This document shows, one piece after another, positions 1 to 64,000 of a DNA stretch of 64,000 nt. The stretch's first letter is position 1. The number at the start of each line of letters is the position of its first letter. The stretch is from Hydrotalea sandarakina (GTDB lineage: Bacteria; Bacteroidota; Bacteroidia; Chitinophagales; Chitinophagaceae). The notes beneath the pieces are model-generated. The model did no database searches, was not told the origin of the DNA, and was given only the letters and a program-made list of their open reading frames with translations. The stretch is from positions 248,001 through 312,000 of the forward strand of contig NZ_QKZV01000002.1 in assembly GCF_003254115.1 (NCBI RefSeq), in the 5' to 3' direction. A program made the position numbers and the translations under genes.

Positions 1-1659
1 GTAGATGAAATTGTTTTGGTAAGCCCTTCGGGAAAGCCCATGAAAAGGGTGCCCGATTTGGTGGATGTTTGGTTTGATAGTGGTGCCATGCCCTATGCAC
101 AATGGCATTATCCTTTCGAAAACAAAGATTTTATTGATAAAGGCAGTGCCTTTCCCGCCGATTTTATTGCCGAAGGAGTTGACCAAACCCGTGGATGGTT
201 TTATACCTTACATGCATTAGCGGTAATGCTGTTCGATAGTGTTGCTTATAAAAACGTAGTATCCAATGGGTTGGTATTAGATAAGAATGGCAATAAAATG
301 AGTAAGCGCTTGGGTAATGTGGTGAATCCTTTTGATACCATTGAACAATTTGGTGCCGACGCTACCCGCTGGTATTTAATTACCAATGCCTCACCTTGGG
401 ATAATTTGAAATTTGATTTGGAAGGTATTAAAGAAGTTCAGCGTAAATTCTTTGGAACCTTATATAATACTTATCAGTTCTTTGTACTATATGCCAATGT
501 AGATGGATTTGCTTTTCAGGAAGCTTATATTCCGGTGGCTGATAGGCCTGAAATTGACAGATGGATTTTATCTTCTTTGCATTCCCTTATTCAAAAGGTT
601 ACGGATGCGTTTAACGATTTTGAACCCACTATTGCCGGTCGAGCTATTGAAGATTTTGTAAATGAACAGCTAAGTAATTGGTATGTGCGTTTGTGCAGAA
701 GAAGATTTTGGAAAGGAGAATATGAAACAGATAAAATAAGCGCTTACCAAACTTTGTATGAATGTTTGGAAACAATTGTGCAGTTAATGGCACCTATATC
801 ACCCTTCTTCAGTGATGCAATTTTCTGTAATCTGAATGCTGTTACCAAAAGATATAATGTACAGTCTGTACATCATACCAATTTTCCTAAACCCAATTCA
901 GCGTGCATTGATGCCTTATTGGAGGAAAGAATGCAATTGGCGCAAGATGTAAGTTCATTGGTGCTATCTATCCGTAAAAAGGTAAACATTAAAGTAAGGC
1001 AGCCATTGCAAAAAGTAATGATCCCTGTATTAAATGCAAACATGCAAACGCAGTTGGCAAAAATGACGGATTTAATCAAAGCGGAAGTGAATGTTAAGGA
1101 AATTGAGTTTTTAACGGATACGGAAGGAATAATTAAGAAAAAGGTAAAACCTAATTTTAAAGCGCTAGGTGCTAAAATGGGCAGCAAAATGAAACAGGCT
1201 GCTGCAATAATTAGTCAATTAAATCAACATCAAATTAGTTTACTGGAGCAAAATGGCGCCATTAACATACAAATAGATGAGGAAGAGGTGCCGGTTTCTT
1301 TATCTGAAGTTGAAATTTTGGCAGAGGATATACCCGGTTGGAGTGTAGCTTCTAAAGGAACCCTCACCGTAGCCTTAGATATTACGGTTACCCCCGAGTT
1401 GGAAAAAGAAGGAAATGCCCGTGAATTGGTAAATCGTATTCAAAATTTAAGAAAAGACAATGAATTTGAATTAACAGACCGTATATTCGTACACATTATG
1501 GAAAATGCCTCATTAAAGCCTTCCATAATTCAATTTAACGATTATATTTGCCGCGAAATTTTGGCAGATTCCATTCAATGGGTATCCGATTTGCAAGATG
1601 GGGTATCAGTTGAAATTAATGGTGAAATGCTAAAACTGGCAGTAACCAAAAAAGGATAA
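1..1659 (+). CDS. ileS: isoleucyl-tRNA synthetase, C-terminal part (cut by window edge)
   Basis: Class I aminoacyl-tRNA synthetase that charges tRNA-Ile in the cytoplasm. The reading frame is open from base 1, so the gene starts upstream of the window. Visible are DVWFDSGAMPYAQ and GVDQTRGWFYTLH of the catalytic core, then the second class I signature as KMSKRLGN (about 98-105 from the window start), then the helical anticodon-binding region and a long C-terminal domain. The KMSKR form and the long tail fit the IleS type common in Bacteroidota. It ends 5 bases before the TraR/DksA-like gene, so the two are probably cotranscribed. The family is certain. Confidence 0.97.
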   Translation, partial: VDEIVLVSPSGKPMKRVPDLVDVWFDSGAMPYAQWHYPFENKDFIDKGSAFPADFIAEGVDQTRGWFYTLHALAVMLFDSVAYKNVVSNGLVLDKNGNKMSKRLGNVVNPFDTIEQFGADATRWYLITNASPWDNLKFDLEGIKEVQRKFFGTLYNTYQFFVLYANVDGFAFQEAYIPVADRPEIDRWILSSLHSLIQKVTDAFNDFEPTIAGRAIEDFVNEQLSNWYVRLCRRRFWKGEYETDKISAYQTLYECLETIVQLMAPISPFFSDAIFCNLNAVTKRYNVQSVHHTNFPKPNSACIDALLEERMQLAQDVSSLVLSIRKKVNIKVRQPLQKVMIPVLNANMQTQLAKMTDLIKAEVNVKEIEFLTDTEGIIKKKVKPNFKALGAKMGSKMKQAAAIISQLNQHQISLLEQNGAINIQIDEEEVPVSLSEVEILAEDIPGWSVASKGTLTVALDITVTPELEKEGNARELVNRIQNLRKDNEFELTDRIFVHIMENASLKPSIIQFNDYICREILADSIQWVSDLQDGVSVEINGEMLKLAVTKKG

Positions 1660-1664
1660 AAAGT

Positions 1665-2561
1665 ATGGCTACCAAAAAAACTGCGCCTAAAAAAACAGCA
1701 AAACCTGCCGCAAAGGCGGTAAAAAAGGCGGCTCCGGCCAAAAAAGCCAGTGTAGTAACAAAAAAAGCAGCACCGGCTAAAAAAGCAGCACCGGCTAAAA
1801 AGGCCTCTGCACCTGCCAAAAAGGCTGCTGTTGCTAAAAAAGCAGCACCGGCTAAAAAAGCTGTTGCTGCAGCTAAAAAGCCAACTGCACCGGAAAAAAA
1901 GGCAGCAGTTCCTCAAAAAGCACAATCGGCAAAAAAGGAAGTGGTAGCTACTGCAAAATCCAAGCAAGAAAACAATTATTCAGAACCTGTTAAACACGTG
2001 CAGACAGCAAAAACTGCAACAGTTCCCATGCCAAAGAAAAAACAAGCTGAACCTATAAAGGAAGTAAAAGTTCCAAAAACCAGTACCAAAAGTAGTATTC
2101 CCTATAACCCGGGTTATACACCATTGGAAAAAAGAGTTGAAGCGCCTAAACCCGCAGAGTCAATAGTTCGTTACTCTGATGCGGATTTAAATGAGTTTAA
2201 AGAGCTCATTAACAAAAAGTTAGACAGCGCTAAACGCGAGTTGGCTTATTTGCAAGGATTAATCACTCGCAAAGATGAACTGGGTGGCGATGAAAGCGAA
2301 GGCCGTTACATGACCATGGAAGATGGGGGTATGAGTATGGAACGCGAACAATTAAGCCAAATGGCTAGTCGCCAAATTACTTATATTGACCATTTGGAAA
2401 AAGCTTTAATGCGGATTGAAAACAAAACCTATGGCATTTGTCGTGTAACCGGTAAGTTAATTGATAAAGCTCGTTTACGCGCAGTACCTCATGCTACACT
2501 TAGTTTAGAAGCAAAATTGGGTTTGGTAAAAGGTCCCGATACTGGTGGAAGTAATGAATAA
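1665..2561 (+). CDS. TraR/DksA-like protein with Lys/Ala-rich histone H1-like N-terminal tail
   Basis: 298 residues in two parts. Residues 1 to about 95 are low-complexity Lys/Ala/Pro repeats (units like PAKKA), resembling bacterial histone H1-like tails and likely to bind nucleic acid. From about residue 165 a DksA/TraR-type coiled coil (ELINKKLDSAKRELAYLQGL) leads to the region normally forming a zinc finger (YGICRVTGKLIDKARL). Only one cysteine is left there, so the four-Cys site is gone. In this phylum related proteins usually follow ileS, as here. A role in transcription through the RNA polymerase secondary channel is inference; the tail could instead make it a nucleoid protein. A terminator follows. 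Confidence 0.85.
   Translation: MATKKTAPKKTAKPAAKAVKKAAPAKKASVVTKKAAPAKKAAPAKKASAPAKKAAVAKKAAPAKKAVAAAKKPTAPEKKAAVPQKAQSAKKEVVATAKSKQENNYSEPVKHVQTAKTATVPMPKKKQAEPIKEVKVPKTSTKSSIPYNPGYTPLEKRVEAPKPAESIVRYSDADLNEFKELINKKLDSAKRELAYLQGLITRKDELGGDESEGRYMTMEDGGMSMEREQLSQMASRQITYIDHLEKALMRIENKTYGICRVTGKLIDKARLRAVPHATLSLEAKLGLVKGPDTGGSNE
1767..1859 (+). repeat. in-frame repeats coding the Lys/Ala tail
   Basis: The unit gcagcaccggctaaaaa occurs three times, starting at 1767, 1785 and 1842, with more diverged copies between and around them. They code for AAPAKK-type units. The near-identity at DNA level suggests recent slippage or recombination, so tail length may differ between strains. Confidence 0.75.
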
Positions 2562-2589
2562 CACAGCGTAATCTTCGCATATTTTTTTA

Positions 2590-2622
2590 CAGGCTACTTT
2601 GAAAAAGGTAGCCTGTATTTTT
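2590..2622 (+). terminator. intrinsic terminator after ileS and the TraR-like gene
   Basis: Inverted repeat caggctac (2590-2597) and gtagcctg (2608-2615) followed by tattttta. It lies 28 bases after the stop codon and has a T tail only in the + direction. Confidence 0.8.
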
Positions 2623-2685
2623 ATGCTACTTATAAAGAAGATTGAAATTGGTATTTTTTTGCAGTGATGCCAAACACTATCTCAT

Positions 2686-4506
2686 TTAATGCACTTCCTG
2701 CATGGTTACCAATCTTTTATAAGTTCCTTCTAAATCAATTAGTTGGTGATGCGTACCCCGCTCTATAATTACGCCCTTGTCTAACACTATAATTTCATCC
2801 GCATGTTTAACGGTCGATAAGCGGTGTGCAATAACAATACTGGTTCTGTTTTGCATCATGTGGTTAATGGCATCCTGCACTAAACGCTCACTTTCAGTAT
2901 CAAGCGAAGAAGTGGCCTCATCTAAAATAAGAATAGGTGGGTTTCTTAAAATAGCACGAGCAATGGTAATTCGTTGTTTTTCGCCACCGCTCAGTTTATT
3001 GCCTCTATCGCCCACATTGGTATCATAACCATTTTCTTTTTGTAAAATAAAATCATGTGCGTTGGCAATTTTAGCTGCCTGAATAATTTGTTCTCGGGTG
3101 GCGTTTTCACTTCCTAAAGCTATATTATTGGCAATGGTATCATTGAATAAAATAGGCTCTTGCGTTACAATGCCAATATGATTTCGAAGACTTGTTAAAT
3201 CGTAATTTTTAATATTAATGCCATCAATTAAAAGTTCGCCATCATTTACATCTAAAAAGCGAGGTATTAAGTCAGCAAATGTACTTTTTCCTGCGCCGCT
3301 ACTTCCAACTATGGCAACGGTACTCCCTTTGCGTATTGTTAAATTAATATTCCGCAGGGTTGAATATTCATCATAACTAAAGCTAACATTTTTAAATTCA
3401 ATAGCTTGTTTAAACTCATTAAATACAACAGCATTATCCGGTTCACTTATGGTTACGGGTGCTTTTAAAATTTCTTCAATTCTTTGTATGGCAGAACTTC
3501 CGCGCTGCGCATTATAGAATGCAGTAGATAATGATTTTGCAGGATTAATAATTTGTGTAAAAAATAATATGTAAGTAATAAATGCGTCGGGTTGTAAGAA
3601 GGTTTTGCTGCCCAATACAAGGCGGCCGCCAAACCATAAAATGCAACACAATACAATTACACCTAAAAATTCCGACATGGGTGAGGCTAAATCACGTCGA
3701 AAATTCATTTTATTTCTTATTTCATTTAATTTGTTATTGGTGCTAAAAAATTTGTTGCCAATAATTTTCTCAGCATTAAATGCTTTAATAATTCTTAAAC
3801 CGCCCAGTGTTTCATCCAAAATGCTCATCAGTGAGCCTTGTATTTCCTGTGAGTGGGTTGACTGTTTCTTTAAGCTTCGGCTTACTCGGCCAATGATAAA
3901 CCCCGTTAAAGGCAACAAAACCAATAAAAACAATGATAATGCAGGGCTTAAAAAAATAAGTGTAACTAAAATAATAATAATATTTAAAGGGTCTTTTACC
4001 AAACCCTCTAACGTGCCAATAATGCTCCATTCAATTTCATTGGCATCGTTGCTCATACGGCTTATAATATCGCCCTTGCGTTGTTCTGTAAAATAACCAA
4101 TGGGTAAAATCAGAATTTTTGAAAATAAATCAGCTCTTAATTTCGTCATTACATAATTACGCATGGGCGTTAATGAGCGGTATGATAAATAAATGAACAG
4201 ATTTTTTAAAAAAATTGAAACAATTACCACCAGGCAAATAAAAGCCAGAGCATACATTTCGCTGTGCGTCTTAATCAATTGGCTTAATATGTATTTTAAA
4301 TATTCTAAAATGCCACTGGCACTAAAAGAAAAATTGGGTTTTAAGTCAATTAATTTTTCTTTTCCAAACAACAGTTGCAAAAAAGGGGCTAACATGGCTA
4401 GTGAAACCAGCGAGAATACAATGGATAGAAGGTTAAAAATAACATATAAAACAATGTTTTGTTTCTGTGATTTCAGGTAAAATAAAATTCGGGAAAATCG
4501 CTTCAT
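2686..4506 (-). CDS. MsbA-like ABC exporter (fused membrane and ATPase domains)
   Basis: 606 residues. Type IV ABC exporter half-transporter that works as a homodimer in the inner membrane, probably flipping lipid A or other lipids (MsbA-like); substrate not proven. The N-terminal half has the hydrophobic segments of an ABC transmembrane domain. The C-terminal half has Walker A GSSGAGKST (about residue 401), signature LSGGEKQR (about 505), ILILDEATSSLD with the Walker B Asp and catalytic Glu, and the switch His in IVIAHRLSTV. Start set at ATG 4506 (MKRFSRILF); an upstream TTG at 4554 would add 16 residues unlike the family. Divergent from rbfA. Confidence 0.9.
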   Translation of the reverse strand: MKRFSRILFYLKSQKQNIVLYVIFNLLSIVFSLVSLAMLAPFLQLLFGKEKLIDLKPNFSFSASGILEYLKYILSQLIKTHSEMYALAFICLVVIVSIFLKNLFIYLSYRSLTPMRNYVMTKLRADLFSKILILPIGYFTEQRKGDIISRMSNDANEIEWSIIGTLEGLVKDPLNIIIILVTLIFLSPALSLFLLVLLPLTGFIIGRVSRSLKKQSTHSQEIQGSLMSILDETLGGLRIIKAFNAEKIIGNKFFSTNNKLNEIRNKMNFRRDLASPMSEFLGVIVLCCILWFGGRLVLGSKTFLQPDAFITYILFFTQIINPAKSLSTAFYNAQRGSSAIQRIEEILKAPVTISEPDNAVVFNEFKQAIEFKNVSFSYDEYSTLRNINLTIRKGSTVAIVGSSGAGKSTFADLIPRFLDVNDGELLIDGINIKNYDLTSLRNHIGIVTQEPILFNDTIANNIALGSENATREQIIQAAKIANAHDFILQKENGYDTNVGDRGNKLSGGEKQRITIARAILRNPPILILDEATSSLDTESERLVQDAINHMMQNRTSIVIAHRLSTVKHADEIIVLDKGVIIERGTHHQLIDLEGTYKRLVTMQEVH

Positions 4507-4570
4507 ATATAAATTACAATAACAAAGCCGCAAAGTAACTAAATTTACCTCCAAATAAACCTTAAAGATT

Positions 4571-4945
4571 ATGCAGGAAGGAAAACGTCAGAAACAGGTT
4601 GCAGCAGTATTGCAAGAAACACTCAACGATATTTTTATGCATTTAGGCCTAAATATGATTGAGGGGGGAATGGTTTCTATTTCAAATGTAAAGGTTACGC
4701 CCGATTTGTTAGAAGCCAGGATTTATATTAGCTTATTTAAAATTGACCAACCCGCAGCTGCCATGAAACGTATTGAAGACCGGGCTTGGGAAATTAAAAA
4801 GCATTTGGCCGAAAAGGTAAAACATCAGCTAAGGCGAATACCTGTATTGCATTTTTATTTAGATGATACTTTAGATCATGTTTTTAAAATGGAAGAAATT
4901 TTTAAACAAATAAATGCTGCTAAAAAACCTGATTCCGGTTCATAG
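4571..4945 (+). CDS. rbfA: 30S ribosome-binding factor A
   Basis: 124 residues, normal for RbfA, a KH-like protein needed for late 30S assembly and 16S rRNA 5'-end processing. It begins MQEGKRQKQVAAVLQETL, and the central part (VSISNVKVTPDLLEARIYIS, then RRIPVLHFYLDDTLDH) carries the typical strand pattern including the conserved P-x-L-x-F-x-x-D. The gene starts 64 bases from the divergent ABC exporter and is followed after 36 bases by the LolE-like permease, a common Bacteroidota order. Confidence 0.93.
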   Translation: MQEGKRQKQVAAVLQETLNDIFMHLGLNMIEGGMVSISNVKVTPDLLEARIYISLFKIDQPAAAMKRIEDRAWEIKKHLAEKVKHQLRRIPVLHFYLDDTLDHVFKMEEIFKQINAAKKPDSGS

Positions 4946-4981
4946 CCTACTGCTATTGCCCAACTTTGAAAATTGTAACAC

Positions 4982-6199
4982 TTGAATTTTTTATTTGCTC
5001 GGCGCTATTTTACTTCAAAAAAATCTACTAATGCCATTACCCTTATTGCTTGGATTAGTATATCTGCAATAATGGTGGGTACAGCTGCATTAATTATTGT
5101 ATTAAGTGTATTTAATGGCTTTGAAGATTTAGTAAAGGGTTTATATGCCGATTTTTATGCCGACTTACGCATAACACCGCAAGTGGGTAAAACCTTTGTG
5201 TTAACACCTAAACAAATTCAGCAAATACAAAATACCGGTGGTGTTGCATTTTATAGCTTAACTGCTGAAGAAAAAGCTTTATTGGTAAATGGTGATAATC
5301 AATCTATTGTATTTGTAAAAGGCGTTGATAGCAGTTTTACGCATGTTAATCCGGTACAAACACATTTAATACGTGGCAGTTTTAATTTAGGTACCTTACA
5401 AAAGCCACAGTTAGTAGTAGGTGCGGGTATTGAAAATGCTTTGGGCTTAGATGTAGAAAAAAGTTTATACCCGGTAACCTTGTACATGCCCAACAGGCAA
5501 TCTGCTAATATGCTTTCTGCAGAGGGGTTATACTCATACAATGCAATGCCCGCCGGTACCTTTATGATTCAGGAAGATTTTGATAACAAATATGTATTTA
5601 CCAATTTGGCTTTTGTAAAGTATATGTTGAATATGGATGCAAATACTTTTAGTGCCGTTGAAATTAAGTTAACCAAAAATGCTAATACGCAACAAGTTCA
5701 AACTGAATTACAGCATTTGCTGGGAAACAGTTTTAAGGTACAAACACGTTATCAACAAAATGAAAGTTTGTACACTGTAATGGAGGTGGAGAAGTGGGTT
5801 ATTTATGGAATTTTATCCATCATTCTTATCATAGCAGCATTTAACATGATTGGTGCATTAACTATGTTGGTACTTGAAAAACAAAAAGACATTACCGTTT
5901 TAAAAGCATTGGGAGCTTCAGATGGCTTAATTCAAAAAATATTTTTAACGGAAGGTTTTTTATTGGCTGCTGTTGGGGGTGGGGCAGGAATGATATTGGC
6001 ATTAATTATTTGTTATATTCAAATAAAGTTTCATTTGGTTAGCTTGGGAGGCGGAACATTTATCATTGATTATTACCCGGTTAAATTAGCTTTAGGCGAT
6101 TTTGTGTTGGTTATAGCAACCGTATTTGTTATTGCTTTACTGGCAGCCTGGTTCCCGGCGTTCAAAGCAGGAAAAGAAAAATTATCATTAAGAAGCTAA
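4982..6199 (+). CDS. LolE/FtsX-family ABC transporter permease
   Basis: 405 residues with the MacB/FtsX layout: one N-terminal transmembrane helix (about 20-45, VGTAALIIVLSVFNGFE), a periplasmic domain of about 220 residues, and three C-terminal helices (about 265 onward). The FtsX motif MLVLEKQKDITVLKALGAS marks the loop after the second helix. This subtype in Bacteroidota is usually called lipoprotein-releasing permease (LolC/E-like). No ATPase gene is adjacent, so a LolD-type partner must be elsewhere. The start is TTG (4982); MNFLFARRYF matches the usual N-terminus of the family. Confidence 0.85.
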   Translation: MNFLFARRYFTSKKSTNAITLIAWISISAIMVGTAALIIVLSVFNGFEDLVKGLYADFYADLRITPQVGKTFVLTPKQIQQIQNTGGVAFYSLTAEEKALLVNGDNQSIVFVKGVDSSFTHVNPVQTHLIRGSFNLGTLQKPQLVVGAGIENALGLDVEKSLYPVTLYMPNRQSANMLSAEGLYSYNAMPAGTFMIQEDFDNKYVFTNLAFVKYMLNMDANTFSAVEIKLTKNANTQQVQTELQHLLGNSFKVQTRYQQNESLYTVMEVEKWVIYGILSIILIIAAFNMIGALTMLVLEKQKDITVLKALGASDGLIQKIFLTEGFLLAAVGGGAGMILALIICYIQIKFHLVSLGGGTFIIDYYPVKLALGDFVLVIATVFVIALLAAWFPAFKAGKEKLSLRS

Positions 6200-6211
6200 A
6201 CTATTTCCGAA

Positions 6212-6241
6212 TAATAAAAAAGCCGGACATTCAATCCGGCT
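6212..6241 (-). terminator. intrinsic terminator for the transketolase gene
   Basis: Inverted repeat agccgga (6221-6227) and tccggct (6235-6241). Read on the minus strand it is followed by tttttattat, so it ends transcripts coming from the transketolase gene. Confidence 0.8.
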
Positions 6242-6265
6242 TCACCCAAAAATATATTCCTAAAA

Positions 6266-7108
6266 TTAATAATCACCCAATGTTTCAGGCAATTGGTTTA
6301 AAGCATCTGCTAATTGTGCATCACTAGGTGCTATGCCGTGCCATTCATGGTGTCCTTCCATAAAGTTTACCCCTTTACCCATAACTGTTTTCATCAAAAT
6401 ACAAATGGGTTTCCCTTGGCCGGTTAATTGTTTGGCTTTATTCAAAACTGCTACTACTTCATCCATATCATTACCATTCATTTCTAATACATGCCAGTTA
6501 AAAGCTTCAAATTTAGCTTTTAAGCTTTCTAAATTCATTACTACACTGGTAGGTCCATCAATTTGTTGGCCATTATAATCAACGGTAGCAATTAAATTAT
6601 CTACTTTATGATGGGCTGCAAACATAATTGCCTCCCAATTTTGGCCTTCTTCTAATTCACCGTCGCCATGTAATGAAAATACCAAATGTTTGTCACCGTT
6701 TAATTTTTTAGAAAGTGCTGCACCAATGGCTACACTCATTCCTTGTCCCAATGAACCACTGGCAACCCTTACACCCGGTAAATGTTCGTGCGTAGTAGGG
6801 TGCCCTTGCAGGCGTGAATTGATTTTTCTGAATGTATTTAATTCTTTTAAATCAAAATAACCCTTACGGGCTAAAACGCTGTAAAATACAGGTGATATGT
6901 GTCCATTCGATAAAAAGAAAACATCTTCTCCAATACCGTCCATATTAAAAGGGATGCGTACATCCATAATGTTGAAGTAAAGTGCAGTCATAAAATCAGC
7001 ACATCCTAAAGAACCTCCGGGGTGCCCGCTTTGTACCGCATGAACCATGCGTAATATATCTCTTCTTACTTGTGAGGCTGTTTTTTCTAAAGTAGCTACA
7101 TCTTCCAT
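6266..7108 (-). CDS. transketolase N-terminal (TPP-binding) subunit
   Basis: 280 residues, covering only the thiamine diphosphate-binding N-terminal domain. It has SGHPGGSLGCADFMTALYF, LSNGHISPVFYSVLA, GSLGQGMSVAIGAA, the TPP/Mg2+ motif GDGELEEGQNWEA and DYNGQQIDGPT. The pyrimidine-binding and C-terminal domains are absent, as in split transketolases of many Bacteroidota and archaea. It acts in the non-oxidative pentose phosphate pathway once paired with the second subunit. That subunit is usually the next gene but is not in this window: the next gene downstream is on the other strand and a terminator intervenes. Confidence 0.92.
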   Translation of the reverse strand: MEDVATLEKTASQVRRDILRMVHAVQSGHPGGSLGCADFMTALYFNIMDVRIPFNMDGIGEDVFFLSNGHISPVFYSVLARKGYFDLKELNTFRKINSRLQGHPTTHEHLPGVRVASGSLGQGMSVAIGAALSKKLNGDKHLVFSLHGDGELEEGQNWEAIMFAAHHKVDNLIATVDYNGQQIDGPTSVVMNLESLKAKFEAFNWHVLEMNGNDMDEVVAVLNKAKQLTGQGKPICILMKTVMGKGVNFMEGHHEWHGIAPSDAQLADALNQLPETLGDY

Positions 7109-7296
7109 AGTCTAAAATTTTGAATTGGCAAGATAATTGATATTTAAATACTATTAGCATTACAGCCGCTAATGTTATGAGAAATTGATTTTTTTAGGCT
7201 TTTTATCGATAAATGTTAAAGATTTAAAAAAAACGTTTATATTGCCTTCGTAATTCTACCCCTCAAACTTGATTACTCATTCGAAAAAAATCCTAC

Positions 7297-8430
7297 ATGG
7301 AGAAAATATTTATAGGGGGAATATTGGCGTTTGTTATTACACTACTTGCAATCCCTGCGATTATACAAATTGCAAAGATGAAAAAATTATACGATGTACC
7401 CGACGATAGAAAGGTGCACGCTTCGCCTATTCCGTCATTGGGGGGGGTAGGTATTTTTGCAGGATTTTTAATTGCTTTTTTGTTACTGAGCGATGTAGCC
7501 CCGCGTGGTCATAGTTTCCCTTATTATATTGCTGCTTTTGTCGTTGTATTCTTTTTTGGCGTAAAAGATGATATTTTGGTTATTACGCCATTAAAAAAGT
7601 TTTTAGGTCAATTAGCTGTAGCCATCATCTTAATGTACAAAAGCAAATTGCTGATTGATGATATGCACGGCTTTTTAAATATTGGTATTATACCACCTGT
7701 TTTTAGTTACCCATTAACCATGTTCACCATTATTGTAGTAATGAATTCATTTAACTTAATTGATGGGGTTGATGGTTTAGCTGCATCTATTGGTTTAATT
7801 ACATGCACCATTTTTTCAATATTCTTTTATTTGAACAATGACTGGTTATACGCATTAATGGGAATATGCATGTCAGGTGCATTAGTTGCTTTTTTACGTT
7901 TTAATTTATCGCCTGCTAAAATATTTATGGGCGATACCGGGGCCATGTTGTTAGGATTAGTCAATGCTATATTGGTTATTCATTTTATAAAAACGGCAGA
8001 AGGTTCTCATATACTGCCCGTTTTTGCCGCACCTGCCATGGGTTTTGGCATTCTTTTATTGCCGTTATTAGATACACTTCGTGTATTTGCCATTCGTATA
8101 TTTCATAAACGTTCTCCTTTTTCGGCAGACAGGAATCATTTGCATCACTTGTTATTAGATCGTGGTTATTCTCACAAAAAAATAACCATCTGTTTATCTG
8201 TGTCCGCCATTCTATTTATTATACTCAGCTATTTTGCTTTGCCCATGGGCACCACAAAAGTGATAATGGCACAAATTTTTGTTTTTTTTACGGCCATCTT
8301 ATTGTTGCATTTAGACAAAATTCGCCAACAAAAAAACAAACAGCTGCTTATTAATGAGGCTGAGCCCAATACTTACGTTACTATTAACACAAATAATACA
8401 ACTTCCGTGGCTGCTGTTGCAGAAAAATAA
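7297..8430 (+). CDS. WecA/TagO-like undecaprenyl-phosphate N-acetylhexosamine-phosphate transferase (GT4)
   Basis: 377 residues, integral membrane enzyme of the MraY/WecA superfamily that transfers a sugar-1-phosphate from a UDP-sugar to undecaprenyl phosphate, starting O-antigen or other surface glycan synthesis. Seen: KVHASPIPSLGGVGIFAG at the first cytoplasmic loop, GVKDD, the catalytic NSFNLIDGVDGLA, FMGDTGAMLLG, and the late loop RNHLHHLLLDRG typical of WecA rather than MraY. Ten or eleven hydrophobic segments. It sits alone, not among murein genes, which also argues against MraY. The exact sugar is unknown. Confidence 0.88.
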   Translation: MEKIFIGGILAFVITLLAIPAIIQIAKMKKLYDVPDDRKVHASPIPSLGGVGIFAGFLIAFLLLSDVAPRGHSFPYYIAAFVVVFFFGVKDDILVITPLKKFLGQLAVAIILMYKSKLLIDDMHGFLNIGIIPPVFSYPLTMFTIIVVMNSFNLIDGVDGLAASIGLITCTIFSIFFYLNNDWLYALMGICMSGALVAFLRFNLSPAKIFMGDTGAMLLGLVNAILVIHFIKTAEGSHILPVFAAPAMGFGILLLPLLDTLRVFAIRIFHKRSPFSADRNHLHHLLLDRGYSHKKITICLSVSAILFIILSYFALPMGTTKVIMAQIFVFFTAILLLHLDKIRQQKNKQLLINEAEPNTYVTINTNNTTSVAAVAEK

Positions 8431-8504
8431 TCTTATGGGTACTTGTTCTTGCTATTTTGGCTATGAATTATAGGTTCATACTCTTATTATGTTATATTCT
8501 TTAT

Positions 8505-8512
8505 TAGATTTG
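8505..8512 (+). promoter_or_regulatory. Bacteroidota -7 promoter box for frr
   Basis: TAGATTTG matches TAnnTTTG exactly and lies 23 bases before the frr start. No convincing -33 TTG was found. Confidence 0.5.
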
Positions 8513-8535
8513 CGCCACTTAACCTTTTTAAAAAT

Positions 8536-9099
8536 ATGACTGAAGAACTGAACCTGATAATAGATGATGTTGAAAGTGGCATGAAAAAAGCCATTGTTCA
8601 TTTAGAAGTTGAATTAACGAAAGTTAGAGCCGGTAAAGCAAATCCGGCTATGCTTGAGGGTATTATGGTTGATTACTATGGCGCACCTACACCTATACAA
8701 CAGGTAGCCAATGTTAGTGTTTTAGATGCAAGAACTATTAGCATACAGCCCTGGGAAAAGAAAATGTTGGCTGCTATTGAAAAGGCTATTATGCAAGCCA
8801 ATATTGGCATTACACCTCAAAACGATGGCAATCAAATTCGTTTATTTATGCCACCGCTTACCGAAGAACGTAGAAAAGAAATGGTTAAAAAGGCAGCTGC
8901 TGAAGGCGAACAAACCAAAGTTGCCATTAGAAATATTAGAAGAGATGGTATTGAACAAGTTAAGAAATTGCAGAAAGATGGGTTAAGTGAAGATGCAAGC
9001 AAAGACGCTGAAAAAGCCATTCAGGAAATTACGGATAAGTATATAAGCTTGGTTGAAAAACATTTGTCCGTAAAAGAAAAGGAAATAATGACTGTTTAA
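8536..9099 (+). CDS. frr: ribosome-recycling factor
   Basis: 187 residues, the normal length (about 185) of RRF, which with EF-G splits the post-termination ribosome. The family features are visible: the N-terminal helix, LEVELTKVRAGKANPAMLEG, VDYYGAPTPIQQVANVS, the inserted domain II (ISIQPWEKKMLAAIEKAI), LTEERRKEMVKKA and the final helix ending EKHLSVKEKEIMTV. In many bacteria frr follows pyrH and tsf; here its upstream neighbour is the WecA-like gene, with a separate promoter. Confidence 0.96.
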   Translation: MTEELNLIIDDVESGMKKAIVHLEVELTKVRAGKANPAMLEGIMVDYYGAPTPIQQVANVSVLDARTISIQPWEKKMLAAIEKAIMQANIGITPQNDGNQIRLFMPPLTEERRKEMVKKAAAEGEQTKVAIRNIRRDGIEQVKKLQKDGLSEDASKDAEKAIQEITDKYISLVEKHLSVKEKEIMTV

Positions 9100-9127
9100 C
9101 TAGTCAACAATTTTTAAAAAAATTACT

Positions 9128-9160
9128 AGGCAAATACAAAACCGTATTTGCCTTTTTATT
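9128..9160 (+). terminator. intrinsic terminator after frr
   Basis: Inverted repeat aggcaaatac (9128-9137) and gtatttgcct (9144-9153) followed by ttttatt. It lies between the convergent frr and EamA genes; upstream A/T-rich sequence may let it work on the minus strand as well. Confidence 0.8.
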
Positions 9161-10022
9161 TGAATTTATTGGTTAAATAAACGCCACTTAAAATAATTAA
9201 TAAGCTGATTAACTGATTCCAACCAAATGCTTCACCTGCCAATAATCCCCAACCTACTGCCACAAAAGGAATACCATAAGTAACCATCGATGCAAACAAT
9301 GCGCCCGATTCTTTCAACAAAACATAAAACAAAATAGTGGCCACTGCCGTTCCCATTATTCCCAATAAAGCGCTGAATAAACTGGCATGTATAAAAGCCG
9401 TGCTAAATGTTTGGGAAAAATAGCCTGTAAAGGCTAATATTATTAAACAGGGTATTACCAATAACCCAAAAGCAACACTGGCAATATGTAATGAACCAAT
9501 GCCCTGCAAGTGTTTGCGAACATAGTTCACATTTAATCCATACAAAAAAGTGGCAAGTAAAATATAGGCAGCATATCCTATATGTGCAAAGCTGAATTCT
9601 CCTTTATGGTAAAATAACAATATAAGACCGGCAAAGCCAACAATAACACCAACTGTTTGTTGCGTTTTGGTTTTTTGTTGAAAAAACATAATGCCTGTTG
9701 CAATGGTAAAAAGTGGTGTAAGCGCATTTAAAATTCCGGCTAATGCACTATTAAGTTCTGTTTCTGCCAAACAAAATAAATAGGCCGGAAAAAAACTTCC
9801 CAATAATCCGGAAACCAACACAGGCCAGTGCTTTGTTTTTGGAATTTTTTTATAAGCACTTATTCCAAATGGCGCTAAAATTACACCTGCACTTAAAATG
9901 CGTAGGGTTGCAACTTGATAAGGTGTTAATGCTTTCAAACCTTCCTTCATTAAAATAAATGAACTGCCCCAAATAAAAGAAAGTATTATAAATAAAAACC
10001 AACTGAAAAAAGGCTTTCGCAT
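9156..10022 (-). CDS. DMT-superfamily (EamA) inner-membrane transporter
   Basis: 288 residues with ten hydrophobic segments in two repeated halves, as in EamA-domain drug/metabolite transporters. The first half opens with SFIWGSSFILMKEGLKALTP, the typical W-G-S-x-F motif of the first helix, and ends at ALNSALAGILNALTPLF. The second half repeats the fold (ALLGIMGTAVATILFYVLLKESGA). The substrate cannot be told from sequence; the family includes amino-acid and metabolite exporters. It stands alone with its own upstream -7 box. Confidence 0.85.
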   Translation of the reverse strand: MRKPFFSWFLFIILSFIWGSSFILMKEGLKALTPYQVATLRILSAGVILAPFGISAYKKIPKTKHWPVLVSGLLGSFFPAYLFCLAETELNSALAGILNALTPLFTIATGIMFFQQKTKTQQTVGVIVGFAGLILLFYHKGEFSFAHIGYAAYILLATFLYGLNVNYVRKHLQGIGSLHIASVAFGLLVIPCLIILAFTGYFSQTFSTAFIHASLFSALLGIMGTAVATILFYVLLKESGALFASMVTYGIPFVAVGWGLLAGEAFGWNQLISLLIILSGVYLTNKFK

Positions 10023-10035
10023 TCTAAAATTTTTG

Positions 10036-10043
10036 CAAACCTA
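10036..10043 (-). promoter_or_regulatory. -7 promoter box for the EamA gene
   Basis: On the minus strand the sequence reads TAGGTTTG, an exact TAnnTTTG match, 13 bases before the start codon. Confidence 0.4.
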
Positions 10044-10088
10044 ATTTTTTGTTGCAAAATAGTGGTATATTTAAAAAAAACGTTAACC

Positions 10089-10835
10089 ATGGCCAAAATT
10101 CGATTAGCCGATATAAGTACACTTCCGCCTAAAAAAACGGATAAAAATAAAATTATTGCTGCTACAGAAAAATTAATAGTACAGTTAGATGAGTTGCAAA
10201 ATTTACTTTATGCACAGTCTAAGTATGCCATATTAATTGTAATACAAGGTATGGATGCAGCAGGTAAAGATGGGGCCATACGGCATGTGTTTGGAAAACT
10301 GAATCCACAGGGTGTACAGGTTACTTCCTTTAAAGAGCCTACCGCATTAGAACTTTCACATGATTTTTTGTGGCGCATTCATCAGCACACGCCGGCTCGG
10401 GGCATGATACATATATTTAATAGAAGCCATTATGAAGATGTATTGGTTACCAGGGTTCACAAGCTCATCAACAATAAATTAGCTTTTAAAAGAATGGATG
10501 CCATTAATGATTTTGAGCGTTTGTTGGTTGAACATAATCACACTCATATCTTAAAATTTTATTTGCATATTTCACATAAAGAACAATTAAAACGATTGGA
10601 TGAACGCATAAAAGACCCTCAAAAACAATGGAAATACAATGAAAAAGATTTTGAGGAATCTAAATTATGGCCCGAGTATATGGAAGTGTACGAAGATTGC
10701 TTAAATAATTGTAATGAAGTGCCTTGGATTATTACCCCTTCAGATGCTCATTGGTATAAAGAATATATTATTGCAAAAAATTTATATGAATTATTGAGCG
10801 GATTAAAGATGCAATACCCCGGACTAAAAAAATAA
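10089..10835 (+). CDS. polyphosphate kinase 2 family protein
   Basis: 248 residues, single PPK2 domain. PPK2 enzymes move phosphate between polyphosphate and nucleotides in the cytoplasm. Walker A is GMDAAGKDG (about 54-62); Walker B is NRSHYEDVLVTRV; the lid has RIKDPQKQWKYNEKDFEESKL followed by W-x-E-Y-M-E-x-Y-E. This set fits class III or a related short PPK2 acting on AMP/ADP; class assignment is inference. Start chosen at ATG 10089 (MAKIRLADIS) rather than GTG 10062, whose extra residues are not family-like. Confidence 0.92.
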   Translation: MAKIRLADISTLPPKKTDKNKIIAATEKLIVQLDELQNLLYAQSKYAILIVIQGMDAAGKDGAIRHVFGKLNPQGVQVTSFKEPTALELSHDFLWRIHQHTPARGMIHIFNRSHYEDVLVTRVHKLINNKLAFKRMDAINDFERLLVEHNHTHILKFYLHISHKEQLKRLDERIKDPQKQWKYNEKDFEESKLWPEYMEVYEDCLNNCNEVPWIITPSDAHWYKEYIIAKNLYELLSGLKMQYPGLKK

Positions 10836-10891
10836 TTTGAAGATATAGTGAAATACACATATTTTTAATTCAACCAAACCTTGCATAAAAT

Positions 10892-11314
10892 ATGTCATTT
10901 TTTAAAGAATTCCGCGAATTTGCCACGAAAGGCAACGTAATGGACCTGGCAGTCGGTGTTATTATAGGTGCTGCCTTTGGAAAAATTGTTGATTCGGTAG
11001 TAAATGATTTAATAATGCCCGTAGTAGGCATTTTATTCAAAGCAGATTTTACCAATTTGTACCTGCCTCTTTCTTCAAAAGTAACCATGGGTTTAACCCT
11101 TGCCGAAGCAAAAAAATTAGGACCAGTATTTGCTTGGGGTAGCTTTGTAACTGCGGTTATTAATTTCTTAATTCTGGCTTTTGTTATTTTTTTACTGGTA
11201 AAAGCCATGAACCGATTAAAACGCAAAACCGAAGCACCGCCACCACCGCCTCCGCCCGGACCAACACCTACCGAGCAATTGTTAATGGAAATTCGCGATG
11301 CATTAAAAAAATAA
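10892..11314 (+). CDS. mscL: large-conductance mechanosensitive channel MscL
   Basis: 140 residues, homopentameric inner-membrane channel that opens under osmotic downshock. It begins [23 protein letters not shown] and continues [20 protein letters not shown], the hallmark N-terminal helix and first pore-lining transmembrane segment. A second helix ([19 protein letters not shown]-like, about 85-105) is followed by a run of seven prolines and a C-terminal amphipathic helix [15 protein letters not shown] that forms the cytoplasmic bundle. The proline linker is longer than usual. Confidence 0.97.
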
Positions 11315-11330
11315 TCAAGCGTTATGCCTT

Positions 11331-11358
11331 CCGCCCGAATACCTTCGGGCGGTTGTTT
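11331..11358 (+). terminator. intrinsic terminator after mscL
   Basis: Stem ccgcccgaa (11331-11339) and ttcgggcgg (11344-11352) followed by ttgtttttt, 17 bases after the mscL stop codon. Confidence 0.85.
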
Positions 11359-11437
11359 TTTGGTGGATAAATAAAGGATAGATAGTAGGGAAAATACCAC
11401 TGCTTTTCCTTTATTTGCAATAATTAAAGTTGTAAAT

Positions 11438-12298
11438 GTGAATCAGGAAACCTACCAAATTAAACTTGAGCATTTTGAAGGCCCATTCGACTTATTGCTG
11501 TTCTTCATTGAACGCGATGAGCTAGATATTTATAATATACCTATCAGCAAAATAATTAATGATTTTCTCGATTTCATACATGCGCAGGAGCGCTTAAATA
11601 TTGAGTTGAGCAGTGAATTTATTCTGTTTGTATCTACGCTTATGCGTATTAAAGCCCGACTGCTTTTGCCACGTAAAGAGGTTGATGCACAAGGTAACGA
11701 AATTGACCCACGCCAGGAATTGGTTGATAAAATTTTAGAATATAAGCGTTTCAAAGAGGCTGCAGCTCAATTGGCTGAAATGGAAGCCAATCGTCAGTTA
11801 TTAGCCAAGCGGGGTAACTTACAAGCTGAAATGGCGAAAATTACCGAAGAAGCCGGTGAAGGAACTGAAATACAAACCATTACCCTTTTTAAATTAATGA
11901 AAACATTTGAAAGGGTAATGCAGCGTATGCAAGACAAACAAAAACGACCTACGCATACGGTAGTCCGTTATAATTATACTATTGAAGGTAGCCGCGATTA
12001 TATGTTGGAATTTATGGCAAAAGAAAAATCGGTAACTTTTGAAAACATATTTGAAATATGTGAAAACCGTATTCACGCCATATTCCTGTTTCTTTCCATA
12101 TTGGAATTAGTACAACAAAAGTTTATGAAAATTATGGTTGGTGAAGGAAGAAACAACTTTATTTTAGAATGGAATGAAAACAGGGAAGATGATTTAAAAT
12201 ATGCAGGCGATGAAGTGGAACGAGCCGGTGAGCATGATCCCGAGCCTGAAGCTGAACCGGGGCAGTTAGACAACGACAATCCTGAAGTGTTGAATTAA
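11438..12298 (+). CDS. scpA: segregation and condensation protein A
   Basis: 286 residues, kleisin subunit that bridges the SMC dimer with ScpB for chromosome segregation. The N-terminus YQIKLEHFEGPFDLLLFFIE and DIYNIPISKIINDFLDFI is the conserved SMC-binding part. LIRIKARLLLP-type sequence appears as LMRIKARLLLPRKE. The C-terminal winged helix ends near LEWNENRED, followed by an acidic tail of about 30 residues. The start codon is GTG at 11438. No scpB is adjacent, although it is often a neighbour. Confidence 0.93.
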   Translation: MNQETYQIKLEHFEGPFDLLLFFIERDELDIYNIPISKIINDFLDFIHAQERLNIELSSEFILFVSTLMRIKARLLLPRKEVDAQGNEIDPRQELVDKILEYKRFKEAAAQLAEMEANRQLLAKRGNLQAEMAKITEEAGEGTEIQTITLFKLMKTFERVMQRMQDKQKRPTHTVVRYNYTIEGSRDYMLEFMAKEKSVTFENIFEICENRIHAIFLFLSILELVQQKFMKIMVGEGRNNFILEWNENREDDLKYAGDEVERAGEHDPEPEAEPGQLDNDNPEVLN

Positions 12299-12300
12299 TA

Positions 12301-12335
12301 AAAAAGGCTGTAAAGTTTAAGTTTACAGCCTTTTT
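12301..12335. terminator. bidirectional terminator between scpA and glyS
   Basis: Perfect stem aaaaaggctgtaaa (12301-12314) and tttacagccttttt (12322-12335) with a 7-base loop. A on one side and T on the other make it work for both convergent genes. Confidence 0.85.
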
Positions 12336-12347
12336 AGTTGGAGTTGT

Positions 12348-13814
12348 TTATGCTATTGCATTCATTACTACATCTTTTACCTGACTCATTAAAATTCTTT
12401 CTTGTTTCATAGAGTCACGGTAACGAATGGTAACCGTATTATCCTCTTTTGTTTGATGGTCAATGGTAACGCAGAATGGTGTTCCAATCGCATCTTGACG
12501 ACGATAGCGTTTACCAATGGCATCTTTTTCTTCATAAAAACACCTGAAATAATTTTTGCACTCATCCATTAAATCGCGTGCTATTTCCGGTAAACCATCT
12601 TTTTTGGTAAGGGGTAAAACTGCTAATTTAATCGGAGCAATTTTTTCGGGAATATGCATCACTACCCTGCTATCGGTAGTGCCGTCTTCCTTTTGAATGG
12701 TTTCTTCCTCATAAGCATGCGAAAGTATAAGTAATACCATTCTATCTAAGCCAATAGATGTTTCAATAACATAAGGTACATAATTACCATAAGGTTTGTT
12801 GGTAGCAGGATCAATATCTGCATCAAAATATTGCATTTTTTTCTTGCTGTAGGTTTGATGCTGGCTTAAATCAAAATCACTGCGCGAATGGATGCCTTCC
12901 ACTTCTTTAAAGCCAAAAGGAAATTCAAATTCTATATCACAAGCCTCTTTTGCATAGTGCGCTAATTTGCTATGATCATGATATCTATATTTCTCTGCCG
13001 GTAATCCTAAACTTAAATGCCATTGCAGGCGCACTTGTTTCCAATATTTATACCATTCGCCTTCGGTACCGGGCCGTACAAAAAATTGCATTTCCATTTG
13101 TTCAAACTCACGCATTCTAAAAATGAATTGTCTGGCAACAATTTCATTTCTAAAAGCTTTTCCAATTTGTGCAATACCGAATGGCACTTTCATGCGGGCT
13201 GTTTTTTGCACATTCAAAAAGTTTACAAATATACCTTGTGCAGTTTCGGGGCGTAAGTAAATGGTACTGGCTTCATCGGTAACAGAACCCAATTGTGTTT
13301 CAAACATTAAGTTGAACTGACGAATGTCGGTCCAGTTACAAGTACCACTGATAGTGCAAACAATTTTATGATCTTCTATTAATTTTTTTAATCCTGCAAA
13401 ATCATCTTTCGCTAATAAAGCATCCATTTCCTGTAACAGTGCATCTGCTTCTTGCTGTTTGCCTTGATCTTCTAAAATGGCTGCATGTGCTTCAATTAAA
13501 TGGTCAACCCTATATCGCTTTTTGCTGTCTTTATTATCAATCATTGGGTCGTTAAAATTATCCACGTGTCCACTAGCCTTCCAGGTAGTAGGGTGCATGA
13601 AAATAGCGGCATCAATACCTACAATGTTTTCATGCAGTTGCGTCATGCTCTTCCACCAATAATCTTTAATATTTTTTTTCAATTCACTGCCATACGGACC
13701 ATAGTCGTATACTGCACTTAATCCATCATAAATTTCGCTACTGGGAAAAACAAAGCCATACTCTTTGGCATGGGCTATAATGGCCTGAAAATTATTGTCT
13801 TGTTGCGTACTCAT
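12348..13814 (-). CDS. glyS: glycyl-tRNA synthetase (single-chain, dimeric type)
   Basis: 488 residues, class II synthetase of the eukaryote/archaea/Bacteroidota type, not the alpha2beta2 GlyQ/GlyS of E. coli. Seen: SEIYDGLSAVYDYGPYGSEL at the N-terminus, motif 1 and 2 (LRPETAQGIFVNF, FRNEIVARQFIFRMREFEQM), an anticodon-binding domain from about residue 385 (IKLAVLPLTKKDGLPEIA) and motif 3 ETSIGLDRMVLLIL. Start set at ATG 13814 (MSTQQDNNF); the upstream TTG would overlap the promoter. The -7 box lies only 6 bases before this ATG. Confidence 0.95.
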   Translation of the reverse strand: MSTQQDNNFQAIIAHAKEYGFVFPSSEIYDGLSAVYDYGPYGSELKKNIKDYWWKSMTQLHENIVGIDAAIFMHPTTWKASGHVDNFNDPMIDNKDSKKRYRVDHLIEAHAAILEDQGKQQEADALLQEMDALLAKDDFAGLKKLIEDHKIVCTISGTCNWTDIRQFNLMFETQLGSVTDEASTIYLRPETAQGIFVNFLNVQKTARMKVPFGIAQIGKAFRNEIVARQFIFRMREFEQMEMQFFVRPGTEGEWYKYWKQVRLQWHLSLGLPAEKYRYHDHSKLAHYAKEACDIEFEFPFGFKEVEGIHSRSDFDLSQHQTYSKKKMQYFDADIDPATNKPYGNYVPYVIETSIGLDRMVLLILSHAYEEETIQKEDGTTDSRVVMHIPEKIAPIKLAVLPLTKKDGLPEIARDLMDECKNYFRCFYEEKDAIGKRYRRQDAIGTPFCVTIDHQTKEDNTVTIRYRDSMKQERILMSQVKDVVMNAIA

Positions 13815-13820
13815 AATGTG

Positions 13821-13828
13821 CAAATATA
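13821..13828 (-). promoter_or_regulatory. -7 promoter box of glyS, 6 bases from the start codon
   Basis: Minus-strand TATATTTG matches TAnnTTTG. The distance to the start codon leaves almost no room for a 5' leader. Confidence 0.45.
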
Positions 13829-13887
13829 CTTGTCTGAAAATGTTTAATGCAGCTGCTTTTGTATTTTTTATACAAACAATTGTTTGT

Positions 13888-14214
13888 TTATTGCAGCTTT
13901 TGGTTTAATTGATGCCTATTGCCATCACGATTGGTTTTTTTAATCATATTTTTTTGCAATGCCTCTGTAAGATTAACACCCGTTTGATTGGCTAAGCAAA
14001 TTAGTACCCAAAGCACATCAGCCATTTCATCGGCCAACGCATCGGCATTTTCGCCAGCTTTAAATGATTGTTCGCCATATTTTCTCACCATTATTCTACT
14101 TAACTCACCCACTTCTTCCATTAAAATTCCCAAATTGGTTAATTCATTAAAATAGCGAACACCAATGGTTTTAATCCATTCATCCACCTGTTGTTGTGCT
14201 TCCGCAATAGTCAT
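13888..14214 (-). CDS. MazG-like nucleotide pyrophosphohydrolase
   Basis: 108 residues, single all-alpha NTP pyrophosphohydrolase domain. The metal-binding residues are visible as EEVGE (33-37) and DEMAD (62-66). Enzymes of this type hydrolyse NTPs or dNTPs to NMP and PPi and are thought to clear non-canonical or damaged nucleotides. It is last in a three-gene minus-strand operon behind the haemoglobin and dtd. Substrate unknown. Its short length puts it with YpjD/RS21-C6-like single-domain members rather than full MazG. Confidence 0.88.
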   Translation of the reverse strand: MTIAEAQQQVDEWIKTIGVRYFNELTNLGILMEEVGELSRIMVRKYGEQSFKAGENADALADEMADVLWVLICLANQTGVNLTEALQKNMIKKTNRDGNRHQLNQKLQ

Positions 14215-14225
14215 ATATTTTTTAT

Positions 14226-14612
14226 TTATGCGTTTTTATAAATGGTTTTTAATGCCATAATAGTTGCAATAGATTGGGCACGTTGTTTTATTTTTTCGGC
14301 ATTTTCTCCGGCAAACAATTCATCCACTGTTTGTTGAAATAAACTTACCCAACGATTAAAATGCGCCCGGTTAAAAGGCGAAAGTTGATGCAAGTGTTGA
14401 TGTACAGCCATTGCATTACCTTTATAGGTTGCAGTATCAAACAACACTGATTCCCAAAAATTTACAATGATGGGTAAGTGTGTTTGTAAATTTAAATGCG
14501 CAACTTCATTAAAGAAATGTTGTATTAATTCATCTTTTAATGCTTTAGCATAAAATGCTTCCATTAATGCTAATAAATCATCCTTATTGGTAATATCGTT
14601 TTTTGCTGTCAT
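14226..14612 (-). CDS. group III truncated haemoglobin
   Basis: 128 residues, 2-on-2 alpha-helical globin. The proximal haem-binding His is in RAHFNRWVSLFQ (His84), the signature of group III truncated haemoglobins, and helix E shows LPIIVNFWESVLF with the conserved aromatic cluster. The function of this group is unclear (NO or O2 chemistry has been proposed). Start set at ATG 14612 (MTAKND); a TTG at 14627 would give five extra residues. It lies 18 bases after dtd and 11 bases before the MazG-like gene, clearly one operon. Confidence 0.88.
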   Translation of the reverse strand: MTAKNDITNKDDLLALMEAFYAKALKDELIQHFFNEVAHLNLQTHLPIIVNFWESVLFDTATYKGNAMAVHQHLHQLSPFNRAHFNRWVSLFQQTVDELFAGENAEKIKQRAQSIATIMALKTIYKNA

Positions 14613-14630
14613 AACAATTGGTAACAACTG

Positions 14631-15083
14631 CTACTCTCTATTTTTCGAGTCAATGAAAATGGTAACAGGTCCATCATTTAGCAAAGCTACTTTCATATCA
14701 GCACCAAAAATGCCTTTTTCAATTTTTTTGCCTAAGGCATTTTCTAAACTTGCAATTAGCTTTTCATAAATGGGAATAGCTATTTCCGGTTTGGCTGCTT
14801 TAATGAATGAGGGGCGATTCCCTTTTTTGGTTGCTGCATGTAGGGTAAACTGACTTATTAATAAAATGTTGCCATCTATTTCTTTCAAGCTAACATTCAT
14901 AAGTCCTTGTGCATCATTAAAAATGCGTAGTTGTACAATTTTATGGCTTAACCACTCAATATCCTCATCAGTATCGGCTGCTTCAATACCGGCCAAAATC
15001 AATAAACCTTGTTGAATGGCACCTACTGTTTGTTCGTTTACTTTTACTGATGCTTCTGTTACTCTTTGTATAACTACTCGCAT
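14631..15083 (-). CDS. dtd: D-aminoacyl-tRNA deacylase
   Basis: 150 residues, the normal DTD length. DTD removes D-amino acids (and glycine from tRNA-Ala) from mischarged tRNAs. The start MRVVIQRVTEASVKV, the core SQFTLHAATKKGNRPSF with the SQxTL motif, and the C-terminal NDGPVTIFIDS with the Gly-Pro cis motif are all present. It is first in the dtd-haemoglobin-MazG operon and divergent from arfB, another translation quality-control gene, across 35 bases. Confidence 0.95.
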   Translation of the reverse strand: MRVVIQRVTEASVKVNEQTVGAIQQGLLILAGIEAADTDEDIEWLSHKIVQLRIFNDAQGLMNVSLKEIDGNILLISQFTLHAATKKGNRPSFIKAAKPEIAIPIYEKLIASLENALGKKIEKGIFGADMKVALLNDGPVTIFIDSKNRE

Positions 15084-15118
15084 ATGCGTTGCAATGAATG
15101 GTTTAACTTTACAGAAGT

Positions 15119-15529
15119 ATGAAGATAAATATTCAGGATGAAATTATTTTTTCAACTGCCCGCAGTGGTGGCAAGGGTGGGCAACATGTAAATAAAGTGG
15201 AAACCATGGTTGAGGGGCGTTGGCCCATTATGCAATCGAATTTGGTGAGTGAAGAACAAAAGCAACAAATTAACACACATTTACGGCACAAAATTACCAA
15301 AGATGGTTTTTTACTGGTAAAATCGCAAGTGGCAAGAACGCAGTTAGACAATAAAGCTTTGGTAATTGCTAAAATGAATGAATGGGTAAATGCGGCATTA
15401 AAACCTAAAAAAGCACGCATAGCTACCCAACCTACTGCTGCCTCTAAACTGAAAAAACAAATGGATAAACAAAACCGCTCGGCTATTAAACAATTGCGGA
15501 ATAAAAATTGGAAAACCCATAACGATTAA
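15119..15529 (+). CDS. arfB: alternative ribosome-rescue factor ArfB (peptidyl-tRNA hydrolase, GGQ protein)
   Basis: 136 residues. It carries the release-factor catalytic loop SGGKGGQHVNKVET (GGQ at 20-22) and a Lys/Arg-rich C-terminal tail (KKQMDKQNRSAIKQLRNKN) that in ArfB inserts into the empty mRNA channel of stalled ribosomes. It lacks the codon-recognition domains of RF1/RF2. It frees ribosomes stuck on non-stop mRNAs without a stop codon. The next gene, the MbnP-like protein, begins 12 bases later. Confidence 0.93.
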   Translation: MKINIQDEIIFSTARSGGKGGQHVNKVETMVEGRWPIMQSNLVSEEQKQQINTHLRHKITKDGFLLVKSQVARTQLDNKALVIAKMNEWVNAALKPKKARIATQPTAASKLKKQMDKQNRSAIKQLRNKNWKTHND

Positions 15530-15541
15530 AAGGAAATTGCC

Positions 15542-16246
15542 ATGAAACAATTGTATATGATGATGTTGGGTATGTTGGTGGTAATTGGCTCATTTGCCCA
15601 AAACCTGCAATTAAAATTTATTCCCCTTGCGGGAAATACTTCGTTGGTGCTGGATGACAGTATTTATCAAACAAAAGCCGGTGAACCAATAACAGTTCGA
15701 AAATTTTTATTTTATGTAAGCCATATTCAGGTAAAAGATGTTCATGGTAAAACTATTCCGGTAAAAAATAATTATTATTTATTTTCTGCAAGCGATACTG
15801 CCACCTGGAACATTGCATTGCCTATTCAACCACAAATGCTTAGTGCAGTATCTTTTACCATTGGGGTTGATAGTATAAAAAATGTTAGCGGTATTCAAAC
15901 GGGTGCTTTAGATCCTATGTTGGGTATGTTCTGGACATGGAATACCGGTTACATTTTCGCTAAGTTAGAAGGTAATTCAACTGCTTCGCCGCTTCCACAA
16001 CAAACATTCAGTTATCATGTGGGTGGTTATAAGCATAATGAGAATGCCGCAAGAACCATATATATACCCATTAACAGTTCCCATAAAGTGACAACCATTA
16101 CAATTGGTGCAAATGTATTAAGCTGGTTTAATGGTGTTAATGCGTTGAGCATAAAAGCCCATCCGTTATGTCATTCACCGGGTAAATTGGCTATGCAAAT
16201 AGCAGATAATTACAGCAATATGTTTCAACTATTAAAAGTTCAATAA
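15542..16246 (+). CDS. MbnP-like periplasmic copper-binding protein
   Basis: 234 residues with a Sec signal peptide (about 1-20, cleaved after SFAQ). The body has the layout of the MbnP family: an N-terminal beta strand, a central FWTWNTGYIFAKLEG segment with paired Trp residues, FSYHVGGYKHNE, and a C-terminal part with a conserved His and Cys (KAHPLCHSPG). MbnP proteins bind copper with the help of a kynurenine made from Trp by the partner enzyme MbnH. The next gene encodes such a dihaem enzyme, which supports the assignment. No methanobactin genes are near, so it is probably used for copper handling outside that pathway. Confidence 0.75.
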   Translation: MKQLYMMMLGMLVVIGSFAQNLQLKFIPLAGNTSLVLDDSIYQTKAGEPITVRKFLFYVSHIQVKDVHGKTIPVKNNYYLFSASDTATWNIALPIQPQMLSAVSFTIGVDSIKNVSGIQTGALDPMLGMFWTWNTGYIFAKLEGNSTASPLPQQTFSYHVGGYKHNENAARTIYIPINSSHKVTTITIGANVLSWFNGVNALSIKAHPLCHSPGKLAMQIADNYSNMFQLLKVQ

Positions 16247-16269
16247 AGGCGATATTGTGTATTAAGTAT

Positions 16270-17328
16270 ATGAAGTGGCAAATTACCATAGCAGGCATTC
16301 TTATTTTTTTAGTAATAGCTACTGCTTTTACCAATAATGGCAGCAAGCCTACACCGTTAGTGTTTAAAGTGCCACCCGGCTGGCCGCAACCTGTGTATGA
16401 TTTTAAACAAAATCCGGTAACCTTGCAGGGCTTTGAATTAGGCAGAAAATTATTTTATGATGGCAGATTAAGTAAAGATGGAAATTTTCCTTGTGCCAGT
16501 TGCCACCAGCAATTTGCTGCTTTTGCTACTTATGATCATAATTTAAGTCATGGGTATGATAATTCATTCACTACCCGCAATGCGCCTGCTTTACAAAATT
16601 TAGCTTGGCAAAAAGCTTTTATGTGGGATGGGGGCATTAACCATTTAGATGCACAGCCTTTAGCACCCATTACCGCACCCAATGAAATGGCTGAGACGGT
16701 TGAAAATATTATTAAAAAATTAAGTGCTGATGCGGAATACAGAGCTATGTTTAAAGCTGCTTTTGGTAGTCCGCAAATTACAACGCAACGTATTATGCAA
16801 GCTTTAAGTCAGTTTGAAGTAATGTTGGTAAGCAGTAACAGTAAGTATGATAAAGTAATGCGGGGCGAAGCACAATTTAATTTACCGGAAAGTTTAGGTT
16901 ATGCCATTTTTAAACAAAAATGTGCCTCATGCCATGCCGAACCCTTTTTTACCGATTTCAGTTACCGAAACAACGGTATGCCCATGGATGCTGTGTTAAA
17001 AGATGAAGGACGTATGAAAATAACGGGTAATCCGTCGGACTCGTTAAAATTTAAAGTGCCCAGTTTGCGAAATGTAGCCGTTACTGAACCTTACGGACAC
17101 GATGGTCGTTTCTTTTTTCTGATTAATGTATTTGACCATTACAGAAAAAACATGGTAGTAGGGCCAACTACCGACAGTTTGCTGAAAAACAAACTTCCGC
17201 TTTCTAATTATGAAATAGGACAATTAACAGCTTTTTTATATACGTTAACTGATACTACATTCTTAAAAAATCCACGATTTGCGCCGCCTAACTTCAATAA
17301 TCAGCCACCTGCCGAACATGTGCATTAA
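16270..17328 (+). CDS. dihaem cytochrome c peroxidase / MbnH-like enzyme
   Basis: 352 residues; N-terminal membrane anchor or signal (about 5-22). Two covalent haem motifs CASCH at about 75-79 and 218-222 give the CcpA/MauG/MbnH layout, with DGRLSKDGNFPCASCHQQ at haem 1 and LRNVAVTEPYGHDGRF near the end, whose His or Tyr would help ligate haem 2. In MauG and MbnH the high-valent dihaem oxidises Trp in a partner protein; the MbnP-like gene directly upstream (23-base gap) makes MbnH more likely than a peroxidase. Start at ATG 16270 rather than TTG 16255. Confidence 0.85.
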   Translation: MKWQITIAGILIFLVIATAFTNNGSKPTPLVFKVPPGWPQPVYDFKQNPVTLQGFELGRKLFYDGRLSKDGNFPCASCHQQFAAFATYDHNLSHGYDNSFTTRNAPALQNLAWQKAFMWDGGINHLDAQPLAPITAPNEMAETVENIIKKLSADAEYRAMFKAAFGSPQITTQRIMQALSQFEVMLVSSNSKYDKVMRGEAQFNLPESLGYAIFKQKCASCHAEPFFTDFSYRNNGMPMDAVLKDEGRMKITGNPSDSLKFKVPSLRNVAVTEPYGHDGRFFFLINVFDHYRKNMVVGPTTDSLLKNKLPLSNYEIGQLTAFLYTLTDTTFLKNPRFAPPNFNNQPPAEHVH

Positions 17329-17410
17329 ATGAAACTGTTAAAGTATTTGCTCAATAACAGCACTAACTGTAACCTATTTGTTATTTTAGCGCCTTATAAA
17401 GATTCAACGA

Positions 17411-18913
17411 TTGAGTAGTATAAAGAAATTAGCCGGACAAACCATGTGGTATGGAGCCAGCTCCATTGCTGCCCGTTTCATTAATTATTTGCTTACTCCA
17501 TTGCTTACCTATGGCCTGGCAAAAACCAGCGACTATGGTAAAATGGGCTTAATTTATGCTGCTATACCCATATTGAATGTATTGTTTACATATGGTTTTG
17601 AAACGGCTTACTTCAGGTTTTCATCCAAAGAAGAAAATAAAAATATTATATACGATACGGCAGCCTTATCGCTTTTTTTTTCTACCATTGTTTTTTCAAT
17701 TATTTTGTGGCTAAATCAGTCCGCATTTGGAGCATTTACCGGCTTAACCAATTTTCCCGAAATTATCCGATTAAGTATTATTGTAATTAGTTTAGACGCT
17801 TTATCCACCATTCCTTTTGCCAAGTTGCGGCAAGAAGAACGCCCATTGAAATTTGCTTTTGTAAAAATTGCAGGTATTTTATTAAACATATTTATTACCT
17901 GGTTTTTCATTGTGTATTGTCCCAAGCAAATGCAACAGCCCAAAGGCAGTTGGGTAGTATTGGTTTTTAATACTGAAACCAATCCAATAGTGTATGTAGT
18001 TTTTGCGAATGTGGTGCAATCGGCGGTAACCTTATTATTGTTGTGGAAGGAAATAGCCAAAATACAATTAAAGTTTAATGCACGTTTGTGGAAGCAAATG
18101 ATGATTTATTCTTTACCCTTGGTTATTGCGGGCATGGGCGGTATGATTAATGAAACCTTTGACCGTTTAATGTTGCGATGGTGGTTGCCCGGAACTGAAA
18201 CATTTAGAGAAGAACAAGTAGGCATTTACAATGCTTGTTACAAACTTTCTATTTTAATTACATTATTTATACAGGCATTTAGAATGGGTGCCGAGCCTTT
18301 CTTTTTTAAGCAAGCCGAAAGCAATAATCCACAAAAAGTATATGCAAGGGTAATGAAGTTTTTTGTGATGATTATTTCTATTATGTTTTTGGTGGTTGCC
18401 CTGTATTTGCCGGTATGGAAACATTTTATTGGTCCCAAGTATTGGTCGGGGTTAAAAGTTGTACCCATTTTATTATTTGCCAATATGTTTTTGGGTATTT
18501 ATTATAATCTGAGCATTTGGTATAAAATTACCAATAAAACCATGGCAGGTGCCTGGGTTACTTTAGCCGGAGCCGCCATTACCATTATCATTAATTATGT
18601 ATTTATTCCATACTTTAGTTTCATGGCCTGCGCATGGGCAACGTTTACCTGTTATGGCAGTATGATGGTAATTAGTTATGTATGGGGGCAAAAAGTTTAC
18701 CGCATACCTTATGCCTGGAAAAAACTAATAGCTTATATGGTTATAGCATTTTTGTTATTTTTTATACACCATACCATAACAGCCTATATTACACATTATG
18801 CCTTTAGTTATATTTTAGCCACACTATTGCTGTTATTGTTTATAGGGTTTTTGTTAAAAATTGAGCGAAAGGAAATGCAAAAGCTGCCATTTGTAGGAAA
18901 ATACCTGGCCTAA
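17411..18913 (+). CDS. polysaccharide/oligosaccharide flippase (Wzx-like, MOP superfamily)
   Basis: 500 residues with about 12-14 hydrophobic segments. The N-terminus KLAGQTMWYGASSIAARFIN and LTPLLTYGLAKTSDYGKMGL is typical of Bacteroidota lipopolysaccharide biosynthesis proteins of the MATE/Wzx fold, which flip undecaprenyl-linked glycans across the inner membrane. The start is TTG at 17411. No glycosyltransferase cluster is next to it; lspA follows after 60 bases with its own promoter. Confidence 0.85.
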   Translation: MSSIKKLAGQTMWYGASSIAARFINYLLTPLLTYGLAKTSDYGKMGLIYAAIPILNVLFTYGFETAYFRFSSKEENKNIIYDTAALSLFFSTIVFSIILWLNQSAFGAFTGLTNFPEIIRLSIIVISLDALSTIPFAKLRQEERPLKFAFVKIAGILLNIFITWFFIVYCPKQMQQPKGSWVVLVFNTETNPIVYVVFANVVQSAVTLLLLWKEIAKIQLKFNARLWKQMMIYSLPLVIAGMGGMINETFDRLMLRWWLPGTETFREEQVGIYNACYKLSILITLFIQAFRMGAEPFFFKQAESNNPQKVYARVMKFFVMIISIMFLVVALYLPVWKHFIGPKYWSGLKVVPILLFANMFLGIYYNLSIWYKITNKTMAGAWVTLAGAAITIIINYVFIPYFSFMACAWATFTCYGSMMVISYVWGQKVYRIPYAWKKLIAYMVIAFLLFFIHHTITAYITHYAFSYILATLLLLLFIGFLLKIERKEMQKLPFVGKYLA

Positions 18914-18921
18914 TTAAGGTA

Positions 18922-18954
18922 TTGGTAAACACAGCAGCAATTCATATATCTTTG
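18922..18954 (+). promoter_or_regulatory. promoter of lspA (TTG N22 TATCTTTG)
   Basis: TTG at 18922-18924 and TATCTTTG at 18947-18954, 22 bases apart, match the Bacteroidota -33/-7 consensus and end 19 bases before the GTG start of lspA. Confidence 0.55.
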
Positions 18955-18973
18955 CCGCTTTAAAAAACATTCA

Positions 18974-19633
18974 GTGAAAGCGAAACACGTTATTATTCTG
19001 ATAGCTGCTATTATACTGGCCGATCAGGCACTAAAGTTTTATATAAAGCTGCACTATTACGCCGGGGAAGAACACAATGTAATTGGCAATTGGTTTCGGC
19101 TACATTTTGTTGAAAATGAAGGAATGGCTTGGGGTTGGAAGTTTGGGGGTGGTTTCGGAAAAATTATTTTAACCTTATTTAGATTGGTAGCCGTTATTTG
19201 GGGTACGTTTTTATTGCGCGATTTTATCAGAAAAAAATACCACACCGGTTTTATTATTTGTGCATCACTAATTTATGCAGGTGCATTGGGTAATTTAATT
19301 GATAGTATGTTTTATGGGTTAATATTTGAGAATAGTGATGTGTTTGCTCAAAATGTAGCTAAACTGGTACCCTTTGGCAGTGGCTATGCCAACTTTTTAC
19401 ATGGCAGGGTGGTTGATATGCTTTATTTCCCGATTATCGATACTTATTATCCTAAATGGTTTCCGGTATGGGGTGGTGAACGTTTTGAATTTTTTGAGCC
19501 CGTATTCAATATTGCTGATGCTTCTATTTCAGTAGGCGTAATTGTCTTACTGTTATTTCAAAATAAATTTTTCGGGAAAAAACATGCAGAAGCCGAAAAA
19601 GAAACTGCTGCAAAGGAGGCTAAAGTTTCTTAA
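18974..19633 (+). CDS. lspA: lipoprotein signal peptidase (signal peptidase II)
   Basis: 219 residues, inner-membrane aspartyl protease that cuts prolipoproteins before the lipidated Cys. The catalytic Asp residues are in GRVVDMLYFP (Asp148) and NIADASIS (Asp182); VENEGMAWGW and GALGNLIDS are the other family motifs. It is longer than the E. coli enzyme (164) because of a periplasmic insertion (about 115-145 and 155-175) seen throughout Bacteroidota, plus a Lys/Glu tail. The start is GTG. In many relatives lspA lies next to ileS and the TraR-like gene; here it is about 16 kb away. Confidence 0.95.
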   Translation: MKAKHVIILIAAIILADQALKFYIKLHYYAGEEHNVIGNWFRLHFVENEGMAWGWKFGGGFGKIILTLFRLVAVIWGTFLLRDFIRKKYHTGFIICASLIYAGALGNLIDSMFYGLIFENSDVFAQNVAKLVPFGSGYANFLHGRVVDMLYFPIIDTYYPKWFPVWGGERFEFFEPVFNIADASISVGVIVLLLFQNKFFGKKHAEAEKETAAKEAKVS

Positions 19634-19798
19634 TTGTTGGGCTTTTCAAATATGGCATAGATTGTAGCAATTCCTAACATTCATTATGGGAACAGGATTA
19701 TTCTATTGATTAATACACAATTATTATTGTGGGTTTACCAATAAAGTATAGCAGTGAACACGCAAATTACCTACAATAAAGGTGCAGTTGATATCCTT

Positions 19799-20308
19799 TT
19801 AAAAAACTGCTTTGTAAGTCATAATGAGGTTTACTTTTTGTACACCGCCGTTAATAGTAACCGGATTTAGTCCACCCTGTTCATCCAATCCGGAAGCATA
19901 AAGTTTTCCATTTTCAACAATGGCTAAGGAATATTGCCCATCGGGTAAATTAATTTCGTAAAAGCCATTAGCATCTGCTGTAATTTCTGCCACCGCCGGT
20001 ACATTGAAGCTTTCGTAAAAACTAGCGGTATTGGGTACCAATGTTGCATTTTGCTGTAACGTATAAGGGTAAACTTTTATTGTACGCTGCACAGGGCAAT
20101 GCTTACAGGTATTGGTGGCCGGCGGTACCATGGGCATGCAATTGCCTTCCATTAATGATACAGTACCCCATACCCCTTTTGTAATAGTTACCTTTTGTGC
20201 ATTTTGGGCGTAGGTATTTAGTATGTCACAACCGGAAGTAACGGTATTGCTTTTATGACAAGCATAACTTGCAAAACTCAATAACATCCATATTAATACA
20301 TGTTTCAC
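19799..20308 (-). CDS. lipoprotein with carboxypeptidase-regulatory-like fold, unknown function
   Basis: 169 residues. Lipobox ending at SYAC (Cys17) after a short hydrophobic stretch. The mature part has a Cys-rich segment (CMPMVPPATNTCKHC) and a C-terminal half reading FYEINLPDGQYSLAIVENG, which looks like the beta-sandwich of carboxypeptidase regulatory-like domains. Function not recognised. Runs in the same direction as the next lipoprotein gene 88 bases away. Confidence 0.75.
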   Translation of the reverse strand: MKHVLIWMLLSFASYACHKSNTVTSGCDILNTYAQNAQKVTITKGVWGTVSLMEGNCMPMVPPATNTCKHCPVQRTIKVYPYTLQQNATLVPNTASFYESFNVPAVAEITADANGFYEINLPDGQYSLAIVENGKLYASGLDEQGGLNPVTINGGVQKVNLIMTYKAVF

Positions 20309-20396
20309 GGAACAGATTTACATGTTTATTTTAGGCATATGCCATACTACAATTGTAGCTGCCATTCTTTACAATGTTGAATTAATGTCCGGTTTA

Positions 20397-21389
20397 TTAA
20401 TTAACATGCCATTGTGTAAGGGTAGAGTTATAAGGCATTACTGTGGTACTACCCGGTACTTCAATAGCAATTAAACCAATTCCCTCTGCATAATAGAAAT
20501 ACGATGTTTGAGCCGTAGCATAATTAATAGCGGGAGGTACCAAAGCCTGAATATCGAGTTGAACTTTAATAACGTTGGTGAAATTGTTGCCATTATAACT
20601 AGCCGTAAGGCCACTGCCCAAAAGGGTAAAATGGTATTTTACTTTTACATTTTGATTGGATACCACTACTGAAACAATGGGAGAATCCCAACTAGTACCT
20701 GCCGGTACACCGGCTTTTAAAAAGGCATATTCCACAGGTTTTACCGACGGGTCTGGATAAAGACTGCCATAGGTATAATAGGTGTTACCACTTCTTCTGT
20801 ATAACGAAGTATCGCCTAATCTATCTATAAATACTGCATAGGTTTGTCCCGTGTTGGCAACATTTGCGAGTACCGATAAAGCACGGGTAGTAATAGTGTC
20901 ATTTAACTGACTATCGTTGTAAGTCCAATAACTGCCTGCAGTAGTGGGAAAATAATTGCCAATTACTGCTGTGTTGTATGGTATGGTAAACTGGCATGCC
21001 GAGCTGCCGAAAGTAATAACAAAGTTGGCATCAACCGGTAAAATAGGTTTGCCATAGCCTTTTAATTTAATGTTTTGGGTGCCGGTTGATAAAACAATGG
21101 AAGAATCGGCAAACCAAAAACCGTTTGCCGTATCAGTATAAATGTAATATTTGCCCGGGGAAATGATATTAACAGTTACTACAATATAATTACTGTCATT
21201 TAATACACTATCAACTGTATAATTACCATTCACAAATACATTTTGGCAATTTCCGGTACTGTCTTGTAAAGTGCCAATGGCAACACCGCTATAGCCCTTT
21301 CCGGTTTCGTAACTATATTCTTTACTACATGCCTGAAAAAGAAATACAATGGTTAATGCAACAATGCCATATTTAAAAATTGCCTTCAT
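20397..21389 (-). CDS. lipoprotein of unknown function
   Basis: 330 residues. Signal peptide with lipobox FLFQAC (Cys21) followed by SKEYSYETG, typical for Bacteroidota lipoproteins. The mature part is rich in Thr, Ser and Tyr and predicted to be mostly beta strand (GTQNIKLKGYGKPILP, TTAGSYWTYNDSQLND). Proteins of this look occur widely in the phylum without known function. I do not recognise a catalytic motif. Confidence 0.75.
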   Translation of the reverse strand: MKAIFKYGIVALTIVFLFQACSKEYSYETGKGYSGVAIGTLQDSTGNCQNVFVNGNYTVDSVLNDSNYIVVTVNIISPGKYYIYTDTANGFWFADSSIVLSTGTQNIKLKGYGKPILPVDANFVITFGSSACQFTIPYNTAVIGNYFPTTAGSYWTYNDSQLNDTITTRALSVLANVANTGQTYAVFIDRLGDTSLYRRSGNTYYTYGSLYPDPSVKPVEYAFLKAGVPAGTSWDSPIVSVVVSNQNVKVKYHFTLLGSGLTASYNGNNFTNVIKVQLDIQALVPPAINYATAQTSYFYYAEGIGLIAIEVPGSTTVMPYNSTLTQWHVN

Positions 21390-21589
21390 GCGGTAAAATT
21401 AATGGTAAATGTTAATGTAATGATAGTGTTTGTAATAATAACGCTGTTTATGTGACGAAATTTTTTATTGGATGTTAAAAAAAATTATCAAGTATTTTGA
21501 TTACATGTATTTACGCATAAAAAATAATGCCAAAATTTATAATGCACAGTTTCATTAATAACTGTTTTTTTAGTGCTACTTGTTTTTTA

Positions 21590-22690
21590 TTAAAAAAGTG
21601 TACCCTGTGTACCCGGCCGCATAAATTGCTGCGTATTTAATTGCCAATGTTCGGCATTTAGTTGGTATTTGCGATTATAGGTTTTAAATTGTTGTTGTAC
21701 CAATGCCGCAATGGGGCCTTCGCCGCGCATTCTAACCCCCCAGCGGCTATCGTTTACCTGCCCGCCATGGGCTTGTTCAATTAAATGCCACACTTTATTA
21801 GCCCTGTCGGGAAAATTTTTAAACAGCCAGTCTTTAAACAAACTGCCAATGGCGCCATTTAGCCGAATAAAGGTATAGGCTGAAAAGCGTGCGCCTGCAG
21901 CGGCAGCTTTTTCCATAATGGGTTGCATTTCGTGTTCGTTTAAGCCGGGAATCATAGGGCCTAACATTACTCCGGTGCGTACCCCCATTTTGCTTAAAGT
22001 TTCAATAATGCGTAAGCGTTGGGTAGCGGTGGTAGTGCGCGGTTCCATTACACTGCGCAGGGGTTCGTTTAGTGAGGTAATGCTTACCAATACGCTTACC
22101 AGGTTTTTGGCCGCCATGGCTTGCAGTATATCTGCATCGCGTAATACGGCTGCATTTTTAGTAATAATGCCCACCGGCTGATTAAAACTTTGGCACACCT
22201 GTAATAATTGCCGGGTAAGTTTAAACTTTCGTTCGGCAGGTTGGTAGCAGTCGGTATTGCCGCTTAATACAATAGGTTGGCATTGCCAGCTTGGTTTCAT
22301 TAAAAAATGGCGCAGCAATTCCGGTGCATTTTGTTTTACCAATATTTTACTTTCAAAATCGGTGCCGGCGCTATAGCCCCAATATTCGTGTACATTCCGG
22401 GCATAGCAGTAAATGCAGCCATGTTCGCAGCCTTGGTATGGGTTCATGCTGTATAGCATGCCTACATCGGGGCTATCTACTTTGTTTACAATGCTTGTTG
22501 CTTTGGTAAAAATATATTGTGTAGGACAGTTGGTGTTTTCCCAATCATCTATGGCTTCAATATGCCATTTTTCGGTATGGTTTTGTAAAAAATGATTGGG
22601 GGTGTTTATTTGTGCCCCTCTGCCTTTCAGGTATTGCAGTGCTGCTTCTTTTTGGGCAGGTAAGGGTTGTTGATTGGGATTGCTGTTCAT
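21590..22690 (-). CDS. Rv2578c/PA0069-family radical SAM protein (SPL-like)
   Basis: 366 residues. The [4Fe-4S] cluster motif is CEHGCIYCYA, spaced C-x3-C-x2-C (Cys88, 92, 95), as in spore photoproduct lyase-like radical SAM proteins. Further family features are MNPYQGC before it, PIVLSGNTDCYQPAE and the C-terminal TFIRLNG. SPL itself repairs UV dimers; PA0069-type members have no proven substrate. Start set at ATG 22690 (MNSNPNQQ); an in-frame upstream start at 22837 would touch the UmuD gene but gives 49 residues of unlikely sequence. It lies 148 bases downstream of the umuD-like gene on the same strand. Confidence 0.85.
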   Translation of the reverse strand: MNSNPNQQPLPAQKEAALQYLKGRGAQINTPNHFLQNHTEKWHIEAIDDWENTNCPTQYIFTKATSIVNKVDSPDVGMLYSMNPYQGCEHGCIYCYARNVHEYWGYSAGTDFESKILVKQNAPELLRHFLMKPSWQCQPIVLSGNTDCYQPAERKFKLTRQLLQVCQSFNQPVGIITKNAAVLRDADILQAMAAKNLVSVLVSITSLNEPLRSVMEPRTTTATQRLRIIETLSKMGVRTGVMLGPMIPGLNEHEMQPIMEKAAAAGARFSAYTFIRLNGAIGSLFKDWLFKNFPDRANKVWHLIEQAHGGQVNDSRWGVRMRGEGPIAALVQQQFKTYNRKYQLNAEHWQLNTQQFMRPGTQGTLF

Positions 22691-22838
22691 GGTGTTGGTG
22701 GTTGTGTACAATAAATGTGTAATACTTTTTTTACACAAATGCCTGTTCGTTAGTAGCAGTAAATGCTGCCCCGTATTGTTGCAGTACAAGTGTGCGACGC
22801 AAGCGGTGCCGCATAGCACTACAAAAGCCGGTGACACA

Positions 22839-23339
22839 CTAATAATGAATGCCTTTTTTGTTGTTGCTATTGGGTTTGTTAATCGTTCCGCCCGATAATA
22901 ATCCCTTTTCTAAAATATGAATAACGCAGGTAACTACACCCCATATGTACTGCTCGCTAAATTCGGTAATTTCAATAGGGGCATAACGGCTGTTTTCGGC
23001 CAATAGGGTAGCGCGATTAAAATGCGTTTGCAACCGCCGCACCAATAGCTCACCGTTAATAGCCGCCACAATAATTTTGCCCGATGCTATGGGTACACTT
23101 CTGTCAACAATTAACACGTCGCCGCTATGAATGCCGGCCTCCGTCATGGCATCACCGTTCATACGGAAGAAGAAGGTAGCCGGCTTGTTCATAATCAGTT
23201 GTTCATTCAGGTCAATACCCCGTTCCATATAATCGTCGGCGGCAGCACCAAAACCATTGGCATTGGCGGTGGGAATGTGGTGTTGGGTAAAATCTTTACT
23301 GCCACGGTAGGCAGGCGTGTAGGCAATATTATCTATCAT
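22839..23339 (-). CDS. UmuD-like S24 protein lacking catalytic Ser and Lys
   Basis: 166 residues, full-length UmuD/LexA-type S24 fold: AAADDYMERGIDLNEQLI, ATFFFRMNGDAMTEAGIHSGDVLIVDRS-type core and GELLVRRLQ. UmuD cuts itself at Cys24-Gly25 with Ser60 and Lys97 before joining UmuC in DNA polymerase V. Here the aligned residues, with exactly conserved spacing (36 and 37 residues), are Asn28-Gly29, Ala64 (codon gcc) and Arg101 (codon cgg). Self-cleavage should therefore be impossible. It is divergent from the LigT-like and umuC genes with a dyad between. Whether it still binds UmuC is unknown. About 25 extra C-terminal residues follow the normal end. Confidence 0.85.
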   Translation of the reverse strand: MIDNIAYTPAYRGSKDFTQHHIPTANANGFGAAADDYMERGIDLNEQLIMNKPATFFFRMNGDAMTEAGIHSGDVLIVDRSVPIASGKIIVAAINGELLVRRLQTHFNRATLLAENSRYAPIEITEFSEQYIWGVVTCVIHILEKGLLSGGTINKPNSNNKKGIHY

Positions 23340-23367
23340 AAAAAAATATTTTGCTGTTTACTAAATT

Positions 23368-23389
23368 ATTTAGCAATTTTATGCTAAAT
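23368..23389. promoter_or_regulatory. 22-base dyad between umuD-like and LigT-like genes (operator candidate)
   Basis: ATTTAGCA (23368-23375), six bases, TGCTAAAT (23382-23389): a perfect 8-bp inverted repeat. It lies 29-50 bases upstream of the umuD-like start and about 19 bases before the chosen start of the divergent gene. Such a site would let one repressor control both directions. The protein that binds it is unknown. Confidence 0.55.
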
Positions 23390-23407
23390 TTGTTGACAAT
23401 CAAAAAA

Positions 23408-23992
23408 ATGTTTATGCACACAGTATCATTAACAGCAACGGGGGCAGACAAGCTTCAACAAACAGCCTATTCATACAGTTTAGTGGTAGCCTTGCCCCAT
23501 TTTGTACAGCAAATGCTGCGGCAACAACAGGCATTTTTTACGGCACAATATGGGTATGTGTGTGGTGCGCCTAGGTTGTGCATAGCCCATTTTACTGCCC
23601 ACGAAGCCATGGAAGATACTTTGTTGCGTTACTTGCAACGCATTGCCGGTATGCAACATGCATTATCGGTAACATTAAACAATTACAGCAGTGTACCCGA
23701 ACATACCATATATGTACGTGTGCAACAACCTGTTTGTTTTCAGCAATGGATACAGGCATTACAACCCATTGATAATTATATTAGTGACAATGGTTTTCCG
23801 CATTTACAAACAATGCAACGTGCCCATATACCCCTTGCTGCAGCATTGCCGCCTAATGTGTACCGAAAAGCTGTTAGCCACTATGCACAGCAGGTGTTTT
23901 ATGCTTCTTTTATGGCAACGGAATGGGTATTGTTAAAATGTAAAAATAATTACAGCAATGAGGTACCGTTATGTAAATTTCATTTGTTGTAA
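23408..23992 (+). CDS. 2H phosphoesterase (2'-5' RNA ligase, LigT-like) family protein
   Basis: 194 residues. The first HxT motif is AHFTAHE (His61, Thr63). The second appears as RAHIPLAAALPP (His140, Pro142), in the place where relatives read HxT or HxS, so one catalytic Thr is replaced. These proteins act on 2',3'-cyclic phosphates or 2'-5' linkages in RNA. Start uncertain: ATG 23408 or 23414; starts further up lie inside the dyad. It stands between the umuD-like and umuC genes and probably shares an upstream control site with umuC. Family call by motif layout only. Confidence 0.65.
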   Translation: MFMHTVSLTATGADKLQQTAYSYSLVVALPHFVQQMLRQQQAFFTAQYGYVCGAPRLCIAHFTAHEAMEDTLLRYLQRIAGMQHALSVTLNNYSSVPEHTIYVRVQQPVCFQQWIQALQPIDNYISDNGFPHLQTMQRAHIPLAAALPPNVYRKAVSHYAQQVFYASFMATEWVLLKCKNNYSNEVPLCKFHLL

Positions 23993-23998
23993 GGTGTA

Positions 23999-24051
23999 AT
24001 ACCGGCTGTAGTACCTTGTAGCATCGCCGGTTGCGTCGCAATCACTTCATC
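23999..24051 (+). repeat. dispersed repeat, copy A
   Basis: ataccggctg, 21 bases, gttgcgtcgcaatc, then nnttcatc. The same arrangement occurs at 38130-38183. The core ttgcg-t-cgcaa is itself an inverted repeat. Copy A lies just after the LigT-like stop codon and before umuC. Confidence 0.6.
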
Positions 24052-24113
24052 GTTCCGGACAATGGGCATCAGTTATTCGTTTATTCAAATATTTCGTTTG
24101 TTTTTAGTGTGGT

Positions 24114-25469
24114 ATGAATACACAACAAGTTAATACGGCACTGCCTGCAACAACGGCTGCCAATGCCGATAAAAATAAGGATATATGGTATGCTATTGTT
24201 GATTGTAATAGTTTTTATTGTAGTTGTGAGCGTTTGTTTAGACCCGATTTATGGAACCGGCCGGTAGTGGTGCTTAGCAATAACGACGGTTGTATTATTA
24301 GCCGAACCGATGAGGCTAAGCGATTGGGGATTGAAATGGCCGGTCCTTATTTTAAAGCCAAACCGTTTATTGAACAATATGGCGTAACTACGTTTTCCTC
24401 TAACTACAATTTATATGGCGACATGAGCAAGCGAGTAATGGATACTTTGCGCTTTTTGGTGGGCGAACAAAACACGGAAGTGTATTCGGTTGATGAGGCT
24501 TTTTTAGCCTTGTCGGGTTGGAAGGTTGCCGACTATAAAGCATTGGCTTTGCACATACGCAAAACGGTAGAGCGGTGGACGGGTATTTCAGTATCGGTGG
24601 GCATTGCCCCTACTAAAGTGCTGAGTAAAATGGCCAACCATATAGCTAAAAAAAATAAACAAGCCACGCAATGCGTATATGTGTTAGATACGCCTGAAGT
24701 AATACAGCAGGCATTAGCACGAACACCGGTAGGCGATATTTGGGGCATTGGCCGCCGTTATGCCGAAAAGTTGAACAACTTTGGTATTTATGATGCACTG
24801 CAGTTAAGTCTTATGCCCGAAAATTGGGTACGCAAACAGTTGGGCGGGGTTGTGGGTGCCCGATTGTTAAAAGAGCTAAATGGCGAACCGGCTATTGGGC
24901 TGGGCGATGAATTGGTTACCAAAAAAATGATTGCCACTACCCGCATGTTTGGTGTACCCGTTACGGAATTGCAGCAGGTAAAAGAGGCGGTAGCAACTTA
25001 TATAGCCCGTGCTGCCGAAAAGTTGCGTAGGCAAAAAAGTGTAGCATCGGTTATTACGGTATTTATGGTATATAAAGCCGAGCAGTTACCGGGTGGGCAT
25101 TTCAGGCATGGTCCTTCGGTAAGTGCTTCAGTAATATTGCCTAATGCCACTGCTAATACCAATGAGCTGATAAAGCCGGCTTTGCAATTAGCCGAGCAGC
25201 TGTATGCACCCGGCAAAATATACAAGAAAGCAGGGGTGCTGTTAAGTGGTATTATACCTGCTGAAGCGCCGCCCGGCAATTTATTTGTGCCGCCATCCGG
25301 TAATGCCAACGGTAAATTAATGGAAGTAATGGATAATATTAATGGAAGCATGCGGAATGATGTATTGCATTTTGCGGCCGGTGGAACCGGCCGCAACTGG
25401 AAAATGCGTCAGGAACTGCGCAGCCCCCGTTATACCGCCCGTTGGAAGGAATTACCCTTGGTGCAGTAG
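24114..25469 (+). CDS. umuC: Y-family translesion DNA polymerase UmuC
   Basis: 451 residues, catalytic subunit of DNA polymerase V. The palm carries VDCNSFYCSCERLF with the first catalytic Asp30 and YSVDEAFL with Asp127-Glu128. VSVGIAPTKVLSKMANHIAKK and the helix-hairpin-helix GDIWGIGRRYAEKLN follow, then the little finger, and the C-terminal DUF4113 piece ending ARWKELPLVQ, found in UmuC but not DinB. All catalytic residues are intact, in contrast to the divergent UmuD-like protein. About 20 N-terminal residues before the polymerase domain are extra. Confidence 0.94.
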   Translation: MNTQQVNTALPATTAANADKNKDIWYAIVDCNSFYCSCERLFRPDLWNRPVVVLSNNDGCIISRTDEAKRLGIEMAGPYFKAKPFIEQYGVTTFSSNYNLYGDMSKRVMDTLRFLVGEQNTEVYSVDEAFLALSGWKVADYKALALHIRKTVERWTGISVSVGIAPTKVLSKMANHIAKKNKQATQCVYVLDTPEVIQQALARTPVGDIWGIGRRYAEKLNNFGIYDALQLSLMPENWVRKQLGGVVGARLLKELNGEPAIGLGDELVTKKMIATTRMFGVPVTELQQVKEAVATYIARAAEKLRRQKSVASVITVFMVYKAEQLPGGHFRHGPSVSASVILPNATANTNELIKPALQLAEQLYAPGKIYKKAGVLLSGIIPAEAPPGNLFVPPSGNANGKLMEVMDNINGSMRNDVLHFAAGGTGRNWKMRQELRSPRYTARWKELPLVQ

Positions 25470-25539
25470 GACTGCAATTATTCAACGGGGTGCCAACTAA
25501 CCTTTGCTGAATGGGGGTTGATTGCTAGTTGCTTTGACC

Positions 25540-25586
25540 CTGCTTCGAGACTGCTTCGAGTCAACAGCGTTGCGCAACGCTGTTGA
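25540..25586. repeat. direct repeat plus 26-base perfect palindrome
   Basis: ctgcttcgag is repeated at 25540-25549 and 25551-25560, followed at once by the perfect palindrome tcaacagcgttgc/gcaacgctgttga (25561-25586). There is no T tail, so it is not a normal terminator. It resembles a REP-like element. The rest of the 257-base gap after umuC is AT-rich and shows nothing else I can name. Confidence 0.7.
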
Positions 25587-25726
25587 TAGGTAGATGTATG
25601 GGAAAAGGGTGGAAGTTGTTAGGGAAGCCGTAAAAAATGGCGAAATAATTAATTAAAAAAAGGTAAAAATAAATTTGAATTTAATATATTTTTAATTATT
25701 TTTATCATCACTAAAATCAATTTACT

Positions 25727-27637
25727 ATGAAAAAATTATCATCATTTATCACCCCCCCCCCCCGCAGTATACGCGAAACAAATGCGGTAAAAATTATTTG
25801 CTTTTATATTCTTTTTAGTATGGTTGGTTTTTTGTTTGGTTGCCGCAAATACGACAGTTTGCCCAATATTAAAAGCCCCAATTATGCGCAATTACAACAA
25901 CAGTTTTTTAATACCAACACAACAAATGATACTGTCATAAAAAAATTGGCTGCCGATATTAGAAGGCAGGACAGTATGTTTCATTTTTTACCTGATTTTA
26001 TAACCAAAAATGGGATACCGAGATGGGACAAAGTAATATACAGCAGCAATCATTCTAACTCAGGTAATCAATTATCTACTTATGGGGTTAATGCAGCAGG
26101 CAGCCTCACAAAACATAGCCAAAGTAGTACAAATGAAGGCAGTCAGGGTATATTTTTTATACCATTGCAAGCGCAAAATGCTAATACCATACAGTCGTAC
26201 ATAGTGGCTTATAAACACAATGATAATTTATATACTTACCGGTTGTATAATCGGGATTCATTAAATGCAATTCAACCTAAAACGGTAGAGGCTAAAAATA
26301 ACTTATTAAATACGCAGGCAATGTTTGGGTATTTTGAAAAGGAAATTAATAATCAGAAGGTATTAGAAGTTAAAACGCCGATAGAGGGAAAAATAAGGGA
26401 TGTGGCCGTTGTATTTAATGCGTCAAAGCAAACCAACACCAAAAGCACACAATCATCAAAAGGAACAATGGTGGCTGGTGGTTGTGAAATGAGCATAGAA
26501 GTTACGATTTCATATTCATTCGAAGTTACCCTTGATGGGAATACTGTATACTTTACAGAAAGTTACTCTGTAACTTTAACTATTATCATTGATTGTACAG
26601 GTGGTGGAAGTTGTAGTTGTGCAACACCCAGAGATAACATTATAGATGGTGTTGGTGGCAACGGGAATACGAATGGTAATTGGTGGGATTATGGCACCGG
26701 TTATCCTTATTTTCCCTGGAATCCTAGCGGTATCAGTGGAGGAAGTGGTCCTTATGAACCCGATTGGAGTTGGTGGTGGACGGGCTTTGGCGGTGGAGGG
26801 GGCGGAGCCACACCTCTACAAAATTTCGTGACAACGTTGTCACCGTCTCAAACATACTTTTGGAACGACCCAAATAATTTCTTCATAGTTAGTACGCTTA
26901 CTAATCGCCTTAACCAATCCAACTATTCGCTTGAAGAGCAAGATTTTGTTAGATGGGCAATAGATTACTTAAGCAATAACCCTAGTGTAAATTTCCAAGA
27001 CTTTTACAATCAGTTTTTATCACCTGACGAGGGCCTTGACGAATCTTCTGATTTATCTTTTTGGGATGTTCCGAATAATACGTTCCCGCCACAAAACCTC
27101 CCGGCATGGAGTTCTTTTGAATCAGCCTATCCAAAACGATCTGATCCTCTATATGACTCTCCCGCAAAATTATATGCTTCAATAGGCGGCGCTGTGCTAA
27201 CAAAAGTTGGCCCTAATAGTACGGCAAACACTTGCGCTGCAAGAGTTTCCAAAGCTTTAAATTATTCTGGTGTCAATATCCCACATATACCAAATCAAAC
27301 ATATCAAGGTAGTGATGGAAAGTATTATTTTTTAGGCGCAGAGAATCTAAATCGATGGATGCGAAAAACTTTTGGGTGTGCAAATCCAAATACTGCTATT
27401 GGCGAATACTACAACGCAAATAGCGTTCATTACAACGCAAGTCAGGCAGGTACAAAAGGCGCAAACCTTCCATCTCTGCTAACAGGTATCAAAGGTATTT
27501 ATTCAATGGTTTCCAGTAATTATAATTGGGCTACCGGGCACGCCGATATTCTTTTCCCAAATGCAACATGCGATCCTAATGGCGGCTGCCATTTTGATGG
27601 CCCAATTCGTTACATAGATGTTTGGAAACTACAATAA
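25727..27637 (+). CDS. lipoprotein with C-terminal Tae4-type peptidoglycan amidase toxin domain
   Basis: 636 residues. Signal sequence with lipobox FLFGC (Cys39) predicts a lipid-anchored envelope protein. The middle (40-350) is unrecognised and beta-rich with Cys-rich ends (GGGSCSCATP); a Gly-rich stretch near 352-362 separates it from the C-terminus. The last 170 residues match Tae4, a papain-like amidase that cuts peptidoglycan stem peptides: Cys503 in NTCAARVSKALN, YYFLGAENLNRWMRKTFG, and His605 in WATGHADILF. Tae4 proteins are usually type VI effectors, but no T6SS gene is here and this one has its own lipoprotein signal. A run of 12 C follows the start codon. Confidence 0.85.
   Translation: MKKLSSFITPPPRSIRETNAVKIICFYILFSMVGFLFGCRKYDSLPNIKSPNYAQLQQQFFNTNTTNDTVIKKLAADIRRQDSMFHFLPDFITKNGIPRWDKVIYSSNHSNSGNQLSTYGVNAAGSLTKHSQSSTNEGSQGIFFIPLQAQNANTIQSYIVAYKHNDNLYTYRLYNRDSLNAIQPKTVEAKNNLLNTQAMFGYFEKEINNQKVLEVKTPIEGKIRDVAVVFNASKQTNTKSTQSSKGTMVAGGCEMSIEVTISYSFEVTLDGNTVYFTESYSVTLTIIIDCTGGGSCSCATPRDNIIDGVGGNGNTNGNWWDYGTGYPYFPWNPSGISGGSGPYEPDWSWWWTGFGGGGGGATPLQNFVTTLSPSQTYFWNDPNNFFIVSTLTNRLNQSNYSLEEQDFVRWAIDYLSNNPSVNFQDFYNQFLSPDEGLDESSDLSFWDVPNNTFPPQNLPAWSSFESAYPKRSDPLYDSPAKLYASIGGAVLTKVGPNSTANTCAARVSKALNYSGVNIPHIPNQTYQGSDGKYYFLGAENLNRWMRKTFGCANPNTAIGEYYNANSVHYNASQAGTKGANLPSLLTGIKGIYSMVSSNYNWATGHADILFPNATCDPNGGCHFDGPIRYIDVWKLQ
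25752..25763 (+). repeat. C12 homopolymer in codons 9-13 of the Tae4 lipoprotein
   Basis: Twelve consecutive C in an otherwise AT-rich gene start. At this length the frame is open; a change by one or two bases would end translation before the signal peptide. This is the typical form of a slipped-strand phase-variation tract. Confidence 0.85.
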
Positions 27638-27638
27638 A

Positions 27639-28079
27639 ATGTATATGAAAACAATTATTTCGATTGCATTGTGGGCTTTCACAGCTTTATCGTGCAGCCA
27701 TACTTTGGAGTCACAAGGCGGTAATCCGAATAAAAACACAATTACTTTACACGAGGGTAAAGGGTACACTAATTTCAAAAATGAAGTTTTTATTAATTGT
27801 CTAAAAAAATTGTACCCAGAAAAATTTAGCTTAATGCTTGATTCCTTAGACGCATCTCAGAGTGCTAATATTGATCAATTAAACTATGATCCTCAATTAC
27901 AACAATTAGTAGATAGCCTAGCAGAATCCTTTACAAAAAGAAACGAGGCAAATTGGTCTATTGAAAATAGGAAAGTCACCCTAAATGTTTGCTTAAGTTA
28001 TAGAAACAGTAAAGAATTAGACCAGATTGCAGTTTCCTTCTTTCGAAGACAGAATAAAAATAAAACTTCAAGAGATTAG
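27639..28079 (+). CDS. small lipoprotein, likely immunity protein for the Tae4 domain (Tai4-like)
   Basis: 146 residues from ATG 27639, one base after the toxin stop codon; ATG 27645 (MKTIISIAL) is an equal choice. The signal ends in a lipobox TALSC, which would place it in the same periplasmic or envelope space as the amidase. The mature part has an early Cys (INCLKKLYP), a helical middle and a late Cys (LNVCLSYRNSKELDQIA), a layout like Tai4 immunity proteins, which bind Tae4 and block its active site. The immunity role is inferred mainly from position and cell location. Confidence 0.7.
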   Translation: MYMKTIISIALWAFTALSCSHTLESQGGNPNKNTITLHEGKGYTNFKNEVFINCLKKLYPEKFSLMLDSLDASQSANIDQLNYDPQLQQLVDSLAESFTKRNEANWSIENRKVTLNVCLSYRNSKELDQIAVSFFRRQNKNKTSRD

Positions 28080-28084
28080 AACTT

Positions 28085-28588
28085 ATGAGTGTTTTACTAT
28101 TAACGCAAAGCACTGCCTACAACATTGCATTGCTAAAATGCCGGCTGACGAACAATCAGTCGGCATTTGTAATTCTTTTCATCTACAGTAAGCCCGTTAT
28201 TGTTGGAGTAGACAATAGACCTGGAACTCCAAGTTCAAAAAATGCAGATGGCAAAACTGACCACTTTATTACTATAGATGGCACTGGTCAGGATAGTCAG
28301 GGAAAGTATTTAACATTTTATGACAATGCAACTAATTTAACAAGTAAAGGATGCAGTAGTAATAACAAATTGTATTATAACGAAAATACAGGTATTATTA
28401 CCGGCTTTTCAGCTGCAAATGGTGATGATGTACTAACTAAACTTACAAATGGAGAATTAAGATATTTAAAACCTGTTCTTTCTCCATCACAAGACCCGAA
28501 TTTTTGGGGAGCTAACGGAGTAAACAATCCATTAACTGCAACACATGGAATTACAAACTCGACTCAACTTACACCGACAAATCAATAA
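28085..28588 (+). pseudogene. headless remnant of a toxin or cysteine-peptidase-like C-terminal domain
   Basis: The open frame has 167 codons, but the first 32 overlap a terminator hairpin and give no sensible protein. From about 28184 the sequence reads SKPVIVGVDNRPG, then KTDHFITIDGTG and YLTFYDNAT, resembling the second half of papain/NlpC-like toxin domains with the catalytic His in DHF. No catalytic Cys domain or signal peptide precedes it. It looks like a displaced C-terminal toxin tip, as left behind when polymorphic toxin ends are replaced. Expression would need an internal start. Confidence 0.6.
28136..28180 (+). terminator. terminator after the Tae4 and immunity genes
   Basis: Stem aaatgccggctga (28136-28148) and tcagtcggcattt (28156-28168) with one G-T pair, followed by gtaattcttttc. 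It ends the Tae4 operon and cuts through the beginning of the next open frame. Confidence 0.7.
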
Positions 28589-28591
28589 TTA

Positions 28592-28942
28592 ATGAAACAT
28601 ATATTTTTTATCGTATTGCTATTTTCTAGCCTCTTGATTTATTGCAACAAGAAAGATTTTAAAATCATTATTGAAAATAAGAGCGATGAAACAATAAATT
28701 CTTTGATTCTAAACGTTCAAGATAAAACATTTAAAGTTGATAAAATAGAAGCAAGTAAACACTCGATAATTATCATTCCATTCAGCAGTATAAATATTAA
28801 TGCCCATGATTTCAGAATTGAATCTAGATTTAATTTAAGTGATGGAAAATTAAATAAAGGCTTTTATTACTCAGATTTATCAGGCACTCCAAATCCAAAA
28901 TATGTAATTGCAGTATATGATACTAATACTGTAATAAAATAA
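28592..28942 (+). CDS. small lipoprotein, possible orphan immunity protein
   Basis: 116 residues. Signal MKHIFFIVLLFSSLLIYC with the lipobox Cys at 18, then a short domain of alternating strands (FKIIIENKSDETINSLIL, HSIIIIPFSS). It starts 3 bases after the toxin remnant. I recognise no family. Its position directly behind a toxin-like tip and its envelope location suggest an immunity protein kept for protection, but this is inference. Confidence 0.6.
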   Translation: MKHIFFIVLLFSSLLIYCNKKDFKIIIENKSDETINSLILNVQDKTFKVDKIEASKHSIIIIPFSSININAHDFRIESRFNLSDGKLNKGFYYSDLSGTPNPKYVIAVYDTNTVIK

Positions 28943-29111
28943 AAAAGGACAGAGTAATAAAATTGAAGATAAATTCTCTTTCCAAAAACATTTGTAAATG
29001 TATAAATTAAGTTGAATATTTTTAATATATCTGTGGGTTTAACTTTTTATTCTCATCATACGCATTAATTTTTTTAACTGCCAATAATTTCTTTGATAAA
29101 TTAGTGTTAAC

Positions 29112-29153
29112 ATAACACAACGGGTGTGAATAATGCCATGCCCGTTGTGTTAT
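29112..29153 (-). terminator. hairpin downstream of fumC, probable terminator
   Basis: 13-bp perfect stem ataacacaacggg (29112-29124) and cccgttgtgttat (29141-29153) with a 16-base loop, 25 bases past the fumC stop codon. The T tract on the minus strand is weak. The remaining sequence from 28943 is AT-rich with no gene seen. Confidence 0.5.
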
Positions 29154-29177
29154 TTGTCAGAAACTTTTTCTTCAATA

Positions 29178-30572
29178 TTACAAACCTACCATGTTGGCCG
29201 GTACCACCCATTCGTCAAATTGTTCAGGTGTTACATACCCTAATTTAACTGCCATTTCTTTTAATGTAGTACCTTCTTTATGGGCTTTTTGCGCAATTTC
29301 AGCGGCTTTATAATAACCAATTTTGGTATTTAAAGCTGTTACCAACATAAGTGAATTGTCAACATGCTTCTTAATATTAGCTTCAATGGGTTCAATGCCT
29401 ACTGCACATTTTTCATTAAAGCTTACACAGCCTTCGCCAATTAAACGGGCACTGTGTAAAAAGTTATAAATCATCATAGGCTTAAATACATTCAACTCAA
29501 AATGGCCGGTAGCACCACCAACGTTAATGGCTACATCATTACCCAATACCTGAGCGGCTATCATGGTTAATGCTTCACATTGTGTAGGGTTTACTTTACC
29601 GGGCATAATAGAAGAACCGGGTTCATTATCCGGAATATGTATTTCGCCAATGCCACTCCGTGGGCCTGATGATAACATGCGAATATCGTTGGCAATCTTC
29701 ATTAAACTCACAGCTACTGTTTTAAGTGCACCATGTGCTTCAACAATAGCATCGTGTGCAGCTAAAGCTTCAAATTTATTGGCTGCAGTAACAAAAGGTA
29801 ATCCGGTTAATTCAGCAATTTTTTTGGCCACCAATACATCATATCCTTTCGGCGTATTAATACCGGTACCAACAGCAGTGCCTCCCAGCGCTAATTCACT
29901 TAAATGGGCTAAACTGTTTTGTATAGCTTTTAAGCCATGGTTTAATTGGGCAACATAACCGCTAAATTCCTGGCCTAAGGTTAATGGGGTAGCATCCATA
30001 AAGTGGGTACGACCAATTTTTACCACATGCATAAATGCTTTGCTTTTTTCGGCCAAGGTATCTCGTAGTTGCGTAATACCGGGAATAGTTGTTTCTATTA
30101 ACATTTTATAAGCTGCAATATGCATGGCCGTTGGAAAAGTGTCGTTTGAGGATTGTGATTTATTCACATCATCATTGGGGTGTAAAAACTTTTCTTTATC
30201 GGTTAATTTTCCGCCTTTTAATACGTGAGCACGATAGGCAATTACTTCATTTACATTCATATTGCTTTGTGTGCCGCTTCCGGTTTGCCAAACTACCAAA
30301 GGGAATTGGTCGTCTAATTGGCCGGCTAAAATTTCATCACATACAGTTGTAATGGCTTTGCATTTTTCTTCGGGTAAAACTCCCAATTCAAAATTGGCTA
30401 AGGCTGCCGCTTTTTTTAAATACGCAAATGCCTGAATAATGGGTTTGGGCATTTGATTAATATCTCTGGCAATTTTAAAATTCTCTACACTTCTCTCTGT
30501 TTGTGCGCCCCAATAAACATGTGCCGGAACTTTTACCTCGCCCATGGTATCTTTTTCAATTCTGTATTCCAT
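29178..30572 (-). CDS. fumC: fumarate hydratase, class II
   Basis: 464 residues, standard length of the iron-free homotetrameric fumarase that interconverts fumarate and malate in the TCA cycle. It begins [20 protein letters not shown], has the substrate-site signature [34 protein letters not shown] and [20 protein letters not shown] with the catalytic His. The C-terminal piece ([20 protein letters not shown]) is also typical. A minus-strand TAACTTTG box at 30617-30624 is its likely -7 element. Confidence 0.96.
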
Positions 30573-30616
30573 ATGGTTTATTTTTAATGTAAAAAGATTT
30601 TTTGCCTATGTGGCCG

Positions 30617-30624
30617 CAAAGTTA
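30617..30624 (-). promoter_or_regulatory. -7 promoter box for fumC
   Basis: Minus-strand TAACTTTG matches TAnnTTTG, 44 bases upstream of the start codon. Confidence 0.4.
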
Positions 30625-30716
30625 TGACTAAGTTTTGTTTGCCATTAAAATTGTGGTTTTTGTTTCGTTAAGAAAAGAATGACTAATATTGAGCACATAA
30701 TACCAATTATCTGCCC

Positions 30717-32114
30717 ATGTTGTATAGAATTACTTTAGGCATATGCTTTTTATGGATGGTAATGATGGGAAAGGCACAAACCGATGCTAACGGATTAGCC
30801 GTATTGCCCAAGCCCACACAAGCCCAATTGGCCTGGCAAAATCAGCATTTGTATTTATTTGTGCATTTTGGCCCGAATACTTTTACCGATAAAGAGTGGG
30901 GATTAGGTAATGAACCCGAAAATGTTTTTAATCCCTCTGCTTTGAACTGTGAACAATGGGCACGAATTGCAAAAGCGGCCGGTGCAAAAGGATTGATTAT
31001 AACTGCTAAACACCATGATGGTTTTTGTTTATGGCCCAGTAAATACAGTACTCATACGGTAGCTCAAAGCAAATGGCTAAACGGCAAAGGCGATGTGTTG
31101 AAAGCTTGTGAAGTAGCCTGTAAAAAATATGGTTTGTCATTTGGTGTGTATTTATCGCCTTGGGATAGGAATCATCCGCAATATGGCACACCTGGCTATA
31201 ATGCTGTATTTGTGAATATGTTGAAAGAAATTTTTACCAACTATGGGCCTATTACCGAACTGTGGTGGGATGGTGCCAATGGCGAAGGCCCAAATGGCAA
31301 AAAGCAGATTTATGATTGGCCTTTGTTTATACAAACCGTTCGAAAGCTATCGCCCCAAACACTTATTTTCAGTGATGTTGGCCCTGATATACGTTGGGTG
31401 GGTAATGAAAAAGGGATAGCCGGTACAACCAACTGGAATACGTTAGATACTGCTACATTTTCCCCCGGCATTGGTGCACCACCAGCCGATACTTTGCAAA
31501 CGGGCAATTATAATGGTTGTTGTTATATCCCTGCTGAATGCGATGTAAGTATTAGGCCCGGATGGTTTTACCATAGCAACGAGGATAGTTTGGTAAAAAC
31601 ACCCTTGCAGTTGTGGAATATTTACACTAAAAGTGTAGGGCGTGGTGCCAATTTATTATTAAATGTTCCACCTAACCGTAAAGGCCTTTTTAATAGTGAA
31701 GATTCATTGGCGTTAATGCAATTTAAGCAATTACGTGAAGAGGCTTTTGCCAAAAATTTATTGCAACGGGGCGCAATGGTTACAACCAACCATACCAACC
31801 GAAAAGATGTGAAAAGAAGATATCCGGCCTATCACTACATTTTTAAAGAATCGGTATCAATGAATTGTGTGGTGCTGGAAGAAGACCTAACGAAGGGGCA
31901 GGCCATTAGCAGCGTAAATATTAGCATTAGTATTAATGGTGAAGTGCAGCAAACAATACCCATTACAACTGTTGGGCATCAACGCATGGTGTTTTTCCCA
32001 ACTTGTAAAGCAACAGAGTTATCTGTTGTAGTGAGTGGTGCAAAAAATTTGCCTTATTTAAAACAAATTGCTGCTTACCAACTTCCCGAAAAATTATTAC
32101 AAGCTGTGTTATAG
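30717..32114 (+). CDS. secreted alpha-L-fucosidase, GH29
   Basis: 465 residues. Signal peptide 1-20 (cleavage after GKAQ). The GH29 barrel is clear: LAWQNQHLYLFVHFGPNTF, GLIITAKHHDGFCLWPSKYS, GVYLSPWDRN, and the nucleophile Asp185 in ELWWDGANGEGP. The C-terminal 120 residues form the usual beta-sandwich. It hydrolyses terminal alpha-L-fucose from glycans in the periplasm or outside. No SusC/SusD pair or other glycosidase is adjacent, so this is not a classical polysaccharide-utilisation locus. It converges with the enoyl-CoA hydratase gene, 5 bases apart. Confidence 0.93.
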   Translation: MLYRITLGICFLWMVMMGKAQTDANGLAVLPKPTQAQLAWQNQHLYLFVHFGPNTFTDKEWGLGNEPENVFNPSALNCEQWARIAKAAGAKGLIITAKHHDGFCLWPSKYSTHTVAQSKWLNGKGDVLKACEVACKKYGLSFGVYLSPWDRNHPQYGTPGYNAVFVNMLKEIFTNYGPITELWWDGANGEGPNGKKQIYDWPLFIQTVRKLSPQTLIFSDVGPDIRWVGNEKGIAGTTNWNTLDTATFSPGIGAPPADTLQTGNYNGCCYIPAECDVSIRPGWFYHSNEDSLVKTPLQLWNIYTKSVGRGANLLLNVPPNRKGLFNSEDSLALMQFKQLREEAFAKNLLQRGAMVTTNHTNRKDVKRRYPAYHYIFKESVSMNCVVLEEDLTKGQAISSVNISISINGEVQQTIPITTVGHQRMVFFPTCKATELSVVVSGAKNLPYLKQIAAYQLPEKLLQAVL

Positions 32115-32119
32115 TGGGT

Positions 32120-32896
32120 TTACTTACCGCTAAACACAGCTTTTCTTTTTTCAATAAATGCTTGAGTCCCTTCTTGCATATCATCAGTAGCAAAGCAAAA
32201 GCCAAAAGCGTCTATCTCTACTGCATAGCCATCGCGGGCTTCATCATAACCGGCATTTAATGCACTAATACAAGCGCCAATAGCCAAAGGTGCTTTGCTG
32301 TTAATATTGGCTAAGATTTTATAGGTTTCGGCTAATAGTTGTTCGGGTTCAAATACATGATTTACTAAGCCATATTGTAAAGCAGTAGCAGCATCAATCA
32401 TGTTGGCACTAATTAATAATTCCATAGCACGGCCTTTGCCAATTAATTGTGCCAAGCGTTGTGTACCACCATAGCCGGGTATTAAGCCCAAGTTTACTTC
32501 GGGTTGTCCAAATTTAGCATTGTTGGCTGCCACCCTAAAATGGCAACTCATAGCCAGTTCGCAACCACCACCTAACGCAAACCCATTGACGGCAGCTATA
32601 ATTGGTTTAGGACAGTTTTCAATTCTAAAAAAAGTATCTTGTCCGGCTTTGGCCAGTTCTTTTCCTTGCTCAACGGTAAGGCCTTTGAATTCAGTTATAT
32701 CAGCGCCTGCAACAAAAGCTTTATTGCCTGCTCCGGTAATTACAGCCGAAAGAATTTCTTCATTTGTATATACTTCATCTAAAGCTTTGTTTAAATCTTC
32801 AAACACTGCTTTGTTTAATGCGTTCAGCTTGTCAGGTCTGTTAATGGTAATGGTAAATATGTTGTTCTTTAATTCAGTTAAAATAGTGCTATACAT
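32120..32896 (-). CDS. enoyl-CoA hydratase/isomerase family protein
   Basis: 258 residues, crotonase fold. Seen: INRPDKLNALNKAVFEDL, the CoA-binding AFVAGADITEF, the oxyanion-hole GFALGGGCELAMSCHF with the first catalytic Glu, and FGQPEVNLGLIPGYGGTQRL with the second. The pair of Glu residues indicates hydratase activity (2-enoyl-CoA to 3-hydroxyacyl-CoA). The gene overlaps no other but follows the B12-binding gene after 3 bases, so the two are cotranscribed. Fatty-acid or branched-chain amino-acid breakdown are both possible. Confidence 0.92.
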   Translation of the reverse strand: MYSTILTELKNNIFTITINRPDKLNALNKAVFEDLNKALDEVYTNEEILSAVITGAGNKAFVAGADITEFKGLTVEQGKELAKAGQDTFFRIENCPKPIIAAVNGFALGGGCELAMSCHFRVAANNAKFGQPEVNLGLIPGYGGTQRLAQLIGKGRAMELLISANMIDAATALQYGLVNHVFEPEQLLAETYKILANINSKAPLAIGACISALNAGYDEARDGYAVEIDAFGFCFATDDMQEGTQAFIEKRKAVFSGK

Positions 32897-32899
32897 AGT

Positions 32900-33319
32900 T
32901 TAAAATTTTCTGTGTTCTAATGTCCATTGTTGAATATAATCAGCAATTTCAGTAACCGGTGTGCCCGGTGTAAATAATTTGCCAACCCCCATTTGCTGCA
33001 ATGTTTCAATATCTTCTTCCGGAATAATGCCGCCACCGGTTAATAAAACGTCGTCCATTTGTTTTTCTTTCATTAAAGCAAGTATATGTGGAAACACAGT
33101 CATGTGTGCACCACTTAAAATGCTGATACCAATGGCATCCACATCTTCTTGCAATGCGGCATTTACCACCATTTCGGGTGTTTGGCGCAACCCGGTATAA
33201 ATCACTTCCATTCCGGCATCGCGCAGGGCGGTAGCAATTATTTTGGCTCCTCTGTCGTGCCCATCTAAACCTACTTTGGCAATTAACACCCTAATGGGCC
33301 TGTTTAATGCATTGGTCAT
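32900..33319 (-). CDS. stand-alone B12-binding protein (methylmalonyl-CoA mutase small-domain type)
   Basis: 139 residues, only the cobalamin-binding domain. The motif DGHDRG (His21 binds cobalt from below), [17 protein letters not shown] and [29 protein letters not shown] are typical of the C-terminal domain of acyl-CoA mutases. In some mutases this domain is a separate subunit pairing with a large catalytic subunit; no such subunit is in the window. A minus-strand TACTTTTG box lies 19 bases upstream (33339-33346). Confidence 0.9.
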
Positions 33320-33338
33320 ACTGCCTTATTGGTGCCGA

Positions 33339-33346
33339 CAAAAGTA
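33339..33346 (-). promoter_or_regulatory. -7 promoter box for the B12-binding/enoyl-CoA hydratase operon
   Basis: Minus-strand TACTTTTG matches TAnnTTTG, 19 bases before the start codon of the B12-binding gene. Confidence 0.45.
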
Positions 33347-33358
33347 AGTAAAGCATGG

Positions 33359-34915
33359 TTATTTTGCAGCAGGTGAATTGAATGGGGCTTGCAAACTGTT
33401 GATTTTGCTGCTTAGCCAATAGCCAAATCCGGGGTTGGCTTTTTGAAAAAATATAATTTTTGTTCCATTCTCTCGGGCAAATGCATTATTAAGTGAATCA
33501 ATTACTGAATATTTTTCAAAAAAATGGAAGGCAGTATCATTCGCATCAGGTAAGTGTTTGGCTAATAAAATAATGTTGTTTACAGATGCATTATTTTGTT
33601 GAGGCAGCCATAATAAAAAGGATGCCTCATCGCTATACGCTTCCGGTAAATGATACTGTTTCCCATAAAAATTAACTGCGCCGGCCCATCCATAATTTCT
33701 GCAAAATATAATGGTATGTTGTTGCTCATCAGCAGGTAAATGGTTATAAAAATTTGCCAGTGCTTGGGTGGTTGATTTCCAGCCAATCATATCGGCAAAA
33801 TCTTGCGGCAAACTATGTTGTTGCTGATCTTCCCAAGTTAATAAACCGCTTTTCTTTAAATGTGTGGCGGAATAGTAGGCTGCTAATTGTTGTGGCGATG
33901 TAACAGGTAGTAACAATGGCCATAACAAAAGACCTATCAAAATAGTAAAAACAAATGCGGGATATAATAACCAACGCGCATGGATTTGTGTAAATTGTTC
34001 AATTTGAAAACCGCCAAAAGCAAATAAAATAGGATATAGTCCCAGTGCGTAATAGTCTTTGCCATGCAGTACCAGCAAAAGAACAATAACGGTTAAGTAA
34101 GCCCATCCAAACAGTCTAAATGGCTTTCCCATTTTCGAGAAAAGTAACCAATATAAACCCACTAACCAAATGTAGATGCACGATACATTCAACAATAACT
34201 GCCCTTTAATAAAATCGGTATAAGCAATATGTACCAACTGTGTTTTTTGTAAAAGTTCCATGTGGTGTAATACTGGGAAATGGTGCCGGTATTGCCAAAT
34301 GAAATGCGGTAGAAAAATAGCAACGGCAATCAATGCTGCAATGTAAATAGCGATTTGCGTAAATACTTTACGTTGTGGGGTTAATAATAAACCTGTCAAT
34401 AATCCTACAGCATAAAATGAAACGGAAGCTTTGCTTAGCAAACCAATACCCAATGCAATGCCACTAACGTATATCCATTTGCTGTTTTGTGTTAATACCC
34501 ATTGAAACCAACAAAAGGCAATAGCTGTATAAAAAAATACTTCTAAAAAGTTAGGCTGGAATAAAAAGAATAAACGCAAATAGGCCCCAAACACAAATGG
34601 GAACCAGGTAAAAAGCAGTGCCAATACTTTTCCTCCTAATTTTAGGGTAATGGTACCTGCAAGTAAAAAAGTGCCACAACCAAATAGTGCCGGCCACATT
34701 TTAATCCAAAATAACTGAGTACCTAAATGGTTGGTTATCCATCCTAACAGCGAAAGTAATGGCGGGGCCTCCATATAGCCCCAGGCCAAATGGCGTGACT
34801 CGGCTAAGTATAAGAATTCATCGCGGTGTGGTTCGTATCTGCCATTTTGTAAAAGAAAAGGCAATACAAACTGCACGCCGGCTAAAAGGAATAATAAAGT
34901 ATTTAACCGCTTCAT
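33359..34915 (-). CDS. GT39/ArnT-like membrane glycosyltransferase
   Basis: 518 residues with about eleven hydrophobic segments and a C-terminal soluble domain (from about 345). The N-terminal loop YEPHRDEFLYLAESRHLAWGYMEAPPL-type sequence holds the Asp-Glu pair (RDEFLYLAE) expected for the catalytic site of the GT-C fold, shared by protein O-mannosyltransferases and ArnT. Such enzymes move a sugar from a polyprenyl-phosphate carrier to protein, lipid A or glycan on the periplasmic side. The acceptor is unknown. Confidence 0.8.
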   Translation of the reverse strand: MKRLNTLLFLLAGVQFVLPFLLQNGRYEPHRDEFLYLAESRHLAWGYMEAPPLLSLLGWITNHLGTQLFWIKMWPALFGCGTFLLAGTITLKLGGKVLALLFTWFPFVFGAYLRLFFLFQPNFLEVFFYTAIAFCWFQWVLTQNSKWIYVSGIALGIGLLSKASVSFYAVGLLTGLLLTPQRKVFTQIAIYIAALIAVAIFLPHFIWQYRHHFPVLHHMELLQKTQLVHIAYTDFIKGQLLLNVSCIYIWLVGLYWLLFSKMGKPFRLFGWAYLTVIVLLLVLHGKDYYALGLYPILFAFGGFQIEQFTQIHARWLLYPAFVFTILIGLLLWPLLLPVTSPQQLAAYYSATHLKKSGLLTWEDQQQHSLPQDFADMIGWKSTTQALANFYNHLPADEQQHTIIFCRNYGWAGAVNFYGKQYHLPEAYSDEASFLLWLPQQNNASVNNIILLAKHLPDANDTAFHFFEKYSVIDSLNNAFARENGTKIIFFQKANPGFGYWLSSKINSLQAPFNSPAAK

Positions 34916-34956
34916 TGAATAGCAGTAAGGTAATACATTTTATTGTGCAGATCTAA

Positions 34957-36477
34957 TTATGCTGTCAATAATTGTAACGTGTGTTTAATGCGCTGTATAG
35001 TTGCTTCCTTACCAATTAAAGCAGCGATATCAAAAACATGCGGACCAAATTTTCCACCCACCAGCATAATTCTAAACGGCAACATAAGTTCGCCGGGCTT
35101 TAATTGATGCGCTGCAGCCATTTCTTTAAAATCGTTTTCTAAACTTTCGGCATTCCAAATCGACATTAATTCAAGGTTGCGCATTAACTCTGCAAAAAAC
35201 TGTTGTTTAGCTTCATTCCATTTAGCTGCAATGGCATTGGTATCAACGTTAGTAGGATGTTGAAAAAAGAAACCGGCTTGTTCTACAAAATCGGGTAGTA
35301 AATGGCAACGTTCTTTAACCAATTCCATTACACGGTATAAATAATCGTTATGGGTAATGGTAATGCCTGCAGCACTAAAATATTTTTTTACTTCAGCTGC
35401 ATAGTGTTGTACCGGCAATTGCTGTATCCAGCTATGGTTAAACCATTTGGCTTTTTCATAATCAAAACGGGCACCGCCTTTGTGTATGCGTTCAATAGAG
35501 AATTTTTCTATTAAAGCATCAATCGAAAATATTTCCTGACCACTGCCATCATTCCAACCTAGCATAGCCAGCATATTCACAAATGCTTCGGGTAAAAAAC
35601 CACGTTCTTTAAACCCTTTAGTGGTATTACCCGTAGCAGGGTCGGTCCAGTCCATGGCAAATACAGGAAAGCCCAAACGTTCCCCATCGCGTTTGCTTAG
35701 TTTGCCGTTGCCATCGGGCTTTAAAATTAAGGGAAGGTGTGCCCATTGCGGCATGTTATTTAACCCAAATAAATATTGCCATAATAAAATATGAATAGGT
35801 GCACTGGGTAACCATTCTTCCCCTCTAAAAGCATGAGTAATTTGCATTAAATAATCATCAACCACTACGGCCAAATGATAAGTAGGCATGCCATCTGCTT
35901 TTAAAAGCACTTTATCATCACTCAGGCCTGTATTAAACTCTACTTTTCCCCTAATGAGGTCGTTGCAAGTAACGGTTTCATTTTCGGGCATTTTAATGCG
36001 TATAACATAGGGTGTGTTATTGGCTAATTTTTCTAATACTTGCTCAGGCGCTAAGGTGAGTGAATTACTGCACTGATAGCGGGTTTGGTGGTTATATTGA
36101 AAGTTAGGGAATTGCTTTCTTTTGGCTTCCAGTTCTTCCGGGGTATCAAAAGCGTAGTAGGCATAGCCCTTTTCAATCAATTGCAATGCATATTGTTTGT
36201 AAATGGCTTTACGTTCACTTTGGCGGTATGGCGCAAATGGGCCACCGTTAACAGGGCTCTCATCAGGTGTTAATCCACACCATTGTAAACAATCAAAAAT
36301 ATACTGTTCAGCACCTTCAACAAAACGAGTTTGGTCGGTATCCTCAATACGCACAATAAAGGTGCCGCCATGTTGTTTGGCAAATAAATAATTGAATAAA
36401 ACGGTGCGTACACCACCTAAATGCAATCCGCCTGTAGGCGAAGGGGCAAAGCGCACCCTAACTGGTTTATTTTCCAT
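34957..36477 (-). CDS. gltX: glutamyl-tRNA synthetase
   Basis: 506 residues, class I synthetase that charges tRNA-Glu (and possibly tRNA-Gln if the organism uses the amidotransferase route; not testable here). RFAPSPTGGLHLGGVRTVLF carries the HIGH-type motif and KLSKRDGERLGFPVF the KMSKS-type motif. A C-terminal helical anticodon-binding domain completes the usual length. Start set at ATG 36477 (MENKPVRVRF), because an upstream in-frame start at 36498 lies across the -7 box. The promoter ends four bases before this ATG. Confidence 0.96.
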   Translation of the reverse strand: MENKPVRVRFAPSPTGGLHLGGVRTVLFNYLFAKQHGGTFIVRIEDTDQTRFVEGAEQYIFDCLQWCGLTPDESPVNGGPFAPYRQSERKAIYKQYALQLIEKGYAYYAFDTPEELEAKRKQFPNFQYNHQTRYQCSNSLTLAPEQVLEKLANNTPYVIRIKMPENETVTCNDLIRGKVEFNTGLSDDKVLLKADGMPTYHLAVVVDDYLMQITHAFRGEEWLPSAPIHILLWQYLFGLNNMPQWAHLPLILKPDGNGKLSKRDGERLGFPVFAMDWTDPATGNTTKGFKERGFLPEAFVNMLAMLGWNDGSGQEIFSIDALIEKFSIERIHKGGARFDYEKAKWFNHSWIQQLPVQHYAAEVKKYFSAAGITITHNDYLYRVMELVKERCHLLPDFVEQAGFFFQHPTNVDTNAIAAKWNEAKQQFFAELMRNLELMSIWNAESLENDFKEMAAAHQLKPGELMLPFRIMLVGGKFGPHVFDIAALIGKEATIQRIKHTLQLLTA

Positions 36478-36481
36478 GCTG

Positions 36482-36513
36482 CAAATATAATACGGCAAAC
36501 TGCTTTATTGCAA
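36482..36513 (-). promoter_or_regulatory. gltX promoter (TTG N21 TATATTTG), almost no leader
   Basis: On the minus strand TTG (36511-36513) and TATATTTG (36482-36489) are 21 bases apart, a full match to the Bacteroidota consensus. Only 4 bases separate the -7 box from the gltX start codon, so the transcript may be leaderless. Confidence 0.6.
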
Positions 36514-36520
36514 TTACAAA

Positions 36521-36528
36521 TATCTTTG
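36521..36528 (+). promoter_or_regulatory. -7 box of the polysaccharide deacetylase gene, 4 bases from ATG
   Basis: TATCTTTG matches TAnnTTTG and ends 4 bases before the ATG at 36533. It lies back-to-back with the gltX promoter in the 55-base divergent gap. Confidence 0.5.
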
Positions 36529-36532
36529 TAGT

Positions 36533-37168
36533 ATGTATTTCGTTAAAACACCGTGGTGGTTAAGGGCATTGTATCCTACATTAACCTGGCGCATACCGGT
36601 TAAAGAAAAAACACTTTTTTTAACATTTGATGATGGTCCTGAAAAAACAGCTACGCCATTTGTATTAGATGTGTTGAAGGAATATGAGGCAAAAGCAACC
36701 TTTTTTTGTTTGGGAAAAAATGTAGCGCAATTAGGGAATATTTATGAACGAATTTTAAATGAAGGGCATGCAGTTGGTAACCATAGTTTTCAACATGTGA
36801 ACGGATGGAAAACACCCAATCAGGAATATATTGAAGATATATTTCATGCAAAAAAATACATTGATTCAACTTTGTTTAGGCCGCCTTATGGCCGTATTAC
36901 CCGTTTTCAGGCAAAGGTATTGCAAACTCCGGCTTCCAATAATATGCAGCAGCCTTTCAAAATAATAATGTGGGATGTATTGAGTGGTGATTTTGATACC
37001 TCAATTAGTTCTGTTGAATGCTTGGCACATGTAGTTGGTTTTGCACAGCCCGGCTCTATTGTTGTTTTTCACGATAGTGTAAAAGCATTCAATCATTTGC
37101 AATATGTATTGCCTAAAGTGTTAGAACATTTTAAACGTCAAGGCTATGCATTTAAAGCTATTACATAA
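36533..37168 (+). CDS. polysaccharide deacetylase family protein (NodB domain, CE4)
   Basis: 211 residues. Metal-binding and catalytic motifs are complete: TFDDGPEK (catalytic base and first metal Asp), NHSFQH (the two metal His), RPPYGR, WDVLSGDFD and VVFHDS. CE4 enzymes remove N- or O-acetyl groups from chitin oligomers, peptidoglycan or other glycans. There is no clear signal peptide; the first 20 residues (WWLRALYPTLTWRI) are mildly hydrophobic. Probably a housekeeping envelope enzyme of Bacteroidota; substrate unknown. A terminator follows. Confidence 0.9.
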   Translation: MYFVKTPWWLRALYPTLTWRIPVKEKTLFLTFDDGPEKTATPFVLDVLKEYEAKATFFCLGKNVAQLGNIYERILNEGHAVGNHSFQHVNGWKTPNQEYIEDIFHAKKYIDSTLFRPPYGRITRFQAKVLQTPASNNMQQPFKIIMWDVLSGDFDTSISSVECLAHVVGFAQPGSIVVFHDSVKAFNHLQYVLPKVLEHFKRQGYAFKAIT

Positions 37169-37172
37169 AAAT

Positions 37173-37201
37173 GGCCAGAGTAAATACTCCGGCCCTGTTT
37201 A
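37173..37201 (+). terminator. terminator after the deacetylase gene
   Basis: ggccagagta (37173-37182) pairs with tactccggcc (37185-37194) with one mismatch, followed by ctgttta. It starts 4 bases after the stop codon. Confidence 0.55.
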
Positions 37202-37321
37202 TTCCGTACCCTATGAAAACAAAGTTGAATTTGTTTTATACTTTCTAACAATTTTGTAATTGTAACCTATTAAACGATACTTGGTTTTTTTTATTGTGAA
37301 TAGGGTAATAAAAAATATTTT

Positions 37322-38089
37322 ATGCAATTCATTGATACGCACACCCATTTGTATGTTGAAGAATTTAATAATGATCGCGATGCAGTAATACAGCGCGCTT
37401 TAGCTGCAGGCATTACTAAAATGTATTTGCCTGCCATTGATGCAGACACTTATGATGCAATGCTTCAATTAGAAAAACAATATCCGCAAAATTGTTTTGC
37501 TATGATGGGCTTGCATCCCTGTTCCGTGAACGAAAAAGTAAATGATGCTTTACAACTGGTACATCAATATTTACAACAACGAAGCTTTGCAGCAGTAGGT
37601 GAAATTGGTTTAGATTTTTATTGGGATAAAACCTTTACCCGGCAACAATATGAAGCTTTTGATACGCAAATGCAATGGGCGTTAGAATATAAATTGCCTA
37701 TAGTAATTCATACGCGTAATGCCATGCAAGAAACCATTAACAGGGTAAAACCATTTGCACAAAAAGGGTTAACAGGAATTTTTCATTGTTTTAGTGGCAG
37801 TTACGAAAGTGCGGTACAAATTATTGACATGAATTTTCAATTAGGAATTGGCGGAGTACTAACTTATAAAAACGCCGGCCTGCCGGCAGTGTTAGAGAAA
37901 ATTCCTTTGCAACACCTGGTATTGGAAACCGATGCGCCTTATTTAACGCCGGTGCCTTATCGCGGAAAACGCAATGAAACTGCCTATTTGCAATACATTG
38001 CCGAACATTTAGCTGTAGTTAAACGCGTAAGTTTAGAGGAGTTGGCGGCTATTACAACAGCTAATGCACAAAAAATATTCCCAATATAG
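37322..38089 (+). CDS. TatD-family metal-dependent hydrolase (DNase)
   Basis: 255 residues, TIM-barrel amidohydrolase. Metal ligands appear in FIDTHTHLY, GEIGLDFYW, PIVIHTRNA, FHCFSGS and LVLETDAPYLTPVPYRGKRN, the complete TatD set. These enzymes are 3'-5' exonucleases or deoxyribonucleases linked to DNA repair and quality control. Length and motif order are normal. Its upstream region (37202-37321) is AT-rich without a recognisable box. Confidence 0.93.
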   Translation: MQFIDTHTHLYVEEFNNDRDAVIQRALAAGITKMYLPAIDADTYDAMLQLEKQYPQNCFAMMGLHPCSVNEKVNDALQLVHQYLQQRSFAAVGEIGLDFYWDKTFTRQQYEAFDTQMQWALEYKLPIVIHTRNAMQETINRVKPFAQKGLTGIFHCFSGSYESAVQIIDMNFQLGIGGVLTYKNAGLPAVLEKIPLQHLVLETDAPYLTPVPYRGKRNETAYLQYIAEHLAVVKRVSLEELAAITTANAQKIFPI

Positions 38090-38129
38090 TAGGTAAACCC
38101 TATTTTTGCTGCCCAATTTTTTATTTTTG

Positions 38130-38183
38130 ATACCGGCTGCTGTAACGCCGATTTAACACCTGTTGCGTCGCAATCCGTTCATC
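38130..38183 (+). repeat. dispersed repeat, copy B
   Basis: ataccggctg, 22 bases, gttgcgtcgcaatc, then nnttcatc, the same arrangement as copy A at 23999-24051. Copy B ends 27 bases before the tRNA-Ser gene. Confidence 0.6.
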
Positions 38184-38210
38184 TGCAACAACAACAGCAG
38201 CAAAACAAAC

Positions 38211-38297
38211 AGAGGGGTGTCCGAGTGGTTGAAGGAGCACGCCTGGAAAGTGTGTATACGGGAAACCGTATCGAGGGTTCGAATCCCTTCCCCTCTG
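38211..38297 (+). tRNA. tRNA-Ser (anticodon GGA)
   Basis: 87 bases. Acceptor stem agagggg/cccctct, D-arm tccgagtggttgaagga, anticodon GGA at 38245-38247 in the loop ctGGAaa, a long variable arm (tgtatacgggaaaccgtatc, typical of class II tRNA), and the T-arm ggttcgaatcc. The sequence closely follows E. coli tRNA-Ser(GGA). The 3' CCA is not encoded. It reads UCC and UCU. Confidence 0.95.
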
Positions 38298-38468
38298 CAT
38301 AATTTTTTACAACTACTGGCGCAAATTTTCTGTATTAACTTTTTATTAATTTTTCTGCTTTTTATCTCTGTAATGCCCGTTATTATTGAGTTTCAATATT
38401 TTAATTGCTGCTTAAAAAACTTAATAATTGCTTAATTTAAGTTTCGCTTAAATGGTAAAACACCCTTT

Positions 38469-38476
38469 TACTTTTG
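38469..38476 (+). promoter_or_regulatory. -7 promoter box of the TonB receptor gene
   Basis: TACTTTTG matches TAnnTTTG and ends 21 bases before the GTG at 38498. It overlaps the in-frame TTG at 38474, which is why that TTG cannot be the start. Confidence 0.55.
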
Positions 38477-38497
38477 CCGCAAACAAAGCTAAAGTTT

Positions 38498-41308
38498 GTG
38501 AAGAAAGTTATTTTGTTATTAAGCTGTTTTTTAAGTTATACCCTTGTTTATGCACAAATGGTTACAGTGCAAGGAAAAGTAAATGGCAGTAAAAATGAAC
38601 CTTTGGCAGGTGCTACCATTACCATTAGCGGGGCAAATACAACACAGGTAATAAAATCCAATGTAGATGGTTTTTTTTCATTTAAAGCCATTGTTGGCCA
38701 AAAATATACTTTGCAAATAAGCTATGTTGGTTACCAAACAAAAACAATAACCGATGTAACGGCTGAAACTAACGGTGAGCCATTGGCGATACATATGGAA
38801 GATGCAGGTAACAATTTAGGCGATGTTACGGTTAAGTCTGCCGCACGAACACAAGCAAAAGTTGAAACCATTAATAGTGCTATTCAGTACCAAAAAAATA
38901 CTGCCGTTGTTGCACAAGTATTATCTGCTGAAGCCATTAAGCGAACACCCGATAGAAATACCGGTGAGGTATTAAAGCGTATTCCGGGCCTTTCAGTAAT
39001 TGATGGTCGTTATTTGGTTGTACGAGGATTGGCCGATAGATATAACCAAGCCATGTTGAATGGAATTTTGTTGAGTACAACTGAGCCGGATAGAAAAACA
39101 TTTGCTTTCGATATTTTCCCTTCTAACATTATTGATAACATTATCATCAATAAAACATTTTTACCGGAATATTCCGGCGAATGGGCTGGGGGGCTTGTAC
39201 AAATTACAACCAATGATGTGCCCTTAAAAAAATTTATGGAAGTGCAAGTGGGTACTGGAATAAATACGCAAACCATTGGGCATGACTTTTACAATTATAA
39301 AGGCGGCAAATTAGATTTCTTAGGTTTTGATGACGGTACCAGAGCTTTGCCCGCCGGTATTCCTACCAAATCAGTGTTTAACGATTTATCGCCTGAAGAA
39401 AAAACCAATTGGGGTAAACGTTTTGAGAATATATGGTCGGCCAATGCACAGAATAACAACTTAGCCCTGATTTCAAAAAATTTTAGAATAGCCGGAGGCT
39501 TTAATACAACAATGGGGGTACGTAATAAGTTGGGTGGTGTATTTGCATTGAATTATAATTTATCGCCTCGCCGCACTTTCTTTGAAAACAGAATATACTC
39601 TTTCTCAAACAGCCAGGCCAGCATTAATTTCGATTATACCAATAACAAATATGCTAATGATGTTTTATGGGGTGCCTTGGGTTCATTAACCCTACAGTTA
39701 GGTAACTACAATAAATTGTCGTGGAAAAATATTTTTAATGTAAATACATCAGACTACACTACGGAGCGAACCGGTAAAGATTTTGAAACCAATTCAACCA
39801 CCGGTGATAATATACGTGCCACAGAATTAGCCTTTAAGGCCAATACTTATTATAATACCAATCTTTCAGGTGAGCATTTTATTCGACCATTTCAAATTAA
39901 GTTAGATTGGTTTGCCAGTTTTGCCATTCTTGATCAATATATTCCAGATCAAAGACGTATTCAATACAATCAGGAAGATCCTTTGGTACCCACATCACCT
40001 TATGAATTATTAATTAGTGCTTCAAAAACTTCGCAACGCAGCGGTAGCCGTTACTATGGTTTTTTAAATGATTATATATATACAACCGGGGGAAATATTA
40101 CCAAGTCGTATCGTGTAAAAAATCAATTGCAAACTATTAAAGCAGGATATTTCTTTCAGGTAAAAGATCGCTTATTCGATTCACGTCCCTTTGCTATTTA
40201 TTTACCCATCGATAATCCGGCATTACGTTTACAGCAGCCTGATGTAGTATTTAGTCCGCAAAACTTTGGCAATGGTACCGATAACAAATTTGCGTTTAAT
40301 GAAATTTATGACATTCGTTACCGATACCTTGCTAACTCAATTTTAAATGCAGGTTTTGTACAAGTTGATAATCAGTTATTGAATAATAAGCTGCGTGTTA
40401 TATGGGGTGCAAGGGTTGAAAATTTTGACCAGTTATTAGGCAGTGTACGCAAAGCTGATCCCCGTTACCTGCATACTGAAAAGTTAGACGTATTACCCGG
40501 GTTTAATGCTACCTATAAAGTAAATAACAAAGTAAATATCCGATTAGCCGGTTCTCAAACAGTTATTCGCCCTGAATTTAGAGAGTTATCTTCATTTGCG
40601 TTTTATGATTTTGATTTAGGTGCCACCATAACCGGAAATCCGAATTTGCCGCGTACTAAAATTTCAAATATTGATTTACGGTATGAATTATATCCACGTG
40701 CCGGAGAAATTTTTAATGTAGGTGTATTCTACAAATACTTTCAAAATCCTACCGAGTTATATTTCAATAATACCGGTGCAGGCAGCTCAGGTACCTTCAA
40801 TTATATTTCGCCCGATAATGCACAAAGTGTAGGTGCAGAGGTAGAATTTAGAAAGCGATTAGATATGTTTTATGCACTTAAAAATTTTACGGTACAGGGA
40901 AATCTTTCCTACATCTACAACCGTGTACCCAGTTTAGACAGACCCATGCAGGGACAAAGTCCATACTTGTTAAATATCGGCTTGCAATATGATGTGCCAC
41001 GTTTAGGATTAAATACTACGCTGCTCTACAATCAAATTGGTCGCCGTATTTATTATGTAGGGGGTAGTGATAATCCACCGGTATGGGAGGCACCAAGGCC
41101 GTTGTTAGATTTACAGGTTGCCAAAAAAGTATTGAAAAACAGAGGGGAAATCAAATTAAATATTTCTGATATTATTAATCAGGAAGCCCGTTTTTACCAC
41201 GATTTAAATGATAATAAAAAATATGATGCCGGTGTTGATGCCCTTGCAATCAGAAGGAAGTATGGTACCAACATTAACGTAGCATTTGCTTATTCAATTA
41301 TAAAATAA
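38498..41308 (+). CDS. TonB-dependent outer-membrane receptor with N-terminal CarboxypepD-like domain
   Basis: 936 residues from GTG 38498. Signal peptide about 1-20 (cleavage after YAQ). Residues 25-110 form the carboxypeptidase-like beta-sandwich (VQGKVNGSKNEPLAGATITI, VGYQTKTITDV) found in Bacteroidota receptors. The plug follows (VLKRIPGLSVIDGRYLVVRG, FDIFPSNIIDNIIINKTF), then a 22-strand barrel. It lacks SusC hallmarks and has no SusD partner. Ligand not known; the next genes (large lipoprotein, small lipoprotein, porin) may serve the same uptake task. Confidence 0.9.
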   Translation: MKKVILLLSCFLSYTLVYAQMVTVQGKVNGSKNEPLAGATITISGANTTQVIKSNVDGFFSFKAIVGQKYTLQISYVGYQTKTITDVTAETNGEPLAIHMEDAGNNLGDVTVKSAARTQAKVETINSAIQYQKNTAVVAQVLSAEAIKRTPDRNTGEVLKRIPGLSVIDGRYLVVRGLADRYNQAMLNGILLSTTEPDRKTFAFDIFPSNIIDNIIINKTFLPEYSGEWAGGLVQITTNDVPLKKFMEVQVGTGINTQTIGHDFYNYKGGKLDFLGFDDGTRALPAGIPTKSVFNDLSPEEKTNWGKRFENIWSANAQNNNLALISKNFRIAGGFNTTMGVRNKLGGVFALNYNLSPRRTFFENRIYSFSNSQASINFDYTNNKYANDVLWGALGSLTLQLGNYNKLSWKNIFNVNTSDYTTERTGKDFETNSTTGDNIRATELAFKANTYYNTNLSGEHFIRPFQIKLDWFASFAILDQYIPDQRRIQYNQEDPLVPTSPYELLISASKTSQRSGSRYYGFLNDYIYTTGGNITKSYRVKNQLQTIKAGYFFQVKDRLFDSRPFAIYLPIDNPALRLQQPDVVFSPQNFGNGTDNKFAFNEIYDIRYRYLANSILNAGFVQVDNQLLNNKLRVIWGARVENFDQLLGSVRKADPRYLHTEKLDVLPGFNATYKVNNKVNIRLAGSQTVIRPEFRELSSFAFYDFDLGATITGNPNLPRTKISNIDLRYELYPRAGEIFNVGVFYKYFQNPTELYFNNTGAGSSGTFNYISPDNAQSVGAEVEFRKRLDMFYALKNFTVQGNLSYIYNRVPSLDRPMQGQSPYLLNIGLQYDVPRLGLNTTLLYNQIGRRIYYVGGSDNPPVWEAPRPLLDLQVAKKVLKNRGEIKLNISDIINQEARFYHDLNDNKKYDAGVDALAIRRKYGTNINVAFAYSIIK

Positions 41309-41335
41309 AATTGTTCAATTAAACCAACTTTACGT

Positions 41336-42745
41336 ATGAAGCAATTATTCATGATGCTAACTGCAGCCCTTTTTATTACTAGCGGATGCAGAAAAATTGA
41401 GGTAGATGGAACGGTGAGTAATTCAACACCCACACAACCTCAGGGAACTGAAAATACAATTTTAGAAGGAAGAATTAAAGTGAACACAACTTTAAAAGCC
41501 AACTACACTTATAAATTACGTGGTTTGGTTTATGTAACGGAAGGAGCAATTTTAACCATTGAGCCCGGTACTAAAATTGTAGGTGAATTAAATAAAGCAG
41601 GTGGTTTGGTAATAACTCGCGGTTCAAAAATTATTGCCGATGGTACGCCCGATAAGCCGATTGTATTTACTTCAGAAGCCGCTAATCCTCAAAGGGGCGA
41701 TTGGTCTGGCTTAGTATTATTAGGCCAAGCACCTACCAATGCATCTTTTAATGGACAAGCCGGTGTTGGTGAAATTGAAGGTGGCATTAACAATGCTGAT
41801 GGATTGGGTTTATATGGTTTGGGTGCCAGTTCTAATCCTGCCGACAATAGTGGAATTTTAAGATATGTTCGTATAGAATATGCCGGTTATGCATTTTTAC
41901 CTGATAAGGAAATTAATGGGTTAACATTTGGTGGTGTAGGTAATGGTACGGTAGTTGATTATGTACAAGTTTCGTATGCAAATGATGATTCTTTTGAATG
42001 GTTTGGCGGAACCGTTAATTGTAAACACTTGATTTCATTTAGAACTTTAGATGATGATTTTGATACCGACAACGGATACCAGGGTAATGTTCAATTTGGT
42101 ATTGCTTTGCGTGATAGTGCCGTAGCCGACATTTCAAAAAGTGAAGCTTTTGAAAGTGATAACGACGCCAATGGCAGTACGTTATTGCCACAGACTAATG
42201 CCGTATTTAGTAATATGACGGTATTAGGCCCGAAAGCACAAATAAATAATAAGGGGAATAATTTATTTTTATGCGGTGCTCAAATAAGAAGGAATTCTAG
42301 CATCAGCATCATGAACTCAATTATTGCCGGATGGCCCCAAGGTTTATTAATTGATGCCAGTAAGGGTACACCAACCGATTTAAATTTTTCAGGTTCCAAT
42401 CCAAGTTTATTTGTACAAAATACTATGATAGCAGGCTGTACAACCCCTGTTAAATATGCACCTTCTGCCACTGCACCAACCGGTGCAACTGACGCATCAA
42501 TTCTAGGATGGTACAATACAACTGCTTATAAAAATACCATATTGAATGAAAACAGTGAGTTGGCATTAGGAGATCCTTTTAACTACTCAACCCCCGATTT
42601 TAATCCAACAGCTAACTCACCTGCAAAGTCAGGTGCATCTTTTACCCATCCAAAATTGACAAACAGTTTTTTCACATCTGTAGCATATATTGGTGCTTGC
42701 GCTCCGGGTGATGCCTGGTGGAAAACATGGACAAAGTTTAATTAA
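41336..42745 (+). CDS. large surface-type lipoprotein, predicted beta-helix, partner of the TonB receptor
   Basis: 469 residues. Lipobox FITSGC (Cys18). The mature chain has repeated short strands of beta-helix character (YVTEGAILTIEPGTKIVGEL, KIIADGTPDKPIVFTSEA, RGDWSGLVLLGQAP) and acidic loops (TLDDDFDTDNGYQG) that could bind calcium. It starts 28 bases after the receptor gene, so both form an operon. Receptor and beta-helix lipoprotein pairs recur in Bacteroidota, but the ligand is not established here. A strong terminator follows. Confidence 0.8.
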   Translation: MKQLFMMLTAALFITSGCRKIEVDGTVSNSTPTQPQGTENTILEGRIKVNTTLKANYTYKLRGLVYVTEGAILTIEPGTKIVGELNKAGGLVITRGSKIIADGTPDKPIVFTSEAANPQRGDWSGLVLLGQAPTNASFNGQAGVGEIEGGINNADGLGLYGLGASSNPADNSGILRYVRIEYAGYAFLPDKEINGLTFGGVGNGTVVDYVQVSYANDDSFEWFGGTVNCKHLISFRTLDDDFDTDNGYQGNVQFGIALRDSAVADISKSEAFESDNDANGSTLLPQTNAVFSNMTVLGPKAQINNKGNNLFLCGAQIRRNSSISIMNSIIAGWPQGLLIDASKGTPTDLNFSGSNPSLFVQNTMIAGCTTPVKYAPSATAPTGATDASILGWYNTTAYKNTILNENSELALGDPFNYSTPDFNPTANSPAKSGASFTHPKLTNSFFTSVAYIGACAPGDAWWKTWTKFN

Positions 42746-42760
42746 TATTTCATTTATCAC

Positions 42761-42808
42761 AACAACGGTCTCATATTATACATATGGGACTGTTGTTTTC
42801 TTTTTTAT
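42761..42808 (+). terminator. terminator of the TonB receptor operon
   Basis: 16-bp stem aacaacggtctcatat (42761-42776) and atatgggactgttgtt (42782-42797) with two G-T pairs, then ttcttttttatt. It covers the first possible start codon (42784) of the next open frame. Confidence 0.85.
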
Positions 42809-42816
42809 TCATAAAT

Positions 42817-43365
42817 ATGGTTCGTTTTTTATTGATGCTATTGAATGTTTTGTTGTTATTGGCCTGTGCACAACAAAAAAAAGAAAACACCTTTAATGAG
42901 GTTGTATTAATGCCCGTGTATCAAATGGACAGTATCTATCATTTATTCGGCAACAATAACTGGCGGGTAATACAAGGCAGAGATACCTCTTATGTATATT
43001 TTAGCAGGCAAAATGATTTGTTGATTCATGTATATAATTTTAAGATGCAGCAAGGTGACTCTGTTCAATCTGCATTACAAAAAATTGTTTGTACACCCAA
43101 AGGCATTTTTTGGGAAAAGTATTTAGATACTTTCCGTTTAATTTCAGCTTCGCATAAAGAACTGATTTGGTTAAATAACCTTGATACCTTAGTGTTTAAA
43201 GTAGGTAACAATCATGCACTTCAACAGCGTTATAAATCAATATTGTACACTATGCAGCCAACCATTAATCTCACAGATTTTTTAATTCGTAGTCACTACG
43301 ATTATTTGCACGGTACACATTATGCTGATGATACTGCGAAATTCAAGCGTTCATCAAAAAAATAG
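42817..43365 (+). CDS. small lipoprotein of unknown function
   Basis: 182 residues. Start set at ATG 42817 because the earlier ATG at 42784 lies inside the terminator stem. The signal (VRFLLMLLNVLLLLAC) ends in a lipobox Cys. The mature part is unrecognised, with mixed strands and helices and aromatic clusters (WRVIQGRDTSYVYF, IFWEKYLDTFRLI). It lies between the TonB receptor operon and the porin; a shared function is only suggested by position. Confidence 0.65.
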   Translation: MVRFLLMLLNVLLLLACAQQKKENTFNEVVLMPVYQMDSIYHLFGNNNWRVIQGRDTSYVYFSRQNDLLIHVYNFKMQQGDSVQSALQKIVCTPKGIFWEKYLDTFRLISASHKELIWLNNLDTLVFKVGNNHALQQRYKSILYTMQPTINLTDFLIRSHYDYLHGTHYADDTAKFKRSSKK

Positions 43366-43449
43366 TTAATTACACTTTCGTTTGTAAAAGTATTGCAGGG
43401 TAAACTTAGCTTTATTATATTACGGCTTTGAAAAATTAACCCTGGCTAT

Positions 43450-44778
43450 ATGCGTTTTATTGGTTTACTTATTTTAAGTATTAACTGTTGCTTTGCCCAA
43501 CAAAATAGTTTACGTTTTTCTTTAAATGAATCAGGAAGTCAATATTTTCAATTTACATTCTTAAATCAGGTTTGGTTAAGGTATAATCAAAACAATCCGG
43601 GTACAACAGTAGAAGGCGATTTGCAAAAAAATACGTTTGATATTGGTTTACGCCGTACAAGAATACAAATGTTTGGTAAAATAACGGATAGGGCTTTTCT
43701 GTATTTTCAATTTGGGCAAAACAATTTTAATGCACAATACAATAGCAACAATGGTAATAGAAAAGTAGCTGCTTTTTTTCATGATGCCTTGTGTGAATAT
43801 AGTCTTACATCAGGTAACGAGTTAAAATTAGGCGCCGGACTTACAATTGCTGCCGGGCTTTCCAGATTCACGCAACCATCTATCAGCAGTATTTTAACCA
43901 TGGATGTTCCAGTTTTTTTACAAACAACTGTTGATCAAACAGATATCTTTAGTCGTAAGTTAAGCTTTTATGCCCGTGGCCAATTGGGTAAATTTGATTA
44001 CAGATTTATTCTAAGCGATCCTTTCCCTATTACATCGGCCGGCACAAATTTATTTACCATTAACAGTGATGCAACATTTGCACAAAAGCGCCATAATTTA
44101 CAGCAGCAGGCATACATTATATATCAATTTTTTGAGCAGGAACCTCATACTACTCCTTATATGGCTGGTACCTATTTGGGCAAAAAGAAAATATGGAATA
44201 TTGCTATGGGTGGTATTTATCAGGCTAATGCATCCTGGCATTTACAAAATAATGACACCCTTTATCAACCAATGCAGCATTTTGCGATTGAAAGTTTTTT
44301 AGACATGTCACTGAATAGTAAAAAAGGTTCAGCCATATCTGCCTATTTAGGTTATATCAATACCAATTATGGAAAAAATTATTTGCGATACAATGGCATC
44401 ATGAATCCCGCTAATGGCACTGTTTTAAATGCCAATAATAGTTTGTTGAACAATGGGCCTGTTTACGGAAATGCATTGCCGATGTTTGGAACAGGACATA
44501 TTGTTTATGCACAGTTGGGGTATTTAATTGGTAATAAAAATGAAAAAGTAAAAGGAAAGTTTTTGCCGTATGCATCTGCAACATTAGCTAAGTATGATAA
44601 ATTAAACGGATTGGCTACCCATACCTTTAATGTTGGCTTGAATTATTTAATGAATGGGCAACAATCAAAAATTACGCTTGATATACAAAATCGTCCCGTT
44701 TATGCTATTGAAAATAATGTGATTGTTCAAACAGAACGTTTGAATGCAGTTACTTTACAGTATCAGCTATTCTTATAA
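43450..44778 (+). CDS. OprO/OprP-like phosphate-selective porin
   Basis: 442 residues. Signal peptide 1-16 (FAQ cleavage). The mature protein shows alternating amphipathic strands of an outer-membrane barrel: FQFTFLNQVWLRYNQNN, DIGLRRTRIQMFGKITDRAF, LYFQFGQNNF, then long extracellular loops, closing with a C-terminal strand ending in Phe-Leu. The start region with RRTRIQM is typical of the porin O/P family, which can take up phosphate or polyphosphate; anion specificity here is not proven. It converges with the DUF983 gene, 9 bases apart. Confidence 0.85.
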   Translation: MRFIGLLILSINCCFAQQNSLRFSLNESGSQYFQFTFLNQVWLRYNQNNPGTTVEGDLQKNTFDIGLRRTRIQMFGKITDRAFLYFQFGQNNFNAQYNSNNGNRKVAAFFHDALCEYSLTSGNELKLGAGLTIAAGLSRFTQPSISSILTMDVPVFLQTTVDQTDIFSRKLSFYARGQLGKFDYRFILSDPFPITSAGTNLFTINSDATFAQKRHNLQQQAYIIYQFFEQEPHTTPYMAGTYLGKKKIWNIAMGGIYQANASWHLQNNDTLYQPMQHFAIESFLDMSLNSKKGSAISAYLGYINTNYGKNYLRYNGIMNPANGTVLNANNSLLNNGPVYGNALPMFGTGHIVYAQLGYLIGNKNEKVKGKFLPYASATLAKYDKLNGLATHTFNVGLNYLMNGQQSKITLDIQNRPVYAIENNVIVQTERLNAVTLQYQLFL

Positions 44779-44787
44779 ATGGGTAAC

Positions 44788-45222
44788 TTAATATAGTTTT
44801 TCTTTTGCCGGATGCTTCTCCCATTCCGGATCATATTTTACAAACCAGCTAAGCCAAATAGAACGTGATAAACGCATGATTAAAGGTTGTATTAGTATAA
44901 TTAAGATAATGGACGTACCCATCCAATAAAAAATGCGCATATCATCAATGGCAAAAGACATGCCTATAAGAACCCACCAAGCAACAAATGTAGTAACGAA
45001 GAAAGCTACAGATAATGCATAACTTACATAACCTGTTCCGTAATAAAAACCTTCTTCAACCTCAGTTGGTTGTCCGCAAACAGGGCATTTTTCATGCATT
45101 TCAATATTATGCTTTAAGTCGTAGGCATTTTGCGTAACATATATATTTCCTTGTCTGCATCTTGGGCATTTATTGGTTAAAGTTGCAATTAAATAACCCG
45201 GATTTTTTCTTGTTTTACGCAT
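44788..45222 (-). CDS. DUF983 membrane protein with N-terminal zinc ribbon
   Basis: 144 residues. Two Cys pairs, CPRC (19-22) and CPVC (46-49), form a zinc-ribbon, followed by FYYGTGYVSYALSVA and two transmembrane helices (about 65-90 and 95-118). This is the DUF983 layout; function unknown in the phylum. It is downstream of the rhodanese gene on the same strand, with 22 bases between. Confidence 0.85.
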   Translation of the reverse strand: MRKTRKNPGYLIATLTNKCPRCRQGNIYVTQNAYDLKHNIEMHEKCPVCGQPTEVEEGFYYGTGYVSYALSVAFFVTTFVAWWVLIGMSFAIDDMRIFYWMGTSIILIILIQPLIMRLSRSIWLSWFVKYDPEWEKHPAKEKLY

Positions 45223-45244
45223 ATACCTTTAACTTTTAGTTCAT

Positions 45245-45583
45245 TTAATTCAATACAATTTCACTTATTTGTTTCCAACAACCTCCATTATAGGCTTCAA
45301 TGCCTTCATTTCTAAGCATATTTACTGCAATGCTGCTACTGGCCCCTGTTTCACATACCAATATATATACTCTGTTAATTTGTTTTAATGCAGGAATTGC
45401 CAATTTTAATTTTTCAAGAGGTATATTGGTAGTTCCCTTAATATGTTCTTGATGATAGGCATCATTTGGCCTTATGTCAATAATAATTGCACCATTTCTA
45501 AAAAAATCTTTTAAATAATGTTGCACCGGTTGCTGCCCTGAAATAAATCGCTTACTCACAAAATCTCTTTCTGCAAAATTCAT
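45245..45583 (-). CDS. rhodanese-like domain protein
   Basis: 112 residues, single rhodanese domain. The active-site loop is VCETGASSS with the catalytic Cys77, preceded by IIIDIRPNDAYHQEHIKGTTNIP. The loop length of six suits sulfurtransferase activity on thiosulfate or persulfide. It follows the Crp/Fnr gene (35 bases); such pairs in Bacteroidota often respond to sulfur compounds, which here is inference. Start at ATG 45583 (MNFAERDF) rather than GTG 45610. Confidence 0.87.
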   Translation of the reverse strand: MNFAERDFVSKRFISGQQPVQHYLKDFFRNGAIIIDIRPNDAYHQEHIKGTTNIPLEKLKLAIPALKQINRVYILVCETGASSSIAVNMLRNEGIEAYNGGCWKQISEIVLN

Positions 45584-45618
45584 ATAAAGGGTATTAACAA
45601 AATGTGACAATTGTTACG

Positions 45619-46266
45619 CTAATCTATAATTTCTTTATAAAAATTTTCTTTCAATTCAATAGTGTTTCGGGAAAGTGCTAACAGCTTTTTTTGTTCTAAT
45701 TTTTTTAATAATCTTGAAATTACCTCTCTGGATGAATTTAATTCATCGGCAATTTGTTGGTGTGAAAGGTTAATAAAATTGGTTTTGTGCGCTTTGGCAT
45801 AGCGTTTTAAATAAAAAATTAAACGCTCATCCATATTTCTAAATGCCACATGGTCAATTAAAATTAATAGTTCTTCAAAACGATTGCGGTAGGTTTCTAA
45901 TACATAATAATACCAGCTTTTGTATTTGCTCATCCATTGGTCCATAAGTTGAATAGGTACCATCATTATGATGCTTTCTTCAACAGATTTTACCATTACT
46001 TTACTGGCTTCCATCTTAGAAGCACAAACCAATGAAATAGCGCAAGCTTCACCGGGTTGCAAATAGTACATTAAGAACTCAGCACCTTCATCATTTTCCC
46101 TAAAAATTTTTAAAGTTCCTTCAATAACCAATAAGGCACTTTTAATATATTGACCGGTGCGTATTAATACTTCATCGGCAGGAATTGTTTTTACAATAGC
46201 GTTCGCTTCAATTTCTTCTAATAAAGCGGGCTCTAATTGCGGAAACATTTTATATAATGGCTGCAT
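45619..46266 (-). CDS. Crp/Fnr-family transcriptional regulator
   Basis: 215 residues: N-terminal cyclic-nucleotide-binding-type barrel (residues 15-130, LIRTGQYIKSALLVIEGTLKI, EFLMYYLQPGEACAISLVCAS), a dimerisation helix, and a C-terminal winged helix-turn-helix (NLSHQQIADELNSSREVISRLLKKLEQ). The cAMP phosphate-binding Arg is not evident, and two Cys lie in the effector region (ACAISLVC), so a redox or sulfur signal is possible. First in the operon with rhodanese and DUF983, 13 bases after murF. Confidence 0.88.
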   Translation of the reverse strand: MQPLYKMFPQLEPALLEEIEANAIVKTIPADEVLIRTGQYIKSALLVIEGTLKIFRENDEGAEFLMYYLQPGEACAISLVCASKMEASKVMVKSVEESIIMMVPIQLMDQWMSKYKSWYYYVLETYRNRFEELLILIDHVAFRNMDERLIFYLKRYAKAHKTNFINLSHQQIADELNSSREVISRLLKKLEQKKLLALSRNTIELKENFYKEIID

Positions 46267-46279
46267 AATTTGAACGAGA

Positions 46280-47566
46280 TTATTTATTGAGTATTTTTTC
46301 CATTTGCATGCTTCTGGACCCTTTTATTAATACATATGTATTATTTAAATGTTGATTTTTGAACCAGTCAGCTGCCGCTATTGAATCTTCTAAATATAAG
46401 TAGGGATGATTCACGTGCTTAAAATCACCACCTACCAATATAACCGCCTGCCAGTTAAATTGTTGAAGCAGGTTTACAATTTGTTGATGTTCATAAACAC
46501 TATCTGCACCTAATTCCATCATTCCTCCAATCATTACTATTTTATGTTGGCTTGGAATTTTGGCAAAATTTTCAATTGCTGCTTTCATGCTTGTAGGATT
46601 GGCATTATAAGCATCTAAAATAATATGATTGTTGTTATATTCAATTAATTGTGAACGACTATTGTTGGGTTGATAGGCTTCTATGGCTGTTTTTATTTTT
46701 TCTTCCGGTACGTTAAAGTATTTTCCTACCGCTACAGCACAAAGTACATTGGGGAGATTGTATTCGCCTACTAAATGTGTATGAATGGTTTTTATTTCAT
46801 TAGTTCCCTTCGTTATTTGTACCGCTAGCATTTCGTTAGTTCCGGCAATGTTGCCAATAATATCAGCATTTTGGGTTCCATAAGTAATTCGTTCGGTAAT
46901 ATTATTACTCATGTTCCATAAATAATCATAATCAGCATTCATGAATATGGTGCCTTTATTATCTCTTATAAAATCATATAGCTCGCCTTTGCCTTTTCTT
47001 ACGCCTTCAATTCCGCCAAAGCCTTCCAAATGTGCTTTCCCACAATTGGTAATTATGCCGTGCGTAGGTAAAGTGTAGGTACAATAGCCGGCAATTTCTT
47101 TTTGGTGATTGGCCCCCATTTCAATTACGGCAATTTGTGCATCTTTTTTTATGCGCAAAATGGTAAGGGGAATGCCAATGTGATTGTTTAAATTACCCTG
47201 AGTGGTATAACAAATGTAGTGACTGCTTAATACTGCGTTAATTAATTCCTTGGTGGTAGTTTTACCATTGCTGCCTGTAATGGCTAAAAATGGAATACTA
47301 AATTGTTTGCGATGGTGCAAAGCCAGTTGTTGTAAGGTTTGTAAAACATTTTCAACCATCAATATTTTTTCATTGGGTTGGTTTGGTGCTTCATCAACCA
47401 CAGCATAAGCTGCACCTTTATTTAATGCATCTTGCGCAAAGGCATTACCGTTAAAGTTTGGTCCTTTTAAAGCAAAAAATATGTCATTGGGCTGTATGTT
47501 ACGGGTATCAGTTTGAACTTGTTGGTGTTGAAGGTAAAGCTCATATAATTGTGGTATACTAATCAT
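46280..47566 (-). CDS. murF: UDP-N-acetylmuramoyl-tripeptide--D-alanyl-D-alanine ligase
   Basis: 428 residues, Mur ligase adding D-Ala-D-Ala to the peptidoglycan precursor. The N-terminal substrate domain has TDTRNIQPNDIFFALKGPNFNG; the central domain has the ATP loop AITGSNGKTTTKELINAVLS; GNLNNHIGIPLTIL and the later DAYNANPTSMKAAIE with the catalytic residues are also present. It lies behind gldJ on the same strand (129-base gap), a gene order known from Flavobacterium johnsoniae. The other mur genes are not in this window. Confidence 0.94.
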   Translation of the reverse strand: MISIPQLYELYLQHQQVQTDTRNIQPNDIFFALKGPNFNGNAFAQDALNKGAAYAVVDEAPNQPNEKILMVENVLQTLQQLALHHRKQFSIPFLAITGSNGKTTTKELINAVLSSHYICYTTQGNLNNHIGIPLTILRIKKDAQIAVIEMGANHQKEIAGYCTYTLPTHGIITNCGKAHLEGFGGIEGVRKGKGELYDFIRDNKGTIFMNADYDYLWNMSNNITERITYGTQNADIIGNIAGTNEMLAVQITKGTNEIKTIHTHLVGEYNLPNVLCAVAVGKYFNVPEEKIKTAIEAYQPNNSRSQLIEYNNNHIILDAYNANPTSMKAAIENFAKIPSQHKIVMIGGMMELGADSVYEHQQIVNLLQQFNWQAVILVGGDFKHVNHPYLYLEDSIAAADWFKNQHLNNTYVLIKGSRSMQMEKILNK

Positions 47567-47620
47567 ATAGTTTCATTGAAATATATTGCAATTTAGTGCA
47601 GGCATCACTTATTTTAAATA

Positions 47621-47652
47621 AAAACGCCATCATGAATGGCAGATGGCGTTTT
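47621..47652 (-). terminator. terminator between gldJ and murF
   Basis: Stem aaaacgccatc (47621-47631) and gatggcgtttt (47642-47652), loop 10 bases. It follows the gldJ stop codon on the minus strand, so murF probably has some independent transcription. A and T runs at both ends allow either direction. Confidence 0.7.
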
Positions 47653-47695
47653 CTTTTGCCACAATAAAGTGGCATTGCTGTATTTACCTTTCCTT

Positions 47696-49261
47696 TTATC
47701 TTTTAGCTCTTCTTGCAGGGAAAAAGTTACCTGTTTGTGCTTTTCTTGAAGTTCCTTCAGCCGCACCATAATGCGTCATAGCACAACGGAAACCAATGGT
47801 ACTGCTGCTTTGGTCTTCTTCAAGGAAACGACGTGTGCCGGGTGAAAGCCAGTAAGGTCTGTCATTCCAGCTGCCACCTTTTACTACACGTGATTTATCG
47901 GAAATTAATGTGGTAATGCCATATCCGTAACTAACACCACTTAATGAATCACCATCTAAGTAGTTTTTAGCATATGCTCTTTGGTAATTTCTTCTTTCTC
48001 TTAAAGCAGAATCAGATTCCGGAACCATAATAATACGTCCCAAGCTATCGCGTAAATTACCGGTACCGCGGCTCATATCTACTTTTTTGAATACGTTACC
48101 TCTGAATGGGTTGAAATCATCTTCATCTAAACTGGTTAATGGGCGATATACGTCGGCTACCCATTCGCTTACGTTACCACTCATGTTATAAATTCCAAAA
48201 CCATTAGGGGCAAATGAGGTTACCTCAGCAGGAATAGCAGCATTGTCGTTTAAACCTCCGGCAACGCCCATATTATCGCCTGCACCTCTTTTAAAGTTAG
48301 CTAAGAAAGCGCCTTGGTAAGCACCGGCTTTGGTTGAACGAAGGTTATCGAAGCCTGCATTTTTCCAGGCGTAAATTTGTTTATTAGCAATATTTTCTTC
48401 GCCTCTTGATTTTTTGCCTCTTTTTACTTGCGGGTTTTCAGCAATGTATCCATAGGCTGCATATTCCCATTCTGCTTCGGTAGGCAAACGATAGTCACCA
48501 TATAAAATACCATCATCAAATTTTACAGTAGTTCTTGGGCGGCCTTGCGCATCTTTTAATGGATTACTTTTTGAAGTAGCCAGTTTTCCGGGTTGTACTT
48601 GGTATTCACCCATTAAGTAAGCCTTGGTATTAAAGTTTTCCTGACCACCACCATTCATCTCGGTTTTAATGTTGTTTTTGTTGATGTATCCTTTCTTTAT
48701 TAACTCCAATTCATTAACGCGGTCGGTACGCCAAACACAAAAGTCGTTGGCTTGCTTCCAGTTTACACCAACTACCGGATAGTAATTGTAGGCAGGGTGG
48801 CGGAAGTAGTATTCAACGTAGGGCTCATTATAGGCCAATTCACTTCTCCATACCAAAGTATCGGGCTTGGCAGCTTCAATTACTTCAGGGTATGCAGTAG
48901 TATCGCTGAATACATTTTCTACCCAATACAAATATTCCCGATAGTGCACATTGGCAATTTCGGTTTTGTCAATAAAAAATGAGTTAACGGTAACACGGCG
49001 GGGAATGTTATTCCAATCACCCATTACATCCTCCTGAGTGGCACCCATTGTAAAAGTACCGCCTTGAACAAATACTAAACCCGGGGCTGTATTAATGTCT
49101 TTGGGTTTGGCTACATAAAAATTACCCTGTGTTTTATCATTATAATTCCAACCCGTTACTGACGATTTTTCGGGTTTCTTCTTAAATACATTACAAGAAG
49201 TAGCAGCGCCAATCAGCGACAATAACAGCACACAGTTTCTTGCAGTTGTAAGCAATTGCAT
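47696..49261 (-). CDS. gldJ: gliding motility / T9SS lipoprotein GldJ
   Basis: 521 residues. Lipobox ATSC (Cys23). The mature protein is a formylglycine-generating-enzyme-like (SUMF1) fold: GLVFVQGGTFTMGATQEDVM, DWNNIPRRVTV, YPVVGVNWKQANDFCVWRTD, RLPTEAEWEYAAYG, and IGFRCAMTHYG at the end. The long insert and the N-terminus match GldJ rather than the paralogue GldK. GldJ joins GldK and GldN in the periplasmic/outer-membrane ring of the type IX secretion machine. Start set at ATG 49261 (MQLLTTARNC); 27 upstream codons would disturb the signal. Divergent from porU. Confidence 0.9.
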   Translation of the reverse strand: MQLLTTARNCVLLLSLIGAATSCNVFKKKPEKSSVTGWNYNDKTQGNFYVAKPKDINTAPGLVFVQGGTFTMGATQEDVMGDWNNIPRRVTVNSFFIDKTEIANVHYREYLYWVENVFSDTTAYPEVIEAAKPDTLVWRSELAYNEPYVEYYFRHPAYNYYPVVGVNWKQANDFCVWRTDRVNELELIKKGYINKNNIKTEMNGGGQENFNTKAYLMGEYQVQPGKLATSKSNPLKDAQGRPRTTVKFDDGILYGDYRLPTEAEWEYAAYGYIAENPQVKRGKKSRGEENIANKQIYAWKNAGFDNLRSTKAGAYQGAFLANFKRGAGDNMGVAGGLNDNAAIPAEVTSFAPNGFGIYNMSGNVSEWVADVYRPLTSLDEDDFNPFRGNVFKKVDMSRGTGNLRDSLGRIIMVPESDSALRERRNYQRAYAKNYLDGDSLSGVSYGYGITTLISDKSRVVKGGSWNDRPYWLSPGTRRFLEEDQSSSTIGFRCAMTHYGAAEGTSRKAQTGNFFPARRAKR

Positions 49262-49422
49262 GTTTCGAAATTTAAAGTTTTTAATCAGTAAAAATAGAGG
49301 GTAAATTTTGCGCTTTGCGAATATAGGCGATTTTTTGAACATGAAATATATAAAACCTGCATACTTACATCTAAAACCCTAATTTTAACCTTTAAAACAG
49401 GGTATTGCCGTTGTAATTGCGT

Positions 49423-52400
49423 ATGCTAAATAAAACGATAAATTGTTTCCAACCAAAAACTATTGCCTTTTTTTTAAAATTTTCCCTACTTTTTTTTACG
49501 CTTTTTGCTGTAATAACGTTAAAAGCGCAAAGAAATTATGCTACGGCATCGGTTTTATCTACCGGCAATTGGTATAAAATTGGGGTGATAAAGGGGGGTG
49601 TTTATAAAATTGACGTTAATTTCTTAAAAAATTTGGGTGTAAACACGGCTAATTTGCCTTCTGCAAATATTCGTTTATATGGTAATGGCGGACAAATGAT
49701 TCCTGAAAATAATGCTACGCCCAGAATTGATGACCTTTTTGAAAATGCCATTTGGGTAAACGATGGTGGGGATGGGGTTTTTAATAACAATGATTACTTT
49801 TTATTTTATGCTGCCGGAACAAAGCAGTGGGTATTTGATACTACAAGCCAACAGTTTAATTATGTCAACAATTTGTATAGTGATACCGCTTATTATTTCT
49901 TAACCATTCAGCCTGCCGGCAAAAGGGTTTTGACCCAGCCTTCCGGGTTCAATCCAACAATACAAGTTAACAGTTACATGGAGCATGTGGCTTTTGAGCC
50001 CGATTCTGTAAACTTATTGAATAGCGGCAAACTGTGGTGGAGTAATCCTCTGAACCAATCGGCCGGATTAACTAGAACCTTTACAGTGAATACACCGGGT
50101 ATTTTAAATGGAGTGCCTATTACCGTTAATTATTACTTGGCAGGTAATAGTGTTGGCACCAACAGTAATTTTAGTTTGGCATTAAATGGTAATCTATTCG
50201 CCACACCGGCAGTTAATGCAGTATCGGGTTATTTTTTAGATGCTTATGCCAATACTGTACAACAACAAGGAACAGTTGTTTTAACAGGCTTAGATAGTGT
50301 TTTAAAGCTTTCACTTTCATTTAATCCGGGGGTATCGGGTGCTCAAGGTTGGTATCAAAAAATTGTTTTACAATTTAGGCGGCAATTAGCCATGTATGCC
50401 AATAATCCCTTTTTACAATTTGCCGATCCTGCCACAGTAGGTATGAATCAGGTGGTTCAATATCAATTAGTGAATGTTAATAATGCTACTCGTGTTTGGG
50501 ATGTTACTCAGCCTTTACAGCCCATTGAAATGCAGGTACAGGTAACTAACCGGCAGCTAAGTTTTATACAAAAAGCCGATTCATTAAGACAGTTTATTGC
50601 TTTTTCAGATGCTAATGCCCTTTTGCCCATTGCTTTGGGTCAAATACCGAATCAAAACTTGCATCAAATTTCTCCCACTGATTTTATCATTATCACCCAT
50701 CCTCAATTTTTAAATGCAGCCAACCAATTGGCCAGTTTTCATCAAAACTTTTATCAGCAGCGGGTTCAGGTGGTAACAACGGCACAAATTTTTCAAGAGT
50801 TTGGAAGTGGTATTGCTGATCCTTCTGCCATTCGCGATTTCTTAAAAATGTACTACGATAAATTTGGTTCCGACTCTGTTAATAGATTAAAGTATGTGTT
50901 GTTAATGGGTGCAGCTTCATTCGATTATAAAAATCGCATACAACCCAATACCAATTTTGTTCCTTCTTATGAAAGCAGCAATAGTACAGAACCTTTGAAT
51001 ACTTATGTTACCGATGATTTTTTTGCATTACTAGGTAATTCAGATGATATTAACCAAATTAACCTTTCACCTCCGTTGCAATTGGCAATTGGTCGTTTCC
51101 CTGTAAGAAGTATTACTGAAGCTGCCACCATGGTAAATAAAGTAATTCAATATCATAATCCTGCTACATTCGGAGCCTGGCGTAATCAAACTATTTTTGT
51201 TGCTGATGATAAAGATAATGACCTGCATTTGCAAGATGCAGAATCCATTGCTTCTACTGCTGCTCAAATGGATAGTACTTTAAATGCAACTAAAATTTAT
51301 TTAGATGCATACCCAATGGTAAGTACTGCAGCAGGTAGTCGTTACCCTCAGGTTAACACCGCCATTGTAAATCAGTTGTATAATGGGGCTTTATTTTTTA
51401 ACTATAACGGACATGGTGGCTATCAACAACTATCCAATTCAGCGGTATTTGGCCAAACCGAATTACAACAGCTTAACAATGCCGGTAAATTACCCTTGTT
51501 TATTACAGCAACCTGCGATTTTGCCCCATACGACGATCCTACAAAAAATTCTTTAGGTGGTGGTTTATTGTATAACAGTTTAAATGGCGCTATTGCATTA
51601 TTAACCACTACGCGAGTAGTTTTTGCTTACAGCAATCAAATTATTAACAATAACTATATGAAAGCTGCTTTGCAACGAAAGGCAAATGGGGCATACCCCA
51701 ACTTGGGCGATGCAGTGCTTACCGCTAAAAACCTTACTTACCAATCTAGTGGCGATGTGTTGAACAATAGAAAATTCACCCTGCTTGGCGATCCGGCCAT
51801 GCAATTGGCTTTTCCTGCATTACAAATACAGGTAACTACATTAAATGGTAAAGGATTAACGGGTGCTGATACTTTAAAGGCTTTAAATACCTATACATTG
51901 GGTGGAACTGTTACAAACAGTCAAGGGCAAGTACAAACTAATTTCAACGGAAACTTAATCGCTACTTTGTTCGACAAACCACAGCTCATCAAAACTTTAG
52001 GAAATGATCCTGCAAGCCCCGTAACTACATTTTCGCAACAAACCAATATTATTTATAAAGGTCAAGTATCGGTTAGTAATGGACAATTTCAGGTTAGTTT
52101 CGTGGTTCCAAAAGATATTAATTACAAAGTGGGAAATGGAAAACTTAGCTTATATGCATGGAACAATACTGTTGATGCTGCCGGTTACAGCACTAATTTT
52201 TTAATAGGAGGTGGTGATAGTTTATTGCCCCATGCTGTTAGTGCGCCAACCATTAAAGCTTATTTGAATGATACTTTATTTGTTAATGGAAGTGCAGTTG
52301 GTCCTAACCCCATTTTGCTGGTTCATTTATTTGATTCATTAGGAATTAACACCATTGGTGCAGGAATAGGCCACGACATTACGGCAGTGTTAGATGATAA

Positions 52401-52887
52401 TACCAATAATCCAATGGTATTGAATAGTTTTTATGAGGCTTTGCCAAATAGTTATCAAGCAGGATCCATCCGATTCCCATTAAATGGCATTAGTGCAGGA
52501 AAGCATACTTTAACCATTAAGGCTTGGAACGTGGCTAATATAGCAAGTACGGTAACTTTATCGTTTACAGTTAATCCTGCTCCATTAAGTATTTTATCGG
52601 TGTATAATTATCCTAATCCTTTTTCCAACCAAACTACTTTTAGGTTGGTACAAAACTTTCCTGATAATGAAATACAAGTGGGAATATACGTTTACAACAT
52701 GAACGGGAGTTTAGTGGCAAGGTTATTGCAAACAGTTTCCAATAATCAGGGTGGTGTTTTAGAATTAAATTGGGACGGGCGAGGGCTGAATAACAAAAAA
52801 ATCTTGAATGGTTTGTATTTTTATCATATTATTGCACTCTCCAATACAGGAAAAGCTGAGGCAACTGCCAAATTTATTATTCACTAA
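49423..52887 (+). CDS. porU: type IX secretion C-terminal signal peptidase PorU
   Basis: 1154 residues. Signal peptide about 1-36 (ITLKAQ). The gingipain-like C25 peptidase domain (about 420-800) has the catalytic pair His664 (NGHGGYQQL) and Cys698 (TATCDFAPYDDPT). An N-terminal beta-rich domain (40-400) precedes it, and the C-terminus carries a T9SS sorting-domain-like sandwich (VYNYPNPFSNQTTF, NGLYFYHII). PorU removes C-terminal signals of T9SS cargo at the cell surface and attaches them to lipid or sugar. Start at ATG 49423; TTG 49417 is six bases further up. Followed by porV after 73 bases. Confidence 0.93.
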   Translation: MLNKTINCFQPKTIAFFLKFSLLFFTLFAVITLKAQRNYATASVLSTGNWYKIGVIKGGVYKIDVNFLKNLGVNTANLPSANIRLYGNGGQMIPENNATPRIDDLFENAIWVNDGGDGVFNNNDYFLFYAAGTKQWVFDTTSQQFNYVNNLYSDTAYYFLTIQPAGKRVLTQPSGFNPTIQVNSYMEHVAFEPDSVNLLNSGKLWWSNPLNQSAGLTRTFTVNTPGILNGVPITVNYYLAGNSVGTNSNFSLALNGNLFATPAVNAVSGYFLDAYANTVQQQGTVVLTGLDSVLKLSLSFNPGVSGAQGWYQKIVLQFRRQLAMYANNPFLQFADPATVGMNQVVQYQLVNVNNATRVWDVTQPLQPIEMQVQVTNRQLSFIQKADSLRQFIAFSDANALLPIALGQIPNQNLHQISPTDFIIITHPQFLNAANQLASFHQNFYQQRVQVVTTAQIFQEFGSGIADPSAIRDFLKMYYDKFGSDSVNRLKYVLLMGAASFDYKNRIQPNTNFVPSYESSNSTEPLNTYVTDDFFALLGNSDDINQINLSPPLQLAIGRFPVRSITEAATMVNKVIQYHNPATFGAWRNQTIFVADDKDNDLHLQDAESIASTAAQMDSTLNATKIYLDAYPMVSTAAGSRYPQVNTAIVNQLYNGALFFNYNGHGGYQQLSNSAVFGQTELQQLNNAGKLPLFITATCDFAPYDDPTKNSLGGGLLYNSLNGAIALLTTTRVVFAYSNQIINNNYMKAALQRKANGAYPNLGDAVLTAKNLTYQSSGDVLNNRKFTLLGDPAMQLAFPALQIQVTTLNGKGLTGADTLKALNTYTLGGTVTNSQGQVQTNFNGNLIATLFDKPQLIKTLGNDPASPVTTFSQQTNIIYKGQVSVSNGQFQVSFVVPKDINYKVGNGKLSLYAWNNTVDAAGYSTNFLIGGGDSLLPHAVSAPTIKAYLNDTLFVNGSAVGPNPILLVHLFDSLGINTIGAGIGHDITAVLDDNTNNPMVLNSFYEALPNSYQAGSIRFPLNGISAGKHTLTIKAWNVANIASTVTLSFTVNPAPLSILSVYNYPNPFSNQTTFRLVQNFPDNEIQVGIYVYNMNGSLVARLLQTVSNNQGGVLELNWDGRGLNNKKILNGLYFYHIIALSNTGKAEATAKFIIH

Positions 52888-52960
52888 AATAGTTGAATGA
52901 AGTAATTCTACTCCGAAATTTTTTTTAACCCATTGGGTATTTTTTACAATTCAATCAAAT

Positions 52961-54088
52961 ATGAGAATAAGGTTATTCTTTTTAATTCCTGTGTTATGTA
53001 TGCTAGGCACAGCAGCCTTGGCACAAACCCAAACTGTAAATGTTACGACTACAGCAGTACCATTTTTGCGAATTTCCAGCGATGCAAGAGCCAGTGGAAT
53101 GGGCGATGTAGGTATTGCAACCTCGCCCGATGCCAATGGTATGTTTTGGAATAGAGCCAAATTGCCTTTTGCTAAAAGCGATAATTCCATTGCTGTTACT
53201 TATTCACCCTGGTTTAGGGATTTAGGGTTGAATGATGTGTACTTAGCCAGTATTGCAGGTTATCACAAGTTAGACGACGAGCAGGTAATATCTGCATCTG
53301 TGCGCTATTTTAGCTTAGGAAACATTCAGTTTGCCGATGCAAATGGTAATTTATTGGGTTCATCAATGCCCCGTGAGTTTGGTATTGACTTTGGTTATTC
53401 ACGTAAACTATCTGAGCAATTAGGTATTGGTGTGGCATTGCGATATATAAATAGTAGTCTTGCTTCCGGCGACCCAAATAATAGTGGCGTTATTTATAAA
53501 GCAGGTTCATCAGTTGCGGGCGATGTTTCTTTATATCACATAGCGCCTGATACTACAAAAAGTTATTTTACTTGGGGTATAGCTTTAAGCAATTTGGGGT
53601 CAAAAATTAGTTATACCAATGATGCGAATAATAAAGATTATATTCCTGCCAACCTGGGGTTAGGTGCTGCTTACAAAGCCCGTTTAGATCGCGACAATAG
53701 CATAACATTTGCTCTCGATTTAAATAAATTGTTGGTTCCCACTTACGATTCAGCAACCGCTTCAACTTACTATACACAAAGTGTTTTCTCAAGCTGGTTT
53801 AAATCGTTTAACGATGGCAGTAACCAATTAACTTCATGGACTGTTTCTGCGGGTGCAGAGTATAATTACGATAATACCTTTTTTATTAGAACGGGTTATT
53901 TTTATGAAAACAAATATCGTGGAAACAGAAACTATTTAACCTTTGGATTGGGATTGAATTATCAAAATATCGGTATCAATCTTTCTTATTTAGTAGCATC
54001 GGGTTATGTTACCACTCGTAATCCACTTTCCAATACCATACGTATTGGATTGAATTTTGATTTAGCTAACAATGGTTCAAAAAAATAA
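52961..54088 (+). CDS. porV: type IX secretion outer-membrane protein PorV (LptO)
   Basis: 375 residues. Signal peptide 1-21 (ALAQ). It opens VPFLRISSDARASGMGDVGI and ATSPDANGMFWNRAKLPFA, the FadL-like N-terminal plug motif diagnostic for PorV, and continues as a 14-strand barrel (REFGIDFGYSRKLSEQLGIG, NYQNIGINLSYLVASGYV). PorV collects cargo from the SprA channel and hands it to PorU. Same operon as porU. Confidence 0.93.
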   Translation: MRIRLFFLIPVLCMLGTAALAQTQTVNVTTTAVPFLRISSDARASGMGDVGIATSPDANGMFWNRAKLPFAKSDNSIAVTYSPWFRDLGLNDVYLASIAGYHKLDDEQVISASVRYFSLGNIQFADANGNLLGSSMPREFGIDFGYSRKLSEQLGIGVALRYINSSLASGDPNNSGVIYKAGSSVAGDVSLYHIAPDTTKSYFTWGIALSNLGSKISYTNDANNKDYIPANLGLGAAYKARLDRDNSITFALDLNKLLVPTYDSATASTYYTQSVFSSWFKSFNDGSNQLTSWTVSAGAEYNYDNTFFIRTGYFYENKYRGNRNYLTFGLGLNYQNIGINLSYLVASGYVTTRNPLSNTIRIGLNFDLANNGSKK

Positions 54089-54112
54089 ATCATATTTCAA
54101 TAGTTTAATGCC

Positions 54113-54150
54113 AAAAAAGTCTGGGTTAATAAAATCCGGACTTTTTTGTT
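54113..54150 (+). terminator. terminator after porV
   Basis: aaaaaagtctgg (54113-54124) pairs with ccggactttttt (54136-54147), one G-T pair, T tract in the stem and after it. Confidence 0.8.
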
Positions 54151-54236
54151 GTAATGCACAAAGGTGTTTTTAATTCTTATGTAAAAAACCTTTGCACTAA
54201 ATTGGGGCAACTATTTTATTACTTAAATTTTTTTAT

Positions 54237-54725
54237 ATGCGTATTGGTTTTGGCATTGATTTTCATCAATTGGTTCCCGGCCGCGATTTTTGGCTGGGTG
54301 GTGTTCATATACCTTATCATAAAGGGGCATTAGGCCATTCAGATGCCGACGTATTATTGCATGCTATTTGTGATGCTTTATTGGGAGCTGCTTGCTTGGG
54401 TGATATTGGACTGCATTTTCCTGACACTTCTGCCGAATACAAAAATATTGACAGCAAGATTTTGCTTCAAAAATGCGTTTCATTAATTGCTGAAAAAGGA
54501 TATAAAATTATTAATATAGATTCAAGTATTTGCTTAGAGGCCCCTAAAATAAAACCCTATGTTAAACAAATGCAACAAGTTATTGCAAGCGCTTGTAATA
54601 TAATGGAAGAAGATGTTTCCGTAAAAGCTACCACCACAGAAAAAATGGGCTTTGTTGGCAGAGAAGAAGGGTTGGTTGCTTATGCTACTGTGCTTATTCA
54701 TAAGCCAACAAAATTGGTAATGTAA
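54237..54725 (+). CDS. ispF: 2-C-methyl-D-erythritol 2,4-cyclodiphosphate synthase
   Basis: 162 residues, normal length. IspF makes MEcPP in the MEP pathway of isoprenoid synthesis, so this organism uses the non-mevalonate route. Metal and substrate motifs: [10 protein letters not shown] (Asp, His), [28 protein letters not shown] and [16 protein letters not shown]. All are complete. The gene is alone, not fused or adjacent to ispD. Confidence 0.96.
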
Positions 54726-54790
54726 GCAAGTAGTTTAATTTTTGTTCAAAAAGCATCTACATCAATCTGTGTCCGTTAGGATAAAAAACA

Positions 54791-54824
54791 AAACCCGCAG
54801 CTAATTAAAGCCACGGGTTTTTTT
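54791..54824. terminator. bidirectional terminator between ispF and the nuclease gene
   Basis: aaacccg (54791-54797) pairs with cgggttt (54814-54820), followed by tttt on + and preceded by an A run that becomes a T run on the minus strand. It serves the two convergent genes. Confidence 0.7.
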
Positions 54825-54845
54825 CATCAACCAAACAACCAAACC

Positions 54846-57800
54846 TTAGTATTTTAATATTTGTTTTACAGTAGTTCCATCTTTATGCGCTACACGTAAC
54901 ATATAAGTTCCTGCAGGTAAACTTTGTACCGGTAAACTTATAACCTGCCCTTTTGTAACTTGCTCTGCAATTTGGTTTTGAAGCATTTGGCCATTTAAAT
55001 CCATTAATTGAATTTGTAAACGTCCATTCACGTTTTTGTTAAACATAAAGCGAATTTGTTGGTGAACGGGGTTGCCAAGCAAGGTTAGTAAATTAGGATC
55101 GTTATTTACAGGCGTAACAGCGGTAGCAGTTCCAAAATTAAATCGCACATATATGGGGTAGTGATCTGACGTATTGTTGGATAAATAATCAGGCACTACT
55201 GATGTTACATCGGTACGAACTTTAGCAGAATTATTTATGAAACTACTTACTAAGCTACTTGAAATGATATTATGATCAATCATGCCCGGATAATCAATGG
55301 TTGAGGCATAACCTTGATAATCTAACGGAAGCGTAAGTGCTTTATAAAATTTCGTTCCAACAGAATCTTTCAAAATAGGATCCCATGATGAAACTGGTCC
55401 TGAACCCGTTGAAATAGTACTTACTAAATCATCATTATAATCGCCCAATATCATTACATTGCTATTGCTAAAGCCGGCATCTAAACTATCTTTCATTTCT
55501 TTTACACCGGCATATCTTCTGTCATAATCTGAGCTGGTACTACCGGATTTAGCATGAATAATGAAGAAATTAATGGTTTTGGTTACACCATTTTTGGTTA
55601 CATCGGCAGTAACCAAATACGGTACGCGACCTGTTGCCCAATTGCTGTAAGCAGTAGGGCTGGTTAACATAAAGCCTCTTCCTGTAACATTTTTTACCAT
55701 ATCTTTTTTGTAAACCAATGCCATTTTTTGACCACTTAACCAGTTGCCTCCTGATGGGGTGCTGGCATTTGTACAGAAAGGCGAAATGGTATAACCCCAA
55801 TTACTTCCTAATGAATCCACTAATCTTCTAAATCGCATCGTATCTACCACTTCAATTAGCGCGTATATGTCTGCATCTAAATAACGCAATATTTTTTTAA
55901 CGTTATTTTCTTGTAAATCTTTATTGGTGGGTCCGAAACCACTGCTGCCAAACCACTCTATGTTCCAGTTAACAATATCAATCGTATTACTTCTATTGAT
56001 TGTATTGCCATATACTCTGGTAAAGTTTTTGTTTACTGCACCAATAGCAAAATTAACTTGTCCGCTAAATTCTAAGTTGCTTTGATTGGGTGCAAACCGC
56101 ACAAATGCCTTAACGTTAGGCTGTGCCAATTCTGTAGGAGTGTATTGTATGCTATTGGCATAAGTGCTGCTGTCTTTTGAAACCTGGAATTGTGCAGGTG
56201 CTGTTATGGTAAGATTGCTGTTTGCATCTATAACAGTAAACTGAATGGCTTTTCCTGCAGTGTTTGAGCCTGGGGCTGTATATCCAAAAAATAAATCATT
56301 GGGTTGAACTGAAATGCTGGGTTGCGGTATTTGTGAACTATTATAAACAGTAATATTATCTAATGTAGTTCTGGCAGCACCATCAGTTGGGCTTGAAGCA
56401 TAATGCCAAGCAATATAGGTGTTAGTAGATTTGAAGTTTGTTAAGTTAATGCTATCGCATTTAGTCCAGGTATCAGAATTAATAGGCGGAAAATGCCCAT
56501 TTATTTCTGTCCAAGTAGCTAATGCCGGATTACCTGAACCAGAATAATTTGTTGAAACCAACAACTTTAATTGTGGCCCGTTATATTTTGTTCTGTTATA
56601 AAACTGCAATAAAGGGTAAGTAAAGCTGGTTAAATCTAAAGGTGGACTTATTAACCAATCATCATTCAACTGGGCACCACCACCGCCATATCCGTTTATT
56701 TGAATACCATTGCCCTGGTAACCATAAATGGTGCAATTCCAAGTAGAATCGCCGGCAGCGTTATATTGTGTAAACCCATCCGGTAAACCATTGCTGCAGT
56801 TATTCAAACTAAAGAAATAATTAGGTGACTGTGTAGTAAAACTCCAATGTGTGCTATCATTAAATCCTGCAAAGTAGTTGCCCGATAAATCTTGGAATGC
56901 AGTATCGGTAATTTTTACATAATATTTGGTGCTGAATTTTAAATTTTCAATGGCTGAAAATTGAATGGTACTATCCTTTACAGTAGCTGTATTCAACCAT
57001 ATAAGTTGAACCAAACTATCATTGCTTACTTGTTTAATGTGAATGGCACCTAAGCCTAAAGCAACGCCCTCATTAAACTTTATGCTGAAGTTGGGTTTAA
57101 TAGGCACATTCGTTGCACCATTTGCAGGCGATAAACTTGTAACGATTGGTGGAATGGTATCATTGCTGGCAGTAGAAAATTGCCAGTTGGTAGCATTTTT
57201 ACCCGCATAGGGATTATTAGAAAAGTCGGTAAATGCACCGGCATCTATACCAACAGCATAATGCTTTAATGGCTGTAACGTGGCATTTATGGTTACTAAA
57301 TTGCCGCTAATACTAATGATGCTACTATCAACTTTAACAGTATCAGTAACATTATCAGTAACATCAGTAATGTATAAATTTCCACTATTGGCAACTACCG
57401 GTTCACTAAAATAAATTTTCAAGGGTAAAACAGAGGAGAAACCGGTTGCGCCATTTGCAGGGATTAAAAGTGTATCAACAGGTGGTATGGTGTCTGCAGG
57501 AATTTCATTCCAACTAAGATTAAAATTATCAATGGCTGAAGTTGCGCGGTTGCTGCTACCTGTACTGGCCGATAAAGTTACTATTCTAATCCATACAGTA
57601 TCATTAATATCATCCAGTGCACTGCCAAAATTTACGTTTACTAATGTGTCAAAAAATTTCCCTCCACCTGTTACTAAAGGTGTAGGAGAGGTAGTTACGG
57701 TAGTAAAGCTGTTTGGATTTGTACCCTTAGCATATTGAACTAAAAATGTAGTGCTGCGAGGTGAACTGGTATCGAGCGATTGTAGGTTAAAACTCAAAGC

Positions 57801-58202
57801 AAAATCTTTTTTGCCCTTAGTATTTACCGCTTGAAAAACAAAAGCTGCACCGGGATCGCCAAAGCTACCGGTTTGTCTTACACCCAATGCACGGTTAACA
57901 GTAGTGTTTTGAGTGGTAGCAGGCGTGCTGGCTGTTAAACCGGTGGCAGAAGCATAATTGCTAAAGCGTCCTGAAGTACTGAACCAACTGGTGGCTGTAG
58001 TAGTTAAACTTACCGGAGTACCCAATGCTGTGTTTGTGGCGCCTGTTCTAACTGTGAAACCATTTGGCAATCCATTCGTTCCAATGGTGTCAAAATTTTG
58101 AATGAAAGGCGAAGTCCCTAAAAAAACTTGTGCCTTAGCTGAAATCATCAGAAAGGCTAATAAACCCAATAAAAAGAACTTTTTTGTGTAAAATTTTCCC
58201 AT
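54846..58202 (-). CDS. T9SS-secreted multidomain nuclease/phosphodiesterase (EEP family)
   Basis: 1118 residues. Signal peptide 1-25 (SAKAQ). Order: beta-sandwich region 30-235; two Ig-like Big_5 domains about 235-345 and 345-460 (both begin DTIPP, with SPANGATNVPI in the second); a choice-of-anchor-J-like domain about 455-635; an endonuclease/exonuclease/phosphatase domain about 738-1025 with VNWNIEWFG, IEVVDTMRF, ILGDYNDD and SDHYPIYVRF; then a T9SS type A sorting domain (last 85 residues, LNGQMLQNQI, LPAGTYMLRVAHKDG). Probably an extracellular DNase for nutrients or biofilm DNA, released through the machine whose genes lie nearby. Confidence 0.88.
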   Translation of the reverse strand: MGKFYTKKFFLLGLLAFLMISAKAQVFLGTSPFIQNFDTIGTNGLPNGFTVRTGATNTALGTPVSLTTTATSWFSTSGRFSNYASATGLTASTPATTQNTTVNRALGVRQTGSFGDPGAAFVFQAVNTKGKKDFALSFNLQSLDTSSPRSTTFLVQYAKGTNPNSFTTVTTSPTPLVTGGGKFFDTLVNVNFGSALDDINDTVWIRIVTLSASTGSSNRATSAIDNFNLSWNEIPADTIPPVDTLLIPANGATGFSSVLPLKIYFSEPVVANSGNLYITDVTDNVTDTVKVDSSIISISGNLVTINATLQPLKHYAVGIDAGAFTDFSNNPYAGKNATNWQFSTASNDTIPPIVTSLSPANGATNVPIKPNFSIKFNEGVALGLGAIHIKQVSNDSLVQLIWLNTATVKDSTIQFSAIENLKFSTKYYVKITDTAFQDLSGNYFAGFNDSTHWSFTTQSPNYFFSLNNCSNGLPDGFTQYNAAGDSTWNCTIYGYQGNGIQINGYGGGGAQLNDDWLISPPLDLTSFTYPLLQFYNRTKYNGPQLKLLVSTNYSGSGNPALATWTEINGHFPPINSDTWTKCDSINLTNFKSTNTYIAWHYASSPTDGAARTTLDNITVYNSSQIPQPSISVQPNDLFFGYTAPGSNTAGKAIQFTVIDANSNLTITAPAQFQVSKDSSTYANSIQYTPTELAQPNVKAFVRFAPNQSNLEFSGQVNFAIGAVNKNFTRVYGNTINRSNTIDIVNWNIEWFGSSGFGPTNKDLQENNVKKILRYLDADIYALIEVVDTMRFRRLVDSLGSNWGYTISPFCTNASTPSGGNWLSGQKMALVYKKDMVKNVTGRGFMLTSPTAYSNWATGRVPYLVTADVTKNGVTKTINFFIIHAKSGSTSSDYDRRYAGVKEMKDSLDAGFSNSNVMILGDYNDDLVSTISTGSGPVSSWDPILKDSVGTKFYKALTLPLDYQGYASTIDYPGMIDHNIISSSLVSSFINNSAKVRTDVTSVVPDYLSNNTSDHYPIYVRFNFGTATAVTPVNNDPNLLTLLGNPVHQQIRFMFNKNVNGRLQIQLMDLNGQMLQNQIAEQVTKGQVISLPVQSLPAGTYMLRVAHKDGTTVKQILKY

Positions 58203-58546
58203 AGGTGCATGTTTGGTTATAAAAATTTGGTTTGTTGGATAACGGTTTGTTGATTAAATATTAATTAAAACGGTGAAGCTAAATATTTGCTTAATTCCCA
58301 CAAAATCATATCGGTAAATAATTTTACCGTTTCGTTTCACCGCTTCAATTGATTAATAAATAATTAAAGCGCCAAAAATAAGGGCATTTAAAAACAATTG
58401 ATATTAAAAAATTATCGGTAACAAAAAGTTCATTTTAATGTTTAATGTATTTTATTAAAATTATTTTTAATTCTTATAATTTTTTTTCGGAAAAAACAGA
58501 GAAATCAGATAGCAATGCATAACTTGATAGGCCAAACCCTTAATCT
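58203..58546. other. 344-base AT-rich divergent gap with CGGTRAA half-sites
   Basis: No gene seen. It contains a perfect dyad CGGTAAA-TAAT-TTTACCG (58312-58329), flanked by CGGTGAA (58271-58277) and TTCACCG (58336-58342), and a further CGGTAAC at 58416. The arrangement is symmetric and resembles operator clusters. It separates the nuclease and DsrE-like genes, which point away from each other. The binding protein is unknown. Confidence 0.45.
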
Positions 58547-59179
58547 ATGAAATGTTTTATACGCAGCGTATTTATGATCTTTTTTGCTTTTCCCTTTTTT
58601 CATCAGGCAGTAATGGCCCAAAATGCGGATAAAAAGCTTACCAAAAGGCAAGCGCGTATGCAAGCAAAGTTTGAAAAGTTGGCTATACACCCTTACATAC
58701 AAACCAGCTTATGGACGGGGGTTATACCTGTAAAAGGAATTACCGATAACATTGATGTAAACTTGCCCTACAAATTATTATTTAGCGTAACAGTGGGTCC
58801 AACTGATTCCAGTTCAGCTAAAACGGAAAATTCTGGATTTACAGAAATAGGAAGAATCATGAACTTGCACATAGCATCGGGTGTTCCGGCAAAAAATTTA
58901 GAAGTGGTGGTTTTGGTACACGGCCCATCCTTATTTTCTTTATTAACCAATAATAATTATAAAAAAAGGTATAAAGTTGACAATTTTAACCTGCCTTTGA
59001 TAGAAGAATTACAAAGTAAAGGGGTGAAGTTTATTGCTTGCGGGCAGGCTTTAAATGTTTTGAATCTTTCCATGGATGACTTAATACCCAATATAGGCTT
59101 AGCATTATCGGCACAAACCATGTTGTCATATTATCAATTAAAAGGGTACATTTTATATAACGAGGATAAGGCAGATTAA
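58547..59179 (+). CDS. secreted DsrE/DsrF-like family protein
   Basis: 210 residues. Signal peptide 1-25 (VMAQ). The mature part matches the DsrE-like fold: YKLLFSVTVGP, MNLHIASGVPAKNLEVVVLVHGPS, IEELQSKGVKFIACGQALN with a Cys at the position used for sulfur transfer in the family. Periplasmic DsrE-like proteins are common in Bacteroidota; a sulfur-carrier role is not shown. It reads away from the nuclease gene. Confidence 0.8.
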   Translation: MKCFIRSVFMIFFAFPFFHQAVMAQNADKKLTKRQARMQAKFEKLAIHPYIQTSLWTGVIPVKGITDNIDVNLPYKLLFSVTVGPTDSSSAKTENSGFTEIGRIMNLHIASGVPAKNLEVVVLVHGPSLFSLLTNNNYKKRYKVDNFNLPLIEELQSKGVKFIACGQALNVLNLSMDDLIPNIGLALSAQTMLSYYQLKGYILYNEDKAD

Positions 59180-59293
59180 ATAAGGTTGTAAAAAACAAAT
59201 TTTACTATAATTAACAAGGCAAAATCTGTCGGATTTGAAGGGATTATACCATCTCGGCATAAAAATTTCCATTTATTAAAAAATGGTTAGAAT

Positions 59294-59319
59294 TTGAAAC
59301 CTTCATTCCCTTACCTTTG
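59294..59319 (+). promoter_or_regulatory. promoter candidate of atpD (TTG N15 TACCTTTG)
   Basis: TACCTTTG (59312-59319) is an exact -7 box, 28 bases before the atpD start. The TTG at 59294-59296 is closer than usual (15 bases), so the -33 part is doubtful. Confidence 0.5.
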
Positions 59320-59332
59320 CCGCAAAATTTAA

Positions 59333-60853
<1,521 letters not shown>

Positions 60854-60884
60854 TTCAAACATTGTTAATTGGAAACTAAGATTT

Positions 60885-61130
60885 ATGCAATTAGAAATAT
60901 TAACACCTGAAAAGAAAGTGTATAGCGGTAATATTTACGGAATACAATTACCCGGTATTTCAGGTTTGTTTGAAGTGCTTGATAAACATGCCCCTATGGT
61001 AAGTGCATTAACCAAAGGAAATATTAAAGTGTTGGTTGATAAAAATAAAACTGAGCATTACGCTATTACCGGAGGTTTTGCCGAAGTATTGAATAATAAA
61101 GTAACTGTTTTGGTTGAAGGCGTTCATTAA
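60885..61130 (+). CDS. atpC: ATP synthase F1 subunit epsilon (short form)
   Basis: 81 residues, only the N-terminal beta-barrel domain: MQLEILTPEKKVYSGNI, LPGISGLFEVLDKHAPMVSAL and HYAITGGFAEVLNNKVTVL. The C-terminal two-helix domain that inhibits hydrolysis in E. coli is absent, as is usual in Bacteroidota. Same operon as atpD. Confidence 0.93.
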   Translation: MQLEILTPEKKVYSGNIYGIQLPGISGLFEVLDKHAPMVSALTKGNIKVLVDKNKTEHYAITGGFAEVLNNKVTVLVEGVH

Positions 61131-61157
61131 CCTTTGATACTAATTATTTTGATTTAT

Positions 61158-61185
61158 AAAACACCCAAAAGGGTGTTTTTTTTAT
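61158..61185 (+). terminator. terminator after atpD-atpC
   Basis: aaaacaccc (61158-61166), loop aaaa, gggtgtttt (61171-61179), then a T run. It lies 28 bases after the atpC stop. Confidence 0.9.
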
Positions 61186-61303
61186 GGTTTTTAATGATAA
61201 TGTCAATAAAATCTTAAAACCATTTATTGGCATTAACTATTCTCAACCTCACCAATCTAATGCTTTCGATAATGATTAAATTTACATCATAAAAATTTCC
61301 TGT

Positions 61304-61942
61304 ATGAAACAAACTAAAAAATGGGCATTTAGTTTTATTGCTCTACTGGTTTTGGGGTTGGTAAGCTGTACCAAAAACAGTGCGGTAAATAATTTAAGCA
61401 ATGCCGATACACGTATTTACATCACACAAAGAGATTCAACTGTTAATTTTAGTAATTACAAAACTTTTAGTATTAATGATTCCGTAACGGTAATTAATAA
61501 TGGTCAATCGTCTAAGTCGTTAACACCAACCGGACAAGCATTTATAGATGCTATTAGTAAATATATGCAACAGGCCGGTTATACATTAGTATCCAATACT
61601 TCTAATCCTGATTTGGGTATTAATGTAACCTATATCAATACTACCACAACAGGTATAATTGATTATACTGACTATTATGATTTGTATAGTGGTTATTATG
61701 ATCCTACATTTTGGGGATATGGCGGCTACGGGTATTATTCCCCATACATTTATGGGGTTTATCAAATTAATTCAGGTGCGCTGTCAATCGACATGCTTGA
61801 TTTAAAAAATGCAGCTGCCAACGGAAAAATAAAAATTATTTGGAATGGATTAATACGGGGTGAAGGTATTGCCGATGCTACTACAGCCGATAGTCAAGTA
61901 CAGGCATTATTTAGTCAATCACCATACATAAAGGCAAATTAA
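61304..61942 (+). CDS. DUF4136 lipoprotein
   Basis: 212 residues. Lipobox GLVSC (Cys22). The mature part has the DUF4136 pattern: NFSNYKTFSI near the start, FIDAISKYMQQAGYTLVSNTSNPDLGINVTY, then a Tyr/Gly-rich segment and GALSIDMLDLKNAAANGKIKIIWNG at the end. Function unknown; an envelope protein widely found in Bacteroidota and Proteobacteria. The next gene starts 33 bases later. Confidence 0.85.
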   Translation: MKQTKKWAFSFIALLVLGLVSCTKNSAVNNLSNADTRIYITQRDSTVNFSNYKTFSINDSVTVINNGQSSKSLTPTGQAFIDAISKYMQQAGYTLVSNTSNPDLGINVTYINTTTTGIIDYTDYYDLYSGYYDPTFWGYGGYGYYSPYIYGVYQINSGALSIDMLDLKNAAANGKIKIIWNGLIRGEGIADATTADSQVQALFSQSPYIKAN

Positions 61943-61975
61943 TATTCCCTATTCAATAAATATTAAAAGTATTAT

Positions 61976-62608
61976 ATGAAAAAATATATTATAGCAATAA
62001 TTGCATTGTTCTGTATTACCTCAACAAGTACCGTAATGGCACAACGTGGTCTTGTAAAATTAAATGCAGGATATAATGTTGGTTTACCATTAGGAAATTT
62101 TAATTCCAATTATGTTTCTAATGCTTCACCACGAGGTTTTATGGGTGATTTATCATTAGGTTTGAATAATAAATATTCGGTTGGCATAGGTTTTGGTTTT
62201 CAAGATTTTTATCAGAAATATCCAAGAGCTGTGTATGATTTAGCGCCTAATCAACAAATTTCAGCTGTGTTGTCAAATTCCATACAAGTAGTACCTGTAT
62301 TAGCAAAATTCACTTATACGCCTTTTCTAGGAACAACTAAACTAATACAACCCTATGCTTCAGTAGGCGCAGGTATTAGCTTTGTAACTTATAACCAATA
62401 TTTAGGTGAGTTTTCATCCGATAACACTTCCGGTGGAAAATTTTCTGCCATGGCCGATGCAGGTATTGATTTGCCCTTTAGCAGATACAATTCAAATGTT
62501 GCGGCCAAAATTGGTGTGTCATACAACTACACCAAATTTGGTATGAGTGATGCTGCTAATATTAATATGGTAGGCATACATGCCGGTTTAGCTTTCCAAT
62601 TGCACTAG
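61976..62608 (+). CDS. outer-membrane beta-barrel protein (porin-like fold)
   Basis: 210 residues. Signal peptide 1-22 (VMAQ). The mature chain alternates as an eight-strand barrel (LVKLNAGYNVGLPLGNF, NNKYSVGIGFGFQDFYQKY, AKIGVSYNYTKFG) and ends in an aromatic strand (GIHAGLAFQLH), as in OmpA/OmpW-like small barrels. Function unknown. Likely cotranscribed with the DUF4136 lipoprotein. Confidence 0.82.
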   Translation: MKKYIIAIIALFCITSTSTVMAQRGLVKLNAGYNVGLPLGNFNSNYVSNASPRGFMGDLSLGLNNKYSVGIGFGFQDFYQKYPRAVYDLAPNQQISAVLSNSIQVVPVLAKFTYTPFLGTTKLIQPYASVGAGISFVTYNQYLGEFSSDNTSGGKFSAMADAGIDLPFSRYNSNVAAKIGVSYNYTKFGMSDAANINMVGIHAGLAFQLH

Positions 62609-62646
62609 TCAAAATACTTTAACACAAATAATTTTTGGTAAGCAAT

Positions 62647-62679
62647 AAAAGGCCATTCCCGTTTGGGGGTGGCTTTTTT
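62647..62679. terminator. terminator between the barrel gene and nagA
   Basis: 14-bp stem aaaaggccattccc (62647-62660) and gggggtggcttttt (62665-62678) with three G-T pairs and a gttt loop. A run on the left and T run on the right fit convergent genes. Confidence 0.75.
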
Positions 62680-62690
62680 GTGCAATTTAT

Positions 62691-63872
62691 TTAATCTACT
62701 TCATGAACTATTACGCCATTCTTAATTACCTTATAAACATTCACATTGTCATCAAAAATTACTAAATCAGCTATTTTATTAATTTCTATGGTACCAAGTT
62801 TATGATCTATTCCTGCTATTTTTGCTGGTGTTGTGCACATCATCTTAATAACATCACTTAGTGGCAATTCTGCATCTTTCCACATTGTTTTCACCAATCT
62901 ACTGGTTGTTGCTATGCTTCCTGCAAATGAGGTTTTATCTGGTAATTTAGCCACCTCATCTTCAATAATAACTTCAATTCCATCAACTTTACTACCTAAT
63001 ATACTTTTAGTATAGCTGGTGCCGGATGCTCTCATTGCATCTGTTATTAATGCAATTTTATCAGGACCTTTTATCTTATAAACAAGTTTTAATAAAGGTA
63101 TTGGTACATGTTTTCCATCTGCAATTATTTCAACAAATAAGTCATCAATTAAATAGGCTGCTTCAATTGTACCTGCATATCGATAAGCATTTTTTCGAAT
63201 AACTCCATTCATTGCAGAATATAAATGTGTTATTAAGTTATAGCCATTACTAACAGCAGCTACTATATCATCATATAAAGCATTAGTATGTGCAACAGAA
63301 GCTATAATATTTTTTTCATTCAACATATTTCCTAATTGTAAAGCACCTAAAAGTTCAGGTGCAATACTCCATCGCTTTATTAATTTTTCATATTTTAAAA
63401 TGGAATTTATTTCATTAATATCCGGATTACGAATGTATTTGGGGTTTTGAGCACCTCTTTGTTCCATTGCGAAGTAAGGTCCTTCAAGGTGAATACCTAG
63501 AAAAGAAACATTAGTTGTATTATTTTTTATAAAATTTCCAAATGTTTCTATTACATCAATTATTTGTTCTGTTGAACCAGTAAGTGTGGTAGGCATTAAA
63601 GTTGTTGTACCATATTTAATGTGTGTTTCAGCAATTTTTGTAAAGGCTTCAACAGAGCCATCCATGAAATCATACCCACCACCACCGTGTATGTGTAGGT
63701 CAATAAAGCCGGGTGATAAAAAATTATTTTTAGCATCAACTATTATATCAAAATTATTTTCATTTAAAACTTGATTAATGCCATTTATGATTCCGTTTTC
63801 TATCGATATATTCCCATTTTCGATAATGGTATCGTTGCTAATAATCTTTGCGTTTATTATTGCTGTTTTCAT
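62691..63872 (-). CDS. nagA: N-acetylglucosamine-6-phosphate deacetylase
   Basis: 393 residues, amidohydrolase fold. It removes acetate from GlcNAc-6-P in amino-sugar breakdown and cell-wall recycling. Metal and substrate motifs: GFIDLHIHGGGGYDFMDG, GTTTLMPTTLTG, LGIHLEGPYF, VAHTNALYDD, THLYSAMNG, IADGKHVP and LITDAMRASG. It follows nagB by 9 bases on the same strand. Confidence 0.94.
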   Translation of the reverse strand: MKTAIINAKIISNDTIIENGNISIENGIINGINQVLNENNFDIIVDAKNNFLSPGFIDLHIHGGGGYDFMDGSVEAFTKIAETHIKYGTTTLMPTTLTGSTEQIIDVIETFGNFIKNNTTNVSFLGIHLEGPYFAMEQRGAQNPKYIRNPDINEINSILKYEKLIKRWSIAPELLGALQLGNMLNEKNIIASVAHTNALYDDIVAAVSNGYNLITHLYSAMNGVIRKNAYRYAGTIEAAYLIDDLFVEIIADGKHVPIPLLKLVYKIKGPDKIALITDAMRASGTSYTKSILGSKVDGIEVIIEDEVAKLPDKTSFAGSIATTSRLVKTMWKDAELPLSDVIKMMCTTPAKIAGIDHKLGTIEINKIADLVIFDDNVNVYKVIKNGVIVHEVD

Positions 63873-63881
63873 ATAAAACTG

Positions 63882-64000
63882 TCAATGTTTCAAGTTGAAT
63901 AGATTGGATGCAGAATCATAATCTAAATATATATCACAAGACGGATGTAATTGAAGAATACTTGCCGGGAATAGATTACTAACCTGATTTTTGATACAGT
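63882..64000 (-). CDS. nagB: glucosamine-6-phosphate deaminase, C-terminal end (cut by window edge)
   Basis: The minus-strand frame from the edge reads to a TGA at 63882-63884 and gives about 39 residues. The last ones contain [12 protein letters not shown], typical for the C-terminus of NagB-type sugar-phosphate isomerases (PASxLQxH). It lies directly upstream of nagA, with 9 bases between, which supports a nagB-nagA operon. Only the end is visible, so a related SIS-like or NagB paralogue cannot be excluded. Confidence 0.75.

Follow-up and report, generated by a model that had tools for sequence, protein, structure and literature searches.

The window analysed here, a stretch of 64,000 nucleotides from Hydrotalea sandarakina (contig NZ_QKZV01000002.1), contains a umuD-like gene (positions 22839–23339, minus strand) encoding a protein of 166 amino acids that matches Peptidase_S24 and in which the residues of self-cleavage are replaced. 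The working name iUmuD is used here for a UmuD-like protein of this kind; L-numbers denote related loci and G-numbers the genomes of relatives, both being labels of this analysis. A 2H-phosphoesterase-like gene (23408–23992, plus strand) is divergent from umuD and stands upstream of umuC (24114–25469, plus strand). Between the two divergent genes lies a predicted SOS operator (23359–23388, no strand assigned), and downstream of umuD there is a radical SAM gene of the PA0069 family (21590–22690, minus strand), the start of which has been set at an internal ATG. The longest open reading frame of this last gene starts at a GTG beside the umuD stop (22690–22837) and matches the family only from residue 71 onwards; the GTG is a less likely start than the ATG at 22690.

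Loss of the self-cleavage residues

The match of iUmuD to Peptidase_S24 (PF00717, E 1.1e-23) is the sole Pfam domain of the window protein; the same scan gave no match to an N-terminal DNA-binding domain or helix-turn-helix (HTH). Against the UmuD model NF007621 the protein scores 133.5 bits, above the cut-off of 110. Its best PDB match is 1umu, to which the AlphaFold core aligns in Foldseek with a TM-score of 0.84 by target length and 40% identity, and the alignment with the E. coli UmuD' and UmuD chains 1umu and 8gmt (E 2.6e-22 and 6.1e-22) runs without gaps across the active site. What iUmuD has in common with UmuD is the S24/UmuD fold, a score above the family cut-off and a linked umuC; what it lacks is the Cys/Ala-Gly scissile bond and the Ser-Lys catalytic dyad. 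In place of Cys24-Gly25, Ser60 and Lys97 of UmuD it has Asn28-Gly29, Ala64 and Arg101. The former scissile bond is encoded at 23253–23258 (Asn28 at 23256–23258, Gly29 at 23253–23255), the position of the nucleophile by GCC (23148–23150) and that of the general base by CGG (23037–23039), all on the minus strand. The preliminary description had reported these three replacements within an ungapped active site, and both the alignment and the codons read from the sequence confirm them. The term 'autoproteolytic subunit' in the name of NF007621 is contradicted by the iUmuD sequences.

It had also been asked whether the genome holds a second, normal UmuD. An S24-family search of the whole genome (30 contigs totalling 3.27 Mb, with a stated completeness of 100) found none, the only other S24 place being an HTH-containing repressor that is described below.

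Distribution and conservation among relatives

Relatives were collected in two ways. A contig scan gave 26 related loci; one of its six peptide patterns contains GDAM and hence favours Ala at the Ser position. A search of 196 relatives' genomes, which relied on whole-protein similarity, gave some match in 88, with scores that fall into two groups: 58 genomes reach at least 150 bits, all of them in the window's own family (Chitinophagaceae as named in the contig-scan records, including Terrimonas and Ferruginibacter), and the rest are weaker. The counts below use 57 of these 58 genomes together with the contig scan, which makes 76 distinct open reading frames above 150 bits. The strong relative outside the counts, G026, likewise has Thr, Ala and Arg at the three places.

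Arg occupies the Lys position in all 76 iUmuD frames, and the Ser position holds Ala in 71, Ser in four and Thr in one, so that the Ala and Arg of the window are common to its close relatives, a point on which the preliminary description had called for a check. The P1 position is Thr in 67, Asn in seven and Ser in two, followed by a Gly corresponding to Gly29 in 76/76. Even the four Ser-bearing frames have Arg at the Lys position and neither Cys nor Ala at P1. Because the altered residues are common to so many distinct frames from many genomes, sequencing error or chance can be rejected as explanations. At the altered positions each of the synonymous codons is in use, four for Ala and six for Arg, and pairwise dN/dS is 0.016–0.10 in 19 of 28 iUmuD pairs (nine are saturated, and the values for pairs with dS above about 1.5 are rough). 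Synonymous codons in full use, together with low dN/dS, point to purifying selection on the altered residues.

These data bear directly on the suggestion that iUmuD is a dying gene which lost its catalytic residues by drift. There are observations that would agree with decay: G001, of the window's genus, shows no match; a diverged copy at L093 has a degenerate look; in some genomes of the family every UmuD is of the Ser/Lys type; and the L004 copy, from the same genus, stops early, in its C-terminal tail, where the core is not affected. Taken over the whole group, however, the conservation data speak against it, namely the dN/dS values, residues fixed in many genomes, the conserved operator and arm, and the co-inherited UmuC, and we regard decay as very improbable indeed.

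Among 395 genomes sampled from the class, strong matches (at least 150 bits) were confined to seven, each from the window's family; the best match outside reached 114.9 bits and has Ser and Lys. In a UmuD tree of 124 rows, labelled according to the residues at the Ser and Lys positions (duplicates with the same core sequence had been removed, and the length limit excluded no row), a single branch parts 80 altered-residue rows from the other 44, with support of 93/87, or 97/92 when the long row L106 is left out. L106 comes from another family of the order (G132); it scores 78 bits, carries Asn in place of the Ser and Arg in place of the Lys, adjoins a umuC, sits on a very long branch and has no arm motif. 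It is possibly an independent loss. L106 was grouped with iUmuD in the UmuD tree and in the arm-position and arm-identity counts, and with the others in the UmuC tree. Another row, L015 (JASGCX010000007.1), bears the title Flavobacterium sp. MAG17 and nests among Chitinophagaceae rows of the UmuD tree; the title is therefore suspect, and the contig is possibly misnamed or misbinned.

A recent origin from a phage or plasmid was considered and rejected. There were 36 matches among 50,697 phage records, none at 60% identity or more, and none at that level among the best 5,000 plasmid records kept; the two plasmid sequences examined among the 40 matches listed both have Ser and Lys. A search of one library of open-licence papers gave no record of this natural uncleavable variant. 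iUmuD is thus a real, natural and conserved form of UmuD without the self-cleavage residues, and no oddity of one genome.

The UmuC partner and gene neighbourhood

Since the labels of the UmuD tree derive from the residues in question, the UmuC tree, labelled by score and not by UmuD residues, is the better check. Here one branch separates 61 partners of iUmuD from 27 partners of other UmuDs (support 100/97). The UmuC of the window is a member of the clade that accompanies iUmuD and has the catalytic Asp and Asp-Glu; among the 61 partners D127/E128 are present in all and D30 in 60, with one gap. Only eight strong group-specific positions were found in UmuC, with no clear arm site among them. 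The claim that selection has favoured a non-cleavable form is accordingly supported, by Ala64 in 71/76 and Arg101 in 76/76, by the synonymous codons and low dN/dS, by the position of the group on one side of the UmuD tree and by a UmuC that is inherited with it.

A umuC gene was seen at 66 of the 76 iUmuD loci, in tandem behind iUmuD at 62 and divergent at four (the window, L003, L011 and L055); at the remaining ten, several of which have short flanks, none was seen. The earlier statement that umuC is divergent from umuD holds for the window's genus, but it does not extend to the tandem majority of relatives. The 2H-phosphoesterase gene is divergent upstream of iUmuD in 61/76 loci, with two copies in 30, and in relatives its product belongs to the 2'-5' RNA ligase superfamily. 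Amongst the 2H proteins of five relatives, four pass the Pfam 2_5_RNA_ligase2 cut-off, whereas the copy at L003, from the window's genus, fails it (E 0.015); a Pfam scan gave no match for the window's own 2H-like protein. In this genus the gene looks degenerate, dN/dS being 0.21 between the window and L003. Radical SAM genes of PA0069 type, which we take to belong to the SplB group, are divergent upstream in 42/76 loci and lie behind iUmuD in 11, the window included. The published Bacteroidetes SOS regulon includes an SplB-type radical SAM protein as well as umuDC (PMC8565304).

The N-terminal arm

The first 28 residues of iUmuD (23256–23339, minus strand) form an arm with the pattern K-x-F-x-Q-x-[DE]-[VI]-x-T-A-N-A-[TN], in which the hydrophobic stretch is partly replaced; arm and following residues together read K-x-F-x-Q-x-[DE]-[VI]-x-T-A-N-A-T-G-F-G-A-A-A-D-D-Y. 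The conservation of the arm was assessed from the 14 residues before the old scissile Gly, the columns being counted back from this Gly without gaps. Where the cores of two proteins are 50–60% identical, the arm is 57% identical in iUmuD (1271 pairs) as against 27% in cleavable UmuDs (156 pairs), and it is the more conserved in iUmuD across core bins from 40 to 90%. The order is reversed in the two end bins: 18% in iUmuD and 24% in cleavable proteins at 30–40% core identity, and 79% (nine pairs) and 88% (four pairs) at 90–100%.

Of the canonical stretch, L/I-P-F/Y-F/V (FPLF in E. coli), iUmuD has lost a part. Positions –10 and –8 carry a hydrophobic residue in 84% and 86%, respectively, of 37 cleavable rows, but in 1% of 80 iUmuD rows, where –10 is Gln in 77/80 and –8 is polar in nearly all. 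V or I persists at –7 in 77 of the 80, and T or S is found at –11 in 55. In E. coli the hydrophobic stretch helps to keep uncleaved UmuD shut, and the triple variant T14A L17A F18A (3A; positions –11, –8 and –7) has a loose arm and mimics UmuD', according to the part of PMC5342242 that deals with these variants. It should be noted that, of the three 3A positions, iUmuD clearly alters –8 alone, together with –10 and –9. In AlphaFold monomers the arm of a cleavable control has two strands and that of iUmuD has none, with low confidence for either protein (arm pLDDT 49–58 and 36–42, respectively). Cleavage of UmuD exposes GFPSPA as the N-terminus of UmuD'; the corresponding segment reads GFGAAA in iUmuD, which means that any contact of iUmuD with UmuC is not simply carried over from UmuD' and would not be identical to it.

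Could a UmuD'-like form nonetheless be made by other means? An internal start giving UmuD' finds no support, residue 38 being Met in just 51/76, and the gene does not begin at the UmuD' terminus: the 28-residue arm is in frame from the ATG at 23339 and conserved in relatives. Alternatively, an unrelated protease might process iUmuD to a UmuD'-like form at the conserved TANA-T-G-F. The region of the old scissile bond is indeed amongst the most conserved parts of the protein, with Gly29 in 76/76. However, the conservation spans the arm, which cutting would discard, and the conserved site of the LexA-like repressor is itself Ala-Gly, a mild argument against cutting by the repressor. Processing by another protease is therefore, in our opinion, improbable.

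The operator and the LexA-like repressor

The predicted operator comprises a CTAA-N5-TTAG box, TACTAAATTATTTAGCA, at 23359–23375, 20 bases upstream of the iUmuD ATG, and a third half-site that extends to 23388. CTAA-N5-TTAG is the SOS box of Bacteroidetes and is bound by 'non-canonical LexA' proteins; umuDC is listed in the regulon, and the available portion of that paper contains nothing on missing UmuD residues (PMC8565304). The box occurs within 140 bases upstream of 68/76 iUmuD genes, whereas 100 dinucleotide shuffles gave 0.46 on average and never more than three. For 46 of these 68 genes the distance from the start codon back to the beginning of the nearest box is 30–34 bases. The eight genes without it are those of L017, L019, L023, L024, L026, L028, L046 and L074. 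The short pattern TRCTAA-N5-TTAGYA is not enriched in the genome, with three sites (before the repressor, before umuD and inside an open reading frame) against five for the backward control, and a regulon drawn from this pattern alone was rejected.

The LexA-like repressor of the window's genome is encoded at L002 (1378–2133, minus strand); it has 251 amino acids with HTH_3 and S24 domains, retains Ala-Gly, Ser and Lys intact, and has two CTAA-N5-TTAG boxes before its own start. A search for this repressor matched 110 of 117 genomes of the family. In the best-scoring 30 places, where the residues were examined, the cleavage motif (AAAGYL, AAAGYM or AVAGYL), GDSM and VYKR are kept in 30/30, and at least one box precedes the gene in 30/30. 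G001, from the window's genus, keeps the repressor (93% identical) yet has no iUmuD match. The repressor presumably binds the operator, and its cleavage residues and its own boxes indicate that the reading of damage through self-cleavage has probably been preserved at this protein.

The proposal, made in the preliminary description, that iUmuD is a DNA-damage sensor without proteolysis is not supported, because the promoter bears an SOS box of the Bacteroidetes type and the genome encodes this repressor with its cleavage site intact. A role as its own repressor or sensor is similarly unsupported, given that iUmuD has no HTH match and that a LexA-like repressor with intact residues is present. 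iUmuD is like the non-canonical LexA of Bacteroidetes in its S24 fold and type of operator, but the latter has an HTH and intact Ala-Gly, Ser and Lys (PMC8565304); its counterpart in the window's genome is the L002 protein. Acinetobacter UmuDAb is likewise a UmuD homologue with an altered role; it has an extra DNA-binding N-terminus and cleaves itself (PMC8565304), whereas iUmuD has neither an HTH match nor the residues.

Possible function of the uncut protein

Textbooks present the self-cleavage of UmuD as the safety catch of mutagenic replication in bacteria. Much of one large family from soil and water has lost the catch and kept both the polymerase and the SOS promoter, and so provides a natural test of the need for it. 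With the self-cutting parts lost, and with them the step that in E. coli switches on Pol V, an error-prone polymerase induced by DNA damage, activation in these bacteria is probably achieved in some other way. On balance, we think it somewhat better than an even chance that iUmuD is the small subunit of a translesion polymerase of Pol V type, a subunit which cannot undergo, and no longer needs, self-cleavage, and which is UmuD'-like and controlled at the level of transcription.

An E. coli-like system reads damage twice by self-cleavage, once at the repressor, for transcription, and again in the conversion of UmuD to UmuD'. In the proposed scheme the first reading would be kept, since the HTH-S24 repressor of LexA type has boxes both before its own gene and in the umuD / 2H-umuC promoter. 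The other reading would have been removed, the scissile residue, nucleophile and base having been replaced together with some of the hydrophobic residues that keep the arm on the core, and as a result of these replacements uncut iUmuD is probably born UmuD'-like. It would presumably form its dimer, enter the complex and be active without cleavage. In a published model of Pol V the arm of UmuD' lies in the Palm/Little-finger cleft of UmuC (PMC11791011, in the part that treats the model). The re-specified and conserved arm of iUmuD (KxFxQx[DE]VxTANATGFGAAADDY) probably touches the co-inherited UmuC in a comparable way, and may sit in the same cleft. Control would have moved to transcription, and perhaps also to the binding of RecA by UmuC.

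The chief evidence to the contrary comes from E. coli, where uncleavable full-length UmuD (S60A, K97A) blocks Pol V mutagenesis and holds UmuC at the membrane, as the parts of PMC3901139, PMC5342242 and PMC4552617 concerned with these variants report; loss of cleavage alone should consequently turn Pol V off. Also against an active, uncut protein are several points noted above: among the 3A positions only –8 is clearly changed, V or I is kept at –7, GFPSPA is altered to GFGAAA, the group-specific positions of UmuC include no clear arm site, the order of arm conservation is reversed in the end bins, and the AlphaFold evidence is weak. A rival reading is that iUmuD is a locked UmuD, a permanent inhibitory or checkpoint subunit that keeps UmuC inactive; UmuC would then be set free when iUmuD is degraded, for instance through Lon or ClpXP. 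Its changes mimic those of the inhibitory variants S60A and K97A, the arm, which in E. coli bears partner-binding sites, is kept and conserved, and a hydrophobic residue remains at –7.

Against a lock of this kind stand the loss of part of the arm's hydrophobic stretch and the distribution of other UmuD-like genes. In 49 of the 58 iUmuD genomes no second UmuD-like match was found, and three have a weak one (G054, G082, G085); four (G061, G065, G070, G073) have an extra UmuD'-like gene with Met directly before GFPSP, and in two (G048, G089) there is a Ser/Lys UmuD besides. Were iUmuD a locked inhibitor, UmuC would in most of these cells be catalytically intact yet lack a visible activating subunit, for which reason we favour an iUmuD that is active uncut. 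We therefore regard a locked inhibitor as possible, although unlikely, and a UmuD'-like subunit working uncut as the best reading. The earlier idea of a permanent regulator of Pol V can stand in general terms, but is not favoured as regards an inhibitor, given the partly lost arm stretch and the intact acids of UmuC.

How a UmuD'-like uncut subunit compares with known systems can be set out briefly. With E. coli UmuD/UmuD' (NF007621), iUmuD has in common the fold, the pairing with umuC and an SOS-type box; it differs in being without the scissile Cys/Ala, the Ser and the Lys, and in its altered arm. HumD reaches its active form without cleavage. In this respect iUmuD resembles HumD and UmuD'-like proteins (NF051876), but it keeps the 28-residue arm and scores 66.5 bits against a cut-off of 120. 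It is like E. coli S60A and K97A in being uncleavable, while 3A, with its loose arm, is a mimic of UmuD' (PMC5342242 and PMC4552617, in the parts devoted to these proteins). Those variants are engineered, and S60A and K97A are inhibitory, whereas iUmuD is natural, combines both uncleavable changes and has a different, conserved arm. iUmuD also separates what the arm does from what its removal does, for which the E. coli work relies on mostly inhibitory mutants.

A possible second route to cleavage-free UmuD

At six loci (L090, L094, L102, L110, L112 and L118) there is a UmuD frame with Met directly before FPSP or one residue earlier; L118 could also start at an earlier Met, which leaves five clear cases. 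All six fall outside the iUmuD side of the UmuD tree, so that the Chitinophagaceae seem to have given up the cleavage step on two or more occasions. A broader proposal, which we put forward tentatively and rate at somewhat less than an even chance, is that in this family the switch from UmuD to UmuD' in Pol V has been deleted and replaced by a non-proteolytic one, in which a conserved arm that is never removed gates or positions UmuC directly, and that cleavage was lost by two separate routes. The six frames have Arg at the Lys position in 6/6, and their Ser position holds Ala three times, Ser twice and Asn once.
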